From contig NZ_KE384393.1 in assembly GCF_000425505.1 (NCBI RefSeq), positions 1 through 64,000 on the forward strand: 64,000 nucleotides of DNA. Direction: 5' to 3'. Below, piece by piece: positions 1 through 64,000 of this stretch. Position 1 is the first letter of the stretch. Each line of letters opens with the position of its first letter. Made by a program: the position numbers and the translations under genes. The DNA comes from Flavobacterium frigidarium DSM 17623 (lineage in GTDB: Bacteria; Bacteroidota; Bacteroidia; Flavobacteriales; Flavobacteriaceae). The notes under the pieces are model-generated. The model did not search any database. It saw only the letters and a list, made by a program, of their open reading frames with translations, and was not told where the DNA came from.

Positions 1-339
1 TAATACCAATATAACATTACACTCAGACCAGGGATGGCAATATCAAATGCGACAATATCAGCAACTCTTAAAGGAAAAAGGAATTAAACAAAGTATGTCA
101 AGAAAGGGCAATTGTCTAGATAATGCAATCATTGAAAACTTCTTTGGAATACTAAAATCGGAGTTGTTTTATCTTAAAAAGTACAACTCTATAAATCAAT
201 TAAAAAAAGAGATTAAAGAGTACATATTATATTATAATAACGACAGAATTAAATCAAATTTAAACAAAATGAGCCCGATACAATATCGAGCTCACTATTA
301 TCAAAATTAATTATAAATTTGTCTAAACTTTTGGGTGCA
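1..339 (+). mobile_element. Right end of an IS3-family insertion sequence, cut by window edge
   Basis: The stretch holds the C-terminal part of an IS3-type transposase followed by a short AT-rich tail. The tail carries GTCTAAACTTTTGGGTGCA at 321-339, which looks like the right terminal inverted repeat: IS3-family elements end in CA, and CCAAAAGTTTAGAC-like tips are common in this family. The exact end (339) is inferred, because the left end and any target duplication lie outside the window. Confidence 0.7.
2..310 (+). CDS. IS3-family transposase OrfB, C-terminal fragment (5' end outside window)
   Basis: The frame is open from base 2, so the gene enters from the left; the ATG at 47 is internal. 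The DDE integrase core shows its second catalytic Asp in HSDQGWQY and its Glu in IIENFFGILKSE, separated by the usual spacing and followed by the family's YYNNDRIKSNLN-type C-terminus (LNKMSPIQYR). It would cut and join DNA during transposition. The visible part has no frameshift or stop, so the copy may be intact and active, but the N-terminal OrfA region cannot be seen. Confidence 0.9.
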   Translation, partial: NTNITLHSDQGWQYQMRQYQQLLKEKGIKQSMSRKGNCLDNAIIENFFGILKSELFYLKKYNSINQLKKEIKEYILYYNNDRIKSNLNKMSPIQYRAHYYQN

Positions 340-378
340 GTCTATAGTAGTGGAGTTTTTTTTAATTTGAAAGTTTTA

Positions 379-1605
379 TTATTCCGTAATCAGAGTTTCT
401 TTCATCGCTTTTTCCTTGGCCTTGCGTTTTTCTTCAAGAATAGCTTCCTGCTGCTTGGCAGTGACCATTAGCCCTATCATCATAATTACAGCCGTTAATA
501 AAATCACTTGAATAATTAAGGACTTATTCACTTCTGGAATAGTACTCAAAGGATCTATTGATAAAAACAATAAAATTGTGATCAATCCTCTAGGCGCTAC
601 AAATAGCAAGGGAAACATCGGGATTTTCGATAATTTTAATTGCAAGTAACGCAGTGCAAAAAGAGCAGCTACAATACCAATTGCCCACAATAGTGTATCC
701 GTGTTAATTATTTCGGCTGTTTCAATTAAATATCCAAAAAGTAAAAAGAATAAAGCACGTACTAAAAAAGTACCTTCGACCATTAGCTCCTTAAATTTAG
801 CGACCTCTTTATTTAAAAGGTCTAAACGAAAACGTTGTGCCCATTTGTAGTGATTTAGTTCATCTAAATTGCCAATTGATAATCCAAATACTAAAATAAA
901 TATTAGCGCTGGAAGATGAAATATTTTTGAAATCTCATAAATCAAAATCACCAATAGAATAATGGGTACAAATTTGATGTGATGGTCAATCTTGTTTAAT
1001 AGAAATGATAGTAATATCGTTGCTACAAATGATATAGCAATAATTATAAGTATTTCAAGACAGAAATAACCAAAAGTTTCTAAGCCAAAACTACTGTTGA
1101 AAGCAATGAAATTAAAGAAAATAACGCCAAAAATATCAGATAAACTACTTTCATAAATAATAAATTCTTTTTGACTTGAACCCAAACTACGAACACTAGG
1201 AATCGCAATTGCACTACTTATCACACAGAATGGGATGGCGTTTGTTAGGCAATCTTTAAAAGGATAGCCACCATAATAGTGTAGTACATAGGCCAATGAA
1301 AAAGCAAGAACTAGAAGGGGTACAAATGCTCCTAAAGAGGACTTATTGATCAACCCAATTTTCGATTTATTTAATTCTAGTTCAAGCGACCCTTCTAATA
1401 CAATTAAGATTAGTCCGATAGTCCCTAGAATAGGTAGTGTTGAAGTTAAGTCTGGAATTTCTATTTCGAAAAAAACAGTTACTTCACGAACTAGCCAACC
1501 CAAAATAAGTAACAATATTACTGAAGGTATCTTTGTCATAGAAGCTGTCAGATCAAATAGATAAGCTACTAGAAGTAATAAACAAAGCGAAATTATTATA
1601 GTCAT
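379..1605 (-). CDS. Cation/proton antiporter (sodium/hydrogen exchanger family)
   Basis: A 408-residue, very hydrophobic protein with about eleven membrane segments and a charged cytoplasmic C-terminal tail rich in Lys and Glu. The early helix pair with ILGTIGLILIVLEGSLELEL and the late PRGLITILLFLS helix match the CPA-type Na+/H+ or K+/H+ exchangers. It should swap protons for monovalent cations across the inner membrane, serving pH and ion balance. Unlike the larger Kef-type systems it has no C-terminal TrkA-N or USP domain. It starts at ATG 1605, stands alone, and ends about 40 bp from the insertion sequence. The transported ion cannot be told from the sequence. Confidence 0.8.
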   Translation of the reverse strand: MTIIISLCLLLLVAYLFDLTASMTKIPSVILLLILGWLVREVTVFFEIEIPDLTSTLPILGTIGLILIVLEGSLELELNKSKIGLINKSSLGAFVPLLVLAFSLAYVLHYYGGYPFKDCLTNAIPFCVISSAIAIPSVRSLGSSQKEFIIYESSLSDIFGVIFFNFIAFNSSFGLETFGYFCLEILIIIAISFVATILLSFLLNKIDHHIKFVPIILLVILIYEISKIFHLPALIFILVFGLSIGNLDELNHYKWAQRFRLDLLNKEVAKFKELMVEGTFLVRALFFLLFGYLIETAEIINTDTLLWAIGIVAALFALRYLQLKLSKIPMFPLLFVAPRGLITILLFLSIDPLSTIPEVNKSLIIQVILLTAVIMMIGLMVTAKQQEAILEEKRKAKEKAMKETLITE

Positions 1606-1865
1606 ATTATATCAGTTATTTAAATAATCGTTTAAGCACTTGCTGTAGCAATTATTTATACTATGGAGGCAAGATACTACTTTAACTAAACAAAATAGTA
1701 ACGAATTATGAGTACAATGCGTATAATATTGTTAAAATTTATATGGCTAGTTTTATTTTAACTAAATACTTATTCAATTATAGCCTACAGCTACATCAAA
1801 GTTACAATAATATGGTTACTGAAATAAAGCTTCATTTTAATTAAAAGTGATTATCCTTTCCAATT

Positions 1866-2252
1866 TTATAGCATCATTTGCTTTAATTTCTCTATGGTTA
1901 TAGGCTTGACGATATAATTGCTAACGGCATCGTATGATTTTGCTTTTTCGATATCTGCTGGATCCACAGAGCTTGTTATTATATAAATGATGATTTCGCT
2001 CTTGTTCGGTATTTGTATAAACTCATCTAGAAACTGCCAGCCATCCCAAACAGGCATGTTTAAATCAAGCAATATAATGTCAGGTAACTTTTCCTTATTT
2101 TCGATAATTGCTTTTAAATTTTCATAAGCTTCCTTTCCGTTATGGAAAATCATGAAATTCTTGCAAAAATTTGTCAATTGCATGATTCTTTTTGTGCCGA
2201 AAATAAAAATGGGATCATCATCGATGATGCAGGCTATATCAATTTTTTTCAT
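1866..2252 (-). CDS. Single-domain response regulator (receiver only)
   Basis: A 128-residue receiver with no output domain. The acidic pocket is D11-D13, the phosphoacceptor is D63 (LLDLNMP), and the switch residues T93 and K116 (YIVKP) are all present, so it should accept phosphate. Its start codon overlaps the end of the upstream multi-PAS kinase gene by 14 bp, so the two are translationally coupled and the kinase is its likely donor. Stand-alone receivers of this type usually act by protein-protein contact or pass phosphate on to an HPt protein; no HPt gene is adjacent. Confidence 0.9.
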   Translation of the reverse strand: MKKIDIACIIDDDPIFIFGTKRIMQLTNFCKNFMIFHNGKEAYENLKAIIENKEKLPDIILLDLNMPVWDGWQFLDEFIQIPNKSEIIIYIITSSVDPADIEKAKSYDAVSNYIVKPITIEKLKQMML

Positions 2253-5200
2253 GTTTAAAATATACTTTAAAGGTTGTACCTATGTGTTCTTGACTTGTTA
2301 CTTCTATTTTTCCGTTGATTGCTTCTACCTGATTTTTAGTAATAAATAAGCCTATTCCTCTAGCATCTTTGTTAGTATGAAACGTTTTATACATACCAAA
2401 AATTTTAAAGCCGTTTTTCTTTAAATCAATTCCTATACCATTGTCCTCGATAGTCAATACAGCATATTTTCCTATGATCTCAGTGCTTATATTAATCTTT
2501 AATGGTCTATCTTCAGATCGATATTTAACCGCGTTGGTCATTAAATTCAGTAATATGCTTTCAAGGTAAGCTGGCAAAGCCAAAATATTGATGTTGCTAT
2601 CAATAGTGTTATCAATATCGACATCTAAGTTAAATAGTACTGCATGCATGTTTTGAACTGTCTCCTTCATGTAATGAGATAGGTTAATGCTATGTAGATT
2701 TTCGTTCACCGCACTATTCATAAGCACCACTTCATTAAGGTGCATGATAGTTTCCTGCAGATTTGTTGAAGCAGTTTGAAGCATTCTTATTAATTCATTC
2801 TCTAACAATTCAGGTTGCTCATGAACTGCTAAATCCATCATCATAGTAATATTCCCTGAGTGCGATCTTAAATTATGAGACACAATATGTGCAAAATTCT
2901 TTAATCTTTCGTTTTGATCTTTTGCTACATTTAATAAAGTATGGATTTCTCTTTCAGTTTGTTTTATATATGAAATGTCTACCGCAACCCCTAAATAGCC
3001 CGTAATTATTTCGTTTTTCTTAACAGTTGTAACCGTCAGTTGCACCGGAAATTTTGTTTGGTCCTTCTTGATATAGGTCCATTCTCTAGTATCGTACAGT
3101 CCCATTTGTGCTGGTAGAGCAAATACATCAAAAGCTTTTTCGACAGGATTGTGTGATAACGACAATTCATTCGCTCTATTTATTATTTCTTCTTCCAAAT
3201 GAAATGATAGCGGTGTTTTTTGTAGTATCATTTCATCTCTACTGTAACCCAATAAATTTTCTGCCCCTTTGTTAAAAGTGCAAATCAATCCATTAACGTC
3301 AGTTTCTATGATTGCGACATGAGTGCTAGCATCTATCAAGCCTTCCAATCTTGACATGGATTCTGATAATTGATTTTTGGCCCTTAACTGTTCAGTCGTG
3401 TCAATTATTTGAACGATAAAATATAGCGGCTCTTGACGTTCGTTTCTAACTATAGATGTAGATAAAATGGCGTTAATTACAGACTTATTCTTTGTGATAA
3501 ATCGTTTTTCTATTTGATAGTACGAGCGTTTGCCTTCTACTAATTCTTGAATAAGCTTTAAATCGCTATCTAAATCTTCATCATGAGTTAAGACCTTTAC
3601 ACTTTGCTGTACAAATTCTTCAGTAGTGTACCCCATAAGAGAGGCTAAACTATTATTAACTTTTAACCACTTTCCTTGTACATCTAGTAGCCCCATACCG
3701 ATAGCTGCATGTTCAAAATTTCCTCTAAAGGCCTCTTCACTTAATCGCAGTTTTTCTTCAATTACTTTTCTTTTCGTAATATCAACAGAATATATTATCA
3801 CGCCAGCTACGGCGCCATTGTCACTATACCAAGGTTTGATTTCCCACTTTAACCACATATTTGAACCTTCATTTCGAATAAAAAGACAGTCTTTACCTTT
3901 ACTTGTAATTCCAAGAATTGATTTTTCATAGATGTTTACCCACTCTGCAGCTATGTTAGGAAACAAATCATATTGTGATTCACCTATGATTTTTTTCCCA
4001 GTCAAGTGATAATCTTCCTTCCATTTTTTAGAAGCCACTAAATAACGCATCTGTTTATCAAACATGGCAATAGCACTAGGATTTTGCTCTATAAATAACA
4101 TATTGCGTTGGTTGATTCTCTTTTGCTCGGTAATATCGTGGTGCGTTCCAAACATCATTAGAGGTTCATCATTCTCAGTCCAAGTAATTACTTTTCCTTT
4201 GTCTAAAATCCACACCCAATGTCCGTGTTTGTGCTTCATCCGGTATTCAGCTTCATAGTACTCTGACTTTCGATCAAAATATTCTGAAATTTTTTGTTTC
4301 GAAAATGCAACGTCCTCTGGATGTACTAACTGCTCCCATTTTTGAGTGGTGACTGGATGTATTTCGGCTAAACTGTAACCTAAAATTTCTGCCCACATGT
4401 CACTATGATGTGTTTCGTTTGTTTGAATATTCCACTCCCATGTCCCAATGTTGGAACTTTTTAAAACGCTATGTAATTTTTCTTTTTCTATTGTGAGCGC
4501 AATAGTATTTTCTTTAGATTTTGTAATATCCTGAAAAGTTCCAGAGATTTTTCTACAAATACCGTCTACAAATGTTGTATTACCAATTGATCTCACCCAT
4601 TTAATATTGCCTTTAGCAGTAACTATCTGTAGCTCGTGATTAAAGTTTTTACCTTTTAATACTGCCAATGTAAAGGAACTCTCAATAATTTTTTTGCTTT
4701 CCCCGTCTCTATAAAAACTGATCGCTGTATCTACTGTAGGATTGTAGTTTGCAGTTGTTTCATGAATTATTTTGGTTACATCACTCCAATAAAGTGAGTT
4801 GCTATCCAAGTCAACCTCCCAATATCCTATCGTGGCGGCTTTATTGCACTCGTTTAAAAAGGCAACTTGTCTTTGAAGCTCTTTTAAATTGCTTTTTGAT
4901 TGAACAGTGTCGAGATCAAAATTATTTTTTGAATCTAATCGATTATACCCTTTTATTACCGCATGATGTTTTTTAACGTCATCATAAACAAAAAAAGAAG
5001 AACATGCGGTATTGATAAGCTGGCCGTCAGTTCTTTGAAACAAGACTTCTTGTTTGTCAGTTTCACCAGAACTATTTGTCGATAAATTTTTAAGACTCAC
5101 CACAAATTGATTAACATCAAGGCTGGATTTATTTGAGAAATTACCTTCACTTTTCAACAAGGTGTGTAAAGCAGGATTGCCCCAAATTACCGTAGGATAT

Positions 5201-5307
5201 GTACTTGAAGCATAAGATATACCATCGATTGCATGCTCTTGAATAAAATCAAAAATGCTACTGTCACTTTTTATCAATTGGTAAAATTCTTCCTTAAGGT
5301 GATTCAT
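2239..5307 (-). CDS. Sensor histidine kinase with six PAS domains
   Basis: A 1022-residue kinase without an obvious membrane segment, so probably cytoplasmic. I count six PAS domains: about 19-130, 155-270, 280-395, 400-520, 530-650 and 660-790. They are followed by a dimerisation/phosphotransfer helix with phospho-His 811 (FAHIVSHNLRSH) and a C-terminal ATPase with N, G1 (EDNGIGID) and G2 (GIGLFITK) boxes. The H-box reads SHNLR rather than the common SHDLR or SHELR. It overlaps the receiver gene downstream by 14 bp and so forms a two-gene operon. The number of PAS domains suggests integration of several redox, light or ligand signals; the ligands are unknown. Confidence 0.92.
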   Translation of the reverse strand: MNHLKEEFYQLIKSDSSIFDFIQEHAIDGISYASSTYPTVIWGNPALHTLLKSEGNFSNKSSLDVNQFVVSLKNLSTNSSGETDKQEVLFQRTDGQLINTACSSFFVYDDVKKHHAVIKGYNRLDSKNNFDLDTVQSKSNLKELQRQVAFLNECNKAATIGYWEVDLDSNSLYWSDVTKIIHETTANYNPTVDTAISFYRDGESKKIIESSFTLAVLKGKNFNHELQIVTAKGNIKWVRSIGNTTFVDGICRKISGTFQDITKSKENTIALTIEKEKLHSVLKSSNIGTWEWNIQTNETHHSDMWAEILGYSLAEIHPVTTQKWEQLVHPEDVAFSKQKISEYFDRKSEYYEAEYRMKHKHGHWVWILDKGKVITWTENDEPLMMFGTHHDITEQKRINQRNMLFIEQNPSAIAMFDKQMRYLVASKKWKEDYHLTGKKIIGESQYDLFPNIAAEWVNIYEKSILGITSKGKDCLFIRNEGSNMWLKWEIKPWYSDNGAVAGVIIYSVDITKRKVIEEKLRLSEEAFRGNFEHAAIGMGLLDVQGKWLKVNNSLASLMGYTTEEFVQQSVKVLTHDEDLDSDLKLIQELVEGKRSYYQIEKRFITKNKSVINAILSTSIVRNERQEPLYFIVQIIDTTEQLRAKNQLSESMSRLEGLIDASTHVAIIETDVNGLICTFNKGAENLLGYSRDEMILQKTPLSFHLEEEIINRANELSLSHNPVEKAFDVFALPAQMGLYDTREWTYIKKDQTKFPVQLTVTTVKKNEIITGYLGVAVDISYIKQTEREIHTLLNVAKDQNERLKNFAHIVSHNLRSHSGNITMMMDLAVHEQPELLENELIRMLQTASTNLQETIMHLNEVVLMNSAVNENLHSINLSHYMKETVQNMHAVLFNLDVDIDNTIDSNINILALPAYLESILLNLMTNAVKYRSEDRPLKINISTEIIGKYAVLTIEDNGIGIDLKKNGFKIFGMYKTFHTNKDARGIGLFITKNQVEAINGKIEVTSQEHIGTTFKVYFKHEKN

Positions 5308-5485
5308 AATCGTGCTGGAATTGTAATATGCCTTTTTTTTATAGCAAGTTGTTAATTTCTAATCGTATACAGTACTTTGTAGGTAGTAAATATACTATTA
5401 TTTTATTAGAGGCATTTTTAGGGTAGGACAACAACTAGTAATTTAGCAGCAAAAGGCATGAAATTTGCAAAATTTATTATGTTTT

Positions 5486-5776
5486 TTAATAATGTAAGCG
5501 AAGACTATTTTTTGTAGCAATTAATTCCTGCTGCAATGTCTCTATTTTATCTAGTAAATTGAGCACAACATCGATGCCTTCTAAATTCAATTCTAAGTCC
5601 TTATAGATGCGTATGATTTTCTCTACTTTAAATATGTTGTCATGATGAATATAGTAATTTTCATCGACCGTAATCACTTCGATTAAATCCAATTCGTCCA
5701 AATCTTCAAAAAAAGTTACTGTAACGTCATATTGAGATGCAAGAGAATGTACTGTTGTTAAGTTTTCTAAATTCAT
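5486..5776 (-). CDS. cbpM: Chaperone modulator CbpM-like (MerR-type fold)
   Basis: A small 96-residue protein whose gene starts inside the last codons of the DnaJ-like gene (4-bp overlap). Context and size match CbpM, a specific binder of the J-domain of CbpA that blocks its action on DnaK. The C-terminal half is a predicted helix or coiled coil (LLDKIETLQQELIATKNSL), as in CbpM, and the middle carries the acidic ITVDENYYIH stretch. The assignment rests mainly on the gene pair; the sequence alone is divergent. Confidence 0.75.
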   Translation of the reverse strand: MNLENLTTVHSLASQYDVTVTFFEDLDELDLIEVITVDENYYIHHDNIFKVEKIIRIYKDLELNLEGIDVVLNLLDKIETLQQELIATKNSLRLHY

Positions 5777-6690
5777 GGTGTAGCTATTTTCGAAAGTTCA
5801 GTGAATAGTTCTAATTCCTTATCAGATAAATGTGTGGGAATGGCAATTTGATAGGTAACATATAAATCACCAAAAGCCCCATCTTTTTTGTAAACCGGGA
5901 ATCCTTTTCCTTTTAACTTGACTTTTGCATTGTTTTGTGTTCCAGCTGCAATGTTCAATTTTACTTTTCCATCAAATGTGTTTACGGTTATATCTCCGCT
6001 TAGAACTGCAGTATATAAGTCTAAAGCTACTGTTGAATAAAGATTCTCTTTATCTCTCTTAAAATTAATATCATTATCTATAGAAAACGTAATATATAAA
6101 TCTCCCTTTGGACCACCTGAAATGCCTTCTCCACCATAACCAGAAATTTTAATGACTTGTCCGTTTTCTACTCCAGCAGCGATGGTGATTCTAATGTTCT
6201 TTCCATTGACTGTTAGTGTTCTTTTGTGAGTAGTATAAACGTCTTTTAAAGTTAAATTTAGTTCGGTAGTAAAATCTTGTCCTTTATATTGTGGACTGCG
6301 ACGTTGACCACTTCCACCATTAGATTGATTGAACATAGTTTCAAAAAAATCAGAATAATCCCCTCCTTCAAAGCCATTAAAGCCTCCTTGTGGGCCATTG
6401 CTTTGTTGCTGTCTTTGCTGCTGTTGTCTCTGTTGATTTTGTCTGGATTTTTCGTATTCTTCACCATGTTCCCAGTTTTCTCCATATTGATCATATTTTT
6501 TCCTATTCTCGGGGTTACTCAATACTTCGTTAGCTTCATTTAGTTCTTTAAACTTTAATTCGGCTTGCTTGTCATTTGGGTTTAAATCTGGATGGTGTTT
6601 TCTGGCCATTTTGCGGTAGGCCTTTTTAATTTCCGTCTCTGTTGCTTTTTTGTCTACGCCAAGGACTTTGTAATAATCTATAAATGCCAT
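5773..6690 (-). CDS. cbpA: DnaJ-class co-chaperone CbpA
   Basis: A 305-residue type II J-protein. The N-terminal J-domain (1-70) contains the HPD tripeptide (ARKHHPDLNPND), which stimulates DnaK ATPase. It is followed by a Gln/Gly/Asn-rich linker (about 75-135) and two C-terminal beta domains that bind client proteins. There is no zinc-finger domain, which separates it from DnaJ proper. The linker carries runs of Gln (QQRQQQQRQQQ), encoded by repetitive CTG/TTG-type triplets on the plus strand. Translationally coupled to the cbpM gene, a regulator-target pair known in Gram-negative bacteria. Confidence 0.92.
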   Translation of the reverse strand: MAFIDYYKVLGVDKKATETEIKKAYRKMARKHHPDLNPNDKQAELKFKELNEANEVLSNPENRKKYDQYGENWEHGEEYEKSRQNQQRQQQQRQQQSNGPQGGFNGFEGGDYSDFFETMFNQSNGGSGQRRSPQYKGQDFTTELNLTLKDVYTTHKRTLTVNGKNIRITIAAGVENGQVIKISGYGGEGISGGPKGDLYITFSIDNDINFKRDKENLYSTVALDLYTAVLSGDITVNTFDGKVKLNIAAGTQNNAKVKLKGKGFPVYKKDGAFGDLYVTYQIAIPTHLSDKELELFTELSKIATP

Positions 6691-6880
6691 GTTTTACATT
6701 TTTTTATAATTACTTAATTACATATTTTACTACTTAATATTTGTTTATCGGGAAGTAAATATGCTCTCTCAAATTTACTCAAACTTTAGCAGATAAGTCC
6801 TAATAACATGTTTTATTTTAAACGTATTACTGTTTTATAAAATCCAATTTATAATAATAAATAGGATGGGGCCATATGAT

Positions 6881-7717
6881 TTAATTTGACTTTTCTCTAT
6901 TTATTTTTCTAAAATCACTTGGTCGTACTTTTGCAATTTCGTAAAACGTATTACTAAACGTAGCCAAACTATTGTACCCAGATGCATAAGCAATTTCGCT
7001 TATAGATAAATCAGTTTGTAATAGCTTTTCCATGCTCAGTATAATGCGGGTGAGCTTTACGTATTGCAAAAATGAGATGTCTAAATTTTCTCTAAAGAGA
7101 CGTGATAAACTGCGACTACTCAAACTAAATGTTTTAGCTATATCTTGTAATTGCAAAGTTTGGTCAACATTAAAATAAATGTGTCTAAGGATGGGGCGCA
7201 ATCTAATATTAGTCGTAGTTGGTAGCACAACAGCCAATGCTGTTTTATTAGCTGAAGCGATTACGTTGCCTAACGTTTTCATGTACAAATATTTCTCAGA
7301 TTCCTTTTTTGTAATATTTTCACTCCAATGTTCGGTAAACGAAATCATTTCCAGTATTAAGTTCGAAACTGGGTAGATTCCCATTTTTGAATGAAAGATA
7401 TTTGGTGCTAAAGCCGCTGGAGGAATATAAATATTTCGCATCATGGTAATAGAGGTTCGTAACTCAATAAAATGATCTAATCCCGCTGGAATCCACACAA
7501 AGTGACGAGCAGGCAAGAAATAGGAGTTCTCTTTAGTTTGTAAGTAAGCAACGCCGCCTTCAATATAAGTTAATTGATGTTTGCTATGACTGTGCATAGC
7601 AAGTCGTACCTCCATATTACTATGGTAGATGTAAGTCGACTTTGGGAATTGATCGATTTTCTCTAGAAAAGATAATTCAGCCAATGGTACTTTTACTAAA
7701 TTTTTATTGTGGCTCAT
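6881..7717 (-). CDS. AraC-family transcriptional regulator
   Basis: 278 residues. The N-terminal half is a cupin-like sensor (MHSHSKHQLTYIEGGVAYL, then PARHFVWIPAGLDHFI). The C-terminal ~100 residues hold two helix-turn-helix motifs of the AraC type: IAKTFSLSSRSLSRLFRE, then ISEIAYASGYNSLATFSNTF. It is divergent from the TolC-HlyD-MFS efflux operon and separated from it by about 97 bp, so it is the likely regulator of that operon. A CAAATATA at 7723-7730 (TATATTTG on the minus strand) sits almost against its start codon and may be its own -7 element. The effector is unknown. Confidence 0.88.
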   Translation of the reverse strand: MSHNKNLVKVPLAELSFLEKIDQFPKSTYIYHSNMEVRLAMHSHSKHQLTYIEGGVAYLQTKENSYFLPARHFVWIPAGLDHFIELRTSITMMRNIYIPPAALAPNIFHSKMGIYPVSNLILEMISFTEHWSENITKKESEKYLYMKTLGNVIASANKTALAVVLPTTTNIRLRPILRHIYFNVDQTLQLQDIAKTFSLSSRSLSRLFRENLDISFLQYVKLTRIILSMEKLLQTDLSISEIAYASGYNSLATFSNTFYEIAKVRPSDFRKINREKSN

Positions 7718-7814
7718 ATTGACAAATATATGGCTTATTTGGTAAAATAAGACTTAAAAATATGTCGCAATTTTGCTCTTTAATTTTTATCTAAATATGT
7801 ATTCTAATTTTTAC

Positions 7815-9137
7815 ATGAAAAGGATGTTACAATTAATAGTAATTGTTCTTCCTTTTATAGCACATTCTCAGATTATTACCAGAGATAGTATCCCCATCAC
7901 ACTGCAACAAGTTTGGGAAAAAACATTAAATAATAGTAAGCAAATTAAAGTAGACCATTTGAAGGTTGCTGCGGGAGAGGAGGCAATAAAGGATGCTAAA
8001 AGCAAACAACTACCTGAAATAGGTTTTAATGCAAACTATGGTAAACTAGCCAACATTCCTGTGTTTACAAATGGTATTTTACATGATGCTAATTTTATAC
8101 CGCTTGAAGACCATTCTATTTATGGGGCTACCCTTGATGCTTATTTTGATATTTACAACGGTCACAAATTAAAAACCAATATTCAAAAGGAAGTTGCTAA
8201 GAAAGAGCTTTCACATTACATCGAAGAAGAAACCACTGAGGCGATTCATTATCAAGTTGCCGCATCATACTTAAAGTTGCAGCTCTACATAGAATTAGAA
8301 AAATTAGTAAAGCAAAACATTAAACAAAATGAAGAGCGATTAAAGCAAATAGAAAAATTACATAAGGCTGGCGTCGTCTTAAAAAGTGATTTATTAAGAG
8401 CGCAATTGCAATTGTCTAAGCAAAAAACAGCTTTAACAACCATTGTTAATGACGAGCAACTGGCTATGCAAGAAATTAATATTTTTATGGGAGATCCTGA
8501 TGAGCAGGTTTTGAAACCCATCGATCCTATCGATTTTAAACTTAACCGCGTAGCACTAAGTTATGATCAATATGTAGAGAACGCCATAAGTAAATCACCT
8601 CTTCAGAAAATTGAAGAGCAAAAGGTAATATTAAGCGAATTAAACATAGAAGGACTAGAGGCTGATAAATTGCCAAGAGTAGGTTTGTTTGGCGATTATA
8701 ACTATTCGTACCCTCAAATTAAATTGTATCCTTACTCCAATGCTCCCTATTTATTGGGCGTAGTAGGAATTAAAATGTCTTATGATATTTCGTCGATATA
8801 CCACGATGTTCATAAGGATGCTGCCGCTAAAATACAGCTCGAACAACAAAAAATAGCACAGGAAAATGTTCAAGATCAATTGCGAAAAGATATTAATAGA
8901 GCCTATAAACGATACCAAGAGGACAGAGAGAAAATTGAAGAATTAGAACTGAATATTAAACAGGCAGCAGAAAATTATCGCATCCTTAATCAAACTTATT
9001 TTAACCAACTCTCATTAATCACTGACTTGCTCGACGCTGATACGCAGTTGTTGCAAGCGCAATATGATTTGGCTTCAGCCAAAATTTCTGAGCAGTTACA
9101 TTACTACCAATTACTTAAAAATACAGGAAACTTATAA
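7815..9137 (+). CDS. Outer-membrane efflux protein (TolC family)
   Basis: About 440 residues from the ATG at 7815, where a clean signal peptide begins (MKRMLQLIVIVLPFIAHSQ). An in-frame TTG at 7773 and an ATG at 7797 are less likely starts, as they would put extra residues before the signal peptide. The mature protein has the two long coiled-coil repeats typical of TolC (around IKQNEERLKQIEKLHKAGVV and IEELELNIKQAAENYRILNQ). It should form the trimeric outer-membrane duct of a tripartite exporter with the next two genes. Spacing to the HlyD gene is 1 bp. Confidence 0.9.
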   Translation: MKRMLQLIVIVLPFIAHSQIITRDSIPITLQQVWEKTLNNSKQIKVDHLKVAAGEEAIKDAKSKQLPEIGFNANYGKLANIPVFTNGILHDANFIPLEDHSIYGATLDAYFDIYNGHKLKTNIQKEVAKKELSHYIEEETTEAIHYQVAASYLKLQLYIELEKLVKQNIKQNEERLKQIEKLHKAGVVLKSDLLRAQLQLSKQKTALTTIVNDEQLAMQEINIFMGDPDEQVLKPIDPIDFKLNRVALSYDQYVENAISKSPLQKIEEQKVILSELNIEGLEADKLPRVGLFGDYNYSYPQIKLYPYSNAPYLLGVVGIKMSYDISSIYHDVHKDAAAKIQLEQQKIAQENVQDQLRKDINRAYKRYQEDREKIEELELNIKQAAENYRILNQTYFNQLSLITDLLDADTQLLQAQYDLASAKISEQLHYYQLLKNTGNL

Positions 9138-9138
9138 A

Positions 9139-10200
9139 ATGGCAACAAATACTGAAAAACACGCACGCATCGACAGGATTACTGTAAAAATAACTTATGC
9201 TATTGCTGCACTTGTACTTGTCTCATTGTTGATTTATGGGGCGATCACATTGTATAAAATGTATCAATATGAAGAAACAAACGACGCACAAGTAGAGGAA
9301 TATATTAATCCTATTTTAAGTAGGACGACTGGTTTTGTACAAGAGATAAAATTTAAAGATCATCAACGAGTTCATAAAGGAGATACATTATTAATTATTG
9401 ATAATAATGAGTCTTTAATGCAGTTGCAGGAAGCACGAGCATTATTGAGTGCTGCTAAGGCCTCATTGTTAGTTCTACAAAGCAATACTGCAACATCTGT
9501 AAGTAGTGCCTCGATTAGTCAAGCTAATATTGCTGGGGCTAAAGCTAGGCTGTGGCAGCAACAACAAGAATTTAATCGCTACGAAAAGTTGTTGAAAGAA
9601 GAAGCTGTAACGCCGCAACATTTTGAAGCTATTAAAACAAACCTTGATATCGCTAAAGCAGATTACCAAGCGCTACAAAATTCATACAAAACGGCTAAAG
9701 GTAAAATCAATGATGTCGATTCTCAATTGGCTGTAGCCAAAGCGACCGTGCAACAAAGAGAAGCAATGGTCGCAACAATAGAATTGAATTTAACATATGC
9801 AACTATTACAGCTCCGGCAGACGGAATTATGGGAGAAAAAACGTTACAAGTAGGGCAGTTGATTCAAAAAGGCCAAACATTAGGGTTTATAGTGGATCAA
9901 GATCAAGGAAAATGGATCGTGGCCAATTTCAAGGAAACTCAAATTGCCTCAATGCAGGAGGGGCAAGAAGTTGAAATCACCGTTGATGCTTATGATAACC
10001 AAATCTTTCACGGAAAAATTCAATCATTAGCTCCAGCTACAGGATCTCGTTTTTCATTGCTTCCGCCAGATAATGCTACAGGAAACTTCGTAAAAATTAT
10101 TCAACGTTTTCCTGTTCGAATTTTACTAATAGATGGGGAAAGCAAGACAAAAAAATTACGAGCGGGAATGAATGCTGAAGTTCTAGTATCTAAAATTTAA
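9139..10200 (+). CDS. HlyD/EmrA-type membrane fusion protein
   Basis: 353 residues from the ATG at 9139, one base after the TolC stop; an open frame runs upstream to 9064 but lies inside the TolC gene. One N-terminal membrane segment (ITYAIAALVLVSLLIYGAI) is followed by a barrel-sandwich half motif (VQEIKFKDHQRVHKGDTLL), a long helical hairpin, and the second lipoyl half (ITAPADGIMGEKTLQVGQLI). It bridges the inner-membrane pump encoded next and the TolC channel. The layout is that of EmrA, the partner of DHA2-type transporters. Confidence 0.93.
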   Translation: MATNTEKHARIDRITVKITYAIAALVLVSLLIYGAITLYKMYQYEETNDAQVEEYINPILSRTTGFVQEIKFKDHQRVHKGDTLLIIDNNESLMQLQEARALLSAAKASLLVLQSNTATSVSSASISQANIAGAKARLWQQQQEFNRYEKLLKEEAVTPQHFEAIKTNLDIAKADYQALQNSYKTAKGKINDVDSQLAVAKATVQQREAMVATIELNLTYATITAPADGIMGEKTLQVGQLIQKGQTLGFIVDQDQGKWIVANFKETQIASMQEGQEVEITVDAYDNQIFHGKIQSLAPATGSRFSLLPPDNATGNFVKIIQRFPVRILLIDGESKTKKLRAGMNAEVLVSKI

Positions 10201-10206
10201 AAGATC

Positions 10207-11799
10207 ATGAATCAGCCTTCAATTATTTTTAAAAATTGGGTTCCCAAGTGGCTTGTTAAGACGATCTTATTTCTAACTATTTTGCCAGTAATTTGTATGC
10301 TGGCAGGATACATAGGTGGGATCTCAAGCGCAGCAAGTTATTACGGCTTAGACCCTACAGATATTCAGTTTTCAATAGTGCTTTACTACATTGGTATTGC
10401 GAGTTTCTTTCCGTTAGAACGTCGGTTTTTTAGTTATTTTGCTTCCAAAAGTTATTTTTTATTGAGTGTTTTGCTCTTTACGGGAATCAACTTTGTTTTG
10501 TATAGTACTAGTAACCAAATGATATTTATGGTTTTTAGATACCTAGGAGGTGCGGTAACGGTGTCTTTAATAAGTATCGTTTTGAACTTGATTTTTGCAC
10601 AATATCATTCTGAACGATCTCGTGTTTTAGGCTATGCCCTTTTCTATGGTACGCTATTAATATCTAATGCGTTTACGTATTTATTTGATGCCTATATTTT
10701 TCAGAATTACGACTTTAATGTGTTGTACTTGGCCATTATATACGTCCAGATTCCGGGTGTATTACTATTGTTCTTTAGCCTTCGAAAAGAGATTCGATTA
10801 CATCAAAAGAGAGTTCCACTATTCAAATTAGATTGGTCTAGTTTTATAATCTATACGACTATCTTAATCACAATAGCATACGTTCTTTTATACGGATTTT
10901 ATTATGACTGGTATGAAAGCACACGAATTTGGTTTTGCTCGGCGAGTATTTTAATATTGATTGCCGTTTTTATTATCAAGCAGCGACACAGTAAAAGACC
11001 ATTTATAGACTTAGACATTTATAAATACCGCAATTTTAAGTTGGGTGCAGTTTTACTAATGTTATACTACGTTTGTAAAGGAGATTTAAGCGTAGCCAAT
11101 TCTTTTTTTCTAGATGAGATGCATTTAGACTCTTACAACTATTCCTATATCATGTTTGTAAATGCCGTGGGTATTGTAATAGGAATTAGTGTCACTGCTC
11201 GATTTATTCTTTTAAAACATCCTATGCGCTTATTATGGCTTGCTGGTTTTGCATGTCTACTAACTTATCACATCCAAATGTTATTTGTTTTTGGCTCAGA
11301 GGCCAATGTGCGATCCGTTTTATTGCCGCTGTTTTTTCAAGGTTTAGGAAACGGAATTTTGATGTTATCTATTGTATTGTTTTTAATTACATCAGTGCCT
11401 GAATCAAAAAGTTTTTCAGCTTCATTGAGTGGTGTTTCTTTTCGATTTTTTGCTTTTACATGTAGTTTAGCTTTGGTTTCTTTTATGAATTTTAGACAGG
11501 TAAGCGTGCATTATGAAGTTTTAGGTAGAACTGTAAATACGTTAAATACTGCTGCAACGCAGCGCCTGCAATTTTATGAAAATACTGCTGCAGCAAATGG
11601 AGCTTCGCCGTTAAAGGCTAAAGTTATGGCAAAAAAAATGTTAGGTAAAGCTGTGGCTAATCATACTAATTTGCTATTTGCCAGAGATTATTATTATTAC
11701 ATGGGAATTGCCATAATTTTTATAATGTTAGGAATTGCGCTACTACCACATTTGCATTACCATTTTAGAAAAATAGGATCCAAAATAATTCCGATATAA
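10207..11799 (+). CDS. MFS-type drug exporter, EmrB-like, 14-helix type
   Basis: 530 residues with about fourteen hydrophobic segments, third gene of the efflux operon (6 bp after the HlyD gene). Size, helix count and position next to an EmrA-like protein support a DHA2-family proton-driven exporter. The classical MFS motif A is poorly conserved: a segment near residue 67 reads PLERRFFSYFASK. The insert near 460-500 is hydrophilic and Ala-rich (LNTAATQRLQFYENTAAANG), matching the periplasmic loop seen before the last helix in EmrB proteins. The substrate is unknown. The operon ends at a strong terminator shared with the converging nuclease gene. Confidence 0.8.
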   Translation: MNQPSIIFKNWVPKWLVKTILFLTILPVICMLAGYIGGISSAASYYGLDPTDIQFSIVLYYIGIASFFPLERRFFSYFASKSYFLLSVLLFTGINFVLYSTSNQMIFMVFRYLGGAVTVSLISIVLNLIFAQYHSERSRVLGYALFYGTLLISNAFTYLFDAYIFQNYDFNVLYLAIIYVQIPGVLLLFFSLRKEIRLHQKRVPLFKLDWSSFIIYTTILITIAYVLLYGFYYDWYESTRIWFCSASILILIAVFIIKQRHSKRPFIDLDIYKYRNFKLGAVLLMLYYVCKGDLSVANSFFLDEMHLDSYNYSYIMFVNAVGIVIGISVTARFILLKHPMRLLWLAGFACLLTYHIQMLFVFGSEANVRSVLLPLFFQGLGNGILMLSIVLFLITSVPESKSFSASLSGVSFRFFAFTCSLALVSFMNFRQVSVHYEVLGRTVNTLNTAATQRLQFYENTAAANGASPLKAKVMAKKMLGKAVANHTNLLFARDYYYYMGIAIIFIMLGIALLPHLHYHFRKIGSKIIPI

Positions 11800-11806
11800 G
11801 GTAAAA

Positions 11807-11838
11807 AAAAGCCATCAAAATTGATTTTGATGGCTTTT
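11807..11838. terminator. Bidirectional rho-independent terminator
   Basis: A perfect 14-bp stem, AAAAGCCATCAAAA paired with its complement around a TTGA loop, flanked by A-runs on the left and T-runs on the right. It can serve both the efflux operon from the left and the nuclease gene from the right. Confidence 0.92.
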
Positions 11839-11861
11839 AAAATTAGGTTTAAAATGATACT

Positions 11862-14800
11862 CTACTTTTTAATCAAGTATTTTATATTTCTGTTTTTACC
11901 ATTAATTACTGTTTTAAGGAAATAAAACCCTCTTCGCAATTTTGATAATTCTAAGTTAGTAACAGATTTGCCAGCTGCAATCTCTTGAGAAGACTGACTT
12001 ACTAATTGACCATAAATATTATAGATGTAGAAATCAGCTTTGGCTACAGCCGTACTATTAATACTAACATTTACATGACTAGCAAACGGGTTAGGGTAAA
12101 CCATCACATTTGTAATTACACAAGAATTATCAGCAATAGTATCGTCGCAGTTTCCTAGCGTGTCACCATGCGCTAGATGCGCTCTCACAGCATACTCATC
12201 TACACATATCGTTTTTCCTTTATGGCAAATCTCGACTTTAGGAAAACGTTTGTTATTTCCACAAGACACGTCTTGCACATTTACGGTGCGCTCTGTAATG
12301 GCAGTACAACCCACAGCATCAGTTACTGTCAGCGTGTAGGTTGTAGTTTGGTCAGGACACACTTTTATCGAAGGGGTTTTTGCACCGTTACTCCATTCAT
12401 AAGAAAACGGAAGTACACCACCTATAATATTCTCTGCTTTTAATGTTGCATACGCTTGCGGGCTATACCCTTTATAAACAGTTACTTCATCTGCTGTTGG
12501 GATTTCGATCTCTCTAGATTCTTCAATAGTAAATGATTTAGTTACTGTTTGTTTGACAGCATCTTCTACTACTACAGTGTACATTCCTACAGCTAGATTC
12601 GTGATTTCTGAAGTTGTTGAGCCGGTATTCCAAGTGTACGTATACGGACTAATACCGCCAGAAACAGTAATATTTGCAAACCCTTCTTCGTTACCAAAAC
12701 AAATAGTATTCGAACTAGAAGCAGTTTCAATTTTTAAATCTTTCAATTTTAAACGCACGGATACCGGGAAGTGATCTGAAGCTGTTTTTGTATAGGTACT
12801 AGAGTAAAATTCATAATGTACTCTTGCTGTTTCTGAAATATAAGACGTAGCTAACTCATTAGAAAGTGTGATGTGGTCAATCATATTTTCATAAGTAGCA
12901 TACGATCTAAAACCGTTATCACTAAGTGACTTTGTAGGAATAAAATATCGTGCATTATCAGCTACGTATGCATCATAAGAAGATGTTGTTGTAGTAACAT
13001 CAGATACAGTAAAATCTACATCATCATTATAATCACCTAGAAGAATTAAGTTAGCATCAGGATACTGCATATCTAAACTATCTTTTAGCATTTCTACATC
13101 AAATTTACGCATATCGTATTTTTCTTGTGCTCCACCAGAAGTATTCGCTCTAGCATGTAAATCAATAATATTTATTAATTTTTCGGAACCATCGATAGTT
13201 ACATTTGCTGTTAACATGAATGGCATTCTTCCGCTAGCAAAAAAGCGCGTTTTATCCTCAGTTGGGTAATTTACAAGAGCCGAAACATCACCACCATTGT
13301 AATAAGGATGTACTGTTTTTAATAATACCTTAGTACTTACCGGTTTTACCGTTTTATTTTTATAAATGAATCCTACCTTTTGAGAAGCAGTTGAGGTATC
13401 ATTAGGATATGAAGTGGCGTTCGAAAGTACGTAGCTGTAATCGTTCATCTCGCTAACCATTTGTTGGAATAAAACTTCATCTGAAATTTCTTCGACAGCA
13501 TAAATGTCTGCGTCTAGGTTTTGTAAAACAGCTTTCACAGCTTCTTTTTGAACCTCATCAGCATTAGCTTGACCTACTGTAGGAGCATTTTTCTCATCAC
13601 CAAACCAAGCGATATTCCAAGTAACAATATCTAATGTTTTATCTTTAGAAATGGCTAAGTCATTACCTGATTGTTGGTATTTAGCAGCACATGGGAAATC
13701 ACTTTTCATTCTAGGCAATAATTGTTGTGTCGCATAAAAATTAGAAATCACACCTATAACCTCTGAACAATTTTCAGGTTGGCTAAAGCCAGTTAGATCT
13801 GCCACATCAGCATCTAATCTAAATTGTGCCTTTGCTGTGGCGTCAGTAATATCAACACTTGAATTACCAAAAATAATAGCACCTGGTTTAGCAAATACAG
13901 GATTTTGAATGCGAACTAATTCAGCTGGGTGCGCACTCATTTCTGATAAAGTGATCGTAAGGGGCGTAATTAATTGGCTAGCCTGTCCGTTGCTTTTTAC
14001 TGCGCTAACGGGACTGATTTGCACTTGTTCATTGTAGGTACTTTTGTTTCCTGTAATTGTAAGTGACTCACCAATTTTGAATAAACCTGCTCCATGAACT
14101 GTCTTGTCAAAAACAGCAATTGCGCCCGTCGCATCTTGAATGTAAGCAGAACCCCCTAATTGATCAGATACAGTTAACGTTCCCGTGATTGTTACTATTT
14201 CACCGTCTGCTTTTGCTCTTGCTTCAGCAATTGGTAAAACGATAAGAGTGTCGGCTACATCTTTAAAAAATTGCCCCGTATTAATTGCTCCAAATGTTGC
14301 TGTTGTAGCTTGCCAAGTAAAATCACTGTACTTAAATCCTGCTCCAGTTAATTGTAACGAAGTACCAATTGAAGCAGTACTTGCTTCAGCGATACCAATA
14401 TCTGTACTCGTAATCCCGTTTGCAGGACCATTTGTCGCTGTAAAACTACCTTCATAGCTTAAAAATTGAACTGCTTTTCCTTCTGGGTTAACCAATGCAA
14501 GTCCGTCAGGAGAACCATTTTGTAAACCAGGGATGGCTACATAAACTGTTCCGTATCCATTACTTTGATTTGGAATGCTTCCTGATAGTGCACCAATAGG
14601 TGTATAACTCGCGCCATTAGATCCGTTATAAGGTACAATCGTCCAATTTGTCAAGTCAGTTCCCGCATAACCAGCGATTTCTACACCTTCATTCTCATCT
14701 GTTCCAGCATTATCATAGTGAATCTCATTAATGAAAACCAAATCACCAAAGTTTTGTCCTGTATTCACTGAGCCAAAAGTATTTGTTGCTGCCTCCCATG

Positions 14801-17105
14801 TAAAGTCGGTATATTTTGTTCCTTTCCCAATTAGTTGTAAAGAGGTTCCAATAGTTGCCGTACTCGTTTCAGAAACGCCAATATCTGTACTCGTCATTCC
14901 GCTTGCAGGACCATTTGTCGCTGTAAAACTCCCTTCGTAACTTAAAAATTGTATAACATTATCGTTGTTATCTACTAACGCAACTCCGTCTGGAGCTCCA
15001 TTTTGTAAACCAGCGATCGCTACCGATACTGTTCCATAACCATTTGCTTGATCTGGAATTATTCCTGACAAAAGTCCAATAGGAGTGTAGCTAGCACCAC
15101 CGCTACCATTGTAAGGAATAATTTTCCAATTTGTAATATCAGTTCCTGCAGGTCCCGCAATTTCGATACCTTCGTCAAGATCTGTACCTGCATTGTCATA
15201 ATGGATTTCGTTTATAAAAACAGTGATAGATGTAGTCGTAGCAATTCCTTTTAAAGTACTTACTTCGATAGCAGCGCTAGGCTCTGAACTTTCATCTGCT
15301 TCATTGATTGCTCTAACAGTAAAATTGTAAGCTGTGTTTTCTTTTAAATTTGATAAAGTGACACTGTTAGTAGTAACTGTTTCTAATTCTTCGTCATTAT
15401 TGTAAATAGTGTATGCAGTTCCATTAGACAGATCCCACGATAAAGTGACCGAAGTAGCAGTAATGTTTGAAGCTACTAAATTTGTAGGAGCTACTAATTT
15501 AATAGCTACTTTAGTAAAATATTGACCTGCATTTACTGCGTTATAAGTGCTAGTAGTGGCTGCTTGCCAAGTGAAATCAGTATAGTTGTTACCAGTACCT
15601 ATAAGTTGCAAAGACAATCCAGCCGCATCTAGTCCATTTTGTATAACTCCTATGTCTGTGCTTGTCATTCCGATTGCCGGACCATTTGTTGCAGTAAAAC
15701 TTCCTTCATAGCTTAAAAACTGAACGACTTCACCAAGATTATTAACCAGTGCTAATCCATCAGGTGCACCATTTTGAAGTCCGCTGATAGCAACAAAAAC
15801 GGTTCCGAAACCATTTGACTGTTCAGGAATTGCTCCAGAAAGTACTCCTGCTGGAGTATAACTTGCTCCGCCGTTTCCGTTGTATGGAATAACAGACCAA
15901 TTGCTTAAATCAGTACCTGCCGTTCCAGCAATTTCAACACCTTCTCCTAGGTCAGTCCCTGCATTGTCATAATGAATTTCGTTAATAAATACTGTAGCAA
16001 CAGGGTTTGTTGTTGCAGCGGCAGCAGTTGTAAAAGTAACGGTATTACTAACAAGAGAATTGTTTCCCGCAGCATCAAATGCTTTGATAGTAAGAGTGTA
16101 AGTAGTACTTGCTGTTAAGCCTGAAAGAGTGTAACTATTATTTTGTGATGAAGCTAAAAAGGTAGTTCCATTAAAAATACGGTATCCTAGAACAGCTACA
16201 TTATCAGTACTAGAAGTCCAGCTAAGCGACGCTGTTTCTTGCGTTATCTTAGTAGCAATAAGATTAGTAGGCGCCGTTGGTGCTTGAGTATCTACAGTGG
16301 CATTTCCAGTGAAACGGTTTTCGGCTTGTGGACCACCCCAAATTGTTGTTGCAAAAGCGGGATTATCTATAAAAGGGTTTCGATTACCTTGAACGCCCTC
16401 TAAAATGGTATTTCGATTCAATTCAAATTGAGAGACAGGATCTTCAATATTCCATAGTAATAAAATATCTGTGATATCGTTGCTAAATGTGCGTGCTCCT
16501 ACAGTAACATTTGCGGGTAAACATTGCTCGCCATAGCGCAAGTACATATACATCAGCATTCGAGCGACATCACCTTTCCATTCATCACCAGGGTAGAAAA
16601 AAGTGTTATTGATAAGACTAGCATTCCCTGATCCAGCTCCATACGGGTAATTGCTTCTTGTTGCGTTAAAAGCGATATCAGAAGCTCTTAAATGATGTGC
16701 ATCACTTCCAGGCCCCGAAGTTCCTAAATTAGGCACTCCTAAAGATTTAGCATAAACGTGTTCGCGATTCCATTGACCCGCATTCCCACCATTGGCATCC
16801 TTAGAGCGAGTTCGATCATTGCTTGTATCATTATCACTATCATTGTAGCCGTAAACGAGTAATACATTATTAGGATTTGCAGGGTCTAAGTCGGTTAATT
16901 TAAGTGCGTCCCATACTCCAGGTGTATAGCTTAGTGAGGTTGTATTGGCACTAATTAATTGAGATAGTGTCGCCTTTAAGGTATTCCCGGTTTGGTTGAG
17001 ATTTGTTCCATCATAATAGGAAGGAATTTGTGCAAACGACACTCCATAAAATAATAGAAGCAGCCCGAGTATTTGTAATTTGTTTTGAATGTAAAGTTGT
17101 TTCAT
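11862..17105 (-). CDS. Secreted dual nuclease: EndA-type plus DNase I-type, T9SS substrate
   Basis: 1747 residues. In order: signal peptide (1-25); endonuclease I domain (about 30-255) with WNREHVYAKSLG and DAHHLRASD, the His-Me finger signature; fibronectin III (270-360); lamin-tail-like module 1 (370-530); fibronectin III (537-620); lamin-tail-like modules 2 and 3 (about 625-950); OB-fold-like module (955-1140); endonuclease/exonuclease/phosphatase domain (1160-1460) with DIVTWNIAWFG, ILLGDYNDD and ASDHFPV; two SprB-like repeats (1465-1620); and a type IX sorting domain (VYPNPFASHVNV to the end). It should be exported by T9SS and degrade extracellular DNA or RNA, feeding on nucleic acid or loosening biofilm. 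It has its own promoter region and is not in an operon. Confidence 0.9.
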   Translation of the reverse strand: MKQLYIQNKLQILGLLLLFYGVSFAQIPSYYDGTNLNQTGNTLKATLSQLISANTTSLSYTPGVWDALKLTDLDPANPNNVLLVYGYNDSDNDTSNDRTRSKDANGGNAGQWNREHVYAKSLGVPNLGTSGPGSDAHHLRASDIAFNATRSNYPYGAGSGNASLINNTFFYPGDEWKGDVARMLMYMYLRYGEQCLPANVTVGARTFSNDITDILLLWNIEDPVSQFELNRNTILEGVQGNRNPFIDNPAFATTIWGGPQAENRFTGNATVDTQAPTAPTNLIATKITQETASLSWTSSTDNVAVLGYRIFNGTTFLASSQNNSYTLSGLTASTTYTLTIKAFDAAGNNSLVSNTVTFTTAAAATTNPVATVFINEIHYDNAGTDLGEGVEIAGTAGTDLSNWSVIPYNGNGGASYTPAGVLSGAIPEQSNGFGTVFVAISGLQNGAPDGLALVNNLGEVVQFLSYEGSFTATNGPAIGMTSTDIGVIQNGLDAAGLSLQLIGTGNNYTDFTWQAATTSTYNAVNAGQYFTKVAIKLVAPTNLVASNITATSVTLSWDLSNGTAYTIYNNDEELETVTTNSVTLSNLKENTAYNFTVRAINEADESSEPSAAIEVSTLKGIATTTSITVFINEIHYDNAGTDLDEGIEIAGPAGTDITNWKIIPYNGSGGASYTPIGLLSGIIPDQANGYGTVSVAIAGLQNGAPDGVALVDNNDNVIQFLSYEGSFTATNGPASGMTSTDIGVSETSTATIGTSLQLIGKGTKYTDFTWEAATNTFGSVNTGQNFGDLVFINEIHYDNAGTDENEGVEIAGYAGTDLTNWTIVPYNGSNGASYTPIGALSGSIPNQSNGYGTVYVAIPGLQNGSPDGLALVNPEGKAVQFLSYEGSFTATNGPANGITSTDIGIAEASTASIGTSLQLTGAGFKYSDFTWQATTATFGAINTGQFFKDVADTLIVLPIAEARAKADGEIVTITGTLTVSDQLGGSAYIQDATGAIAVFDKTVHGAGLFKIGESLTITGNKSTYNEQVQISPVSAVKSNGQASQLITPLTITLSEMSAHPAELVRIQNPVFAKPGAIIFGNSSVDITDATAKAQFRLDADVADLTGFSQPENCSEVIGVISNFYATQQLLPRMKSDFPCAAKYQQSGNDLAISKDKTLDIVTWNIAWFGDEKNAPTVGQANADEVQKEAVKAVLQNLDADIYAVEEISDEVLFQQMVSEMNDYSYVLSNATSYPNDTSTASQKVGFIYKNKTVKPVSTKVLLKTVHPYYNGGDVSALVNYPTEDKTRFFASGRMPFMLTANVTIDGSEKLINIIDLHARANTSGGAQEKYDMRKFDVEMLKDSLDMQYPDANLILLGDYNDDVDFTVSDVTTTTSSYDAYVADNARYFIPTKSLSDNGFRSYATYENMIDHITLSNELATSYISETARVHYEFYSSTYTKTASDHFPVSVRLKLKDLKIETASSSNTICFGNEEGFANITVSGGISPYTYTWNTGSTTSEITNLAVGMYTVVVEDAVKQTVTKSFTIEESREIEIPTADEVTVYKGYSPQAYATLKAENIIGGVLPFSYEWSNGAKTPSIKVCPDQTTTYTLTVTDAVGCTAITERTVNVQDVSCGNNKRFPKVEICHKGKTICVDEYAVRAHLAHGDTLGNCDDTIADNSCVITNVMVYPNPFASHVNVSINSTAVAKADFYIYNIYGQLVSQSSQEIAAGKSVTNLELSKLRRGFYFLKTVINGKNRNIKYLIKK
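14260..15998 (-). repeat. Three copies of a lamin-tail-like module within the nuclease gene
   Basis: The module beginning FINEIHYDNAGTD occurs three times, at about 15998-15516, 15222-14745 and 14738-14260. Each ends with a DFTWxAxT...GxxF segment and contains SYEGSFTATNGPA. Copies 2 and 3 are directly adjacent; copy 1 is separated from copy 2 by a fibronectin III module. Similarity persists at the DNA level, so the copies arose by internal duplication and could recombine. Confidence 0.85.
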
Positions 17106-17552
17106 ATGAATTTTGGTTATTTTGACGTAAAAATAAAGATAATGTTAACAATAATCAGCTGTATATATTAATAAATTGTTAACTTGGATATGTGAGCCAA
17201 ATGTTGAGTCGATCCTTGCTATTTTGTTGTTATGTGTTGATTAATAATAGAATATAATGTTTATTAATTGTAAAAATTGTAGTTTTAAGAATCAAATTGA
17301 CACATATCACATAAATTTTTGATCACAACAAGAGAAAATTATTTATTACATTGTTCTACAGCTCAAAGCAAGTACTTTTAAAAAAGTATAAATAGCAAAT
17401 TTTAAGTGGTGATAAAGTCTTGATAATTCGGTTTTACAATTTTAAAGTCTCAAACAATTATTATTTATGTTATTAACAGCAGCTATTCTATTTTTTAGTA
17501 GGTTTACATCATTATAAGTTGGCTTTTTCAACAATATAACCCCACAATCAGA
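17106..17552. other. Intergenic region between divergent nuclease and kinase genes
   Basis: 447 bp of AT-rich DNA with no credible gene. It must hold two divergent promoters. I did not find a clean TTTG/TAnnTTTG pair on either strand. A near-palindrome TACTTTTAAAAAAGTA lies near 17371-17388. Nothing else stood out. Confidence 0.5.
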
Positions 17553-20300
17553 ATGAAGAAATATCCAAAACCTACCAACGAACTCGAACGCATTAAAGCG
17601 TTAAAAAAATATGCTATCATGGACTCTTTGCCAGAAAAAGAGTATGATGCTATAACAAAATTAGCTTCTTTTATATGTGGCACGCCTATATCATTAGTGA
17701 GTTTGCTAGATGAAGAGCGACAATGGTTTAAATCCACTGTAGGGATAGATGCTACTGAAACGCCTAGAGAAATCTCATTTTGTCAGCATGCTATTATGGG
17801 TGACGATGTTTATGAGATAACTAATACACTAGAAGATGCAAAATTTGTAGACAATCCGCTAGTAACTGGCGATCCCAACATTAGATTTTATGCAGGTGCG
17901 CCTATAAAAGATGAGAATGGTTTTAATCTAGGGACACTTTGTGTTATTGATACTGTACCACGTGAATTAAGTAAGCAACAAAAGGAGTCGTTGCAATTAC
18001 TGAGCAATCAAGTGGTGAGTCTTCTTAAATTGCGAAACAAGAACTCGGTGTTAGAAACTGCTCAAAAAGAATTTCTCAATTTTGTTGCACTCTCTAAAGA
18101 TCTTGTTTGTATTGCTAACATCGACGGTAACTTCTATAAAGTAAACCCTGCATTTACAGCGGTTTTAGGTTATGACGTAAGCGAACTTGAAGGAGAGTCT
18201 TTTTTTAAATTCTTGCATCCTGATGACCATGAAAAAACAATTCTAGAGGTCGAAAAATTGTCTAATGGGCAAGAATCTATTAGCTTCGAAAATAGATTTT
18301 ATTGTAAAAATGGCGATCTTGTTTTTTTAAGTTGGAACTCCTCACCTGATCCGGTAACAGGAAATTTGTATTGTATTGCGAGAGACATGACGGCTGATAA
18401 AAAGCAGCAAGAAAAACTGTTCAACTTAACAACAGATTTAACTGCAATATTAAATTCGGCTGAATTTTCAATTATTGCCACAGATATTGATGGTACAATA
18501 AAACAATTCAATAAAGGGGCAGAAAAACTTCTAGGGTATGAAGCAAGTGAGGTCATTGGTTTACAGTATCCATATAAATTTCATGTAGATTCAGAAGTTA
18601 AATCAAATGCTGACACACTTTCAAAAGAGTACGATCTATCGATTGAAAATCCTTTTGAAACATTCGTATATAAAGCAAAAACGTTAAAGGCTGCTAATTC
18701 TCAAGAATGGAACTATGTAAATAGTAATGGCAAAGTATTCCCCGTTCAGTTGTCCATGACCGCTATTCACAGTGAGACTGGAGAGACAATTGGGTACTTA
18801 GGTATAGCTAAAGACATCACTAAAGAGAAAGAAGCAGAAGATAATTTGATTAGAAATAAATTACTTCTTGACGAATCCCAACGCATTGCAAAAATTGGTA
18901 GCTGGAAATATGATGTAAGATCAAAAGAGTTAATTTGGTCTAAAGGGCATTATTTAATCTTTGAACTCGAGGACCTTCCTGCTTCAGAATTGAATGCAGC
19001 CTATCGCAATAGAATTCATCCTGAGGACTTGGTTATGCTTGATCAGCTAGAAGATAATTTTGCAAAAAGCAATGAGGATTTCAAAATCAATTACCGCATT
19101 TTGCTTCCAGACGGACGTATGAAATATATTCTCGAAATAGGAAGTGCGTTTACTGATGGGGATCAAAATGTTATTGGTATGCAGGGAAATATTCAGGATG
19201 TGACTGATATTAAGATTGCAGAAGATAAAATTGCAGATAAAGCAAAGGAAATTAATGACATTAGAGCTGCTCTTGACGAGGCAGCAATTGTAAATATAAG
19301 TGATGAAGCAGGTGTTTTAACTTATGTCAACGATAAGTTTTGCAATATATCGCAATATTCCGAAACAGAATTATTAGGACAACGATTATATAGTAATGAC
19401 TTAGGCACAGAAGCTAGCATATTAGTGAGGAAAATTTGGTTGTACATTATCAATGGTAAAACATGGAAAGGAGAACTACAGCAGTTAGCAAAAGATGGCT
19501 CGCTGTACTGGGTCGAAACGACTATAGTTCCCTTTATTGACAACACCGGAAAGCCATATCAATATGTTGCAATTAGCTTTGATATAACGGCAAAAAAAAT
19601 GGCCGAAACAAAGCTAACTGACGCTTTAATTAATTTAGAAAAAAACAACAAAGAGCTAGATCAATTTGCCTATGTGGTTTCACATGATCTTAAAGCACCG
19701 TTGCGAGCAATCAATAATTTAGCCGAATGGATTGTCGAAGATATGCCCGAAATGCCAGATGATGTTCGAAAAAATTTAGGACTATTAAGAGGTAGGATTT
19801 TACGAATGGAAAACCTTATAAACGGAGTATTGGATTATTCGAGAATTGGTCGAACAAAAATCGAAAAGGAATCCATTGATTTGAACGAACTAGTAGGTCA
19901 CATTGTCGAGTCCTTAGTTCCTCCTGAGAATTACAATGTCACTATTAGTGATTTGCCCATTATATTTAATGCTAAAATTCTCTTATATCAAGTTTTTAGT
20001 AATTTAATTAGTAATGCAGTTAAATATAACGATAAGGAGCTAGGATTAATTTCATGTACATACGAGCCTCTAGAAGAATTCCATCGATTTACAATTGCAG
20101 ATAATGGTCCAGGAATCGAAGCTGAGTATCGGGACAAGGTGTTTGGTGTTTTTCAAACTATTGAAGCACGAGACAAAAAAGAAAGTACAGGAATAGGCTT
20201 GTCGATAGTAAAAAAAATAATTGATGAAGGTGGAGGAGCGATTCAAATTGAAACTAATGAAAATGGAGGAGCTAGTTTCATATTTACAGTACCTAAATAA
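17553..20300 (+). CDS. GAF/multi-PAS sensor histidine kinase
   Basis: 915 residues, no membrane segment. A GAF domain (about 28-165, from RIKALKKYAIMDSLPE) is followed by four PAS domains (about 175-285, 295-425, 435-545, 560-680), an H-box (FAYVVSHDLKAPLRAINNLA) and a complete ATPase domain (NLISNAVKYND, ADNGPGIE, GIGLSIVKKI). The H-box type resembles kinases that pair with small stand-alone receivers. It is the first gene of a tightly packed signalling operon, 6 bp before a second, minimal kinase whose core is similar, which suggests tandem duplication of the kinase core. Confidence 0.93.
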   Translation: MKKYPKPTNELERIKALKKYAIMDSLPEKEYDAITKLASFICGTPISLVSLLDEERQWFKSTVGIDATETPREISFCQHAIMGDDVYEITNTLEDAKFVDNPLVTGDPNIRFYAGAPIKDENGFNLGTLCVIDTVPRELSKQQKESLQLLSNQVVSLLKLRNKNSVLETAQKEFLNFVALSKDLVCIANIDGNFYKVNPAFTAVLGYDVSELEGESFFKFLHPDDHEKTILEVEKLSNGQESISFENRFYCKNGDLVFLSWNSSPDPVTGNLYCIARDMTADKKQQEKLFNLTTDLTAILNSAEFSIIATDIDGTIKQFNKGAEKLLGYEASEVIGLQYPYKFHVDSEVKSNADTLSKEYDLSIENPFETFVYKAKTLKAANSQEWNYVNSNGKVFPVQLSMTAIHSETGETIGYLGIAKDITKEKEAEDNLIRNKLLLDESQRIAKIGSWKYDVRSKELIWSKGHYLIFELEDLPASELNAAYRNRIHPEDLVMLDQLEDNFAKSNEDFKINYRILLPDGRMKYILEIGSAFTDGDQNVIGMQGNIQDVTDIKIAEDKIADKAKEINDIRAALDEAAIVNISDEAGVLTYVNDKFCNISQYSETELLGQRLYSNDLGTEASILVRKIWLYIINGKTWKGELQQLAKDGSLYWVETTIVPFIDNTGKPYQYVAISFDITAKKMAETKLTDALINLEKNNKELDQFAYVVSHDLKAPLRAINNLAEWIVEDMPEMPDDVRKNLGLLRGRILRMENLINGVLDYSRIGRTKIEKESIDLNELVGHIVESLVPPENYNVTISDLPIIFNAKILLYQVFSNLISNAVKYNDKELGLISCTYEPLEEFHRFTIADNGPGIEAEYRDKVFGVFQTIEARDKKESTGIGLSIVKKIIDEGGGAIQIETNENGGASFIFTVPK

Positions 20301-20306
20301 ATAGAA

Positions 20307-21020
20307 ATGTTAGCATCACAAAAAAAACATTCACAAGAATACGAAGCTCTAAAAAAAGAGTACGAAGATTTCATTTATATTGTCTCACATGATCTAAAAA
20401 GTCCTATGAGAGCAATAAGTAATATTACTACTTGGATCGAAGAAGATTTAGAGGAAGAAAATACGGCTAGCATCCCAGAAAATTTTAAATTATTAAAGAA
20501 TAGAGTAGGGCGTTTAGAGAACATGATGAACGCCTTACTGGAACTTTCTCGTGTAAATAAATTAGAAGAGGAGTTTACTACAGTTAATTTAAAGGAATTT
20601 ATTGATGAGGTGGCAAATGTAGCAGTAGGGAAATCAACTGCAAATGTGGTTATAAACTATGAATTATCTCAATATACAATTGCAATAGCGGTAAATAAAA
20701 TTCAGAAAGTACTAACTGAACTGATAGAAAACGCAATAAGGTTCAATACTAATGAAAAAAAGGATATTTTTGTTACGATACAAGAAACCGAACTTAATTA
20801 TGAAATAACCGTAGCAGACAACGGTCCTGGAATTTTAAAGGAAATCGAAAATAAAATCTTCAATATTTTTTATACGGCTAGTTCAAAAGATCATTTTGAA
20901 ACTACTGGCGCAGGACTGACAATTAGTAAAAAGATAATGCAAACAATTAACGGAGATCTCGTTTTCGATTCAAATGAGATGACTACTTTTAAAATGATTT
21001 GGCCTAAAATAAACCTATAA
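20307..21020 (+). CDS. Minimal histidine kinase (core only)
   Basis: 237 residues: a short N-terminal coil, the H-box (FIYIVSHDLKSPMRAISNIT) and an ATPase domain with N-box (LIENAIRFNTNEK), G1 (ADNGPGIL) and G2 (TGAGLTISKKI). It has no sensory domain and no membrane segment. Its H-box and following ITTWIEEDLEE closely echo NLAEWIVEDMPE of the kinase just upstream, so it is probably a duplicated core. It may take its signal through heterodimer formation with the upstream kinase, or act as a phosphatase for the next receiver; both are inferences. Confidence 0.9.
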   Translation: MLASQKKHSQEYEALKKEYEDFIYIVSHDLKSPMRAISNITTWIEEDLEEENTASIPENFKLLKNRVGRLENMMNALLELSRVNKLEEEFTTVNLKEFIDEVANVAVGKSTANVVINYELSQYTIAIAVNKIQKVLTELIENAIRFNTNEKKDIFVTIQETELNYEITVADNGPGILKEIENKIFNIFYTASSKDHFETTGAGLTISKKIMQTINGDLVFDSNEMTTFKMIWPKINL

Positions 21021-21032
21021 ATACACAATAGA

Positions 21033-21443
21033 ATGAACGACAAATTAGTAAACATATTATTAGTTGAAGACGACGAAGTAGATGTAATGAATGTCAAAAG
21101 AGCTTTTACCAAAAACAATATTAAAAATCCTCTTTTTATAGCAGGCAATGGAGTTGAAGCGCTAGAAATGCTTGAGGATAAAATTATTCCACTTCCTAAA
21201 ATTATTATTTTAGATATTAACATGCCTAAAATGAATGGGATTGAATTTTTGAAAGAATTAAGAGCAAATGAGCGTCTTAAAAACATCTCTGTATTTGTAA
21301 TGACGACTTCAAATGAAGACAGTGATAAGATAAATGCTTACAATTTAAATATTGCAGGATACATCTTAAAACCATTATCGTTTGAGAAGTTTATAGCTTC
21401 TGTTGCTACGTTAAATAATTTTTGGCAGCTGTGTGAAATGTAG
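21033..21443 (+). CDS. Single-domain response regulator (Rcp1-like)
   Basis: 136 residues, receiver only. It has the acidic pocket (E12 D13 D14), phosphoacceptor D61 (ILDINMPKMNG), T91 and K113 (YILKP), so it should be a working phosphate acceptor. It lies 12 bp after the minimal kinase. Its length and alignment match the next protein almost position for position, but that one has lost the key residues. Confidence 0.93.
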   Translation: MNDKLVNILLVEDDEVDVMNVKRAFTKNNIKNPLFIAGNGVEALEMLEDKIIPLPKIIILDINMPKMNGIEFLKELRANERLKNISVFVMTTSNEDSDKINAYNLNIAGYILKPLSFEKFIASVATLNNFWQLCEM

Positions 21444-21468
21444 CTGTTCCAACTAATGCGATACTATT

Positions 21469-21900
21469 ATGAAAAGTTTTAATATATTACTTGTTGATAA
21501 TCGTCAAAGAGATGCTAATGTATTTCTAAACTTTTTCATCGAAAAAAATCCCCATATAGCTTTTAAAACTGTTGAAAATGCTGTGCTAGCTTGGCCTGCG
21601 TTACTTCTTGATGAAGCTACAGTTGCAATTCCGAAAATATTATTTTTAAATTGTGTCAATGGATGTAAAGAGGCATTAAATTTGATTAATAATATTAGAA
21701 CTAATTCGCGATTAAAATCGACTTTAATATTCGTATTAGTAGAAACGGTCGATGATGATTTTAAAAAGGAGCTATTAAATTTAAATATTGCTGCCTACAT
21801 TAATTTGCCAAATGACGAGGAAGAAACGCGCAACGTATATGGCACCCTCGAAAAGTACTTAAGTACTATAGAATTTTCACAAGCAATAAATACTCTATGA
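21469..21900 (+). CDS. Receiver-like protein lacking the phosphoacceptor (pseudo-receiver)
   Basis: 143 residues that align with the preceding receiver over their whole length. The phosphoacceptor position 61 is Asn (LFLNCVNG), the acidic pocket reads DNR, the switch Thr is replaced (VET) and the conserved Lys is Leu (YINLPN). The fold-defining hydrophobic pattern is kept (NILLVD, KILFL, LIFVLV, IAAYI). It therefore cannot be phosphorylated in the usual way. Its stop overlaps the start of the hybrid kinase by 4 bp (ATGA), so it is co-translated. A role as a phosphate-independent partner or competitor of the normal receiver is an inference. Confidence 0.8.
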   Translation: MKSFNILLVDNRQRDANVFLNFFIEKNPHIAFKTVENAVLAWPALLLDEATVAIPKILFLNCVNGCKEALNLINNIRTNSRLKSTLIFVLVETVDDDFKKELLNLNIAAYINLPNDEEETRNVYGTLEKYLSTIEFSQAINTL

Positions 21901-24251
21901 ATAACCCGTTAAAAGTTTTAATAATTGATGATGACAAAGTTGATGCTATAACTATTGTTAGGTCGATAAAAAAATCGGATATTATAGCTGATATGGACAG
22001 TGCCTACTCTGCAAAGGAAGGCTTCGAAAAATTAGCATTGCAATCTTATGATCTAATTTTTCTAGATTATATGATGCCGGATTTAGATGGAATTTCGATT
22101 CTGAATAAACTGCGTGAAAATGGTGTAGAAACGCCTGTGATTTTTATTACTTCTCAGGGAGACGAAAAGATTGCAAGTCAGGCTATACTTGCTGGCGCTT
22201 CTGATTATATGTTAAAAACGTTACTCAGCTCTGATGCAATCGCACACAGTATTAGAACTGCGTTAAAACTTCATGAAAACCAAGTTTTGCGCAAGCAAGC
22301 CGAACTAGAATTGAAGTTGAATTCGAGTCGGCTTTCAGAAGCCCAAAAACTAGCAAAAATAGGAAGTTGGGAAATTAATTTAATTAACGGTGATGTTTAT
22401 TTCTCTGAAGAATTATTTAATATTTTAGAAATTGATAAGTCAGTAAAGCCTTCAATTGAGTTATTTAAATCTTGCTTAGTGAGTGAGAATGACAGTGTTT
22501 TATTTGATAAAAAACTTGGTGCGGTTCAACATAATGCACAGAGAGAATGGTTTAGTCACACTATTTTAGGCAAACAAGGGACTACAAAGTACATCAATGA
22601 ATACATTAAATGCTTAACAGATGAAAATGACCGTCCATTAAAGGTTTTAGGGACGGTTCAAGATGTGAGTATTCAAAAAGAGATTGAACAAGAATTAATT
22701 GATGCTAAAAATTTAGCAGAAGAATCAGTAAAGTTAAAAGAACGTTTTTTGACTAATATGAGTCACGAAATTAGAACTCCCATGAATGGAGTAGTGGGTT
22801 TCGCCAAAATTTTAGAAGAAACTCCTTTAGATGAAAATCAATTGCAAAGTGTTCTTGCAATACGCACGGCTGGCGAAAATTTGATGACCATTATCAATGA
22901 TATTTTAGATCTCTCTAAAATTGAAGCAGATAAAATGGTTTTTGAGGCGATTCCTTTCTCTATTTCTAAAACAGTGAACTCTGTAGTAGAGTTAATTGGT
23001 GCAAGTGCAAAAGGAAAGAACGTAATTATACGTAGTGAGATTCCAACAAACTTGAGTGATTATTTGATTGGAGATCCTACTCGTTTGTCGCAAATTTTGA
23101 TCAACTTAACAGGAAACGCTTTAAAATTCACTAATAAAGGTAATGTCACAGTTACATTAGAAGAAGAGGCGCTATCTGGAGATGCCATTCAAATTCGTTT
23201 TTCGATTAGTGACACAGGTATTGGAATACCAGAAGATAAATTAGATTCTATTTTTGAGAGTTTTAATCAAGCTTCTAATGAGACGACAAGAAAATATGGT
23301 GGAACCGGACTGGGATTAACCATTACTAAAAAATTGGTCGAATTGCAGGGAGGTGAGATAAGTGTAGTGAGTGAAATAGATAAAGGAAGTGTATTTACAT
23401 TTACGCTACCTTTTAATAAAGATAGTACTAGTGTAATTGATTATAGGAATATAAGCAATAGGCAGTTAGATCCTAGTTTCTTGATAGATTCAAAGATTCT
23501 TTTAGTTGAGGATAATGAACTAAATCAACTATTGACAGTGAAACTTTTTAAAAAGTGGAACAAAGAAATTGACGTTGCTGAAAACGGCTTGATTGCTATT
23601 GAAAAAGTACTGAACAATCACTACGATATTATATTAATGGACATTCAAATGCCTGAAATGGATGGAAATGAAGTCACAAAATATATTAGAGAAAAATTAC
23701 CGAACGATAAGTCTCAGGTTCCGATAATTGCGATGACTGCTCACGCAACTTCAGATGAAGAAAAAAACTGCTTAAGAAATGGAATGAACGATTACTTATC
23801 AAAACCATTTGATTTTAATGTACTACTAGAAAAATTGTATGACAATTTAAAAATAGATAAGCAGCTTATAGCAGATCAGTCAGTTCCAAAGAATGATTTG
23901 AATGCGAAAAGCTTGGTTAATTTCGAATATTTAATAGATTTTAGTGATAACGATGTCGAATTTATACAAGAAGTAATTGAGTTGTTTCTAGAAAGTGCTC
24001 CACAATCGATTGAAGATATAACAACATATGCGGCTCAAAAAGATGATGATAACTTAAAGAAAGAAGTGCATAAGTTCAAGTCTTCGATAGGCATATTAAA
24101 AATACAAGAGGCAATTGATTACATCGCTATTATCGAAAATGAATTATTAAAAAATCCTCAAGGCAGCGCACGTTATGAGGCTGTCCCAAAATTAAAAGCT
24201 GTTTGTGATGAAGTAATAACAGAATTGCGGACTAGAACAGTATACATTTAA
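21897..24251 (+). CDS. Hybrid histidine kinase: REC-PAS-HisKA-ATPase-REC-HPt
   Basis: 784 residues holding a whole phosphorelay. An N-terminal receiver (1-120, LIFLDYMMPDLDG) is followed by a PAS domain (about 140-260), an H-box (FLTNMSHEIRTPMNGVVG), the ATPase (NLTGNALKFTN, DTGIGIP, GTGLGLTITKKL), a second receiver (about 535-655, IILMDIQMPEMDG) and a C-terminal HPt domain with its His in KEVHKFKSSIG. No membrane segment or DNA-binding domain is present. As the last gene of the operon it could take phosphate from the upstream kinases through its first receiver and pass it on through the HPt. The operon ends at the terminator at 24283-24323. Confidence 0.93.
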   Translation: MNNPLKVLIIDDDKVDAITIVRSIKKSDIIADMDSAYSAKEGFEKLALQSYDLIFLDYMMPDLDGISILNKLRENGVETPVIFITSQGDEKIASQAILAGASDYMLKTLLSSDAIAHSIRTALKLHENQVLRKQAELELKLNSSRLSEAQKLAKIGSWEINLINGDVYFSEELFNILEIDKSVKPSIELFKSCLVSENDSVLFDKKLGAVQHNAQREWFSHTILGKQGTTKYINEYIKCLTDENDRPLKVLGTVQDVSIQKEIEQELIDAKNLAEESVKLKERFLTNMSHEIRTPMNGVVGFAKILEETPLDENQLQSVLAIRTAGENLMTIINDILDLSKIEADKMVFEAIPFSISKTVNSVVELIGASAKGKNVIIRSEIPTNLSDYLIGDPTRLSQILINLTGNALKFTNKGNVTVTLEEEALSGDAIQIRFSISDTGIGIPEDKLDSIFESFNQASNETTRKYGGTGLGLTITKKLVELQGGEISVVSEIDKGSVFTFTLPFNKDSTSVIDYRNISNRQLDPSFLIDSKILLVEDNELNQLLTVKLFKKWNKEIDVAENGLIAIEKVLNNHYDIILMDIQMPEMDGNEVTKYIREKLPNDKSQVPIIAMTAHATSDEEKNCLRNGMNDYLSKPFDFNVLLEKLYDNLKIDKQLIADQSVPKNDLNAKSLVNFEYLIDFSDNDVEFIQEVIELFLESAPQSIEDITTYAAQKDDDNLKKEVHKFKSSIGILKIQEAIDYIAIIENELLKNPQGSARYEAVPKLKAVCDEVITELRTRTVYI

Positions 24252-24282
24252 ACGTATCAAATTTAGAAAACAAAATACCTTA

Positions 24283-24323
24283 AACTGCTTGTAACGATCA
24301 AAAGTTACAAGTAGTTTTTTTTT
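24283..24323 (+). terminator. Terminator of the signalling operon
   Basis: A 13-bp stem with one G-T pair (AACTGCTTGTAAC with GTTACAAGTAGTT) and an 8-base loop, followed by a long T-run. Confidence 0.88.
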
Positions 24324-24371
24324 GTCTTTTTAATGAGAATTCATGCCCTTTTCAATGATTTATATTTTTTG

Positions 24372-24402
24372 TTTGAACATGCTTTAAAAAGATTTACATT
24401 TG
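24372..24402 (+). promoter_or_regulatory. Candidate Bacteroidota promoter for the SulP gene
   Basis: TTTG at 24372-24375 and TACATTTG at 24395-24402, 19 bases apart, match the TTTG / TAnnTTTG (-33/-7) consensus of the Bacteroidota primary sigma factor exactly. Transcription would start near 24409 and leave a ~150-base 5' leader before the ATG at 24563. Confidence 0.6.
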
Positions 24403-24408
24403 CAAACT

Positions 24409-24562
24409 TGAAAGCAACAGCGATCTGCATTATTTTTATCGAAGTTATATTAGCATAAAGAGCTTGCTAATTATCTCAAATCCAACAGTTTTAATTTTGT
24501 CAAAGTTGGCAGGCAAGCATTGTCTGTAGACATATTATTATATAAATAGCTTAAAAAAAAGA
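24409..24562 (+). promoter_or_regulatory. Structured 5' leader of the SulP gene
   Basis: Three small inverted repeats lie in a row: TTAGCA/TGCTAA (24450-24470), CCAAC/GTTGG (24482-24509) and TGTCT/AGACA (24521-24532). No short ORF stands out. This could be a regulatory leader, but stems this short also arise by chance. Confidence 0.3.
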
Positions 24563-26095
24563 ATGAAACAGTACTTCAATTTATTCGACTTTACCCAAAA
24601 AGTCAATTACAAAACAGAGATTTTAGCTGGTTTAACCGTGGCAATGACCATGATTCCAGAATCGCTTTCTTTTGCCATATTAGCAGGTTTTCCGCCATTA
24701 GTGGGATTGTATGCTGCTTTTATCATGGGATTAGTTACGGCAGTTTTTGGTGGAAGACCGGGTATGGTTTCTGGAGGTGCAGGGGCTACAGTTATTGTAC
24801 TAATTGCCTTGATGCAATCAAGCGGTTTAGAATATGTTTTTGCCGCAGTAGCTTTAGCGGGAGTATTACAAATTCTCGTAGGAATATTTAAACTTGGTAA
24901 ATTCATACGCTTGGTACCACAACCAGTAATGTTCGGATTTGTAAATGGATTAGCAATAATCATCTTTATGTCTCAATTGGAGCAATTCAAGACGATGGTA
25001 AATGGTGAAAGTGTTTGGTTGTCAGGAGAACCACTATACATTATGCTAGGATTAGTTTTATTAACCATTGGCATTGTTCTATTTTTCCCTAAAATAACTA
25101 AGGCCGTGCCTGCTTCACTAGTAGCGATTATTGTCGTTTTTGGTTTGGTATTAGGATTTGGAATTAATACAAAAACAGTTGCAGATATTGCTTCAGTAAG
25201 TGGTGGTTTTCCTCCTTTTCACGTTCCTGAGATTGCTTTTACATTCGAAACTTTAAAATTAATATTCCCATATTCATTAATAATGGCTTCTGTAGGATTA
25301 ACAGAAGGATTACTAACATTGAATTTAGTAGATGAAATGACTGGCACAAAAGGTAGTGGTAACAGAGAATGTATCGCTCAAGGTGGAGCAAATATCTTAA
25401 ATGGTTTCTTTTTTGGAATGGGTGGTTGTCCTATGATTGCTCAAACTTTAGTGAATTTATCTGCGGGTTCAAGAGCAAGATTATCTGGCATAATTGCAGC
25501 TTTCACAATTTTGATAATCATTTTATTTGGTGCTCCAGTGATAGAAAAATTGCCTATTGCAGCACTTGTGGGAGTTATGGTAATGGTTGCTATTGGTACT
25601 TTTGAGTGGATTAGTTTGCGCATAATAAACAAGATGCCTAAACATGATATTTTTGTAGGTGTGTTAGTTGCTGTGATTACTATCATGCTTCATAACTTAG
25701 CGCTGGCAGTGCTAATAGGAGTAATTATTTCAGCTTTAGTATTTGCTTGGGAAAGTGCCAAAAGAATTAGAGCTAAAAAATATGTAGATGAAAATGGGGT
25801 GAAGCATTATGAAATATATGGCCCTTTGTTCTTTGCTTCTACAACAGCATTCAGTGAAAAGTTTGATGTATTTGAAGATCCCAATGAAGTGATAATTGAT
25901 TTTAGAGAAAGTAAAATTGCTGATATGAGTGCAATCGATGCTTTAAATAAAATTACAGAACGATATGCAAAGCTAGGTAAAAAAGTGCATTTGCGTCATT
26001 TAAGTAAAGATTGTCGTATTTTACTCGACAACGCAGACGATGTTATTGATATCAATATTATGGAAGATCCAACTTATAAAGTAGCGATTGACTAA
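24563..26095 (+). CDS. SulP-family anion transporter with STAS domain
   Basis: 510 residues: about 11-12 membrane segments, then a cytoplasmic STAS domain (about 420-505, VIIDFRESKIADMSAIDAL). Hallmarks are AMTMIPESLSFAILAGFPP near the start and GGRPGMVSGGAGATV in the third helix region. Members move sulfate, bicarbonate or other anions, usually with sodium or protons; the substrate here is not decided by the sequence, and no sulfate-assimilation gene is nearby. It has its own promoter and a structured leader, and ends at a strong terminator facing the peptidase genes. Confidence 0.92.
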   Translation: MKQYFNLFDFTQKVNYKTEILAGLTVAMTMIPESLSFAILAGFPPLVGLYAAFIMGLVTAVFGGRPGMVSGGAGATVIVLIALMQSSGLEYVFAAVALAGVLQILVGIFKLGKFIRLVPQPVMFGFVNGLAIIIFMSQLEQFKTMVNGESVWLSGEPLYIMLGLVLLTIGIVLFFPKITKAVPASLVAIIVVFGLVLGFGINTKTVADIASVSGGFPPFHVPEIAFTFETLKLIFPYSLIMASVGLTEGLLTLNLVDEMTGTKGSGNRECIAQGGANILNGFFFGMGGCPMIAQTLVNLSAGSRARLSGIIAAFTILIIILFGAPVIEKLPIAALVGVMVMVAIGTFEWISLRIINKMPKHDIFVGVLVAVITIMLHNLALAVLIGVIISALVFAWESAKRIRAKKYVDENGVKHYEIYGPLFFASTTAFSEKFDVFEDPNEVIIDFRESKIADMSAIDALNKITERYAKLGKKVHLRHLSKDCRILLDNADDVIDINIMEDPTYKVAID

Positions 26096-26100
26096 ATATA

Positions 26101-26133
26101 AAAAAAGGACTTGAAATAATCAAGTCCTTTTTT
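26101..26133. terminator. Bidirectional terminator between sulP and peptidase genes
   Basis: A perfect 14-bp stem (AAAAAAGGACTTGA, loop AATAA) with T-runs on both strands, placed between two convergent genes. Confidence 0.93.
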
Positions 26134-26152
26134 TATGCGTATGTATGTGCTT

Positions 26153-27547
26153 TTATTTTTTTGGATCATCACTGATGTTTACTTCGGTTACAGTTCCGTA
26201 TTTTGAAACGATGTCTCTTATTTCAGATGCTCTACCTACAATAGTAAATTGTAAATTATCTTTCGGGAAATAAGTAGCAATTATTTTGTTTGCTTTAGCC
26301 AAATCAATACTGTCTACATTTTTTTCGAAATCATCAATAAAACTACGATCTAATTTGTACCAAAACATTTGCGATAATAAGCTCGCTAGCTGACCTGAAG
26401 TCTCATATTCTGGAGGGAACTGCCCCTTAACATAATTTTTTGCTGAAGTCAAATTTTGTTGATTAATACCTTTTTCATGTAAGGTGTTTAATACCTCTAC
26501 AGCTTTGTCAAGTGCTGCCTCTGTAGTTTTTATATTTGTGAAGGTACTAATTGTAAAAGATCCACCATTTTTATAGCTGTTAAATGAGCTTCGGGCACCA
26601 TAAGTTAAACCCGTGTTTACTCGCAATTCATCATTAAGCATAGACGTGAAACGGCCACCAAACAATGTGTTTACCACATCAATTGGTACAAAATCACGGT
26701 TGTTACGGCTAATTCCTGTGCTCCCAATGTAAAAGGTAGTCTCGTTAGCATCGTCTTTATTAATCAATAATACTTTTGCTGACGTTGGCTTTTCAATTTT
26801 GGCATTAGCCAAATCTTCCTTTTCATTTGTGCTTTTTTTCCAATTAGAGAATAGTGTTGTAATGCTTTTTTTCATGTCGGCTATAGCAAAATCCCCAACA
26901 ATAGTTATTGCAGAATTTGTAGCGGTATAATTAGCTTCATAAAATTTTTTAACATCGGTTACTGTCAGTTTTTCTACTGTGGTTTTTATACCACTATTGA
27001 TATTGCCATACACATGGTTGCCATAAAGTTGCTGGTCAAAATACGACCCAATAATATTTTTCGGACTCTCTTTTTGTTGTTCTAATCGAACAAGCAATCG
27101 GCTTTTTTCTTTGGTAAATTCTTCTTGGTTAAAGGTAGGGTTTAGTAAAATTTCTTTAAAAATTGCAAGTACCTTCTTTTGATCTTTGGCTGCAAAATCA
27201 GCTGTTACTCTTGCGAACTCCTTATATGCAGCAGTATTGATGGTAGCACCTATAAAGTCAAGTTCGTCATCAATTACGCTTCTTTTATAATTTACGGTAC
27301 CATGTTTGAGAGCTGTGGCAGTTAGTGACGCTAAACCAGACTGAGCGCCATCATAAATGGCTCCTGCAGGTACTATTGCAACTATCGAAATCAATGGCAC
27401 ATCGTGTTGTTCCATTAGATTAACTGTTAGTCCATTATTCAATTTAAAGGTGCTATACTTTGGTAAGCTATATCCTTGAGCGAAAGCATTGCTAACCGTT
27501 ATTAAGAATAGTAAAACGATTACTAGAGGGTTTATTTTAGTTTTCAT
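26153..27547 (-). CDS. M16 peptidase-family protein, inactive-type subunit
   Basis: 464 residues with a signal peptide (to about residue 23, SNAFAQ). It has the two-lobed M16 fold, but the zinc-binding HxxEH motif is absent: the equivalent position reads GLASLTATAL, with Ser74, Ala77 and Thr78 where the active partner has His, Glu and His. The C-terminal domain keeps the Arg-Tyr region (LRVNTGLTYGARSSF) that helps bind substrate. It is encoded 2 bp after the active M16 gene, so the two probably form a periplasmic heterodimer like mitochondrial processing peptidase, with this subunit binding peptide and the partner cutting it. Confidence 0.88.
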   Translation of the reverse strand: MKTKINPLVIVLLFLITVSNAFAQGYSLPKYSTFKLNNGLTVNLMEQHDVPLISIVAIVPAGAIYDGAQSGLASLTATALKHGTVNYKRSVIDDELDFIGATINTAAYKEFARVTADFAAKDQKKVLAIFKEILLNPTFNQEEFTKEKSRLLVRLEQQKESPKNIIGSYFDQQLYGNHVYGNINSGIKTTVEKLTVTDVKKFYEANYTATNSAITIVGDFAIADMKKSITTLFSNWKKSTNEKEDLANAKIEKPTSAKVLLINKDDANETTFYIGSTGISRNNRDFVPIDVVNTLFGGRFTSMLNDELRVNTGLTYGARSSFNSYKNGGSFTISTFTNIKTTEAALDKAVEVLNTLHEKGINQQNLTSAKNYVKGQFPPEYETSGQLASLLSQMFWYKLDRSFIDDFEKNVDSIDLAKANKIIATYFPKDNLQFTIVGRASEIRDIVSKYGTVTEVNISDDPKK

Positions 27548-27549
27548 AA

Positions 27550-28863
27550 TTAATTTTCTACATTAGTTTTTAAAACACCTACTGTTCGATTACTTTTAGT
27601 AAAGTATTTTTTAGCTACATTTTGAATCTCTTGCGCAGTTATTTTATTATAAGCCGCTGGAGCATCAAACATTTTTTTGTAGTCACCAAAAAATACTTCA
27701 TAAGTCCCTATATTTTTTGATTTTCCATTTATGGTTTCTACCTGCTCGTAGAACTCCATCAATTTTTGATTTTTGATCTTTTGTAGCTCTCTCTCTGTAA
27801 CCCCTTCTTTCTTAATTTTTTCTATTTCGGTATAAATTGCTTCCTCTAGTTCCTTTTCATTCACATCTTTATTGGCAGCAGCATAAATGTTAAATAGTGT
27901 AGGGTCAAAGCTTTCGCCGTAATCTGTGAAAACCTCTGTTGCCAACTGTTGTTTGTCAATTAGCGAATTGTATAGCCTAGATGAGTTACCACTAGAAAGA
28001 ATGGCACTTAAAATATTTAATGCATAGTAATCCTCGTGTTTAGATTCTGGAACATGATAGCCAATGATCATGTATGGATTTGCAACATCTTTTTGTACCG
28101 TTATTCTACGTTCCCCTGTTTGTTGTGGCTCAACGATGTGAACTACTGGAGGAGTGGGCTGTGCAGCTATAGGTTCTAGATATTTTACTGCTAATTTTTT
28201 TATTTCGTCATATTTTACAGCTCCAGAAATAACGACAACACAGTTATTAGGAGCGTAGTAGGTTTTAAAGTAGTGCTCTAAATCTTGCTGTGTCCAGTTT
28301 TTCATGTCGTCTTCATAACCTATTACAGGCCAGTGATAAGGATGCTCTTGAAATGCAGTTGCTTGCATAGATTGAGATAAATTACGCCAAGGAGAATTTT
28401 CAAGTCCAGTGCTTCTTTCACTTAATACTACGCCTCTCTCGCTTTCAACTACTTTAGGGTCGATGCTTAAATTGGCAATTCGGTCACTTTCTAAATCAAA
28501 AATAATTTCTGTCGCCGAAGCAGGAAACCAATCTGTGTAGACAGTAACATTTTCTGTTGTATAAGCATTGTTTGATCCGCCATTAAATTCCATTGTTTGG
28601 TCAAATAGCTTAGGACCATATTTTTTGGCTCCATTAAACATCATGTGTTCAAAAAAATGAGATAATCCCGTAATGCCTTGATGCTCATTTCGACTACCTA
28701 CTTTATAAAATAAGTACATGTTAGCATTAGGTATCGAGAAATCCTCAACAATTAGAAATTTCATTCCATTTTTTAAGGTAAACGTTTTGACGTCATCAGC
28801 CTTAATTTGGGCGTTTGTTGAAAAGCCCAAAAGAATTAATAGCGGTAGCATTATCTTCTTCAT
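27550..28863 (-). CDS. M16 zinc metallopeptidase, active subunit
   Basis: 437 residues with a short signal peptide (MKKIMLPLLILLGFSTNAQ). The inverted zinc motif H69-F-F-E72-H73 and the downstream Glu149 (ESERGVVLSE) are intact. First gene of a two-gene operon with the inactive partner. It should degrade short peptides or unfolded fragments in the periplasm. Confidence 0.92.
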   Translation of the reverse strand: MKKIMLPLLILLGFSTNAQIKADDVKTFTLKNGMKFLIVEDFSIPNANMYLFYKVGSRNEHQGITGLSHFFEHMMFNGAKKYGPKLFDQTMEFNGGSNNAYTTENVTVYTDWFPASATEIIFDLESDRIANLSIDPKVVESERGVVLSERSTGLENSPWRNLSQSMQATAFQEHPYHWPVIGYEDDMKNWTQQDLEHYFKTYYAPNNCVVVISGAVKYDEIKKLAVKYLEPIAAQPTPPVVHIVEPQQTGERRITVQKDVANPYMIIGYHVPESKHEDYYALNILSAILSSGNSSRLYNSLIDKQQLATEVFTDYGESFDPTLFNIYAAANKDVNEKELEEAIYTEIEKIKKEGVTERELQKIKNQKLMEFYEQVETINGKSKNIGTYEVFFGDYKKMFDAPAAYNKITAQEIQNVAKKYFTKSNRTVGVLKTNVEN

Positions 28864-28927
28864 AGTTGCATGTATTGTAATGATGTTAAGTGGGTGTTTT
28901 TTATGGGGAATTCTTTTATTACTATAC

Positions 28928-31900
28928 TTATAATGGCAAGTAAATATTAAAAACGGTTCCCTTATTTACTTCAGATGTTACTGCAATACTACCATTATGA
29001 TTGTCTACAATTTTCTTAACGATAGCCAGTCCAATTCCCGTTCCGTTGTACTTGTCTTTACTTCCAAGTCGTTGGAATAACTCAAAAATTTTCTTGCTGT
29101 ACTGTTGTTCAAATCCTATTCCATTGTCTTCATACCTGATATGGCAATATTTACGATCTGGTAAAAGTGCGGGTTCAACAATGTCTTTACTATCAATACT
29201 ATTGCAGTCGATAGAAATCATAGCTGTAGCATCGGTTCTGGCAAATTTTATCGAGTTGCTAATTAAGTTGTGTAACAGTTGTCTAAATTGAAACGGGATA
29301 ATATTAAGTTCGCAAGAATTTACAAGGGTGATTATGCCGCCACTTTGATCTAACTCTTCATATAAATCACCAATGATTTCATTAATGATGTGCTTAAGAT
29401 CAATTACTTCAAATTTTTGATCGTTGTTATTAGTTCTAGAGTAGGCTAATAAATCTTGTATTAATGTCTGCATTCTATTAGCCGAACTCTGTATTTTGAA
29501 AAAATAATCTTTTCCAAAATCAGAAAGGTTTTCATTTTCTTTTTCGATAATTCGCGAAGCAAAGGTTTGTATTTTTCTTAGTGGTTCCTGCAAATCATGA
29601 CTAGAGATGTATGCAAAGGATTGTAACTCCTTATTCATTTTTTCAAGATCTATATTTTTCTGCTCTAATTCATTTGTGCGTTCAAGTACTAAGTTTTCTA
29701 GCTTATTAGTGAATATTTTTTGGTCTTGTATATCTGTACTTGTACCCACCCACATTTGTACATTACCTTCTTCGTCTTTTTGAGGAACGGCTCTACTTAA
29801 TTGCCAACGATAACTACCATCATGTTTTCTAAAACGATGTTCGATTAAAAAATCAGACCCGTTTTCAATGGATTCTTTCCATAAGTTGCTGTTTTTTTCA
29901 CGATCTTCAGGGTGGACGATATTTATCCAGCCTTCTCCATCTACTATTTCTGTTAAACTTAGCCCTGTGAAATCAAAAACCGACTTACTATAATAATAAA
30001 TATTTCCTTCAGGATCAGCTGTCCATACCATTTGTGGCATAGAATCGGCTAATAATTTGAATTTTTGTTCGCGCTCTTGCAATTGTTGACGCACGTGGCG
30101 CTCTCCAGAAATATCTCTAACAGTACCCACCATTTCGTCAGGATTACCGTCTTCATCAAAAAATACTTTTCCCTTAACCTCAGCCCATCTATATGTTCCG
30201 TCATTAAGTATAATACGTGCTGCGTAAAATAATATTCCCGTTGTAAAAGATTCTTCAAAAGCTTGTTGTCTAATGAGTAAATCGTCCGGGTGAAAATTTT
30301 GCAATAATGTGGCGTGGTCTAAATTGGGATTAAATTGAAAGCCCAAGATTTCGATACAACGGTCAGAACAAATGGCAACATTGGTCTTAACGTTATATTC
30401 CCAGATGCCTAATTCGCTAGCCTCAATAACGATACTTAATTTTTGCTCGTTTTCCTCGATTTTATGTCTAGCCAAAACTTGTTGGGTAACATCGACACCT
30501 ATTGCCATTATACCATTTGGATTACCATCATCGTCATAAAGCGGTTCATATGAAAAATCAATGTATATTGTTTCCAGCGTATCATGACGCAATAATTGTA
30601 AAGGTAATTCTTTTGCCGAAAAAGGAATTCGGCTGTTATAAACACCATCAAGCATTTCTTTAATTCCCTGTGAAATGAGTTCAGGCATTGCCGATAGTAT
30701 TGGTTTGTTCATCACTTCGAGCTCTGTTCTGCCCCAAAGTTCTAAAGTTTTACTATTTAGAATTTCTACTATATAGTTCGGTCCTCTTAATACTGCAATT
30801 GCTATGGGCGCTTGCACAATCATTTGCCTTAAATTACGCTCGCTCGTGCGCAGTTTTTCATCTTTCTCTTTTCGCTCAGTTATATTAGGACTTACCGTGG
30901 CAATACCAATAGTTTCTTGTGTAAATTGATCTTTAATTTTTATTCCATTCCATTGTACCCAAAAAGGAGTACCAGTGGCTTCATTCCAAAACTGTATTTC
31001 GTCATATTCATTAGTAGTATTTAAAGAGTCAGGAAAATTATTTGCTGCATTCTCTCTCTCTGATGGTAAGATGCAATCCATAATGGTTTTACCTTCATAA
31101 CTATTCCAGCCTAGCATTTTTAACCCTGCAGGATTGATAAATTGAATAGATGAATCTAAAGCAGTTAAGCCAATATATTCATTGCTAGCTTCTATAATTG
31201 CAATAAGTTTTTGCTTTTCTTTTTCGGCAAGATACTTTTTTGTAATGTCTTGTAAAGTTCCGTTAAAACGAATAGCTACTTTTTCTTCATTAAACCATAC
31301 TCTTCCTCTTACCCTTACTACACGTTGCTGTTTTGTTATCTTATTTTGAATGGTATAATCAACATTGAATTTCCCACCTAGATCGTATTGCAGTGCATTT
31401 TCAATAGCCTCTATCACTCTAGATTTATCAGTGTCAAGAATGGCGGCAATAGCATCATCGATATCGATTTCTGAGTCGTATGGTAGGCCAAACCAATCTT
31501 TCATTCTATTGTTTGCCGTAAACTTATTGGTAATTGGATTTAGATCAAATGTTCCTAATTCTGTTGCTTCAATAGCAAAGTTCAGCTGGTCACTACTCTC
31601 TTTTAGTTTTGCTTGGGCCAAAATCTTTTCGGTAGTCTCTACTACGTTTATCAAAATTCCGCCTACAGTCCCGTCGTCCATTCTAATGGGACTATGAGAA
31701 AAATCAAAATAGCAATCTTCTAAAAATCCATTACGATTTATAGGAAACATCATGTTGTAAAAGTTAACACTTTCTCCACGCATTACATTGTCAAACATGG
31801 GCTCTAAGATGTGCCAAATTTCATTAAAAGTATTGGCAGTACTTTCTCCTAGAGCTGCGGGGTGCTTTAATTTTCCTAAAATAGGACGGTAAGCATCGTT

Positions 31901-32098
31901 GTAAAGCTGGATATACTCCTTACCCCAAGCAATGTATGTTCCAAATGGATTTTCTAACATTGTGCCCACTAAAACTTGTAAATTTTTAGGCCATGTTTCT
32001 GGGCTACCTAAAATGGTGTTTTTCCAATTCTTTGCTCGAAATAATTCGCCCATTTCACCACCATAATTCAGAAAGCTGTGATTTGATTTAGTAGACAT
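28928..32098 (-). CDS. Multi-PAS sensor histidine kinase (orphan)
   Basis: 1056 residues, soluble. An N-terminal PAS-like region (about 20-150, with LGSPETWPKNLQVLV) is followed by five more PAS domains, a coiled coil, an H-box (FAYISSHDLQEPLRKIQTFA) and an ATPase domain (NLISNSIKFAR, EDNGIGFE, GTGIGLAIVKKI). The SHDLQEPLRKI H-box is typical of large PAS kinases in this group. No receiver gene is next to it, so its partner lies elsewhere. The upstream M16 genes are on the same strand, but about 64 bp away and unrelated in role. Confidence 0.92.
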   Translation of the reverse strand: MSTKSNHSFLNYGGEMGELFRAKNWKNTILGSPETWPKNLQVLVGTMLENPFGTYIAWGKEYIQLYNDAYRPILGKLKHPAALGESTANTFNEIWHILEPMFDNVMRGESVNFYNMMFPINRNGFLEDCYFDFSHSPIRMDDGTVGGILINVVETTEKILAQAKLKESSDQLNFAIEATELGTFDLNPITNKFTANNRMKDWFGLPYDSEIDIDDAIAAILDTDKSRVIEAIENALQYDLGGKFNVDYTIQNKITKQQRVVRVRGRVWFNEEKVAIRFNGTLQDITKKYLAEKEKQKLIAIIEASNEYIGLTALDSSIQFINPAGLKMLGWNSYEGKTIMDCILPSERENAANNFPDSLNTTNEYDEIQFWNEATGTPFWVQWNGIKIKDQFTQETIGIATVSPNITERKEKDEKLRTSERNLRQMIVQAPIAIAVLRGPNYIVEILNSKTLELWGRTELEVMNKPILSAMPELISQGIKEMLDGVYNSRIPFSAKELPLQLLRHDTLETIYIDFSYEPLYDDDGNPNGIMAIGVDVTQQVLARHKIEENEQKLSIVIEASELGIWEYNVKTNVAICSDRCIEILGFQFNPNLDHATLLQNFHPDDLLIRQQAFEESFTTGILFYAARIILNDGTYRWAEVKGKVFFDEDGNPDEMVGTVRDISGERHVRQQLQEREQKFKLLADSMPQMVWTADPEGNIYYYSKSVFDFTGLSLTEIVDGEGWINIVHPEDREKNSNLWKESIENGSDFLIEHRFRKHDGSYRWQLSRAVPQKDEEGNVQMWVGTSTDIQDQKIFTNKLENLVLERTNELEQKNIDLEKMNKELQSFAYISSHDLQEPLRKIQTFASRIIEKENENLSDFGKDYFFKIQSSANRMQTLIQDLLAYSRTNNNDQKFEVIDLKHIINEIIGDLYEELDQSGGIITLVNSCELNIIPFQFRQLLHNLISNSIKFARTDATAMISIDCNSIDSKDIVEPALLPDRKYCHIRYEDNGIGFEQQYSKKIFELFQRLGSKDKYNGTGIGLAIVKKIVDNHNGSIAVTSEVNKGTVFNIYLPL

Positions 32099-32484
32099 TT
32101 TTATAAGTGACGTTAAGCAATAATTAATAAACAGACGTTGGTGATAATAGACGATATATATTTCAAACTATTTTTGTTTTCGAAAATGCTAAATACAATA
32201 CCTTTTAAAATAAAAAGGTCAATATATATTCAAATAAAGTCTCCCTCAAAAATATTAAATATAATTGGTTTTTTTAGCGTAATTTAAAAGTCTTTATGAG
32301 TAATGCAGTAGAGTGGAAATAAGTTGAAATATCGATGTAATTATTTTAAATTCAGTACCTTAGAATAAGGTGTAAAATAGTGGTTTTGGCCAGCTTTAAG
32401 AATTTAGATCTAATGGAACTGAGTTTTCATACTTTAAGTTATGAAGAAGCGCTTGTTTAAATAATTTTCGAAAATAGAAATAAA
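32099..32484. other. Non-coding stretch upstream of the orphan kinase
   Basis: About 385 bp of AT-rich DNA without a credible gene. It contains an inverted repeat ACCTTTT/AAAAGGT at 32200-32219 and otherwise only the presumed promoter of the kinase, which I could not place. Confidence 0.5.
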
Positions 32485-32521
32485 AAAGCTTCATTTACAG
32501 CAGAACTGTAAATGAAGCTTT
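32485..32521 (-). terminator. Terminator of the lpd gene
   Basis: A perfect 16-bp stem (AAAGCTTCATTTACAG, loop CAGAA). On the minus strand it is followed by a T-run, and it lies just after the lpd stop. Confidence 0.9.
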
Positions 32522-32543
32522 AAAATGTAATAAGCTTGAAATT

Positions 32544-33932
32544 TTATAAATGAATCACTTCTCCGTATGCATCAGCAACAGCTTCCATTACTGCCTCACT
32601 CATTGTAGGGTGAGGGTGAATAGATTTTAAGATTTCATGCCCAGTAGTCTCTAGTTTACGAGCCACAACTGCCTCAGCAATCATATCAGTAACACCAGCA
32701 CCAATCATGTGGCAACCTAACCATTCGCCGTATTTTGCATCAAAAATTACCTTTACAAAACCGTCAGGAGTTCCTGCAGCTTTAGCTTTTCCTGAAGCAG
32801 AGAAAGGAAATTTACCAATTTTTAATTCGTATCCTTTTTCTTTAGCTTGTTTCTCAGTTAAACCTACCGAAGCAATTTCAGGAGTTGCATATGTACAACC
32901 AGGTACGTTTCCGTAATCGATTGGCTCTACATGTAAACCTGCAATTTTTTCAACACAATTAATTCCTTCAGCAGAAGCAACGTGTGCCAAAGCTTGCCCT
33001 GGTGTAATATCTCCAATTGCGTAGTATCCTGGGATATTTGTCGCGTTGTAAGCATTCACCATAATTTTATCTCTATCTGTTGCAATACCCACTTCTTCAA
33101 GACCAATGTTCTCGATGTTTGTTTTGATTCCAACTGCTGATAGTAACATGTCAGCGTGTAATTCTACTTCACCTTTAGCAGTTTTTACAAACGCTTTTAC
33201 ACCCTCTCCAGAAGTATCAATTCTTTCAACCGATGAATTCGTCATGATTTTGATACCTGCTTTTTTCAAAGAACGCTCAAATTGTTTTGAGATATCTTCG
33301 TCTTCAACAGGAACAACATTTGGCATAAATTCTACAATAGTAACTTCTGTTCCCATTGAATTGTAGAAGTGAGCAAACTCTACTCCAATTGCTCCAGAAC
33401 CAACGATGATCATTGACTTAGGTTGAGTAGGTAAAGTCATAGCTTGTCTATATCCTATTACTTTTACACCATCTTGTGGTAAGTTAGGCAATTCGCGAGA
33501 GCGAGCTCCTGTTGCGATGATAATATGGTCAGCGCTGTATTCTGTAACTTTTTTATCTTTATCAGTAACGTCAATTTTTTTGCCTGGTTTTAATTTTCCA
33601 AAACCATCAATAACGTCAATTTTATTTTTTTTCATCAAGAACTGAACTCCTTTACTCATTGCATCAGCAACACCACGGCTACGTTGTACAACAGCAGGGA
33701 AATCTTTATCAAATGATGAAACAGTCAATCCATAATCAGAAGCGTGCTTTAAATAGTCAAAAACCTGAGCCGACTTTAATAATGCTTTCGTAGGGATACA
33801 ACCCCAGTTTAAACATACACCACCTAAGTTTTCTTTTTCAATTACGGCAACTTTAAACCCTAATTGTGATGCTCTAATGGCAGTAACGTATCCACCTGGA
33901 CCACTTCCTAAAACAATGATATCGTATTTCAT
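32544..33932 (-). CDS. lpdA: Dihydrolipoyl dehydrogenase (E3)
   Basis: 462 residues, the usual length. The FAD-binding GxGxxG (LGSGPGGYVTA) is followed by the redox disulfide C40/C45 (GGVCLNWGCIPTK), an NAD-binding site (IIVGSGAIGVEFA), and the C-terminal catalytic pair H441/E446 (HPHPTMSE). It reoxidises dihydrolipoyl groups of the pyruvate, 2-oxoglutarate or branched-chain dehydrogenase complexes and the glycine cleavage system. It stands alone, so a shared E3 is likely. Confidence 0.97.
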   Translation of the reverse strand: MKYDIIVLGSGPGGYVTAIRASQLGFKVAVIEKENLGGVCLNWGCIPTKALLKSAQVFDYLKHASDYGLTVSSFDKDFPAVVQRSRGVADAMSKGVQFLMKKNKIDVIDGFGKLKPGKKIDVTDKDKKVTEYSADHIIIATGARSRELPNLPQDGVKVIGYRQAMTLPTQPKSMIIVGSGAIGVEFAHFYNSMGTEVTIVEFMPNVVPVEDEDISKQFERSLKKAGIKIMTNSSVERIDTSGEGVKAFVKTAKGEVELHADMLLSAVGIKTNIENIGLEEVGIATDRDKIMVNAYNATNIPGYYAIGDITPGQALAHVASAEGINCVEKIAGLHVEPIDYGNVPGCTYATPEIASVGLTEKQAKEKGYELKIGKFPFSASGKAKAAGTPDGFVKVIFDAKYGEWLGCHMIGAGVTDMIAEAVVARKLETTGHEILKSIHPHPTMSEAVMEAVADAYGEVIHL

Positions 33933-34109
33933 TTTTATAAGTTTCTAAATTAATTGATTTTGCGAATTTAAGGATTTATTCTCTTTTTAAAAAAAATTAG
34001 AGATTCAATTATCAAAACAATGAAGGATTTATCTTAAAAGTAATTATTATACTATTTTAAAGTGCTTCTTACAATTTGATTATTAGCTTTTTAAATCGAG
34101 ATTGGCTTG

Positions 34110-35864
34110 TTAATTTGCGACTGAAAACTGCGAGTTATAAAGGTTTTTATAATATCCATTCTCAAGGTTGACTAATTCTTGATGCGTTCCTTGCTCAACG
34201 ATTAAACCTTGATCCATAACTACAATTTTATCTGCACTTACTATGGTTGCTAATCGATGCGCAATCACAATTGATGTTCGCCCTTGCGTGATCGTTTCAG
34301 TAGCTCGTTGTATTAATTCCTCTGAGTATGTATCTATCGAAGACGTAGCTTCATCAAGAATCAAGATGCTTGGATTACTAACATATGCTCTCAAAAACGC
34401 AATTAATTGACGTTGTCCAGAAGATAGCATAACACCGCGTTCCTTAACATCAAAATCGTAATTATCTGGCAAACTCATAATAAAATCGTGTACTCCAATA
34501 TCTTTGGCAGCAGCCAAAACTTGTTCTCTTGTAATCTCAGGGTTATTTAATGTAATGTTGCTATAAATAGTGTCTGCAAATAAGAAAACGTCTTGCAATA
34601 CCACGGCAATTTGCTTGCGCAAGGATCCTAAAGTGTAGGCATCAATATTTTGACCGTCTATTAAAATAGTACCACTATTAATCTCATAAAATCGATTCAG
34701 TAAATTAATAATGGTCGACTTTCCAGCTCCTGTAGATCCTACAATGGCAACAGTTTGGCCTGCTTTAACATCTAAACTAATCCCTTTTATCACCTCTTCA
34801 TCAGCAATATAGCTAAAGTGTACGTCTTTAAAAGAAATATCTCCATTAAAAATAGGAGCTTCAAGTATGCCTGTATCTTGAATTTGGTCTTGCGTATCAA
34901 TAATTTCAAAAACACGATTGGCGGCAATCATTCCCAACTGCATTTCGTTGAATTTATCAGCAATTTGACGTAGCGGATTAAATAGCATTCCTATAAACAT
35001 AGTGTAGGAAAATAGATCTCCAAAAGTGGTGAAATTATCTCCATTTAAAATACGAATTCCCCCGTAAAGTACTATAAATCCTAGCGTTAAGGACGAAATA
35101 ATATCGGCAATAGGGAAAAAGATGGAGTTATATAATATCGTTTTTATCCATGCTTTTTTATGTTTGTCGTTAATTTCTTTGAATTTATCAGCCTCAATAT
35201 CTTCTCTGTTAAAGAGTTGCACGATTTTCATTCCAGTAACACGCTCTTGAACAAAAGAGTTCATATTTGCAATTTGGTTTCGAACTTCTTCAAAGGCAAC
35301 TTGCATCTTACGCTGAAATACTCTTGTAATTACGACTAGTATTGGCATAGCGATAATTACAATCCATGTTAATTTCCAGTTCATGTAAAACATAAAAATT
35401 AGCACCACAAACATCTTCATTAGGTCACTGATAATCATGAATAACCCTTGACTAAAAATACGGGCTATCGATTCAATATCTGACACGGATCTCGTTACCA
35501 GCTGTCCCACGGGAACAAGATCAAAGTACTTCATCCTAAAACTTAGAATGTGACTAAAGAGTTTTATTCGAATATCCTTGACAATATCTTGTCCAAGCCA
35601 GTTAGCCCAAAATACAAAGTAAAACTGTGAGAAAACCTCAAATAGTAACACAATCCCCATTAAAGTGATGTACAGCAACAGACCGTTTGCGTCCTCTGTT
35701 TGTATGTACCCATCTACCGTTTGCTTTAGTAAATACGGCCTCAAGGCTGCAAATATTGATAGCGATATGGCAAAAATAACCACACCATTAAAACGCCATT
35801 GGTACGGTTTAGTATATTGTAATATTCTTTTAAATAATCGTATGTCAAATGCTTTTGCTTTCAT
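34110..35864 (-). CDS. ABC transporter, fused permease and ATPase (exporter type)
   Basis: 584 residues: six membrane segments (about 20-310), then an ATPase domain with Walker A (GSTGAGKST), Q-loop (VLQDVFLF), Walker B (SILILDEATSSID) and H-loop (IVIAHRLAT). The signature motif reads LSSGQ instead of LSGGQ, a mild variant. The half-transporter layout fits a homodimeric MsbA- or multidrug-type exporter, working at the inner membrane. The substrate is unknown. It lies downstream of truA on the same strand, after a 112-bp gap holding a repeat hairpin. Confidence 0.92.
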   Translation of the reverse strand: MKAKAFDIRLFKRILQYTKPYQWRFNGVVIFAISLSIFAALRPYLLKQTVDGYIQTEDANGLLLYITLMGIVLLFEVFSQFYFVFWANWLGQDIVKDIRIKLFSHILSFRMKYFDLVPVGQLVTRSVSDIESIARIFSQGLFMIISDLMKMFVVLIFMFYMNWKLTWIVIIAMPILVVITRVFQRKMQVAFEEVRNQIANMNSFVQERVTGMKIVQLFNREDIEADKFKEINDKHKKAWIKTILYNSIFFPIADIISSLTLGFIVLYGGIRILNGDNFTTFGDLFSYTMFIGMLFNPLRQIADKFNEMQLGMIAANRVFEIIDTQDQIQDTGILEAPIFNGDISFKDVHFSYIADEEVIKGISLDVKAGQTVAIVGSTGAGKSTIINLLNRFYEINSGTILIDGQNIDAYTLGSLRKQIAVVLQDVFLFADTIYSNITLNNPEITREQVLAAAKDIGVHDFIMSLPDNYDFDVKERGVMLSSGQRQLIAFLRAYVSNPSILILDEATSSIDTYSEELIQRATETITQGRTSIVIAHRLATIVSADKIVVMDQGLIVEQGTHQELVNLENGYYKNLYNSQFSVAN

Positions 35865-35892
35865 TTTTTATGCTGAATTTAAATCAGTATTT

Positions 35893-35979
35893 GGAGCTAT
35901 TTCCTGCTTTTGTTTCAATATTTTTATTTTTTTTTCGATGAAAAAAAATAAAAATGATTTCCACGACAATCAGGGCTAG
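35893..35979 (-). repeat. Hairpin-forming intergenic repeat-like element
   Basis: A 15-bp perfect A/T-only stem (35920-35934 with 35941-35955, loop TCGATG) is set between GGAGCTATTTCCTGC on the left and CCACGACAATCAGGGCTAG on the right. From memory, this pattern (AGCTATTTCC, hairpin, GATTTCC-x-CAATC-GGGCTAG) resembles a degenerate copy of an interspersed repeat common in Flavobacterium genomes. Its right tip provides the truA stop codon. Confidence 0.45.
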
Positions 35980-36716
35980 TTAGTGATATAATCGTAATTA
36001 ATTTCGGTTAAAAATAAGCCATGAGCGGGCACCGAAAAACCTGCTTTGTCTCTACTTTTATTTAGAATGATTGTATTAAAATCATCTAAATCAATTTTGT
36101 GCAAACCTACATTTATCAATGTTCCCACGATAGATCGTACCATGTTTCTCAAAAACCGATTTGCTGAGATTGTAAATATTAATTGACTACCAACTTGCTG
36201 CCACTGCGCTTCGTAAATTGTGCAGTCAAAAGTATTGACATCAGTATTTACTTTTGAAAAGCATTGAAAATTGGTGTGCTTGAGTAAAATTTTTGCAGCT
36301 TCATTCATTAACACAACATCTAATTTTTGAAAAAAATACCAACTCTTATCTTGCAAAAAAGGATCTTTAATGGTGTTAATGTGATATTCATAGGTACGCT
36401 GCGTGGCATCAAAACGGCAATGAGCATCGTCAGCTACTACCATGATATCGTAAATAGCAATGTCTTTAGGTAGGTAAGAATTAAGCTTATGTGAAAGTTG
36501 TTGACCATCTATAAGTTTATCAAAATCAAAGTGTGCATACATCAGTCTTGCGTGAACCCCAGTATCTGTGCGTCCCGCTCCCATAATAGAAATGGTCGAA
36601 TTAAGCAAAATAGACAAGGCAGTATTTAATGTTTCCTGCACTGAACTGGCATTGGGCTGTTGCTGCCAACCATGATAAAGCGTACCGTTATATGCTAGTT
36701 TTATAAAATATCTCAA
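35976..36716 (-). CDS. truA: tRNA pseudouridine(38-40) synthase TruA
   Basis: 246 residues. The TruA opening (RYFIKLAYNGTLYHGWQ) and the catalytic Asp in GAGRTDTGVHA are present, as is the late NRFLRNMVRSIVGTL motif. It isomerises uridines 38-40 in the anticodon stem of several tRNAs. The start is TTG at 36716: no in-frame ATG lies upstream, and the family's usual N-terminus begins exactly there. A TACCTTTG -7 element lies about 30 bp upstream. Confidence 0.96.
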   Translation of the reverse strand: MRYFIKLAYNGTLYHGWQQQPNASSVQETLNTALSILLNSTISIMGAGRTDTGVHARLMYAHFDFDKLIDGQQLSHKLNSYLPKDIAIYDIMVVADDAHCRFDATQRTYEYHINTIKDPFLQDKSWYFFQKLDVVLMNEAAKILLKHTNFQCFSKVNTDVNTFDCTIYEAQWQQVGSQLIFTISANRFLRNMVRSIVGTLINVGLHKIDLDDFNTIILNKSRDKAGFSVPAHGLFLTEINYDYITN

Positions 36717-36745
36717 TGTAATGTAATCGCAAAGTTTTTAAAAAG

Positions 36746-36753
36746 CAAAGGTA
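36746..36753 (-). promoter_or_regulatory. Candidate -7 element for truA
   Basis: TACCTTTG on the minus strand fits the Bacteroidota -7 consensus. No good TTTG was found at the -33 position. Confidence 0.4.
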
Positions 36754-36810
36754 CAAAGTTTTTATGTTGAGAAAAGGTTAAATGTGTAAGTTATAATAGC
36801 AGTTAAAAAC

Positions 36811-36842
36811 TTTAGTGATTTTGAATAAAGACTGTACCTTTG
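36811..36842 (+). promoter_or_regulatory. Candidate promoter for the phosphoesterase gene
   Basis: TTTA at 36811-36814 and TACCTTTG at 36835-36842 are 20 bases apart. The -7 half is an exact match and the -33 half has one mismatch. The gene starts 30 bp further on. Confidence 0.5.
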
Positions 36843-36872
36843 TTTCTAATACTCCAATTTTAGTTTCGTTAA

Positions 36873-37367
36873 ATGAAAAATATATTACTTCTCTCTGATA
36901 CGCACTGCCATATTGATGATACTATTTTAAAATATGTAAATCAAGCTGACGAAGTTTGGCATGCTGGAGATATTGGTAATTTAATAGTCACTGATACGAT
37001 CCAAAAACTCAAACCATTACGTGCAGTTTATGGAAATATTGATGACGATAAGGCCAGAATGGAGTTTCCGTTGAATAACCGTTTTATGTGTGAAGGAGTA
37101 GACGTTTGGATTACGCATATTGGTGGTTACCCAGGGAAATATAACCCAGCTGTGAGAGCGGAGCTAGCTGCGAATCCGCCTAAATTATTTATATGCGGAC
37201 ATTCACATATTTTGAAGGTGATGTTTGATAAAAAGAATAATTTGCTCCATATGAACCCCGGGGCATGTGGTAAAAGTGGTTTTCATCAAGTGCGTACAAT
37301 GCTGCGCTTTGTAATCGACGATGATAAGATTAAAGACTTGGAAATCGTCGAAATAGGTAAAAAATAA
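36873..37367 (+). CDS. YfcE/MJ0936-type metallophosphoesterase
   Basis: 164 residues with the full calcineurin-like metal site: LLSDTHCHID, AGDIGN, YGNIDDD, ITHIGGYPG and CGHSHI. Such small proteins hydrolyse phosphodiesters in vitro with two metal ions; the natural substrate is unknown. It is divergent from truA. Its stop lies 1 bp from the stop of the converging kinase gene, with no room for a terminator. Confidence 0.93.
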   Translation: MKNILLLSDTHCHIDDTILKYVNQADEVWHAGDIGNLIVTDTIQKLKPLRAVYGNIDDDKARMEFPLNNRFMCEGVDVWITHIGGYPGKYNPAVRAELAANPPKLFICGHSHILKVMFDKKNNLLHMNPGACGKSGFHQVRTMLRFVIDDDKIKDLEIVEIGKK

Positions 37368-37368
37368 A

Positions 37369-39069
37369 TTATGGGTTCTTGTGTAAAATGGGAATTTTTA
37401 GTTTGATCTTGGTTCCCTCTTTTTCGTTAGAGTTGATTTTAAATTTTCCCTTAATATTATTTATTCTGGCTCTAATTTGGTTCAGACCAAATCCATCTTG
37501 CGAATTGTAGATATCAGTGTCAAAACCGGTACCATTATCTTCAATATGAATAATAAGCATTGCCTCTTTTTCTTCAATATTAATTTGAGCTAGCGTTGCT
37601 TTACTGTGTTTTGTAATATTATTGAATAACTCAGTGATGATAAAGTATATTTTCATTTCAAAGTCTTCGTCATATCGTGTCTTGTCTTCAACTGAACTTG
37701 AGTACTTAAACTGAATAGTCGAATTTGAGTTTTTTTCGCACAAATCTTTCAAGGTAAAATACAGTCCGAATCGTGCCAATAAGGAAGGAATTAACTGATG
37801 AGACAAATCTCTAACTTTATCATGCGCTTCTTTTAGTATTTGTTTTGTTTTTATAATTTCCTCGGAAACACTTTTATTTTTAGCCTGGAAAACACTCAAA
37901 TGCAGTCCTGCTGATGACAGCAATGCGCTAATATCATCGTGTAAAAAAGAGGCGATTTTTTTTCTTTCAATTTCTTGACCATTTATCGAAGCATTATAAA
38001 TGTTCTCTTGAATTTTGGTTTGTATGTCCTTGAATTTATTTTTCTCTTTTAAGCGCATGTTCTGGTAAAAAAAGTACAGCATGATAATTATAAATAACAA
38101 GACAGAAATTATGATAATACTAATTAATTTATTTCTTGACTGTTTTTCAAGATGCAACTCTTCACTTGTTTGGTACTTTGACTCTATGGTGTCAATTTCT
38201 CTACGGTACTCATCAATTTCTAAATTGATACCTTCTACATTAACCTTCTTGGCTTTTTCTTCATTATTAATTTCGACAACCAATAAATTGTATTTTGCTA
38301 AATTCTCATAAGCTTTTTTATATTCTCCTATCTTAAGTAAAAAACGCGAGTACTCTTGGTAAGAAAAGGAGAGATCTGATTTTTCTTCTTCAGATTTACC
38401 AATAAGAATGGCACGTTCAAAGAATTTTTGGGCTTTAGTATTCTCGTTTTTGTAACTACAATACATACCGTTTAGCATATTCAAAGCTACAATTGTAGTT
38501 TGATCGCCATACTTTTGATGGTATTTGTTGATGTATTGTAAGTAGGGAAGGCCTTTACTGTAATTACCTATATCAAAATATGCCCAGGCAATGTTCAAAT
38601 TCGTGAAAACTAATTGCTCATTGTCAGCGATTTTAGTGCTGTATGCTAGTGATTTTTTATAATACTCAATCCCTGTATTGTACTCCTTCTTATCAAAACA
38701 GTAGATATTTCCTAAATTATTATAAAGCCAGTTTTTAAGTTCGTCATCATTTGTTTTATCAGCATACAATAGTCCTTTCTTGTAGTAAAAATAGGCTTTG
38801 TCGACTTCTGCGATTCCATCAAAATTGGCTGCTATAATATTATAACACCTGGCGATTAATTGATTGTCATTTGTCTTTATAGCTTTGTCTAATGCTATTC
38901 TTGATTTGATTAATGATTTCTCATATTTTTCGTTGTGCATTAAAATAGTAGCTTCATTACTTAATTTTAATGCTTCTTTTTTTGCGATTTCGATATTTTG
39001 CGCAAAAACAGAACTACAGATAAATAGTATAAAAAATGGGGACCAGAATTTCACTTTCAGGATAGTCAT
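37369..39069 (-). CDS. TPR-containing membrane histidine kinase (NarX/DesK type core)
   Basis: About 566 residues from ATG 39069, where a signal peptide starts (ILKVKFWSPFFILFICSSVF); the TTG at 39087 is less likely. A periplasmic part of four to six TPR-like repeats is followed by one membrane helix (LISIIIISVLLFIIIMLYFF), a HisKA_3 domain with its His in IASFLHDDISALL, and a small ATPase (ELFNNITKHSKA, EDNGTGFD, GFGLNQIRARI). It is encoded 35 bp after a LuxR-type regulator gene, its evident partner. TPR arrays on such kinases probably sense a protein or peptide in the periplasm. Confidence 0.92.
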   Translation of the reverse strand: MTILKVKFWSPFFILFICSSVFAQNIEIAKKEALKLSNEATILMHNEKYEKSLIKSRIALDKAIKTNDNQLIARCYNIIAANFDGIAEVDKAYFYYKKGLLYADKTNDDELKNWLYNNLGNIYCFDKKEYNTGIEYYKKSLAYSTKIADNEQLVFTNLNIAWAYFDIGNYSKGLPYLQYINKYHQKYGDQTTIVALNMLNGMYCSYKNENTKAQKFFERAILIGKSEEEKSDLSFSYQEYSRFLLKIGEYKKAYENLAKYNLLVVEINNEEKAKKVNVEGINLEIDEYRREIDTIESKYQTSEELHLEKQSRNKLISIIIISVLLFIIIMLYFFYQNMRLKEKNKFKDIQTKIQENIYNASINGQEIERKKIASFLHDDISALLSSAGLHLSVFQAKNKSVSEEIIKTKQILKEAHDKVRDLSHQLIPSLLARFGLYFTLKDLCEKNSNSTIQFKYSSSVEDKTRYDEDFEMKIYFIITELFNNITKHSKATLAQINIEEKEAMLIIHIEDNGTGFDTDIYNSQDGFGLNQIRARINNIKGKFKINSNEKEGTKIKLKIPILHKNP

Positions 39070-39104
39070 ATTTGATGTTTGTTGCAATGAGAAAGTTTGA
39101 GTAG

Positions 39105-39767
39105 CTACGCTTTTATTAATTTGTTTTTTATCGCATACTTTACAAGACTAATTGTGTTTTTAGCCTTTAATTTTTTCATGATGTTCTTACGATGAGTTTC
39201 GACTGTATTGTTACTAATAAATAAGAATTCACTAATTTCTTTACCGCTGTATTCTAATGCTATGAGCGTAATTACTTCTATTTCGCGCTCTGTTAATAGT
39301 TCAGATACTGTTGGGTTATATTTATTAACCTTAATATTGTCTCTTGTAGCAGTATTGAATATTTTTTCTCTTACAATATTGCAAAAATATTCTTCTCCTT
39401 TATTTACAAAATGAATCGCTTCTATGATATGTTCTGCTGCACACTGTTTAGTTAAGTAACCACTGGCACCTAGCTTCATCACTTCTTTAATTAATTTAAG
39501 TTCGTCATAGCTTGATAAAATAATCACCTTACATGGGAATCCTTTTTCCTTAAATTCTTTTAAAACCTCGATACCGTCTTTTTGAGGCATACTTATGTCT
39601 AGCACTAGGACATCAGTTTTATTTGCAATAATTTCTTCGAACAATGTGCTGCCGTTTAAGGAAAAGCCTACAAATTCAAAATCATCTACGGTATTTAATA
39701 ATGTTCTCATGCCATCTATTAGTACCTGATGGTCGTCAGCAAGGTGTATGCGTATTTTTTCTGTCAT
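39105..39767 (-). CDS. LuxR/NarL-family response regulator
   Basis: 220 residues: a receiver with D57 as phosphoacceptor (VLVLDISMPQKDG) and a C-terminal LuxR helix-turn-helix (LLTEREIEVITLIALEYSGK, then NNTVETHRKNIMKKL). First gene of an operon with the TPR kinase. It should bind DNA as a dimer after phosphorylation. A minus-strand TAAATTTG lies upstream at 39785-39792. Confidence 0.95.
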   Translation of the reverse strand: MTEKIRIHLADDHQVLIDGMRTLLNTVDDFEFVGFSLNGSTLFEEIIANKTDVLVLDISMPQKDGIEVLKEFKEKGFPCKVIILSSYDELKLIKEVMKLGASGYLTKQCAAEHIIEAIHFVNKGEEYFCNIVREKIFNTATRDNIKVNKYNPTVSELLTEREIEVITLIALEYSGKEISEFLFISNNTVETHRKNIMKKLKAKNTISLVKYAIKNKLIKA

Positions 39768-39784
39768 TTTAAAAAAGGTGTAGC

Positions 39785-39792
39785 CAAATTTA
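39785..39792 (-). promoter_or_regulatory. Candidate -7 element of the regulator/kinase operon
   Basis: TAAATTTG on the minus strand, 18 bp before the start codon. No clear -33 TTTG was found. Confidence 0.35.
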
Positions 39793-39862
39793 TATAAAAT
39801 TATGTTAATACCTTAGTTAATGCTTATATTAATCTTACTATATTTAGATTTTGGCCACAAAA

Positions 39863-39888
39863 AAACCCGAACTTTAACATTCGGGTTT
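39863..39888 (-). terminator. Terminator of the DUF4293 gene
   Basis: Stem AAACCCGAA with TTCGGGTTT around an 8-base loop, followed on the minus strand by a T-run. It lies just past the DUF4293 stop. Confidence 0.85.
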
Positions 39889-39918
39889 CCTTCGCACTAA
39901 TAAACTAAGTTTATAGGT

Positions 39919-40332
39919 TTATCTCAATCTATCCACAGATTTTACAAGATCTTCGTCCTTTTTGATGGCTTTATTAGCTAACACTAACAATACGATAGTC
40001 AAAATAGGAAGAAACATCCCAATACCTTTCTCTGAAACAGTTGCTGTTTCTCCAGATAAGTTTAGTGAACGATATACAAATAATCCTAATAAAATTAAAT
40101 TTAATATTATATTCAATCTGCCTAATACAAATTGATTTTGTCTCTTTTTATAAGAAATGATAGTGATAGCAGTCATAGCCGTGCTAAGTCCAAAAAGTAC
40201 AATATAAACTTGATCTAGCATGAAATAAAAGTCTTGACCATTTTCTAATTTCCAAAGAGGAAAAACAAATGGCAATACCGCTGTTGCAACAAAAGCTAAA
40301 AGCAAATAAATCGTCTGTATTCTTTGTATCAT
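39919..40332 (-). CDS. DUF4293 membrane protein
   Basis: 137 residues with four predicted membrane segments and the family's opening IQRIQTIYLLLAFVATA. This family is found in Bacteroidota, typically beside rho as here, where the two genes are divergent. The function is unknown. The tail after the last helix is charged (KAIKKDEDLVKSVDRLR) and probably cytoplasmic. Confidence 0.88.
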   Translation of the reverse strand: MIQRIQTIYLLLAFVATAVLPFVFPLWKLENGQDFYFMLDQVYIVLFGLSTAMTAITIISYKKRQNQFVLGRLNIILNLILLGLFVYRSLNLSGETATVSEKGIGMFLPILTIVLLVLANKAIKKDEDLVKSVDRLR

Positions 40333-40517
40333 TTTGTGTATTTGTTCTACAAAAATATATTTTCTTTTTTAAAAATACTATTGTATCATTAAATTTTATT
40401 CGTATTATTGCACCATAATGCCGTAAGCACTTCATACTGCGGTCGATTCAAAATAAAATAATTACTATCTCATCTCCAAAGTAGTATTTCCACATTAATT
40501 AAATCCATAGAACATTC

Positions 40518-42275
40518 ATGTTTGATATTTCTGCATTAAAAGAAATGAAGCTTTCTGAGCTTCAACAAATAGCTAAAGCAGCTAAAACAATTAAATTTAA
40601 TGGTGTAAAGAAAGATACCTTAATAGGATTGATACTAGAACAACAAAATTCAGCTGCAGATACTGTGTCAGAATCGAAAGTTGTAAAAGTGACTTCCGAA
40701 AGTAAACCAAAGCGTTCCCGCATCACTGCGACTGAAGATAATGAAGAAGTTGCTGTTGTCAATACTCCAAAACTCAAAGCTAAAATTATAATTAGCAAAA
40801 AAAGTAAAGATATTGACAATGCTGATGTAGATCAAAATAATACATCTTCAACGGATGTAGGGGTGGAGGATAATAAGGTTGAGGAAAGCGATACAGTTGA
40901 GGGAAAAAAGCCAGCTAAAATCGTGAAATTCAGTAAGTCGGCATATGAGAAAAAGATTGCTCTTAAAAAGAGTAAAGAAATTCCTGCTGACGGAAAAGTG
41001 ATAGAGGAATTAGTAGTAGAGCAAGATGCAAAACCTGCCGCAGATAATGATCCAGTAGCTCCCGTAAAAAAGGTCAATCCTAATCAATTAAATAAACAAA
41101 ATACAAATCCAAATTTCAAGAATAAGAAAAATAATTTTAGAGATTCTGATTTTGAATTTGACGGTATAATTGAAAGTGAAGGTGTTCTTGAAATGATGGC
41201 TGATGGCTATGGTTTTTTAAGATCTTCAGATTATAATTATTTAGCGTCTCCAGATGATATTTACTTATCAACTTCACAAATACGATTATTTGGTTTAAAA
41301 ACGGGTGACACTGTTAAAGGTGTAGTACGTCCTCCTAAAGAGGGTGAGAAGTTTTTTCCACTTGTTCGTGTATTAAAAATTAACGGGCATGACCCACAAG
41401 TAGTGCGTGACCGTGTTTCTTTTGAACATTTGACGCCAGTGTTTCCATCGGAGAAATTTAATTTAGCAGAACGTCAAAGCACTATTTCTACTCGAATTAT
41501 TGATTTGTTTTCACCAATAGGAAAAGGACAACGTGGAATGATCGTTGCGCAACCAAAGACAGGTAAAACGATGTTGCTAAAAGAAATAGCTAATGCAATT
41601 GCCGCAAACCATCCAGAAGTTTATTTATTAGTTTTACTAATTGATGAGCGTCCCGAAGAGGTCACAGACATGCAACGCAGTGTACGTGGGGAAGTAATTG
41701 CCTCGACTTTTGACAGAGAGCCACAAGAGCATGTGAAAATTGCTAATATTGTTCTTGAAAAAGCAAAACGATTAGTTGAATGTGGGCATGATGTTGTAAT
41801 ACTACTAGATTCAATTACACGTCTAGCGAGAGCATACAACACGGTACAACCGGCATCAGGGAAAGTCTTGAGTGGTGGTGTAGATGCAAATGCATTACAA
41901 AAACCGAAACGCTTTTTTGGAGCAGCTCGTAACGTAGAAAATGGTGGTTCTTTAAGTATCATTGCTACCGCATTAACTGAAACAGGTTCTAAGATGGACG
42001 AGGTGATCTTTGAAGAATTTAAAGGAACTGGTAATATGGAGCTTCAGTTGGATAGAAAAATTGCTAATAAAAGAATTTTCCCAGCGATTGATTTGACTTC
42101 TTCAAGTACAAGACGTGATGACTTGCTATTAGATGAAAATACTTTACAAAGAATGTGGATCATGAGAAAATACCTTGCCGATATGAATCCTGTTGAAGCA
42201 ATGAGTTTTATAAATGATAAATTCAGACAGACTAGAAATAATGAAGAATTTTTAATTTCTATGAATAACGGATAA
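40518..42275 (+). CDS. rho: Transcription termination factor Rho with long charged insertion
   Basis: 585 residues, against about 420 in E. coli. A SAP-like Rho_N segment (1-35, [20 protein letters not shown]) is followed by a low-complexity, Lys/Glu/Asp-rich insertion (about 40-210). Then come the cold-shock RNA-binding fold ([20 protein letters not shown]) and the RecA-like motor with Walker A ([18 protein letters not shown]) and [13 protein letters not shown]. It is a hexameric ATP-dependent helicase that releases untranslated RNA. Insertions of this kind are known in Bacteroidota Rho. The gene has its own strong hairpin terminator. Confidence 0.97.
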
Positions 42276-42297
42276 TTGTATTTTTATTCGATAAAAT

Positions 42298-42336
42298 AAA
42301 ACCTCACTATGGCAAAATGCTACAGTGAGGTTTTTT
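42298..42336 (+). terminator. Terminator of rho
   Basis: An 11-bp stem AAAACCTCACT / AGTGAGGTTTT with a 15-base loop and a T6 run. Confidence 0.9.
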
Positions 42337-42351
42337 AATATAATACCTAAA

Positions 42352-42380
42352 AAAAGCACTTTCATATTGAAAGTGCTTTT
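42352..42380 (-). terminator. Terminator of the rRNA methyltransferase gene
   Basis: A perfect 13-bp stem (AAAAGCACTTTCA, loop TAT) with a T-run on the minus strand. It lies 26 bp beyond the gene's stop. Confidence 0.9.
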
Positions 42381-42405
42381 ATATTTATTTTGGAAATTAT
42401 AGAAA

Positions 42406-43677
42406 TTATTCTTGTACTGCTTCTTTTGGTTCAGCAGATTTAATTTCTTTAGGTTTTACAACCGCTTCTTTTCTTTCTAAAAGTGCCATGTAAAATCCAT
42501 CAAATCCTGACTCATGAGCAAGAATTTTTTGATCTTTTATAAAGGTGAACTCTTGACCAATGTCAGTTTTTAAGAATTTTTCAACTTGTTCTTGATTTTC
42601 AGATGGTAAGATAGAGCAAGTAGCATAAACTAATTTACCTCCTGGTTTCACAATTTTAGAGTAGCTTTCTAATACTTCAGATTGAATTTTACGAATATTG
42701 TCGATAAATTCAGGTTGTAATTTCCATTTAGCATCAGGATTTCTTTTAAGAACACCTAAACCGCTACATGGCGCATCGATCAATACACGATCTGCTTTCT
42801 GATGTAATTTTTTGATTACCTTAGTTGTGTCTATGATTCGGTATTCGATATTGAATGCGCCATCACGTTTTGCTCTTATTTTTAATTGCTTTAATTTGCT
42901 TTCGTACAAATCCATGGCAATTAACTGACCTTTATTTTCCATCAAGGCTGCAATGTGCAATGTTTTACCACCAGCTCCAGCACAAGTATCAACTACTCTC
43001 ATTCCAGGCTTTACATCTAGGAAAGCTGCAACAAGTTGTGAATTTGCATCCTGTACTTCAAAGAAACCTTGCTTAAAAGCATCTGTCATAAATACATTGG
43101 CTCTTTCTTTAAGCACTAATGCATCGGGTTGATTTTCTAAAACATCTGTATCGATGTCTAAATCCATTAGGATTGCCCTTAATGCAGCTTTGGTCGTCTT
43201 TAAAGTATTTACTCTTAAAATAACTTTTGCTGGTTGGTTTTGAGCTGTAATCTCTTTAGACCAAACTTTCTCACCAAGTTCTTGAACTCCCACAGCATCC
43301 ATCCAATCTGGGATAGATTCTTTTATAGCTCTCGTTTTTGACAATTCATCAAAACGTCCTTTTATTTTTCTTTCAGGTGTGCCTTCCAGTTGTCTCCAGT
43401 CTGGAATTGGATATCCTCTTAATACAGCCCATACTGAAAACATTCTCCAAATATTGTCTCTGTCAAACGGTGCCTTTACTTCAGCAACTTCGGCATACAA
43501 ACGTTTCCAACGGACGATTTCGTAGATTGTCTCTGCTACAAACTTTCTATCAGAACTTCCCCAACGCTTGTCTTTTTTTAACGCTCTTGCAACTACTTTG
43601 TCAGCGTATTCTCCTTCGTTAAATATTGCATTTAAGGAATCTATTGTAGTGTAAACTAAATTTCTATGTAATCTCAT
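42406..43677 (-). CDS. RsmB-like rRNA (cytosine-5) methyltransferase
   Basis: 423 residues of the NOL1/NOP2/Sun family. The SAM site (VDTCAGAGGKTLHIAAL) and both catalytic-cysteine motifs (IDAPCSGLGVLKRNP and LVYATCSILPSENQEQ) are present. It methylates a cytosine in RNA, most likely 16S rRNA. The N-terminal ~140 residues look like a NusB-like region without an obvious PUA domain. The C-terminus has a short Lys/Glu-rich tail (KPKEIKSAEPKEAVQE). It is convergent with rho and separated from it by two back-to-back terminators. Confidence 0.9.
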   Translation of the reverse strand: MRLHRNLVYTTIDSLNAIFNEGEYADKVVARALKKDKRWGSSDRKFVAETIYEIVRWKRLYAEVAEVKAPFDRDNIWRMFSVWAVLRGYPIPDWRQLEGTPERKIKGRFDELSKTRAIKESIPDWMDAVGVQELGEKVWSKEITAQNQPAKVILRVNTLKTTKAALRAILMDLDIDTDVLENQPDALVLKERANVFMTDAFKQGFFEVQDANSQLVAAFLDVKPGMRVVDTCAGAGGKTLHIAALMENKGQLIAMDLYESKLKQLKIRAKRDGAFNIEYRIIDTTKVIKKLHQKADRVLIDAPCSGLGVLKRNPDAKWKLQPEFIDNIRKIQSEVLESYSKIVKPGGKLVYATCSILPSENQEQVEKFLKTDIGQEFTFIKDQKILAHESGFDGFYMALLERKEAVVKPKEIKSAEPKEAVQE

Positions 43678-43694
43678 TTTTAATAATTGAGGTG

Positions 43695-43702
43695 CAAAGG
43701 TA
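43695..43702 (-). promoter_or_regulatory. Candidate -7 element for the rRNA methyltransferase gene
   Basis: TACCTTTG on the minus strand, 18 bp before the start codon, identical to the element upstream of truA. Confidence 0.4.
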
Positions 43703-43782
43703 GTATTAATTGATTGAAAGATAAATTTTTAATAATGATTGTTGTATTTATATTTTACTAACATTCAAATTAAACCATAAAA

Positions 43783-43812
43783 AAACCACTATAAAGCTAT
43801 AGTGGTTTGTTT
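43783..43812. terminator. Terminator after kup
   Basis: A perfect 11-bp stem AAACCACTATA around AAGC, with A-runs and T-runs on the two sides. On the minus strand it directly follows kup. Confidence 0.88.
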
Positions 43813-43829
43813 TTATACAATTACAAGAG

Positions 43830-45791
43830 CTATTTTACTCTCGTCAATCCTATATTTTTAGGAGCATGAAGTACCATTGGAAATTTTTCAATTTTAACAG
43901 AGCTGCTATCTAGTCCAAAAGCGCTTTCCTCTGATAAACTTAATTTTTTGATTAGGAAATAGGAATTCATTATTATCTTTTCATGCCATCTCATATCACT
44001 GTCGTTAGATAAGAATTTTTCGGATAAAACAAATTTAAAGTCACCTATAATGTTGTTCTTGTTTAGAGATTCGTAACGGCTAGTAATATCCATTTCCCCT
44101 TTTTTAACCATGTCCTTTATTACTTCCTTGAACATAAGGTTGATTTTTGTAGGTTCTCTAAATCCTAGATTAAAATCAACACGGTAGATGTCGTCTTTGA
44201 GTATTTCAGTTACTTTGTACTCTGTTTTATAAGGTTCACTTAAAATATTCACATGAACAAACCAGTAGATATCCGCTCTCTTAGGTCTTTTTTGTAAGAT
44301 GGAGTACATTACTTTTTCTTCTATGTCATCAACGCGATTTGCATTTGTCATGTATACTAAGTGTGTAGCATATTTAGGAATAGTTAAGTCAACGCTCAAT
44401 TCACTCAGCACTTTTGTGTAATCTGCAATTTTGACAATCTTAGTGTATGTTTTGCTAATTTTTTTAGCTAAATACCAAGTCGTCATTATCGAAATTAAAA
44501 TTATAGCAATGATTAAAGTAACGTATCCACCATCGGCAAACTTGGTGATGTTGGCAGCTAAAAAGCTAAATTCGATTAAAAGATAGACAGTGATTAATGG
44601 TATAATGAAATATAATTTTACTCTCTTCATTATCAAATAGAAGTTTAATAAAATGGTTGTCATAATCATACAAAGTATAATTGCTAATCCATAAGCATGT
44701 TCCATGTTACTTGATTGTTCGAAATGAAGAACAATACCTACACATCCTAAAAATAATAGCCAGTTTATTGAAGGAATGTATAATTGTCCTTTCAATTCTG
44801 TAGGATATTTGATTTTAACTTTTGGCCAAAAGTTCAATCGCATTGCTTCATTAATCAAGGTAAACGATCCTGTAATTAATGCTTGTGATGCAATAACAGC
44901 AGCTAGAGTTGCTATTACAATTCCTACAGGTTGAAACCAATCGGCCATGATTAGATAAAACGGGTTCCCATTCGATCCACCTAGAGTTTGCAATGTTTCT
45001 CCTTCATGTTGTATTAAAAAAGCTGCTTGTCCAAAATAGTTTAGTACTAGAGCTGATTTTACAAAAATCCAACTTACACGAATGTTCTTACGTCCGCAAT
45101 GTCCCATATCCGAATACAATGCTTCTGCTCCCGTCGTACACAAGAAAACAAAACCTAAAACAAAGAAACCCTCTGGGTGAATTGTTAATAAATGATAAGC
45201 ATAATAAGGATTAAATGCTTTAAAAACTTCAGGAAATTTGATAATTTGAATTAGTCCTAGGGTTCCTAACATGCTGAACCAAACAAGCATCATTGGTGCG
45301 AAAAATTTACCAACAAGCTTAGTTCCAAATTGTTGAATTGTAAATAATACAAAGAGTATTCCTATTACTATAGGTACTGTATTAATACTAGGATAGTATG
45401 TTTTTATACCTTCAATTGCAGATGAAACAGAGATCGGAGGGGTAATGATACCGTCTGCTAATAGTGCACTTCCTCCAATAATGGCGGGGACAATTAACCA
45501 TTTTATTTTTGTCTTTTTTACTAAAGCATATAAAGCAAAAATACCACCCTCACCATGATTATCAGCGCTTAAGGTGATCATTACATATTTAATGGTGGTT
45601 TGTAGTGTTAGCGTCCAAAAAACGCAAGAAATTCCACCTAATACAATGTCAGCATTAATGATAGATTCTCCAAGTATTGCCTTCATTACATACAAGGGTG
45701 AAGTACCAATATCTCCATATATTATTCCTAATGTAATCAGTAAACCACCTAAGGTTAATTTGGAGTGTAAATTTTTGTGCTGAGTGCTCAT
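43830..45791 (-). CDS. kup: Kup-type potassium uptake transporter
   Basis: 653 residues. About twelve membrane segments in the first ~440 residues start with the family signature LGIIYGDIGTSPLYVM. The rest is a cytoplasmic C-terminal domain of about 200 residues. It is a proton-coupled potassium importer of the inner membrane. Single gene with a minus-strand TAAATTTG at 45815-45822 upstream and a strong terminator. Complete and of normal length. Confidence 0.96.
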   Translation of the reverse strand: MSTQHKNLHSKLTLGGLLITLGIIYGDIGTSPLYVMKAILGESIINADIVLGGISCVFWTLTLQTTIKYVMITLSADNHGEGGIFALYALVKKTKIKWLIVPAIIGGSALLADGIITPPISVSSAIEGIKTYYPSINTVPIVIGILFVLFTIQQFGTKLVGKFFAPMMLVWFSMLGTLGLIQIIKFPEVFKAFNPYYAYHLLTIHPEGFFVLGFVFLCTTGAEALYSDMGHCGRKNIRVSWIFVKSALVLNYFGQAAFLIQHEGETLQTLGGSNGNPFYLIMADWFQPVGIVIATLAAVIASQALITGSFTLINEAMRLNFWPKVKIKYPTELKGQLYIPSINWLLFLGCVGIVLHFEQSSNMEHAYGLAIILCMIMTTILLNFYLIMKRVKLYFIIPLITVYLLIEFSFLAANITKFADGGYVTLIIAIILISIMTTWYLAKKISKTYTKIVKIADYTKVLSELSVDLTIPKYATHLVYMTNANRVDDIEEKVMYSILQKRPKRADIYWFVHVNILSEPYKTEYKVTEILKDDIYRVDFNLGFREPTKINLMFKEVIKDMVKKGEMDITSRYESLNKNNIIGDFKFVLSEKFLSNDSDMRWHEKIIMNSYFLIKKLSLSEESAFGLDSSSVKIEKFPMVLHAPKNIGLTRVK

Positions 45792-45814
45792 GTATTATTT
45801 TTAATATAACGCGT

Positions 45815-45822
45815 CAAATTTA
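45815..45822 (-). promoter_or_regulatory. Candidate -7 element for kup
   Basis: TAAATTTG on the minus strand, 24 bp upstream of the ATG. No TTTG is seen at the expected -33 spacing. Confidence 0.35.
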
Positions 45823-45860
45823 CTCTTTTTAAATAAATTAGGATGTTTTATTAACAAAAA

Positions 45861-45890
45861 AAAACACGGTTTGAGTAAACCGTGTTTTTT
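45861..45890. terminator. Terminator after the Arg/Asn/Ser-rich protein gene
   Basis: A perfect 12-bp stem AAAACACGGTTT, loop GAGT, with runs of A and T on its flanks. It serves the gene on its right, read leftwards. Confidence 0.9.
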
Positions 45891-45904
45891 AATAAATGAT
45901 GTTT

Positions 45905-47215
45905 CTACGAGCGTCTATTTTCTAAACTTGAACTTGATCTTCTTGAGTTATTATTTTTGCCACTCTCAGATCTTTGTGAAGTAGACCTTGATACATTGCC
46001 ACTAGATTTTTCAGTTCTATTCGAGCTTACTCTATTGTTTCTAGGTGTTGCTGCTTGATTGTTTTGTCTAGTTGTCGTTCTAATTCTGTTCTCAGCGGTG
46101 TTTGTTCTTTGTTGGGTTGCACGCGAATTAGGATTGCTAGTTCTTCTTTGTGCCGTGTTTTCTTGGTTTGAGCTACGTTGTGTGCTGTAATTTGGCTTTC
46201 TAGTATTCGTATTTCTTGAATTAGATGCTGTTCTTACATTGGCGCTTTCAGCTCTTCTATTTTGTTGCTCAGTACTTCGTGTGTCGTTGCTTCGTGAACT
46301 ATTGCTTCGTTGCTGTGGGTTTGATCTTCCTATTGTCGCACTTGATCTCGTTCTATAATTCCCGTTTTTATTGACTGTGCGATTGTTTTCGTAGCTAGAG
46401 GTTCTTGATGTTCTACTCGTGGCTCTATTATCTGCATAAGTTCTTGTTGGTCTTGAATTTACTCTGCTTGAATTTCTATTTTGGTCTAATTCATATCGAT
46501 TTATCACAGTCGTATTTCTACGTGAAAAAGCATAATTTGGATGCATTCTCTCATATCCATTAGCGCGTCTCGAATTATAAATAACTGCTGCATGACTGCT
46601 TCTTCTCGAATTCACATAGTTGTATCTATTGTTTATATTGATATTCACGCTAATATTATTTCGATAACGAAATACTGGAAATGGATTCCATGCTCTATAA
46701 TAATTTGGGTAATAGTTCCAACGATAGGTCGATACATATGGGCGATAATTCGAACTCCAAAAAGAAGCGTAAATTAAAGGTGTGCTGTAATAAGTTGGTT
46801 CGTAAATGTAATTTTGTCCATACATAAATTCGTTCCCTATAAATTGTACCTGCACGGTATTGTTACGGTCTTTTTCTAAGTCGATCGTCGCAACATCTTG
46901 ATATACATCACGATCAAGAACAGCTTGGATTACTACAACGTGCGTGTTGCGTTCAACAGATTCAATCACTCGTAAGTAATCAACTTCGTCGTCGTCGTTT
47001 AAATCTAAGTTTGAAATTTGAATATCGGGATCGTTCAATTTTCTTTCAAAGTCCTCAATGTCTCGAGATTCTCCAAAAATGGAAGCTACTGCACGCAAGT
47101 CAAGATTATCGCTTATTTCATAATTTGAAGGCTTTACCTGTGTGTTATATTGTGCTTGAGCATTCAGTCCCAGAACTGCTGTAGCAAGGCTTAAAAAAAG
47201 TATTTTAGTTTTCAT
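45905..47215 (-). CDS. Secreted protein with basic Arg/Asn/Ser-rich C-terminal half
   Basis: 436 residues. A signal peptide (MKTKILFLSLATAVLGLNAQAQ) is followed by an acidic globular part (about 25-130) rich in Asp and Glu. Then comes a Tyr/Trp/Pro-rich stretch (about 135-200, YEPTYYSTPLIYASFWSSNY). The ~230-residue tail is made almost only of Arg, Asn, Ser, Thr and Gln and should be disordered and strongly basic. I do not recognise a named function. The tail could bind polyanions such as extracellular DNA or acidic polysaccharide (inference). Confidence 0.8.
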   Translation of the reverse strand: MKTKILFLSLATAVLGLNAQAQYNTQVKPSNYEISDNLDLRAVASIFGESRDIEDFERKLNDPDIQISNLDLNDDDEVDYLRVIESVERNTHVVVIQAVLDRDVYQDVATIDLEKDRNNTVQVQFIGNEFMYGQNYIYEPTYYSTPLIYASFWSSNYRPYVSTYRWNYYPNYYRAWNPFPVFRYRNNISVNININNRYNYVNSRRSSHAAVIYNSRRANGYERMHPNYAFSRRNTTVINRYELDQNRNSSRVNSRPTRTYADNRATSRTSRTSSYENNRTVNKNGNYRTRSSATIGRSNPQQRSNSSRSNDTRSTEQQNRRAESANVRTASNSRNTNTRKPNYSTQRSSNQENTAQRRTSNPNSRATQQRTNTAENRIRTTTRQNNQAATPRNNRVSSNRTEKSSGNVSRSTSQRSESGKNNNSRRSSSSLENRRS

Positions 47216-47329
47216 AACAATAGAATTAGAGATTGTTATCTTTGAATATCCAATTACTGTGCCAATTAAAAAAGGTGTAGCAATGCACTACCTTAATTAG
47301 TTGTAAATTAGACCTAAAATATGAACCAC

Positions 47330-48385
47330 ATGAAGAAAATTTTATTTCCGTTTGTTTTGCTACTGCTAATTGTTAGCTGCAAATCGCAGTCAAACAGCAA
47401 TATTTTAGAAAACCCTAAAACATTTAGCTCGTTATCAATTGATACCCTTTTTAAGGACGAAATTAGTATAAGAGCGATTGCTATTGCTGGTAATAAAGTT
47501 TGGTATGCAGGTAGTAAATCTAAGTATGGTTATTATGACTTAGAAAAAAAACAAAATAACCTAAAAACGATTTCTAAAGAAAATCTAGAATTTAGAAGCT
47601 TAGCGCAAAACGACTCAAGTCTTTTTTTACTAAATGTTGGGAGCCCTGCGTTTCTTTATAAAATTGATAAACACAATTTGAGTAACAAAGTTGTTTATCA
47701 AGAAGATCTAGAAAAAGTTTTCTATGATAGTATGCAGTTTTGGAATGATAAGGAAGGTATTGCTATGGGCGATCCTATTGATACTTGCCTTTCGGTGATA
47801 ATTACTAGGGATGGAGGGGATTCTTGGAAAAAGATTTCTTGTGAAAATCTTCCAACAGTAGTCTCTGCTGAGGCAGCTTTTGCGGCAAGCAACACCAATA
47901 TTGTAGTTAAGGAAAACAACACTTGGATTGTAACCGGCGGAAAAGAGGCTAACGTGATTTTCTCAAGTGACAAAGGAAAGTCATGGAAAAAATACAGTAC
48001 ACCAATTATTCAAGGTGAAGCAATGACTGGTATTTTTACTGCAGATTTCTATGATACAAACCAAGGCTTTATAAGCGGTGGAAATTATGAAAAGTTAACT
48101 CAAAACTACGGTAACAAAGCGCACACTGTCGACGGCGGTAAAACATGGGATCTCATTGCTGAAAATGAAGGGTTTGGTTACGCATCTTGTGTACAGTACA
48201 TTCCTAATTCAGGCGGAAAAGGATTGGTTACGGTAGGAGCATCGGGTATTTACTATTCTAACGATGCCGGCAAAAAGTGGAAACAATTGTCGACTAATGC
48301 TAATCTATATACGATTCGCTTCATAGATGAAAACACAGCAATAGCAGCGGGTAAAAATTGCATGTTACAATTGCGTTTTTTGTGA
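47330..48385 (+). CDS. BNR/YCF48-like beta-propeller lipoprotein
   Basis: About 351 residues from ATG 47330; an ATG three codons upstream (47321) is also possible. A lipoprotein signal with lipobox IVSC puts it in the periplasm or outer membrane. Repeated ITRDGGDSWKK, SSDKGKSWKKY, TVDGGKTWDL and SNDAGKKWKQL motifs are the Asp-box (BNR) turns of a beta-propeller, as in YCF48/HCF136-like proteins. Such proteins are often annotated as oxidoreductases without proof. No catalytic residues of sialidases are evident. Confidence 0.82.
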   Translation: MKKILFPFVLLLLIVSCKSQSNSNILENPKTFSSLSIDTLFKDEISIRAIAIAGNKVWYAGSKSKYGYYDLEKKQNNLKTISKENLEFRSLAQNDSSLFLLNVGSPAFLYKIDKHNLSNKVVYQEDLEKVFYDSMQFWNDKEGIAMGDPIDTCLSVIITRDGGDSWKKISCENLPTVVSAEAAFAASNTNIVVKENNTWIVTGGKEANVIFSSDKGKSWKKYSTPIIQGEAMTGIFTADFYDTNQGFISGGNYEKLTQNYGNKAHTVDGGKTWDLIAENEGFGYASCVQYIPNSGGKGLVTVGASGIYYSNDAGKKWKQLSTNANLYTIRFIDENTAIAAGKNCMLQLRFL

Positions 48386-48411
48386 TGGTACTACCTTTCT
48401 TTCGAATAAAA

Positions 48412-49062
48412 TTATTTTTTGAAATAGTCATTAATTACACTTTTTCGACCTATGGTCTTAGTGATGATGTCTTTATCTAGATCCCAACCTCGTGCAGGAG
48501 AATATTCCCTTCCATACCAAATAATTTGTAGGTGAAGGTCATTCCATATTTCCTCTGGAAAAATACGTTTAGCATCTTTTTCAGTCTGGACTACGTTTTT
48601 ACCATTGGTCAAATTCCATCGGTACATTAAACGGTGAATGTGTGTATCAACTGGAAAAGCGGGTACTCCAAAAGCTTGTGACATTACCACTGATGCAGTT
48701 TTATGTCCTACAGCAGGTAATTCTTCTAAGTATTCAAAACTCTGCGGAACGATTCCGTTGTGTTTGTCGATTAAAATGTGTGATAAACCATGAATTCCTT
48801 TCGATTTCATAGGCGATAATCCACATGGCCTAATGATTTCTTTGATTTCCTCAACAGATATTTTAATCATATCATAGGGATTATCAGCCTTTGCAAAAAG
48901 TAGCGGTGTGATTTGATTAACGCGCACATCAGTACATTGTGCCGATAATAAAACGGCTATCAATAAAGTATAGGGATCCTTGTGATCAAGAGGCACAGGT
49001 ATGGTAGGGTATAAGTCTTTTAACGTATTTATAACGAATGTTACCCGTTCTTGCTTAGTCAT
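48412..49062 (-). CDS. nth: Endonuclease III (Nth) lacking the iron-sulfur cysteines
   Basis: 216 residues, a base-excision DNA glycosylase/AP lyase for oxidised pyrimidines. The helix-hairpin-helix with catalytic K121 (LPAVGHKTASVV) and the catalytic D139 (PVDTHIHRL) match K120 and D138 of the E. coli enzyme. The C-terminus (IIWYGREYSPARGWDLDKD) lacks the four cysteines that hold the [4Fe-4S] cluster in E. coli Nth, so this is a cluster-free form. Convergent with the lipoprotein gene (26-bp gap). Confidence 0.93.
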   Translation of the reverse strand: MTKQERVTFVINTLKDLYPTIPVPLDHKDPYTLLIAVLLSAQCTDVRVNQITPLLFAKADNPYDMIKISVEEIKEIIRPCGLSPMKSKGIHGLSHILIDKHNGIVPQSFEYLEELPAVGHKTASVVMSQAFGVPAFPVDTHIHRLMYRWNLTNGKNVVQTEKDAKRIFPEEIWNDLHLQIIWYGREYSPARGWDLDKDIITKTIGRKSVINDYFKK

Positions 49063-49108
49063 TTTTGTAAATTTATATCTTGTAAAATTACTATAATTTT
49101 TATGATGT

Positions 49109-49250
49109 GCCTAATCCAGCTGTACGCTACAAGTCCTCCTTTATAAAACATTTTTTCAACGATGGTAAAGGAGCTTCTTTTAGTCGCTCTTAACCATCAA
49201 GAAAAAGATGGTTTTATTAAATTCGGCGCTTTACACTGCCATCTGGGGCA
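49109..49250. repeat. Structured intergenic element upstream of bcp
   Basis: About 140 bp with nested inverted repeats: CTCCTTT (49136-49142) with AAAGGAG (49167-49173), CCATC (49194-49198) with GATGG (49207-49211), and an alternative GATGGT/ACCATC pairing (49161-49166 with 49093+100 to 49198). The ends (CCAGCTGTACGCTACAAG and CACTGCCATCTGGGGC) resemble the tips of interspersed repeats I recall from Flavobacterium genomes. Only one copy is in this window. Confidence 0.4.
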
Positions 49251-49306
49251 TTAAAAATCGTAATTTAGCCATTAACAATTAGAACTAAAATTTAAACCAT
49301 AATAGT

Positions 49307-49759
49307 ATGACAACATTAAAAAAAGGAGATAAAGCACCTGCTTTTTCAGGAGTAGATCAAGACGGTAAGGCACACAAATTAAGTGATTATGTGGGAAAAA
49401 AATTAGTAGTATTTTTTTATCCAAAAGCAAGTACACCGGGATGTACTGCTGAAGCTTGTGACTTGAGAGATAACTTTGAGCGTTTTGAAGCTAATAATTA
49501 TGCATTGCTAGGAGTTAGCGCTGATCCGGCTGCGAGACAAGCTAAGTTTAAAGAAAAATATAATTTTCCTTTCCCTTTATTAGCCGATGAGGATAAATCA
49601 GTTATCGAAGCCTTTGGTGTTTGGGGGCCGAAAAAATTCATGGGTAAAGAGTACGACGGTATTCATAGAACCACTTTTGTAATCGACGAAAACGGAATCA
49701 TTGATGAAGTAATCGAAAAAGTAAAAACAAAAGAACATGCAGCACAAATTTTAAAATAA
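49307..49759 (+). CDS. bcp: Thioredoxin-dependent thiol peroxidase (Bcp/PrxQ)
   Basis: 150 residues. Peroxidatic C46 and resolving C51 lie in KASTPGCTAEACDLRD, the five-residue spacing of atypical 2-Cys PrxQ enzymes. It reduces hydrogen peroxide and organic hydroperoxides, using thioredoxin as electron donor, in the cytoplasm. Single gene, preceded by a structured intergenic element and followed by a strong terminator. Confidence 0.97.
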   Translation: MTTLKKGDKAPAFSGVDQDGKAHKLSDYVGKKLVVFFYPKASTPGCTAEACDLRDNFERFEANNYALLGVSADPAARQAKFKEKYNFPFPLLADEDKSVIEAFGVWGPKKFMGKEYDGIHRTTFVIDENGIIDEVIEKVKTKEHAAQILK

Positions 49760-49765
49760 GCTGAT

Positions 49766-49811
49766 AAAACAAAAACGCCAAGAAAAATAATTTCCTTGGC
49801 GTTTTTGTTTT
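49766..49811. terminator. Bidirectional terminator between convergent genes
   Basis: A 17-bp stem (AAAACAAAAACGCCAAG with its complement) around a 12-base loop, between bcp and the gene on its right. Confidence 0.9.
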
Positions 49812-49829
49812 ATTTTAAATCACTATATT

Positions 49830-51290
49830 TTAATTGATTTCTTTTAATGCTTTATTAGGATCGTACCCAAAAAGATAGTGCTCCTTGATGATTTCGGCAA
49901 TTCCAGAAGGTAACATTGCTTCCCATCCTGGTTTTCCATCGCTAATCATTTTTAATACTTCACGTGAGAACACTTCTAATGTTTCAGGATCATAATCATC
50001 AATATCAATTACTTTTCCGTTGAATTTAAAGAACTTGTACAATTCTTTCATTCTAGGGTGCACTTTAAGATTGTCTGAATTAATGATTTCTCCATTTTCA
50101 TCAAGCATTGGATACAAGAAAACTTTCATATCGCGGTAGAATAATTTACCAAAAGCTTCTAGAATTCCTCCGCTCAGATGGCGGTAATATTTCTCGTCAA
50201 AGATGTCAACTAAATTATTTACGCCCATGGCTAGTCCCATTCGAGCCTTAGTATAATTAGCAAAATATTCTACGACTTTATAATATTCTTGGAAATTGGA
50301 GATCATTACAGTTTGCCCTAGCGAGCATAATAATTCTGCTCTATCCATAAAATCACGCTCGTCAATTTCACCATCTGACCTCAAGTTAGAAAGTGTAATC
50401 TCAAAAACCACAAGTGTATTTTCTTTTTCAACCTTATTTTCTTCTATAAACATTTGTAATGATTTCTCATACATGTCCATATTTACCTTAGTTACAGGAC
50501 GGAAACTTCCGCGAAGAGCTAAGATGTTTTTCTTGTATAGTATAGCTGCGGGTAGAATGTTTTTTCCGTTTGGATCAAACATTACAGCATCTGTCATTCC
50601 GTTTTTAACCAGCTGTAAACTCATTAATCTATTGTCTACATCAGCAAAACGAGGTCCTGAAAAGTTGATAGTATCAATCTCTAATTGATCTTTATCTAGA
50701 TGGTCGTATAAGTAACGCAACAAACGTTTAGGGTCATTGTATTTATAGAAAGCACCGTAGATAAGATTGACTCCTAGAATTCCTAATGTTTCCTGTTGTA
50801 ATCTTGCATCAGTTTCTTTAAATCGAATGTGCAGAATAATCTCGTTATAATCCTCGTCAGGTTCAATTTGGTAACGTATTCCTACCCAACCGTGACCTTT
50901 AAATTGTTTGGCAAAATCGATGGTAGCGACAGTATTAGCATAACTAAAAAACATTTTATTAGGATGTTTTTCCCTACTTAAACGCTTTTCGACTAGTTCA
51001 CCTTCCATTGTGATCATTCTCTTAAGTCGGCTTTCTGTTACATAACGCCCGTCTTCTTCAATACCATAAATGGCATCACTAAAGTCTTTGTCGTAAGCAG
51101 ACATTGCTTTTGCAATGGTTCCAGAAGATCCACCTGATCTAAAAAAATGTCTCACAGTTTCTTGTCCTGCACCTATCTCAGCAAAAGTACCGTATATATT
51201 TTCGTTCAAATTTATACGTAAGGCTTTATCTTTTATTGAAGGAATTTGTGCGATGACTTTGTCACCTTTTAATTTTATTCTAGTATCCAT
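49830..51290 (-). CDS. Conserved protein of unknown function, ~486 residues
   Basis: 486 residues, soluble, no signal peptide. I recognise the sequence type (opening IKLKGDKVIAQIPSIKDKAL, then EIGAGQETVRHFFRSGGSSG and YANTVATIDFAKQFKGHGW) as a well-conserved family in Bacteroidota. It carries inconsistent database names, including a nicotinate-nucleotide adenylyltransferase label and a TonB-receptor label. I see no HxGH nucleotidyltransferase motif and no beta-barrel, so neither name is supported. Conservation of the Gly-rich and SREKHPNK stretches suggests an enzyme. It stands alone, convergent with bcp. Confidence 0.75.
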   Translation of the reverse strand: MDTRIKLKGDKVIAQIPSIKDKALRINLNENIYGTFAEIGAGQETVRHFFRSGGSSGTIAKAMSAYDKDFSDAIYGIEEDGRYVTESRLKRMITMEGELVEKRLSREKHPNKMFFSYANTVATIDFAKQFKGHGWVGIRYQIEPDEDYNEIILHIRFKETDARLQQETLGILGVNLIYGAFYKYNDPKRLLRYLYDHLDKDQLEIDTINFSGPRFADVDNRLMSLQLVKNGMTDAVMFDPNGKNILPAAILYKKNILALRGSFRPVTKVNMDMYEKSLQMFIEENKVEKENTLVVFEITLSNLRSDGEIDERDFMDRAELLCSLGQTVMISNFQEYYKVVEYFANYTKARMGLAMGVNNLVDIFDEKYYRHLSGGILEAFGKLFYRDMKVFLYPMLDENGEIINSDNLKVHPRMKELYKFFKFNGKVIDIDDYDPETLEVFSREVLKMISDGKPGWEAMLPSGIAEIIKEHYLFGYDPNKALKEIN

Positions 51291-51385
51291 TTCGTTTTAA
51301 ATATGGCTAATATGATACAAAGTTAACTAAATAGGTTTCTAATGAAAGAGAATTAATCCTATTTTTGTAAAAAAATAATAGCGCA

Positions 51386-52150
51386 TTGAAAGTATATTTT
51401 CTAGGTACGGGCACATCACAAGGAATTCCTGTCATTGGGAGCACTCATCCGGTATGCCAAAGTACTGATTTTAAAGACAAAAGACTACGAGTTTCGATAT
51501 GGATTAGCTGGGATGACTACTCTTACGTTATCGATTGCGGACCCGATTTTAGGCAACAAATGCTAATTTCTAATTGTAAAAAAGTTGACGGAATTTTATT
51601 TACTCATGAACATGCAGATCATACTGCTGGTTTAGACGATATTCGACCTTTTAATTTTAAAATGGGAGCGATGCCAATCTATGCTCATGAAAGAGTAATT
51701 AATAATTTAAAATACCGTTTTAATTACATTTTTGAAACAGAAAATAGGTACCCAGGGGCTCCATCTGTGCTAGTCAATAAGGTGCTTGATAATACTCCTT
51801 TACAGTTAGGTAATATGAAGGTACAGCCTATAAGCGTCATGCATGGTGACTTGCAGGTTTATGGCTACCGTTTTGATAAATTTGCTTATTTAACAGATGT
51901 TAAAACAATTGTTCAAGAAGAAATAGAGAAATTAAAGGATTTAGACGTGCTAGTAGTTAACGCGTTAAGAGAAGAGCCACACCATTCTCATTTTAATCTT
52001 GACGAAGCACTACAGTTTATCGAACTGGTTAAACCTAAGAAAGCTTACTTAACTCATGTAAGTCATATGCTAGGTTTTCATGAAGAAATCCAAAAAAGAT
52101 TGCCGAAAAATGTATTTTTGGCCTACGATAATTTAGAAATCACAATATAA
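51386..52150 (+). CDS. Metallo-beta-lactamase-fold hydrolase (PhnP-like)
   Basis: 254 residues from TTG 51386; there is no upstream in-frame ATG and the family N-terminus (KVYFLGTGTSQGIP) begins there. The metal motif THEHADHTAGLDD, a downstream SVMHGD and a final THVSH build the two-metal site. Such proteins cleave cyclic phosphates or phosphodiesters; the exact substrate is not known. Followed 9 bp later by a small membrane protein gene on the same strand, probably co-transcribed. Confidence 0.9.
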   Translation: MKVYFLGTGTSQGIPVIGSTHPVCQSTDFKDKRLRVSIWISWDDYSYVIDCGPDFRQQMLISNCKKVDGILFTHEHADHTAGLDDIRPFNFKMGAMPIYAHERVINNLKYRFNYIFETENRYPGAPSVLVNKVLDNTPLQLGNMKVQPISVMHGDLQVYGYRFDKFAYLTDVKTIVQEEIEKLKDLDVLVVNALREEPHHSHFNLDEALQFIELVKPKKAYLTHVSHMLGFHEEIQKRLPKNVFLAYDNLEITI

Positions 52151-52159
52151 TATAATGCC

Positions 52160-52660
52160 ATGAAAAGATCATTTTTGCTGTATGCGTTTATACTTTTAAT
52201 ATTAATGAATATTTTTACCTATGCTTTTTACAGTCAAGAGGTTGCTTTCGAAAAAAACAGGTATACTAAAGTCACAACGAAATTAAAAGACAGCCTGAAA
52301 TCAATGAATAGTAAACTAGCTGATGCAAAATATTTCTCGTTAGAAAAGAATGAAAATGCACAAAATTATTTTGAATCTGAAGATGGTTCTACAGTAATAG
52401 CACATCAAAAATTAATTCCATTTGTAACCGAGCGCTTGTTAGATTACAATTCAAATCCTAATGGGAATCCTTACACTGGGCAAGATAAAATAGGAGAGAA
52501 TAAATTTATTATTAATAAAGTACGTTTGCTCAACCACCGATGGATTATTGCTGACTATAGTGACGGTACTATTTGGGGCGAAGCTCTATTGAAATATTTC
52601 ATCAACGATGACCAAACCATTTCATTTGAAGTAAATCAATCCCTACTATATTCTAAATAA
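52160..52660 (+). CDS. Small membrane-anchored protein of unknown function
   Basis: 166 residues. One N-terminal membrane anchor (SFLLYAFILLILMNIFTYAF) is followed by a short coiled coil (FEKNRYTKVTTKLKDSLKSM) and a C-terminal region of beta character rich in Tyr, Asn and Asp (NSNPNGNPYTGQDK, ADYSDGTIWGEALLKYF). I do not recognise the family with confidence. The layout suggests a periplasmic domain. Encoded directly after the MBL hydrolase and before a convergent terminator. Confidence 0.75.
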   Translation: MKRSFLLYAFILLILMNIFTYAFYSQEVAFEKNRYTKVTTKLKDSLKSMNSKLADAKYFSLEKNENAQNYFESEDGSTVIAHQKLIPFVTERLLDYNSNPNGNPYTGQDKIGENKFIINKVRLLNHRWIIADYSDGTIWGEALLKYFINDDQTISFEVNQSLLYSK

Positions 52661-52693
52661 AAAAAAGAGGTTCTCAATGAGAACCTCTTTTTT
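52661..52693. terminator. Bidirectional terminator
   Basis: A perfect 16-bp stem AAAAAAGAGGTTCTCA with its complement, essentially without loop, between two convergent genes. T-runs are on both strands. Confidence 0.9.
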
Positions 52694-52696
52694 TCA

Positions 52697-53341
52697 TTAT
52701 GACAAAAGCCAGTTTTTAAAGTCGTAAAAATTTTGTGGTGATACACCATGACCTACTGGATATTCTTTGTAAGTAGCGTCAATATTTAGCTGTTTTAAAA
52801 ACGGCGTTGATTTGCGAGCCCAATCAATTGGAATGACCTGATCAACTGTTCCATGTGAATGGAAAATTTTTAATTTTGAGAAGTCATTGTTTTTATAGTT
52901 CTCACTGAAAATTTCATCATTGATATAGCCGCTCAAAGCGATGACTTTACTAATTCTTTCTGGATGTGATAATGCAATGGCATAACTTAATATTGCTCCT
53001 TGGCTAAAGCCAGCAAGAACAACATTATCTTTATCGATAGGATAATTTGCAATTAACTCATCTATAAAATTTAAAATAGCATCGCGTGATGTTTTAGCTT
53101 GCTCGTTATCCGAAAATTTATTTTGATCAGCATCAAAATTGATAGCATACCATGCGTAACTATTGTACTGCATGTCGTAAGGTGCTCTCGCTGAAATGAT
53201 GTAATAATTTTCGGGAAGCTCAGTAGCAAATGAAAATAAATCTGCTTCGTTGCTACCATATCCATGCAGTAATACAATCACTGGATTTTTTTCTAATGTA
53301 ACTTTTGGTTCTCTAATGAGATATTCTAATGATAATTTCAT
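52697..53341 (-). CDS. Alpha/beta-hydrolase esterase (phospholipase/carboxylesterase family)
   Basis: 214 residues with catalytic triad S113 (LAGFSQGAIL), D167 (HGTVDQVIP) and H198 (PVGHGVS), plus the oxyanion HGYGS motif near the start. It resembles small cytoplasmic carboxylesterases of the YpfH/acyl-protein thioesterase type, acting on short acyl esters or thioesters. Last gene of a four-gene minus-strand run; a 9-bp gap separates it from the DUF4870-like gene. Confidence 0.92.
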   Translation of the reverse strand: MKLSLEYLIREPKVTLEKNPVIVLLHGYGSNEADLFSFATELPENYYIISARAPYDMQYNSYAWYAINFDADQNKFSDNEQAKTSRDAILNFIDELIANYPIDKDNVVLAGFSQGAILSYAIALSHPERISKVIALSGYINDEIFSENYKNNDFSKLKIFHSHGTVDQVIPIDWARKSTPFLKQLNIDATYKEYPVGHGVSPQNFYDFKNWLLS

Positions 53342-53350
53342 GTTGTAATT

Positions 53351-53674
53351 TTAAGAGATACTTTTAAACCATTTTTGATATAATTCACCTAATAAAGGAA
53401 CTGGTTTTGTTTCTCCTTTAACGGCTGTTAGCATGCCATAAGACCACAACACAAATACAAAGATCCACATGGGTATCGAAATCATTAAGCTGTCAAAATT
53501 GTTTACTATTAATCCTAACGATATAAATGTAAGAAACAACCCTAAGGCTTGACGTATGTGAAAAGAGGCAAAGGCATTTTTATCTTCTGCATTCATAGAC
53601 ATGGCGATAAAAACGCCAATTCCTAGAATGTAACTTGTTATTGCAGCAGTTTTCCCGCTTTCAATTGTATTCAT
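53351..53674 (-). CDS. DUF4870/Tic20-like small membrane protein
   Basis: 107 residues with three or four membrane segments. The FASFHIRQALGLFLTF motif after the first helix is typical of this family, where charged residues before a helix pair are conserved. The function is unknown. It is 4 bp from the dihydroorotase-like gene upstream and 9 bp from the esterase gene downstream, so co-transcribed. Confidence 0.82.
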   Translation of the reverse strand: MNTIESGKTAAITSYILGIGVFIAMSMNAEDKNAFASFHIRQALGLFLTFISLGLIVNNFDSLMISIPMWIFVFVLWSYGMLTAVKGETKPVPLLGELYQKWFKSIS

Positions 53675-53678
53675 ATAT

Positions 53679-54932
53679 TTATGATAAAATTATTTTGTTT
53701 TGATTGATAACACCATAAACCGTACCTTGAACAGTAGTGCCTAAAAATGCTGAATTTTTTGATTTAGATAAAATATCTGCTTTAGAAAAAGTCTTTGTTC
53801 CTTCAGGGTTAAACAAACTCAAGTTAGCTAAATTTCCTTCAAGAATTGCTGGTAATGCAATTTTGAAAGTCGTTGTTCCTGCAGTTAACTTTTCGATCAC
53901 TATATCTAATGGAAGAACAGTTAACAATGCTCCAAAAGCACTTTCTAGACCAATCGTACCATCTTTTGCAGTGTCAAACTCCATTTTTTTATGTTCGATA
54001 TCAATCGGGTTATGATCTGATGTGATCATATCGATAGTTCCATCAATTACAGCTTCAAGTAGAGCCGCTCTATCTTCCTCGGTTCTTAAGGGAGGAGTGA
54101 CTTTAAAACGCGTGTCAAAATTTTCTAATTTTGAGTCTGTAAGCACTAAGTTATGTACACTCACACTACACGTTACAGCTATTCCTTTTGCTTTAGCATC
54201 TTTAATTAAGGCAACTGATTTTGCAGTCGAAATCGTAGGAATGTGTAATTTACCTCCAGTATATTCCAGTAAAAACAAGTTACGTGCAATTTGGAGTTCT
54301 TCGGCTAAATTTGGAATTCCTTTTAAGCCCAATCGGGTAGATACAACTCCTTCATTAACGACTCCATTTCCTTTAATCATCTCATCCTGCGAATACGCAA
54401 TCGCTAATCCGTCAAAATCTTGTACATACTGTAATGCTATTTTTAATAGGTTGGCGTTAGCTTGACTTTTATTATAATCTCCAAAAGCTACAGCTCCTGC
54501 ATTTTTCATATCAAATAATTCAGCCATATCTTTTCCTTCACTCCCTTTAGTTAGAGCGCCAATAGGGTATAAGGCTGTGGCGCTATTCAAAGCTTTATTT
54601 TTAACAAATAAAATTTGGGATTGATTGTCAATCACCGGATAAGAATTTGGCTGTAATGCAATCGCAGTAAACCCGCTTTTTGCAGCTACTGTGAGGCCGT
54701 TTGCAATGGTTTCTCTATCTTCAAAACCGGGCTCTCCTAAAGAAACACTGCTGTCGAACCAACCTTTAGAAACGTGAAGGTTTTCCTTTTTTATTTCCTC
54801 AAAATTATCAGGCGCGACTATGTTAGTACCAATCTTATCAATCACGCCGTCAGCGATTAAAATATCTACTATTTGATTGTGATACGTACTTTGGGCATCA
54901 ATGATCTTTGCCGCTCTAATGATTACATTCAT
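53679..54932 (-). CDS. Dihydroorotase-like protein without the metal-binding HxH
   Basis: 417 residues of the amidohydrolase superfamily, with good dihydroorotase similarity (GEPGFEDRETIANG, the SDHNPIDIEH region). The metal-binding motif D-x-H-x-H-x-R is replaced: after D60 the two His positions are Ser62 and Ser64 and the Arg is Gly66. The later ITSDHNPI keeps its Asp. It therefore cannot bind the binuclear zinc site normally and is probably not an active dihydroorotase. Inactive homologues that assemble with aspartate transcarbamoylase are known elsewhere; no pyrB gene is adjacent here. A true pyrC should lie elsewhere in the genome. Confidence 0.85.
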   Translation of the reverse strand: MNVIIRAAKIIDAQSTYHNQIVDILIADGVIDKIGTNIVAPDNFEEIKKENLHVSKGWFDSSVSLGEPGFEDRETIANGLTVAAKSGFTAIALQPNSYPVIDNQSQILFVKNKALNSATALYPIGALTKGSEGKDMAELFDMKNAGAVAFGDYNKSQANANLLKIALQYVQDFDGLAIAYSQDEMIKGNGVVNEGVVSTRLGLKGIPNLAEELQIARNLFLLEYTGGKLHIPTISTAKSVALIKDAKAKGIAVTCSVSVHNLVLTDSKLENFDTRFKVTPPLRTEEDRAALLEAVIDGTIDMITSDHNPIDIEHKKMEFDTAKDGTIGLESAFGALLTVLPLDIVIEKLTAGTTTFKIALPAILEGNLANLSLFNPEGTKTFSKADILSKSKNSAFLGTTVQGTVYGVINQNKIILS

Positions 54933-54968
54933 AGTTGTGTTGTTTAGGTGCTGAGTGATAGAAAACTT

Positions 54969-56894
54969 TTATTTCATGAAGCGGATAATAGCCATTTCAC
55001 TTATTAAAAAAAATAGTGCAAAGATAACAAACCATTTCCAAATTTGATTGTCTGATCTATTGCTTTGCGAGCTTTCATAATAACTTTCAACTGAGGGTAT
55101 TATTTCAAAGTCCTTATTGTTTTTTATATCGGCTGTAGCCAAATCACTTTCTGTTCGAGAATAATTAAAGCTAATTGCATCTATAATATCCTCTTTGCTT
55201 TTAATTGAAAAATTGCCCGCTTGCTGTGGTAGATCAGAAAAATACAATTGAACATTGTTATTTACAACTTGCTGCATAGGGATGAATTGTTCGTTTTGAT
55301 TTTCGACTTTTAAAACGGCTTCTTTATTTATTTTGGACGCTACAGTTAAAGTTTCATTGTTTCCTATAGTGTAAGCTTTAACAGTTCCTGTCACAGTAGC
55401 GGTTCCCATTTTGTAAAAAGTAGGCACAATTAAAGGAGATTGCTGGAAATTAGAATTAGTACTGTTTACAGCTGCCGCAAAAAGATACAAGGTCCCTGAG
55501 CCAAATTTGGTACTGCTTAAAAATGAAGATTGGTCGCTGTACCCTAAAATTTCAGATGATGATCCTATAATTTGAAAGGAGTTTTTAGTGGTAGGATATT
55601 GAAAATTACTCACCTTAGTTTCAAACACGTCACTATATAAGGGATGATTGAAATTGATTTTTGTAATTTTTCTATCGGTTGCTTCATTACTTTTCAATTG
55701 AATTTGTCCAAAGTTTTTTAGAAATGAATTGTAGGCACTAACTTTGGTAACGTTGTTAGGTATCACAACTAAATTGCCGCCGTTTTGTACAAAAGTTTTT
55801 AAAGTCGTTTGTAAAGCTTGAGGTATATCTGCCAGTTCGTTTAGAATAATAGCATCTTGTTTTTCAATTTGGTTATAACTCAAATCATTTAATGGAGTGT
55901 TGCTTAAATCAAACTCTGCCTCATTGTAGATACGTTTTAAAAAGCTGTTTTTTGCAGTTTCTCCAATACTCATAATCTTATTTTTTTTAAGAGCAGCTAT
56001 AGAAAAGAAGTAGGTATTATCATAAGGCAAGGCGCCATCTTCAATAGACACGTAGCCATTAAAAGATTCTTTTGGAATATTGAAAGTGACCGTTTCTGAT
56101 TTTTTACTAAAAGTTAGTTGGCTTGTGACTAGCTTTTTTGTACCATTATAAACGGAGATAGGGATGTTGTTGTTTGGGTTTCCATATTGAGATACTTTAA
56201 CATTGAGCTCGTAAAAAGTATCAGAGGTTTCTTTAATAAATACACTGTCAATTGCAGTGTTATTTTTTTGTTCACTTTGAGGAATGATAAAATAAAGCGT
56301 ATTACTCTTATCATTTAAAATATTAGTTTCGACTAATTGTGGAGCATCGGTTATGATGACAATATTTTTTTCTTCAAACGTTTTTTGAGTATTAATTTTG
56401 TTGATCTGACTTTCAAGAGAAAATGGTAGGGCGCTATAGTTCAATTTTTGTAAATCGCTTCTAATAGATTTGATATCGGTATTCCAAAAGGATTCTGTAT
56501 TTGTTAACAAGGAAAATTGTTCTGACTCAGGTATTTGTTCAAGCAATTCTTGTATAGCCCTTTTAAATAACTCCCCTTTTTTACCTTTGGCTTGCATGCT
56601 GAAAGAATTGTCTAAAACTATAAATAGTTGCTTCTTTGATTTATCTGCATCTTTCGCAGGAAAAAAGGGCTGGGCAAATGCAATAATGATGGCAGTGAGC
56701 AATAGTAGTCTGCAAGACAACAGCAGCCATTTTTTTATTTGAGAGTTTTTTTGGGTTTGTGCTTTAATCGTTTTAAGCAATCTAACATTTGTAAAAACTT
56801 GAGTTTTAAATCTTCGTAATCTAAATAGATGTACAATGATCGGTACGAGCAGCAAAAATAGAAAGTATAAAATTTCAGGATGTTTTAGTTGCAT
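54969..56894 (-). CDS. BatA-domain/VWA-like membrane protein
   Basis: 641 residues. An N-terminal BatA domain with two membrane helices (EILYFLFLLLVPIIVHLFRL and LLLSCRLLLLTAIIIAFAQ) is followed by a von Willebrand factor A-like domain (FIVLDNSFSMQAKGKKGELF, a near-MIDAS DxSxS). A long periplasmic beta-rich region and a C-terminal membrane helix (WFVIFALFFLISEMAIIRFM) complete it. Family members are called aerotolerance regulators, although their role is unclear. First gene of the four-gene run; 36 bp separate it from the dihydroorotase-like gene. Confidence 0.88.
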   Translation of the reverse strand: MQLKHPEILYFLFLLLVPIIVHLFRLRRFKTQVFTNVRLLKTIKAQTQKNSQIKKWLLLSCRLLLLTAIIIAFAQPFFPAKDADKSKKQLFIVLDNSFSMQAKGKKGELFKRAIQELLEQIPESEQFSLLTNTESFWNTDIKSIRSDLQKLNYSALPFSLESQINKINTQKTFEEKNIVIITDAPQLVETNILNDKSNTLYFIIPQSEQKNNTAIDSVFIKETSDTFYELNVKVSQYGNPNNNIPISVYNGTKKLVTSQLTFSKKSETVTFNIPKESFNGYVSIEDGALPYDNTYFFSIAALKKNKIMSIGETAKNSFLKRIYNEAEFDLSNTPLNDLSYNQIEKQDAIILNELADIPQALQTTLKTFVQNGGNLVVIPNNVTKVSAYNSFLKNFGQIQLKSNEATDRKITKINFNHPLYSDVFETKVSNFQYPTTKNSFQIIGSSSEILGYSDQSSFLSSTKFGSGTLYLFAAAVNSTNSNFQQSPLIVPTFYKMGTATVTGTVKAYTIGNNETLTVASKINKEAVLKVENQNEQFIPMQQVVNNNVQLYFSDLPQQAGNFSIKSKEDIIDAISFNYSRTESDLATADIKNNKDFEIIPSVESYYESSQSNRSDNQIWKWFVIFALFFLISEMAIIRFMK

Positions 56895-57073
56895 GCAAGT
56901 AGTTCTTTAATGCTTTTAGCTATTGTTATTTAATAGTCTTAAAACTGACCCTCCAAAAATACAAATTTGTAAACAGTTTGTTCCTCCAAAACTATTTTTT
57001 TTGTAGCTGCTTACTATTCCAATTTCAGAAGTGAATTTTTCCTTAATTTAGCAGCTCATTAAAAGTTTAAAAA

Positions 57074-58186
57074 ATGAAGAAGCACTGTTTTAGTTTTTTG
57101 GTAATGCTATCATGTATTGCAGTTCAAGCACAAGAGAAAACGTATAATTTATTAGTAGGTACGTATACCAATACCTGCGATAGCAACGGAATCTATGTCT
57201 ATGATTTTGATTCAAACACGGGTGATTTTAATTTTAAAAATAGTAGTACGCCAACTGATAATCCAAGTTATTTATCAGTGAGCAAAAATAACGACTTCAT
57301 TTATAGCGTAAACGAATTGGGTAATGACAGTAAAGCGAGTGCTTTTAGTTATCAAGCTGCTGACGGGGCAATTACATTTTTAAATAGCAAAGCAACTCAA
57401 GGAGCAGATCCCTGTTACTTAATTAATGATGATGAAAACGTGATCACTGCTAACTATTCTGGGGGAAGTATTTCTGTTTTTTCAAAAAATAACGATGGGA
57501 GTTTAGGTGATTTAAAACAATCAATTAAACATATTGAAAAAGGAATTAATAAGGAACGCCAAGAAGCTTCTCACATTCATATGGTCGAATTTTCTCCTGA
57601 TAAAAAGTTTGTTCTAGCAACCAATCTTGGAAACGACAAACTATACTCGTATGCCTACGATGCTGTAGATTATAGCACTCCTCTAAAATTAGTAGACAGT
57701 GTAGCAGTTGCAGCAGGAGGCGGACCGCGTCATTTTACCTTTAGCAAAGATGGAGCAACTTTGTATCTAGTGAATGAATTAAGTGGATCTCTTAATGTCT
57801 ACGACTATAACAACGGACACTTAAAAAGCAAACAAACGACTTCAATTATTGGTAAAGGGTTTAAAGGTAAATTCACAGCTGCTGCAATTATAACTTCGCA
57901 TGATGGCAAGTTTTTATATGTAACCAATAGAGGAGAAGCAAATACAATTTCAACATTCGAAATTGTAAAAAATGGAAAATTAAAACCTAAAGGGGAGTCG
58001 AGCACATTAGGTAATGGACCTAGAAGTTTTGCTATCGATCCATCTGGGAATTATTTATTGATTGCACATCAGTATACTAATAATATTATGATTTTTAAAT
58101 GCAATAAAATTACTGGAGACTTAACTGACACAGGCAAACGCATCGAACTATGTTCACCAGTTTGTTTAGTATTTACCGAACAATAA
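57074..58186 (+). CDS. Secreted lactonase, 6-phosphogluconolactonase-like beta-propeller
   Basis: 370 residues: a signal peptide (MKKHCFSFLVMLSCIAVQAQ) and a seven-bladed propeller of the YbhE/Pgl type. Characteristic segments are LLVGTYTNTCDSNGIYVY, the metal-site SHIHMVEFSPDKKF and AGGGPRHFTFS. Cytoplasmic relatives open 6-phosphogluconolactone, but a signal peptide makes the true substrate here likely another sugar lactone. Single gene with its own terminator. Confidence 0.88.
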   Translation: MKKHCFSFLVMLSCIAVQAQEKTYNLLVGTYTNTCDSNGIYVYDFDSNTGDFNFKNSSTPTDNPSYLSVSKNNDFIYSVNELGNDSKASAFSYQAADGAITFLNSKATQGADPCYLINDDENVITANYSGGSISVFSKNNDGSLGDLKQSIKHIEKGINKERQEASHIHMVEFSPDKKFVLATNLGNDKLYSYAYDAVDYSTPLKLVDSVAVAAGGGPRHFTFSKDGATLYLVNELSGSLNVYDYNNGHLKSKQTTSIIGKGFKGKFTAAAIITSHDGKFLYVTNRGEANTISTFEIVKNGKLKPKGESSTLGNGPRSFAIDPSGNYLLIAHQYTNNIMIFKCNKITGDLTDTGKRIELCSPVCLVFTEQ

Positions 58187-58193
58187 TAAATAG

Positions 58194-58230
58194 AAAATCC
58201 CGAAATCATTACGCTGATTTCGGGATTTTT
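58194..58230. terminator. Bidirectional terminator
   Basis: A 15-bp stem AAAATCCCGAAATCA with its complement and loop TTACGC, with flanking A and T runs, between the convergent lactonase and helicase genes. Confidence 0.92.
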
Positions 58231-58245
58231 TATGTTTTGTTGAAT

Positions 58246-59598
58246 CTATTTTTTCTTCTTTTTCTTCTTTTGAGCTTGAATTTTCAACATGTTTCTATTT
58301 ACAGATCCATGTGTTTTTTTCTTGGTAACTCCAGGTCCACCTAAGTTTACCTTTTTGTTTTTCTTGCTTTTTTCTTGAAAAGCACCATCACCATCAAGCT
58401 TCACTTTTTTCATCATGAATTTCATCGGTTGCCTGTCTTTTTCAGGTTCGATCAACTTCAATGAAACTTCTACTTCTTCAGGAAAAGCGTCAATGCTTAG
58501 CTCCATGTTCATTAAAACTTCAACCTCTACTTTAAATTCTTCCTCACGCGGAGTGACAAAACTTATTGCAGTACCCGTTTTATCAGCACGTCCAGTTCTA
58601 CCTATACGGTGCATGTATAATTCTGGTAATTCAGGCATTTCGAAGTTGATTACATGAGTAATGTTTGAGATATCTAAACCTCTCGCCATAATATCAGTAG
58701 TAATCAAACCACGTAAATTTCCTTCTTGAAATTCAGCCATCGTCGTTAAACGATAGTTTTGTGATTTATTGGAGTGAATAACTCCAAATTGACCATCAAA
58801 ATCTTCCTCGATTCTTTCATGAACCATGTCGGAGATTTTTTTATTGTTTACAAACACTAAAACACGACTCATGTCTTCGTTATTTTCTAACAAATGTTTT
58901 AGTAAATTGATTTTAGTGTTAAAGTTGGGAACATTATAAGTAATCTGCTTGATGTTTTCAAGCGGTGTTCCTGATGCAGAAAGAGTCACCTCTTGTGGAT
59001 AATCAAAATAATCATTTAAGATTGCATCAACCTCTTCTGTCATTGTAGCTGAGAAAAGAATGTTCTGACGTTTCTTTGGCATCATCGCTAAGATTGAAGT
59101 CAGCTGCACACGGAAACCTAAGTTTAGCATCTCGTCAAACTCATCAATCACCAGTTTTTGCATGTCCTCAAAACGGATTACGTTGTCAAGCGTTAAATCC
59201 ATTATTCTACCTGGAGTACCTACTAGAATATCACAACCAGTATATACTGCTGTTTTTTGAGTGTTAATATTTACCCCACCAAAAATTCCAATCGTTCTAA
59301 CAGACATGTATTTTGTCAGTTTCTCGATTTCATCTACAACTTGCACTACTAGCTCACGTGTAGGAACTAGAATCACAATTTTAGGAGTGTGTCCAGGTGT
59401 GAATTTGTATAATTTTAAAAGAGGTAATAAGTAGGCAAATGTTTTACCAGTACCAGTTTGGGCAATTCCCATCATGTCTCTACCAGACATAATCACTGAG
59501 AATGTTTTCTCTTGTATGGGAGTGGGTGATGTAAAGCCTAAATCATCAATTGCTTTTTGTACTGATTTAGGAAGATTAAATTGCTCAAAAGTGCTCAT
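58246..59598 (-). CDS. DEAD-box family RNA helicase with DEFD motif II
   Basis: 450 residues with all helicase motifs: Q-motif (FTSPTPIQ), I (AQTGTGKT), Ia (PTRELV), Ib (TPGR), II (VIDEFDEML), III (SAT), V (TDIMARGLD) and VI (HRIGRTGR). Motif II reads DEFD rather than DEAD. The C-terminal tail is very basic (KKSKKNKKVNLGG, ending in Lys-runs) and should bind RNA. It unwinds RNA in ribosome assembly or decay. Not in an operon; its start lies 69 bp from the end of the truncated gene on its right. Confidence 0.94.
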   Translation of the reverse strand: MSTFEQFNLPKSVQKAIDDLGFTSPTPIQEKTFSVIMSGRDMMGIAQTGTGKTFAYLLPLLKLYKFTPGHTPKIVILVPTRELVVQVVDEIEKLTKYMSVRTIGIFGGVNINTQKTAVYTGCDILVGTPGRIMDLTLDNVIRFEDMQKLVIDEFDEMLNLGFRVQLTSILAMMPKKRQNILFSATMTEEVDAILNDYFDYPQEVTLSASGTPLENIKQITYNVPNFNTKINLLKHLLENNEDMSRVLVFVNNKKISDMVHERIEEDFDGQFGVIHSNKSQNYRLTTMAEFQEGNLRGLITTDIMARGLDISNITHVINFEMPELPELYMHRIGRTGRADKTGTAISFVTPREEEFKVEVEVLMNMELSIDAFPEEVEVSLKLIEPEKDRQPMKFMMKKVKLDGDGAFQEKSKKNKKVNLGGPGVTKKKTHGSVNRNMLKIQAQKKKKKKK

Positions 59599-59666
59599 AA
59601 AACGTATATTTTTTGCAAAGATACGTTTTTATAAGGATAGTTGTCTTTCCTGCGGGATGTTTAGCG

Positions 59667-59935
59667 CTAAAAGCCTTCAAATATGCCTAAACCAAAAAGA
59701 GCAAAATCATATTTTGAGGGATCTTTTGCATCTAATAATCGCAATTTTGTGTCTAATTCAAGTAATGCTTTAGCATCATTTTGCTTTCGCGAAAGTAACT
59801 CTAGCTTGCGAGCCACATTCCCAGAATGTACGTCGAGTGGACAGGATAATAAGGCAGGAGAAATGCTTTTCCAGATTCCGAAATCGACTCCATTATTATC
59901 TTGACGTACCATCCAGCGCAAATACATGTAAGTAA
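59667..59935 (-). pseudogene. 3' remnant of a TIGR02757/DUF2400-type gene, split by the mobile element
   Basis: The last ~86 codons read MYLRWMVRQDNNGVDFGIWK, then PALLSCPLDVHSGNVARKLE and KYDFALFGLGIF, which fit the C-terminus of the TIGR02757 family (unknown function, normally about 250 residues). Upstream of the Met the frame stays open for a few codons, but reads ITLTY where the family has a KRLNM-like sequence. The match stops at about 59930 and the recombinase gene begins 20 bp further on. The N-terminal two-thirds should lie beyond the far end of the element, outside the window. Confidence 0.75.
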
Positions 59936-59952
59936 GGGTAATTTAGATGGTA
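59933..59952 (+). repeat. Imperfect direct repeat, copy 1 (element junction)
   Basis: The 20-mer starting TAAGGGTAATTTAGATGG matches 61741-61760 at 17 of 20 positions. This copy sits exactly between the truncated gene and the recombinase stop codon and so may be part of the attachment site. Confidence 0.5.
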
Positions 59953-61704
59953 CTAATCAAATAATACTAATTCACTTGGATTTAGGTCAACACTTTCTCC
60001 AATCATACCAGAAACAGTAGTATTTCCTTCATAACCAATTAAGTCTTCTTCATTAAATGGTATGCCCTTGCGTTCATAATCAGCTTTAAGCATTTCAATA
60101 TCTTCTGCAAGTTGTTCCTCATTTAATGCTTTCTCTCGATAATGTGTATGCCAATACCACTTCAAACCTTTCCAATCTGTGGTAAATGTAGATTCCTCAG
60201 AATAATTTCTATATTTAATAACTACAAAGTAATATCCAGATTTGTTTTGCTTTGAATGATGTATTTTGATGCTCTCAATCAAGGAATGAACCAAACGTTT
60301 AATTTCATCAAATTGAATATCGTCAGTATAAGTTTCTATCAAAGTTTTGGTTCTTGAGTTTCTAGTCTCATTTTCCATTTCTAAAACTTTTATTTGGAGG
60401 TCTTCAATTTCTAAATTTAATTTAACTCTTTTTACTTTCGTTGATTTGTAGTCTTCTCTAAAAGTTTCATCATCCTCTAAGTCTGGGTCTCTTAATAATT
60501 TTACTAAACGTTCAACTTGTTTGTCCAACTGAACTAACTCTTTCTTCTTACTATTTAATTTTTCTCTTAGTGGAATTGATAGATTACTCTTGGGAGCATC
60601 TATCAATAAATCTTTAAGGTTTTTGGTCTTGAATAAGTGTTGAATTATAAAATTCTCTATTTTAGGAAGTGAAATTGCTCTACTGTCTGGACAATCTTTA
60701 TGTGGTGGTCTCTTACCCTTACATTTGTAGGAGTTGTCATTCCCTCTGAGTCTTTTCTTGCCTAGAACTTCATTACCACAGTGACCACATACAATTAAAC
60801 CATTAAGCAAATAATGATATTGTGCTTTCTTACCAACATTTTTAATATTTTTAGAAAGATTCTCATTTACTTTATCCCACAAATCATCAGAAATAATTTG
60901 TACATTAAGTTTGACTTCAACTCTTCTTTCAACATCATTTTTGTTCCAAAGTCGAATACCTTTATTCATAGGATTCCGTAACATGTCATGAATAACATTG
61001 CCTCTCCATTTTACATTGCTTTTTTCGAACTCAGTAATTTTCTTGGTGAATTCATTTTTTCTTTTTATTCGCCCTTTAAATCGATTAAATTTTGTGGGAG
61101 CTTCTTCTTCATTCAAAATATTTGCAATTGTATATGTGCCTATTCCTTGTAAGGACAAATCATACATCTTACGTACATATTGAGCTTCTTCTTCAAGAAT
61201 CTGATAATCATTATTTTCATCACGTTGATAGCCATATGGTTTCATGCCGTGAGTTTTACCCTTAAGAGTTTTATTATAATTTGCTAGTTTTACTTTTCTT
61301 GATGTAATTTTCGCATAATAGGAATTGACTAGAGACATCAACTTTGAATTAAAGACGCTCTCGTCATTGGTCAAATCAAATTCGATTCCATTTGGATAAT
61401 ACTTGCACTTATGAGTTAGACATTCAGCGGAAAACATATCCCATACTATTGTATTTCGCTCAATTCTCGATTGGTCAATACAATAAATATTAGTTATGGT
61501 ACCTTTTTTTAGGTCGGACATCATATCAGCTAGTGAGGGTCTTTCTTCAATAGCCAGAGTTCCACTCATTCCTTCATCTACATAAAACCTATGTTCCAAA
61601 CCTAATTGGGTGGCTAACTTCAAACCGCCCTGTTGCTGGGTTTCGATTGAATAGTCTGTTCCGTCGACTTTATTCTTGGATGTACGACAATAAATTGCAA
61701 GCAT
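59953..61704 (-). CDS. Large serine recombinase (integrase)
   Basis: 583 residues from ATG 61704; a TTG at 61722 is less likely. The resolvase domain (1-145) has the nucleophile S9 (AIYCRTSKNK) and the arginine motif IDQSRIERN. It is followed by a recombinase domain (about 160-265, from MKPYGYQRD), a zinc ribbon (LIVCGHCGNEVLGKK, then YKCKGKRPPHKDC), and a coiled coil (about 385-450). This layout belongs to large serine integrases, which insert circular DNA at a specific att site through a Ser-DNA link. It sits at the element's edge, next to the disrupted gene. Confidence 0.95.
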   Translation of the reverse strand: MLAIYCRTSKNKVDGTDYSIETQQQGGLKLATQLGLEHRFYVDEGMSGTLAIEERPSLADMMSDLKKGTITNIYCIDQSRIERNTIVWDMFSAECLTHKCKYYPNGIEFDLTNDESVFNSKLMSLVNSYYAKITSRKVKLANYNKTLKGKTHGMKPYGYQRDENNDYQILEEEAQYVRKMYDLSLQGIGTYTIANILNEEEAPTKFNRFKGRIKRKNEFTKKITEFEKSNVKWRGNVIHDMLRNPMNKGIRLWNKNDVERRVEVKLNVQIISDDLWDKVNENLSKNIKNVGKKAQYHYLLNGLIVCGHCGNEVLGKKRLRGNDNSYKCKGKRPPHKDCPDSRAISLPKIENFIIQHLFKTKNLKDLLIDAPKSNLSIPLREKLNSKKKELVQLDKQVERLVKLLRDPDLEDDETFREDYKSTKVKRVKLNLEIEDLQIKVLEMENETRNSRTKTLIETYTDDIQFDEIKRLVHSLIESIKIHHSKQNKSGYYFVVIKYRNYSEESTFTTDWKGLKWYWHTHYREKALNEEQLAEDIEMLKADYERKGIPFNEEDLIGYEGNTTVSGMIGESVDLNPSELVLFD

Positions 61705-61740
61705 ATAAAATATTTTTAACAAATATAATTAAATGTTTAA

Positions 61741-61760
61741 TAAGGGTAATTAAGGTAGTA
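61741..61760 (+). repeat. Imperfect direct repeat, copy 2 (upstream of recombinase)
   Basis: The 20-mer TAAGGGTAATTAAGGTAGTA is 37 bp before the recombinase start codon and matches the junction copy at 59933-59952 with three mismatches. Possible recombinase-binding or autoregulatory site. Confidence 0.5.
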
Positions 61761-61775
61761 TAAATAGTAATCTAT

Positions 61776-63209
61776 CTATTCAATTTTAATTTGAGGAACA
61801 ACTCCAATTTCGCTTAAAAGAACCTCACTCATCACATCAAAGGTTCTTTTTTCAAATTCATTTGGAACCAACAAACCATCATGAAGGGTATAAGGCAAAA
61901 TTCCTTCATTTACCAAGATTTTACAAATTTTATCTATAAAAACTTCGCTCTCGATAATTTGTAAAGCTATTGCAAATTGTTCATATTTCTCTTTTTTGAT
62001 GGATTTCATGACTGAAGAAATAAATGGGTATTCTTCAGCAAATCTTTTTTTCAGGCCTCGTAAATCTTTATTTTGAGAGTACGCCAACAACATCCATGTT
62101 TTCTTAGCGGTGTTTCTGGAAGTCGCAAAAGTTGTTGTTTCGGGGTCTCCATATTTTGTGATATCAAAAACTCGTATCAATTCCTCATACCATTGACCTG
62201 AAGTAGTAGCTTCTAAATACCTATCCAGTTCTTTTACAACCTTATCAGATGCACCTTCTCGATATTTTTTCAACAGAATATTAAACAAAACGGGTTGTGA
62301 GTTGGAAAGGTCTAAATAAGACATTTTTTCATAACCAACAATAAAAGGCCTTAGGTCGCTAGCCATGTTGGTTAAGTTCGAATCTAGTCTTTTATTGGTA
62401 GAGTTCCTTTTGAATCTGAGCGTTTTATTATTTCGGCCATTATGTATATTGTTTATGGATGAAATCCTTGAAGAGTAACGTTTAAATGCTTTCGATTCTT
62501 CATCACCATTTGCTGATTCTTCAACTTCTTTTTGATATTGCTTTTTGGTATGCGCTATTGCTTCATCATAATTTATTTCTAAATTCTTTCTGTAGTAGCT
62601 TCCCATTTTTTTGATGTGGGTGGGAGCGTTGTTTATTTCTTTGGAATCTGCCTCGTAATCCTTCGTTAAAAACTTTTTATTGGATGAGGTAATTGGTATT
62701 TTTATTTTGTACCATGAATCATAAATCCTACTTTTTTGAATCGCTTTAATCCCTTTGGTATCGGGGCTTTCAAGAGTTATTTGTATGTTGTCACGTAAAC
62801 AATAGGTATATACTACTTCCTTTATCTTATCTCCATTTATCTTCAACAAACTATTTGTCTTTAAAATATAAGTTTCCATCAACTGAAGATAATAATGTGT
62901 TGCTCTTCCCTCGAAATAGAAATCATGCCAAATAATATTATTAATTATTAACCATGTGATATAGTTATTGTAATCATTTCCAAACTTCATTTGTAGATAC
63001 CTTGAATCCATTGGGATAAAATGAAAAGGATAGTCTTCTGAACTTCTATTTTGATTTGATTTTGATAAAATATCATTAACTACAGTTAATCCAACTATAA
63101 TTTCTGATTCTTTACTGTTTTCTATTGGTAAGATGTGAGCAGAAAGAAAAAGTAAGTCAACAATTTCTTTTGGTAAACAGAAGGTTCTGTACTTGGTGTA
63201 TTTAGTCAT
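61776..63209 (-). CDS. polA/T7-RNA-polymerase-superfamily polymerase-like protein
   Basis: 477 residues from ATG 63209 (numbering from here); an in-frame ATG at 63314 would add 35 residues. Three palm and fingers motifs occur in the right order and spacing. Motif A is D300-L-S-N-S-Q-P-V-L-F309, where T7 RNA polymerase also has D-x-S-x-S-x4-F. Motif B is R365-x3-K369-x3-M373-x3-Y377. Motif C is H443-D444 (YTLHDGLLVP). An LQ-x-x-E segment (416-420) lies between B and C as in family A DNA polymerases. The N-terminal ~250 residues match nothing I know. It could be a DNA polymerase, primase-polymerase or RNA polymerase of the element. I recall mobile-element TV-Pol proteins of similar kind. Confidence 0.65.
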   Translation of the reverse strand: MTKYTKYRTFCLPKEIVDLLFLSAHILPIENSKESEIIVGLTVVNDILSKSNQNRSSEDYPFHFIPMDSRYLQMKFGNDYNNYITWLIINNIIWHDFYFEGRATHYYLQLMETYILKTNSLLKINGDKIKEVVYTYCLRDNIQITLESPDTKGIKAIQKSRIYDSWYKIKIPITSSNKKFLTKDYEADSKEINNAPTHIKKMGSYYRKNLEINYDEAIAHTKKQYQKEVEESANGDEESKAFKRYSSRISSINNIHNGRNNKTLRFKRNSTNKRLDSNLTNMASDLRPFIVGYEKMSYLDLSNSQPVLFNILLKKYREGASDKVVKELDRYLEATTSGQWYEELIRVFDITKYGDPETTTFATSRNTAKKTWMLLAYSQNKDLRGLKKRFAEEYPFISSVMKSIKKEKYEQFAIALQIIESEVFIDKICKILVNEGILPYTLHDGLLVPNEFEKRTFDVMSEVLLSEIGVVPQIKIE

Positions 63210-63314
63210 AAAATAGTATTCTCTCTTTATATTATAGTTCTCTCTTTTATTTAAGCTGGGGAGAGAACCAAATGTAGCTAACATTTGGAACCCAGCTAAC
63301 GGTATTACTACCAT
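63210..63314 (-). promoter_or_regulatory. Nested-hairpin leader (or extra coding sequence) before the polymerase-like gene
   Basis: AGCTGGG (63254-63260) pairs with CCCAGCT (63291-63297). Inside it, CCAAATGT (63268-63275) pairs with ACATTTGG (63281-63288) around AGCTA. GAGAGAAC (63261-63268) can instead pair with GTTCTCTC (63237-63244), and a second copy of that TTCTCTCTTT block lies at 63218-63231, about 9 bases from the start codon. The region is also open in frame from ATG 63314, so it may be coding instead. Confidence 0.45.
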
Positions 63315-63593
63315 TCTAAATAAATATACTAAACATGAAAAGAATTGTCAATACTTAATAAAAAAATACTATTATTTTTTTGTACCAAAACCGCAGTTTA
63401 TAGCCGTTTTACATGTACCTTATTCCCCCTAATGCTCCTGCAACCCTTCTATCGACTAGTATTCCCAATCACCGATTACACCTCTTCTAAAGCCCTTTTT
63501 AGCAAATACTCAAGCTCCCAGTATGAAACGGTGTTCACACACACTCTATTTTTTGAATTTGAAATTATTTCAGTTATAAAATCAGTCTTTTAA
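63315..63593. other. Non-coding gap inside the mobile element
   Basis: About 280 bp between the HTH and polymerase-like genes. Its middle (about 63390-63530) is visibly richer in C on the plus strand (G on the minus strand) than its surroundings and has no convincing ORF. It may hold a promoter, a small RNA or an origin; no clear hairpin was found. Confidence 0.4.
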
Positions 63594-63872
63594 TCAGTTA
63601 ATTCGAATTAGTCTTCCCATCAATTCTCCTCGTTTGTAATAGACTCTATTGCCAATACCATAAGCTATTATTTGACCTTTTTTAGTCCAATTATATAGTG
63701 TGGTAATATTAATTTTCAACAAACTAGATGCTTCTGCTCTAGTTAATAATTCATCAGGATTATCTATTGGTATATTTTTTCTAAATTCTTCTAGTTGTTC
63801 AGCGACAACTTTTCTAATTAATTCCTCCAAGTCACTTGGAGTCAAATTATGTAATAGGATTGCGTTTTCCAT
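63594..63872 (-). CDS. Small helix-turn-helix (excisionase/MerR-like) DNA-binding protein
   Basis: 92 residues from ATG 63872; the frame is open from a TTG at 63902. The N-terminal part is a helix rich in Leu and Glu (DLEELIRKVVAEQLEEF). The C-terminal half is a winged helix-turn-helix of the excisionase type (TRAEASSLLKINITTLYNW, then IGNRVYYKRGEL). Such proteins bind element ends and steer excision, or regulate element genes. Its position upstream of the polymerase-like and recombinase genes suggests it controls the module. Confidence 0.88.
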   Translation of the reverse strand: MENAILLHNLTPSDLEELIRKVVAEQLEEFRKNIPIDNPDELLTRAEASSLLKINITTLYNWTKKGQIIAYGIGNRVYYKRGELMGRLIRIN

Positions 63873-64000
63873 TTCTAAGTTTTTAAATGAATATATCACC
63901 AACTAAAGTACTGTATATTAACAATTTAATGAGTTGTTTTTGAAAAACAGATAAAATAATTGTAAGAAATAGACAGAATCTATTACATTTATATGCTTAC

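What the first reader, a model, noticed from the sequence alone, without database searches (positions are those of the whole stretch)
11862..17105. Two unrelated nuclease folds fused in one T9SS-exported protein
An EndA/NucM His-Me finger domain at the N-terminus and a DNase I-like EEP domain near residue 1160-1460 sit in one polypeptide. They are separated by three duplicated lamin-tail-like modules and an OB-fold, and followed by SprB-type repeats and a sorting signal. Both active-site motif sets look intact. It may work as a surface-bound machine for extracellular DNA.
Basis: partly seen in the sequence, partly recalled or inferred. Interest (0 to 1): 0.5.

Follow-up and report, generated by a model that had tools for sequence, protein, structure and literature searches.

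The report
Two-nuclease secreted DNA-degrading protein
A Flavobacterium encodes one exported protein that carries two unrelated DNA-cutting enzymes, which other bacteria are known to secrete as two separate proteins; the same kind of fusion turns up elsewhere in the Bacteroidota with different architectures, which suggests that joining the two activities is useful.

Summary
Window 11862-17105 (minus strand) is one 1747-aa ORF: signal peptide, Endonuclease I (EndI) domain, fn3, lamin-tail-like module (LTD), fn3, two more LTDs, an OB-fold region, a DNase I-like EEP domain, SprB-like repeats and a type A T9SS sorting tail. The catalytic positions of both nucleases are invariant in all sequences aligned (47 EndI, 56 OB-EEP). 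The EndI model matches Vibrio endonuclease I structures, including the V. cholerae enzyme; the EEP model matches DNase I. The LTD-OB-EEP part is laid out like Xds/ExeM, so one chain joins counterparts of the separate pairs Dns + Xds and EndA + ExeM. It is no artefact: 14 distinct fused sequences were found. Fused EndI heads group apart from standalone ones (weakly supported), while the bodies are not one clade, so heads were lost or moved repeatedly. Two further fusions (an unnamed Bacteroidota genome; an Aureibacter plasmid protein) have other architectures. Best reading: an exported two-step DNase, EndI making ends, OB-EEP trimming them. Neither activity nor coupling has been measured. New combination of known parts.

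The parts
11862..17105 (-). whole gene, 1747 aa, ATG start
   Evidence: single ORF; same architecture and similar length in 10 further Flavobacterium sequences and one Lutibacter MAG
17031..17105 (-). probable Sec signal peptide, residues 1-25
   Evidence: read from sequence: basic start, LLLLFYGVSFA core; inference, no predictor run
16359..16991 (-). Endonuclease I (His-Me finger) domain, residues 39-249; E115/H116 and N147 are the predicted catalytic positions
   Evidence: PF04231 E 6.9e-47; invariance; fold match to Vvn and V. cholerae endonuclease I; residue roles recalled from Vvn
16026..16295 (-). fn3 domain 1, residues 271-360
15510..15998 (-). LTD-like module 1, residues 370-532
   Evidence: LTD link
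15264..15491 (-). fn3 domain 2, residues 539-614
14742..15227 (-). LTD-like module 2, residues 627-788
14256..14738 (-). LTD-like module 3, residues 790-950
13716..14213 (-). OB-fold region (DUF5689-like), residues 965-1130
   Evidence: DUF5689 in 55 of 56 aligned sequences; beta-rich, high-confidence model
12741..13640 (-). EEP (DNase I-like) domain, residues 1156-1455; N1164, E1206, H1317, D1358, N1360, D1410, D1444, H1445
   Evidence: PF03372; invariance in 56 of 56; DNase I fold
12279..12728 (-). SprB-like repeat region, residues 1460-1609
   Evidence: PF13573, 2 stretches
12138..12272 (-). small conserved Cys/His segment, residues 1612-1656, no Pfam row
   Evidence: found by its own profile in most close OB-EEP relatives
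11880..12101 (-). type A T9SS sorting tail, residues 1669-1742
   Evidence: PF18962 43.4 bits, TIGR04183 36.4 bits, both over cut-off; SprA in genome

Best explanation
It is an exported, type A T9SS-sorted DNase with two different active sites. The N-terminal EndI head (Dns/EndA type) cuts DNA internally and makes ends; the LTD and OB modules hold nucleic acid or the cell envelope; the EEP domain (Xds/ExeM-like) trims the fragments towards nucleotides beside the cell that will take them up as phosphorus, nitrogen and carbon. Shown here by sequence and model: domain identity, intact catalytic residues, sorting tail, conservation, and recurrence of the fusion. Inferred: activity, endo-then-exo order, coupling in cis, anchoring, and the nutritional role.
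For: Domains. Folds: EndI model against Vvn and Vibrio endonuclease I, Z 14.0-14.6, next unrelated row 4.3; EEP against DNase I, Z 24.9. Catalytic positions invariant in 47 of 47 and 56 of 56. Purifying selection: dN/dS 0.02-0.10 for EndI and 0.05-0.14 for EEP, against 0.11-0.30 for the fn3 linkers. The fusion is kept in 8 of 8 close homologues of a 299-genome Flavobacterium sample. Further fusions with other architectures: L171 and Aureibacter WP_309942540.1. In V. cholerae the separate enzymes differ: Dns cuts circular and linear DNA, Xds only linear DNA, and both are needed for best growth on DNA phosphate (PMC3212620, passages; PMC6746945, passages). ExeM has LTD, OB-type and EEP parts and is inactive without the OB-type or EEP part (PMC6085458, passages). 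Lutibacter, a genus of which one MAG holds the fusion, incorporated carbon from DNA in sediment (PMC8289736, passages).
Against: No assay. ExeM degraded circular plasmid DNA, so an OB-EEP body may be an endonuclease and the endo/exo division may not hold. 17 of 22 family-sample genomes with the full OB-EEP body lack an EndI head in that ORF, so the coupling is dispensable. The bodies that bear a head do not form one clade (AU p 5.2e-5). The neighbourhood is shared with L008 and L009 but changes in the other species compared, and no DNA-uptake or phosphate operon was seen, apart from one TonB-receptor-like ORF beside L055.
Confidence: 0.58

Rival explanations
1. No mechanistic coupling: T9SS cargo proteins shuffle modules freely, and two independent nucleases simply share one export tag and anchor; each acts alone, perhaps on different nucleic acids or ions.
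For: Head present or absent within one genus (Lutibacter: L016 with it, L017 and L018 without); bodies with the head are not one clade; LTD/fn3 linkers vary in number and type outside Flavobacterium.
Against: At least three architectures join the same two enzyme families; the linkers between them are kept in all 11 Flavobacterium sequences and the LTDs are about as constrained as the enzymes.
Confidence: 0.27
2. The EEP domain is a phosphatase or nucleotidase that removes phosphate from EndI products or from sugar phosphates.
For: The EEP superfamily holds phosphatases; Bt3783 mannosyl-6-phosphatase is tied with DNase I in fold comparison (Z 24.4 against 24.9); 6 of 56 sequences also match PF22669 Exo_endo_phos2; where DNase I has E78 (recalled) the profile has a near-invariant Gln, Q1242, 55 of 56.
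Against: Named families matched among the 56 sequences are mainly nuclease models: ExeM/NucH 51, MnuA 44, exonuclease III (xth) 19; the rest are a generic EEP family 3, another exonuclease III model 3, an M949_1556 lipoprotein 2 and a stress OB-fold 1 (the window's two matches lie far below curated cut-offs). The best PDB sequence matches are an unnamed-function EEP protein (9sf9) and DNase I. An OB-fold region precedes it, as in ExeM/Xds.
Confidence: 0.1
3. One of the two domains is a catalytically dead binding module.
For: Not excluded by sequence alone; only one of the five EndI models was confident.
Against: The predicted catalytic positions (recalled) are invariant in both sets and dN/dS is low.
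Confidence: 0.05

Closest known systems
Dns (VcEndA) and Xds of Vibrio cholerae
   Same: EndI-family endonuclease plus LTD-OB-EEP nuclease, both extracellular (PMC3212620, PMC6746945, passages)
   Different: two separate genes in an organism of another phylum; here one polypeptide with three LTDs, fn3 linkers and a T9SS tail
EndA and ExeM of Shewanella oneidensis
   Same: same two enzyme classes; ExeM = LTD, OB-type region, EEP (PMC6085458, passages)
   Different: separate proteins; ExeM ends in a GlyGly/TM anchor
ExeM/NucH family (NCBIfam NF033681)
   Same: 51 of 56 aligned sequences match it, the window's OB-EEP at 36.7 bits; the LTD profile matches the LTD of a Loktanella member
   Different: far below the 300-bit cut-off, which the Loktanella protein passes with 549.8
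T9SS-dependent endonuclease of Riemerella anatipestifer (AS87_RS02955; NF052644)
   Same: a nuclease exported by T9SS (review table)
   Different: model of 251 positions; no second nuclease named; protein not examined here
Aureibacter tunicatorum plasmid pAT2 'endonuclease' WP_309942540.1
   Same: EndI and EEP with LTD and T9SS tail in one 1627-aa protein
   Different: order LTD-EndI-EEP, no DUF5689 row, MBG domain

Membership tests
Endonuclease I (PF04231) | score over curated cut-off across the whole domain | tested here: met
   160.6 bits against 25, profile 1-234 of 235
Endonuclease I (PF04231) | EH motif and metal-binding Asn of the His-Me finger | tested here: met
   E115, H116, N147 invariant in 47 of 47; residue roles recalled from Vvn
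Endonuclease I (PF04231) | non-specific nuclease activity | not testable with these tools
   needs an assay
EEP / DNase I-like (PF03372) | score over curated cut-off | tested here: met
   40.3 bits against 24.5; 56 of 56 aligned sequences match
EEP / DNase I-like (PF03372) | N, E, H, D/N, D, DH catalytic set | tested here: met
   invariant in 56 of 56; the DNase I E78 position (recalled) is a Gln here; roles recalled
ExeM/NucH (NF033681) | curated cut-off of 300 bits | tested here: not met
   36.7 bits; annotated Loktanella member 549.8 bits
ExeM/NucH (NF033681) | LTD, then OB, then EEP | tested here: met
   layout of ExeM and Xds from passages
T9SS type A cargo | C-terminal sorting domain over cut-off | tested here: met
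   PF18962 43.4 against 27; TIGR04183 36.4 against 23
T9SS type A cargo | host has the translocon | tested here: met
   SprA 2780.5 bits; other components not searched
T9SS type A cargo | T9SS-dependent export shown | not testable with these tools
   needs a mutant
Lamin tail domain (PF00932) | score over cut-off for the window modules | tested here: not met
   no PF00932 row; relationship only through relatives
DUF5689 (OB) | score over cut-off for the window's own region | tested here: inconclusive
   27.1 against 28.6 bits; some relatives over it

The most novel reading that the evidence does not exclude
The fusion is a cis-acting cut-and-chew DNase: EndI makes ends that are handed over along the LTD/OB arm to the EEP domain of the same molecule, so that polymeric DNA is turned into nucleotides at the cell surface without losing intermediates to neighbours. 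Bacteroidota have built this at least three times and have dropped or exchanged the head repeatedly, as a selfish-uptake strategy for extracellular DNA.
Probability: 0.35. Interest if true: 0.6.

Novelty: new variant of a known kind. Interest (0 to 1): 0.45.

Why it matters
Extracellular DNA is an important phosphorus source in marine sediments, and Bacteroidota are named as potentially among the main users (PMC8289736, passages). The best-known models have two separate secreted nucleases; a natural fusion is evidence that the two work on the same substrate and gives one protein in which endo/exo coupling, surface retention and the unsettled role of bacterial LTDs (PMC6085458, passages) can be tested by point mutation.

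Tried and rejected
Artefact of assembly or frameshift: rejected, because independent genomes carry the same full-length ORF. DNA-utilisation operon: neighbours were compared with the window for ten loci (L008-L013, L015, L016, L055, L056) and ten neighbouring ORFs of L013, L015, L016, L055 and L056 were named, nine of the window. L008 and L009 share the window's efflux and kinase genes; elsewhere there are a P-type ATPase, a reverse transcriptase, enzymes of metabolism and, beside L055, a TonB-receptor-like ORF; a dnaJ-like gene lies within a few kb in several. No shared partner. ExeM/NucH membership by cut-off: not met. Single clade of fused bodies: rejected by AU test, on a tree with two long rows (L077, L075). 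Single group of fused heads: fits the best tree (16 of 16 apart from 31 standalone), but that branch has support 49/15 only, and two of the 16 (L060, L066) are counted as fused on the guess that contig ends split them; an earlier pair of trees with fewer standalone heads was less clear and needed 2-3 changes of label. Promoter motif: the TAnnTTTG scan of the 447-bp upstream gap gave no match. Literature: the titles listed by nine searches (several listings capped) named no EndI + EEP fusion; subscription papers are mostly not held. OB identity rests on DUF5689 and on OB-fold family rows of relatives; the 9sf9 OB stretch is very weak (i-E 65), and the structure comparison rows cover the EEP part.

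Full report
OBSERVATION. Pfam and NCBIfam place Endonuclease_1 at 39-249 (E 6.9e-47), fn3 in two stretches, Exo_endo_phos at 1161-1445 (E 3.7e-10), SprB repeats, and a type A T9SS tail over both curated cut-offs. Profiles made from the segments of this protein give the order EndI, fn3, LTD1, fn3, LTD2, LTD3, OB, EEP, SprB-like, a short Cys/His segment, sorting tail. The three LTD-like modules are 71-74% identical to one another and 90-95% to the modules at the same place in the nearest relative, L008. They give no Pfam LTD row themselves, but their profile matches the LTDs of relatives L055 and L058 and the LTD of an annotated ExeM/NucH nuclease of Loktanella (L203, E 7e-53).

FOLDS AND ACTIVE SITES. 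AlphaFold2 on 47 aligned EndI domains gave mean pLDDT 83 for the best of five models (the others 68 to 43). Its matches are Vvn and Vibrio endonuclease I entries, including V. cholerae extracellular endonuclease I (2g7e, 2g7f, 2vnd): VIA Z 14.0-14.6, rmsd 2.7-2.9 over 161-166 residues; the next row has Z 4.3. OB-EEP, from 56 sequences, gave pLDDT 94.6; DNase I leads (4awn Z 24.9, rmsd 2.8 over 244), tied with a Bacteroides EEP protein (3mpr, 24.8) and the mannosyl-6-phosphatase Bt3783 (24.4), so fold alone does not decide nuclease or phosphatase. By sequence profile the PDB matches are Vvn/EndI for the head, and for the body 9sf9/9sf8, an EEP-domain protein (whole-sequence E 1.8e-6; its EEP stretches align, its OB stretch only with i-E 65), then DNase I (5.1e-5). 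Named NCBIfam families matched by the 56 OB-EEP sequences are mainly nuclease models: ExeM/NucH 51, MnuA 44, exonuclease III (xth) 19; four minor rows cover 1-3 sequences each. E115, H116 and N147 are invariant in 47 of 47 heads; N1164, E1206, H1317, D1358, N1360, D1410, D1444 and H1445 in 56 of 56 bodies; the position of DNase I E78 is a Gln in 55 of 56. The catalytic roles are recalled from Vvn and DNase I. Nei-Gojobori dN/dS of the window against up to four relatives (L008, L009, L014, L011) is 0.02-0.10 for EndI, 0.05-0.14 for EEP, 0.03-0.12 for the LTDs and 0.11-0.30 for fn3; many dS values exceed 1 and some could not be computed, so only the contrast should be read.

DISTRIBUTION. In a family sample of 299 genomes, PF04231 occurs in 169 and an OB-EEP match at E <= 0.001 in 67; 22 hold the whole OB-EEP region at E below 1e-80. 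Of these 22, 3 carry the EndI head in the same ORF (window genome, G275, G186), 2 (G252, G051) show head and body on ORFs that each run off a contig end, and 17 have no head in that ORF. In 299 genomes of the window's own genus, 93 have some match; 8 have the close, whole-length one (73-100% identity) and 8 of these 8 are fused. The 8 best EndI matches of the same sample lie in those same ORFs; the next ones (62% identity and less) lie in other frames, mostly 300-400 aa and none longer than 910 aa among those listed (listing capped). From named genomes (17 loci), 10 are whole length (9 Flavobacterium, one Lutibacter MAG), 2 Lutibacter lack the head, 1 is partial and 4 match in EndI only. In a phylum sample, 71 of 345 genomes have a match at E <= 1e-30. 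I read the architecture of 49 of the 71 in full: 3 are fused (window genome, G327, G724). For 8 more, about 230 N-terminal residues were not in hand, and 14, with frames of 334-648 aa, were not read.

HISTORY. On a tree of 47 heads the 16 fused (two of them by the contig-end guess) stand apart from all 31 standalone heads; 13 of them form a starred group (97/92), but the branch for all 16 is weak (49/15; 51% of bootstrap trees). On a tree of 36 bodies the fused ones are scattered, and one clade is rejected (16 against 19 rows, one row left out of the count; AU p 5.2e-5). So a single origin of the head followed by several losses, or transfer of the head between bodies, fits; Lutibacter shows both states. 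Two more fusions look separate. L171 (G724, sharing only the phylum with the window genome) has EndI (28% identical to the window head and no nearer to the fused heads compared than to standalone ones), Calx-beta, LTD, OB, EEP and a T9SS tail. Aureibacter tunicatorum pAT2 WP_309942540.1 (1627 aa, annotated 'endonuclease') has LTD, EndI, EEP, MBG and a T9SS tail, with the EndI motif in place. Independence is judged from architecture and, for L171, identity, not from a tree holding all three.

MECHANISM. V. cholerae Dns, an EndI-family enzyme, cuts circular and linear DNA; Xds only degrades linear DNA; each allows growth on DNA phosphate and both together do it best (PMC3212620 and PMC6746945, passages). 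S. oneidensis has EndA and ExeM apart; ExeM consists of LTD, an OB-type region and EEP, and loses activity without the OB-type or EEP part, while LTD loss has a smaller effect; ExeM does degrade circular plasmid (PMC6085458, passages). The window protein joins both classes in one T9SS cargo. I therefore propose end-making by EndI and trimming by OB-EEP. The order of action, the coupling in cis and the anchoring are inference. The ExeM result on circular DNA is a real warning that the body may cut internally too. A T9SS-exported nuclease has precedent in Riemerella (review PMC10202324, passages; NF052644). The neighbourhood changes between species and offers no shared partner genes, though a TonB-receptor-like ORF lies beside L055. 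The host genome has SprA.

NOVELTY. Each part is known; the joined protein, its retention in a Flavobacterium group and its recurrence appear in none of the titles listed by the nine paper searches made (listings partly capped). One such protein is already in a public record under the name 'endonuclease', so the sequence class is deposited, not studied as far as these searches show. New variant of a known kind.

Noticed in passing
window 12138-12272 (residues 1612-1656): A conserved ~45-aa Cys/His segment (pattern ICHKGKTICV...AHLxHGD..GxC) sits just before the sorting tail in most close OB-EEP relatives and has no Pfam row; perhaps a small metal-binding module at the sorting junction.
   Followed up: partly
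L001 / G000:C8:1096-1782: The only other Endonuclease I copy found in this genome has an in-frame TGA and its closed 371-aa ORF starts inside the domain, so the fused head may be the only intact EndI of this genome.
   Followed up: partly
L202:1948-6831: Aureibacter tunicatorum plasmid pAT2 carries an EndI + EEP fusion in a different domain order, next to genes annotated as Rpn-family nucleases/transposases.
   Followed up: partly
L079, L080, L095-L098 (Flavobacterium): 62 of 299 Flavobacterium genomes (E 7e-61 to 4e-47) have an alternative T9SS EEP protein. In six read in full (1151-2041 aa) the first ~730 residues match neither the EndI nor the OB profile; one (L079) has a choice-of-anchor J domain there.
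   Followed up: no
L013:12699-13814: A reverse transcriptase (RVT_1, 372 aa) lies right beside the fused nuclease gene in F. frigoris DSM 15719; ORFs of similar size lie there in L010 and L012 (not identified).
   Followed up: no
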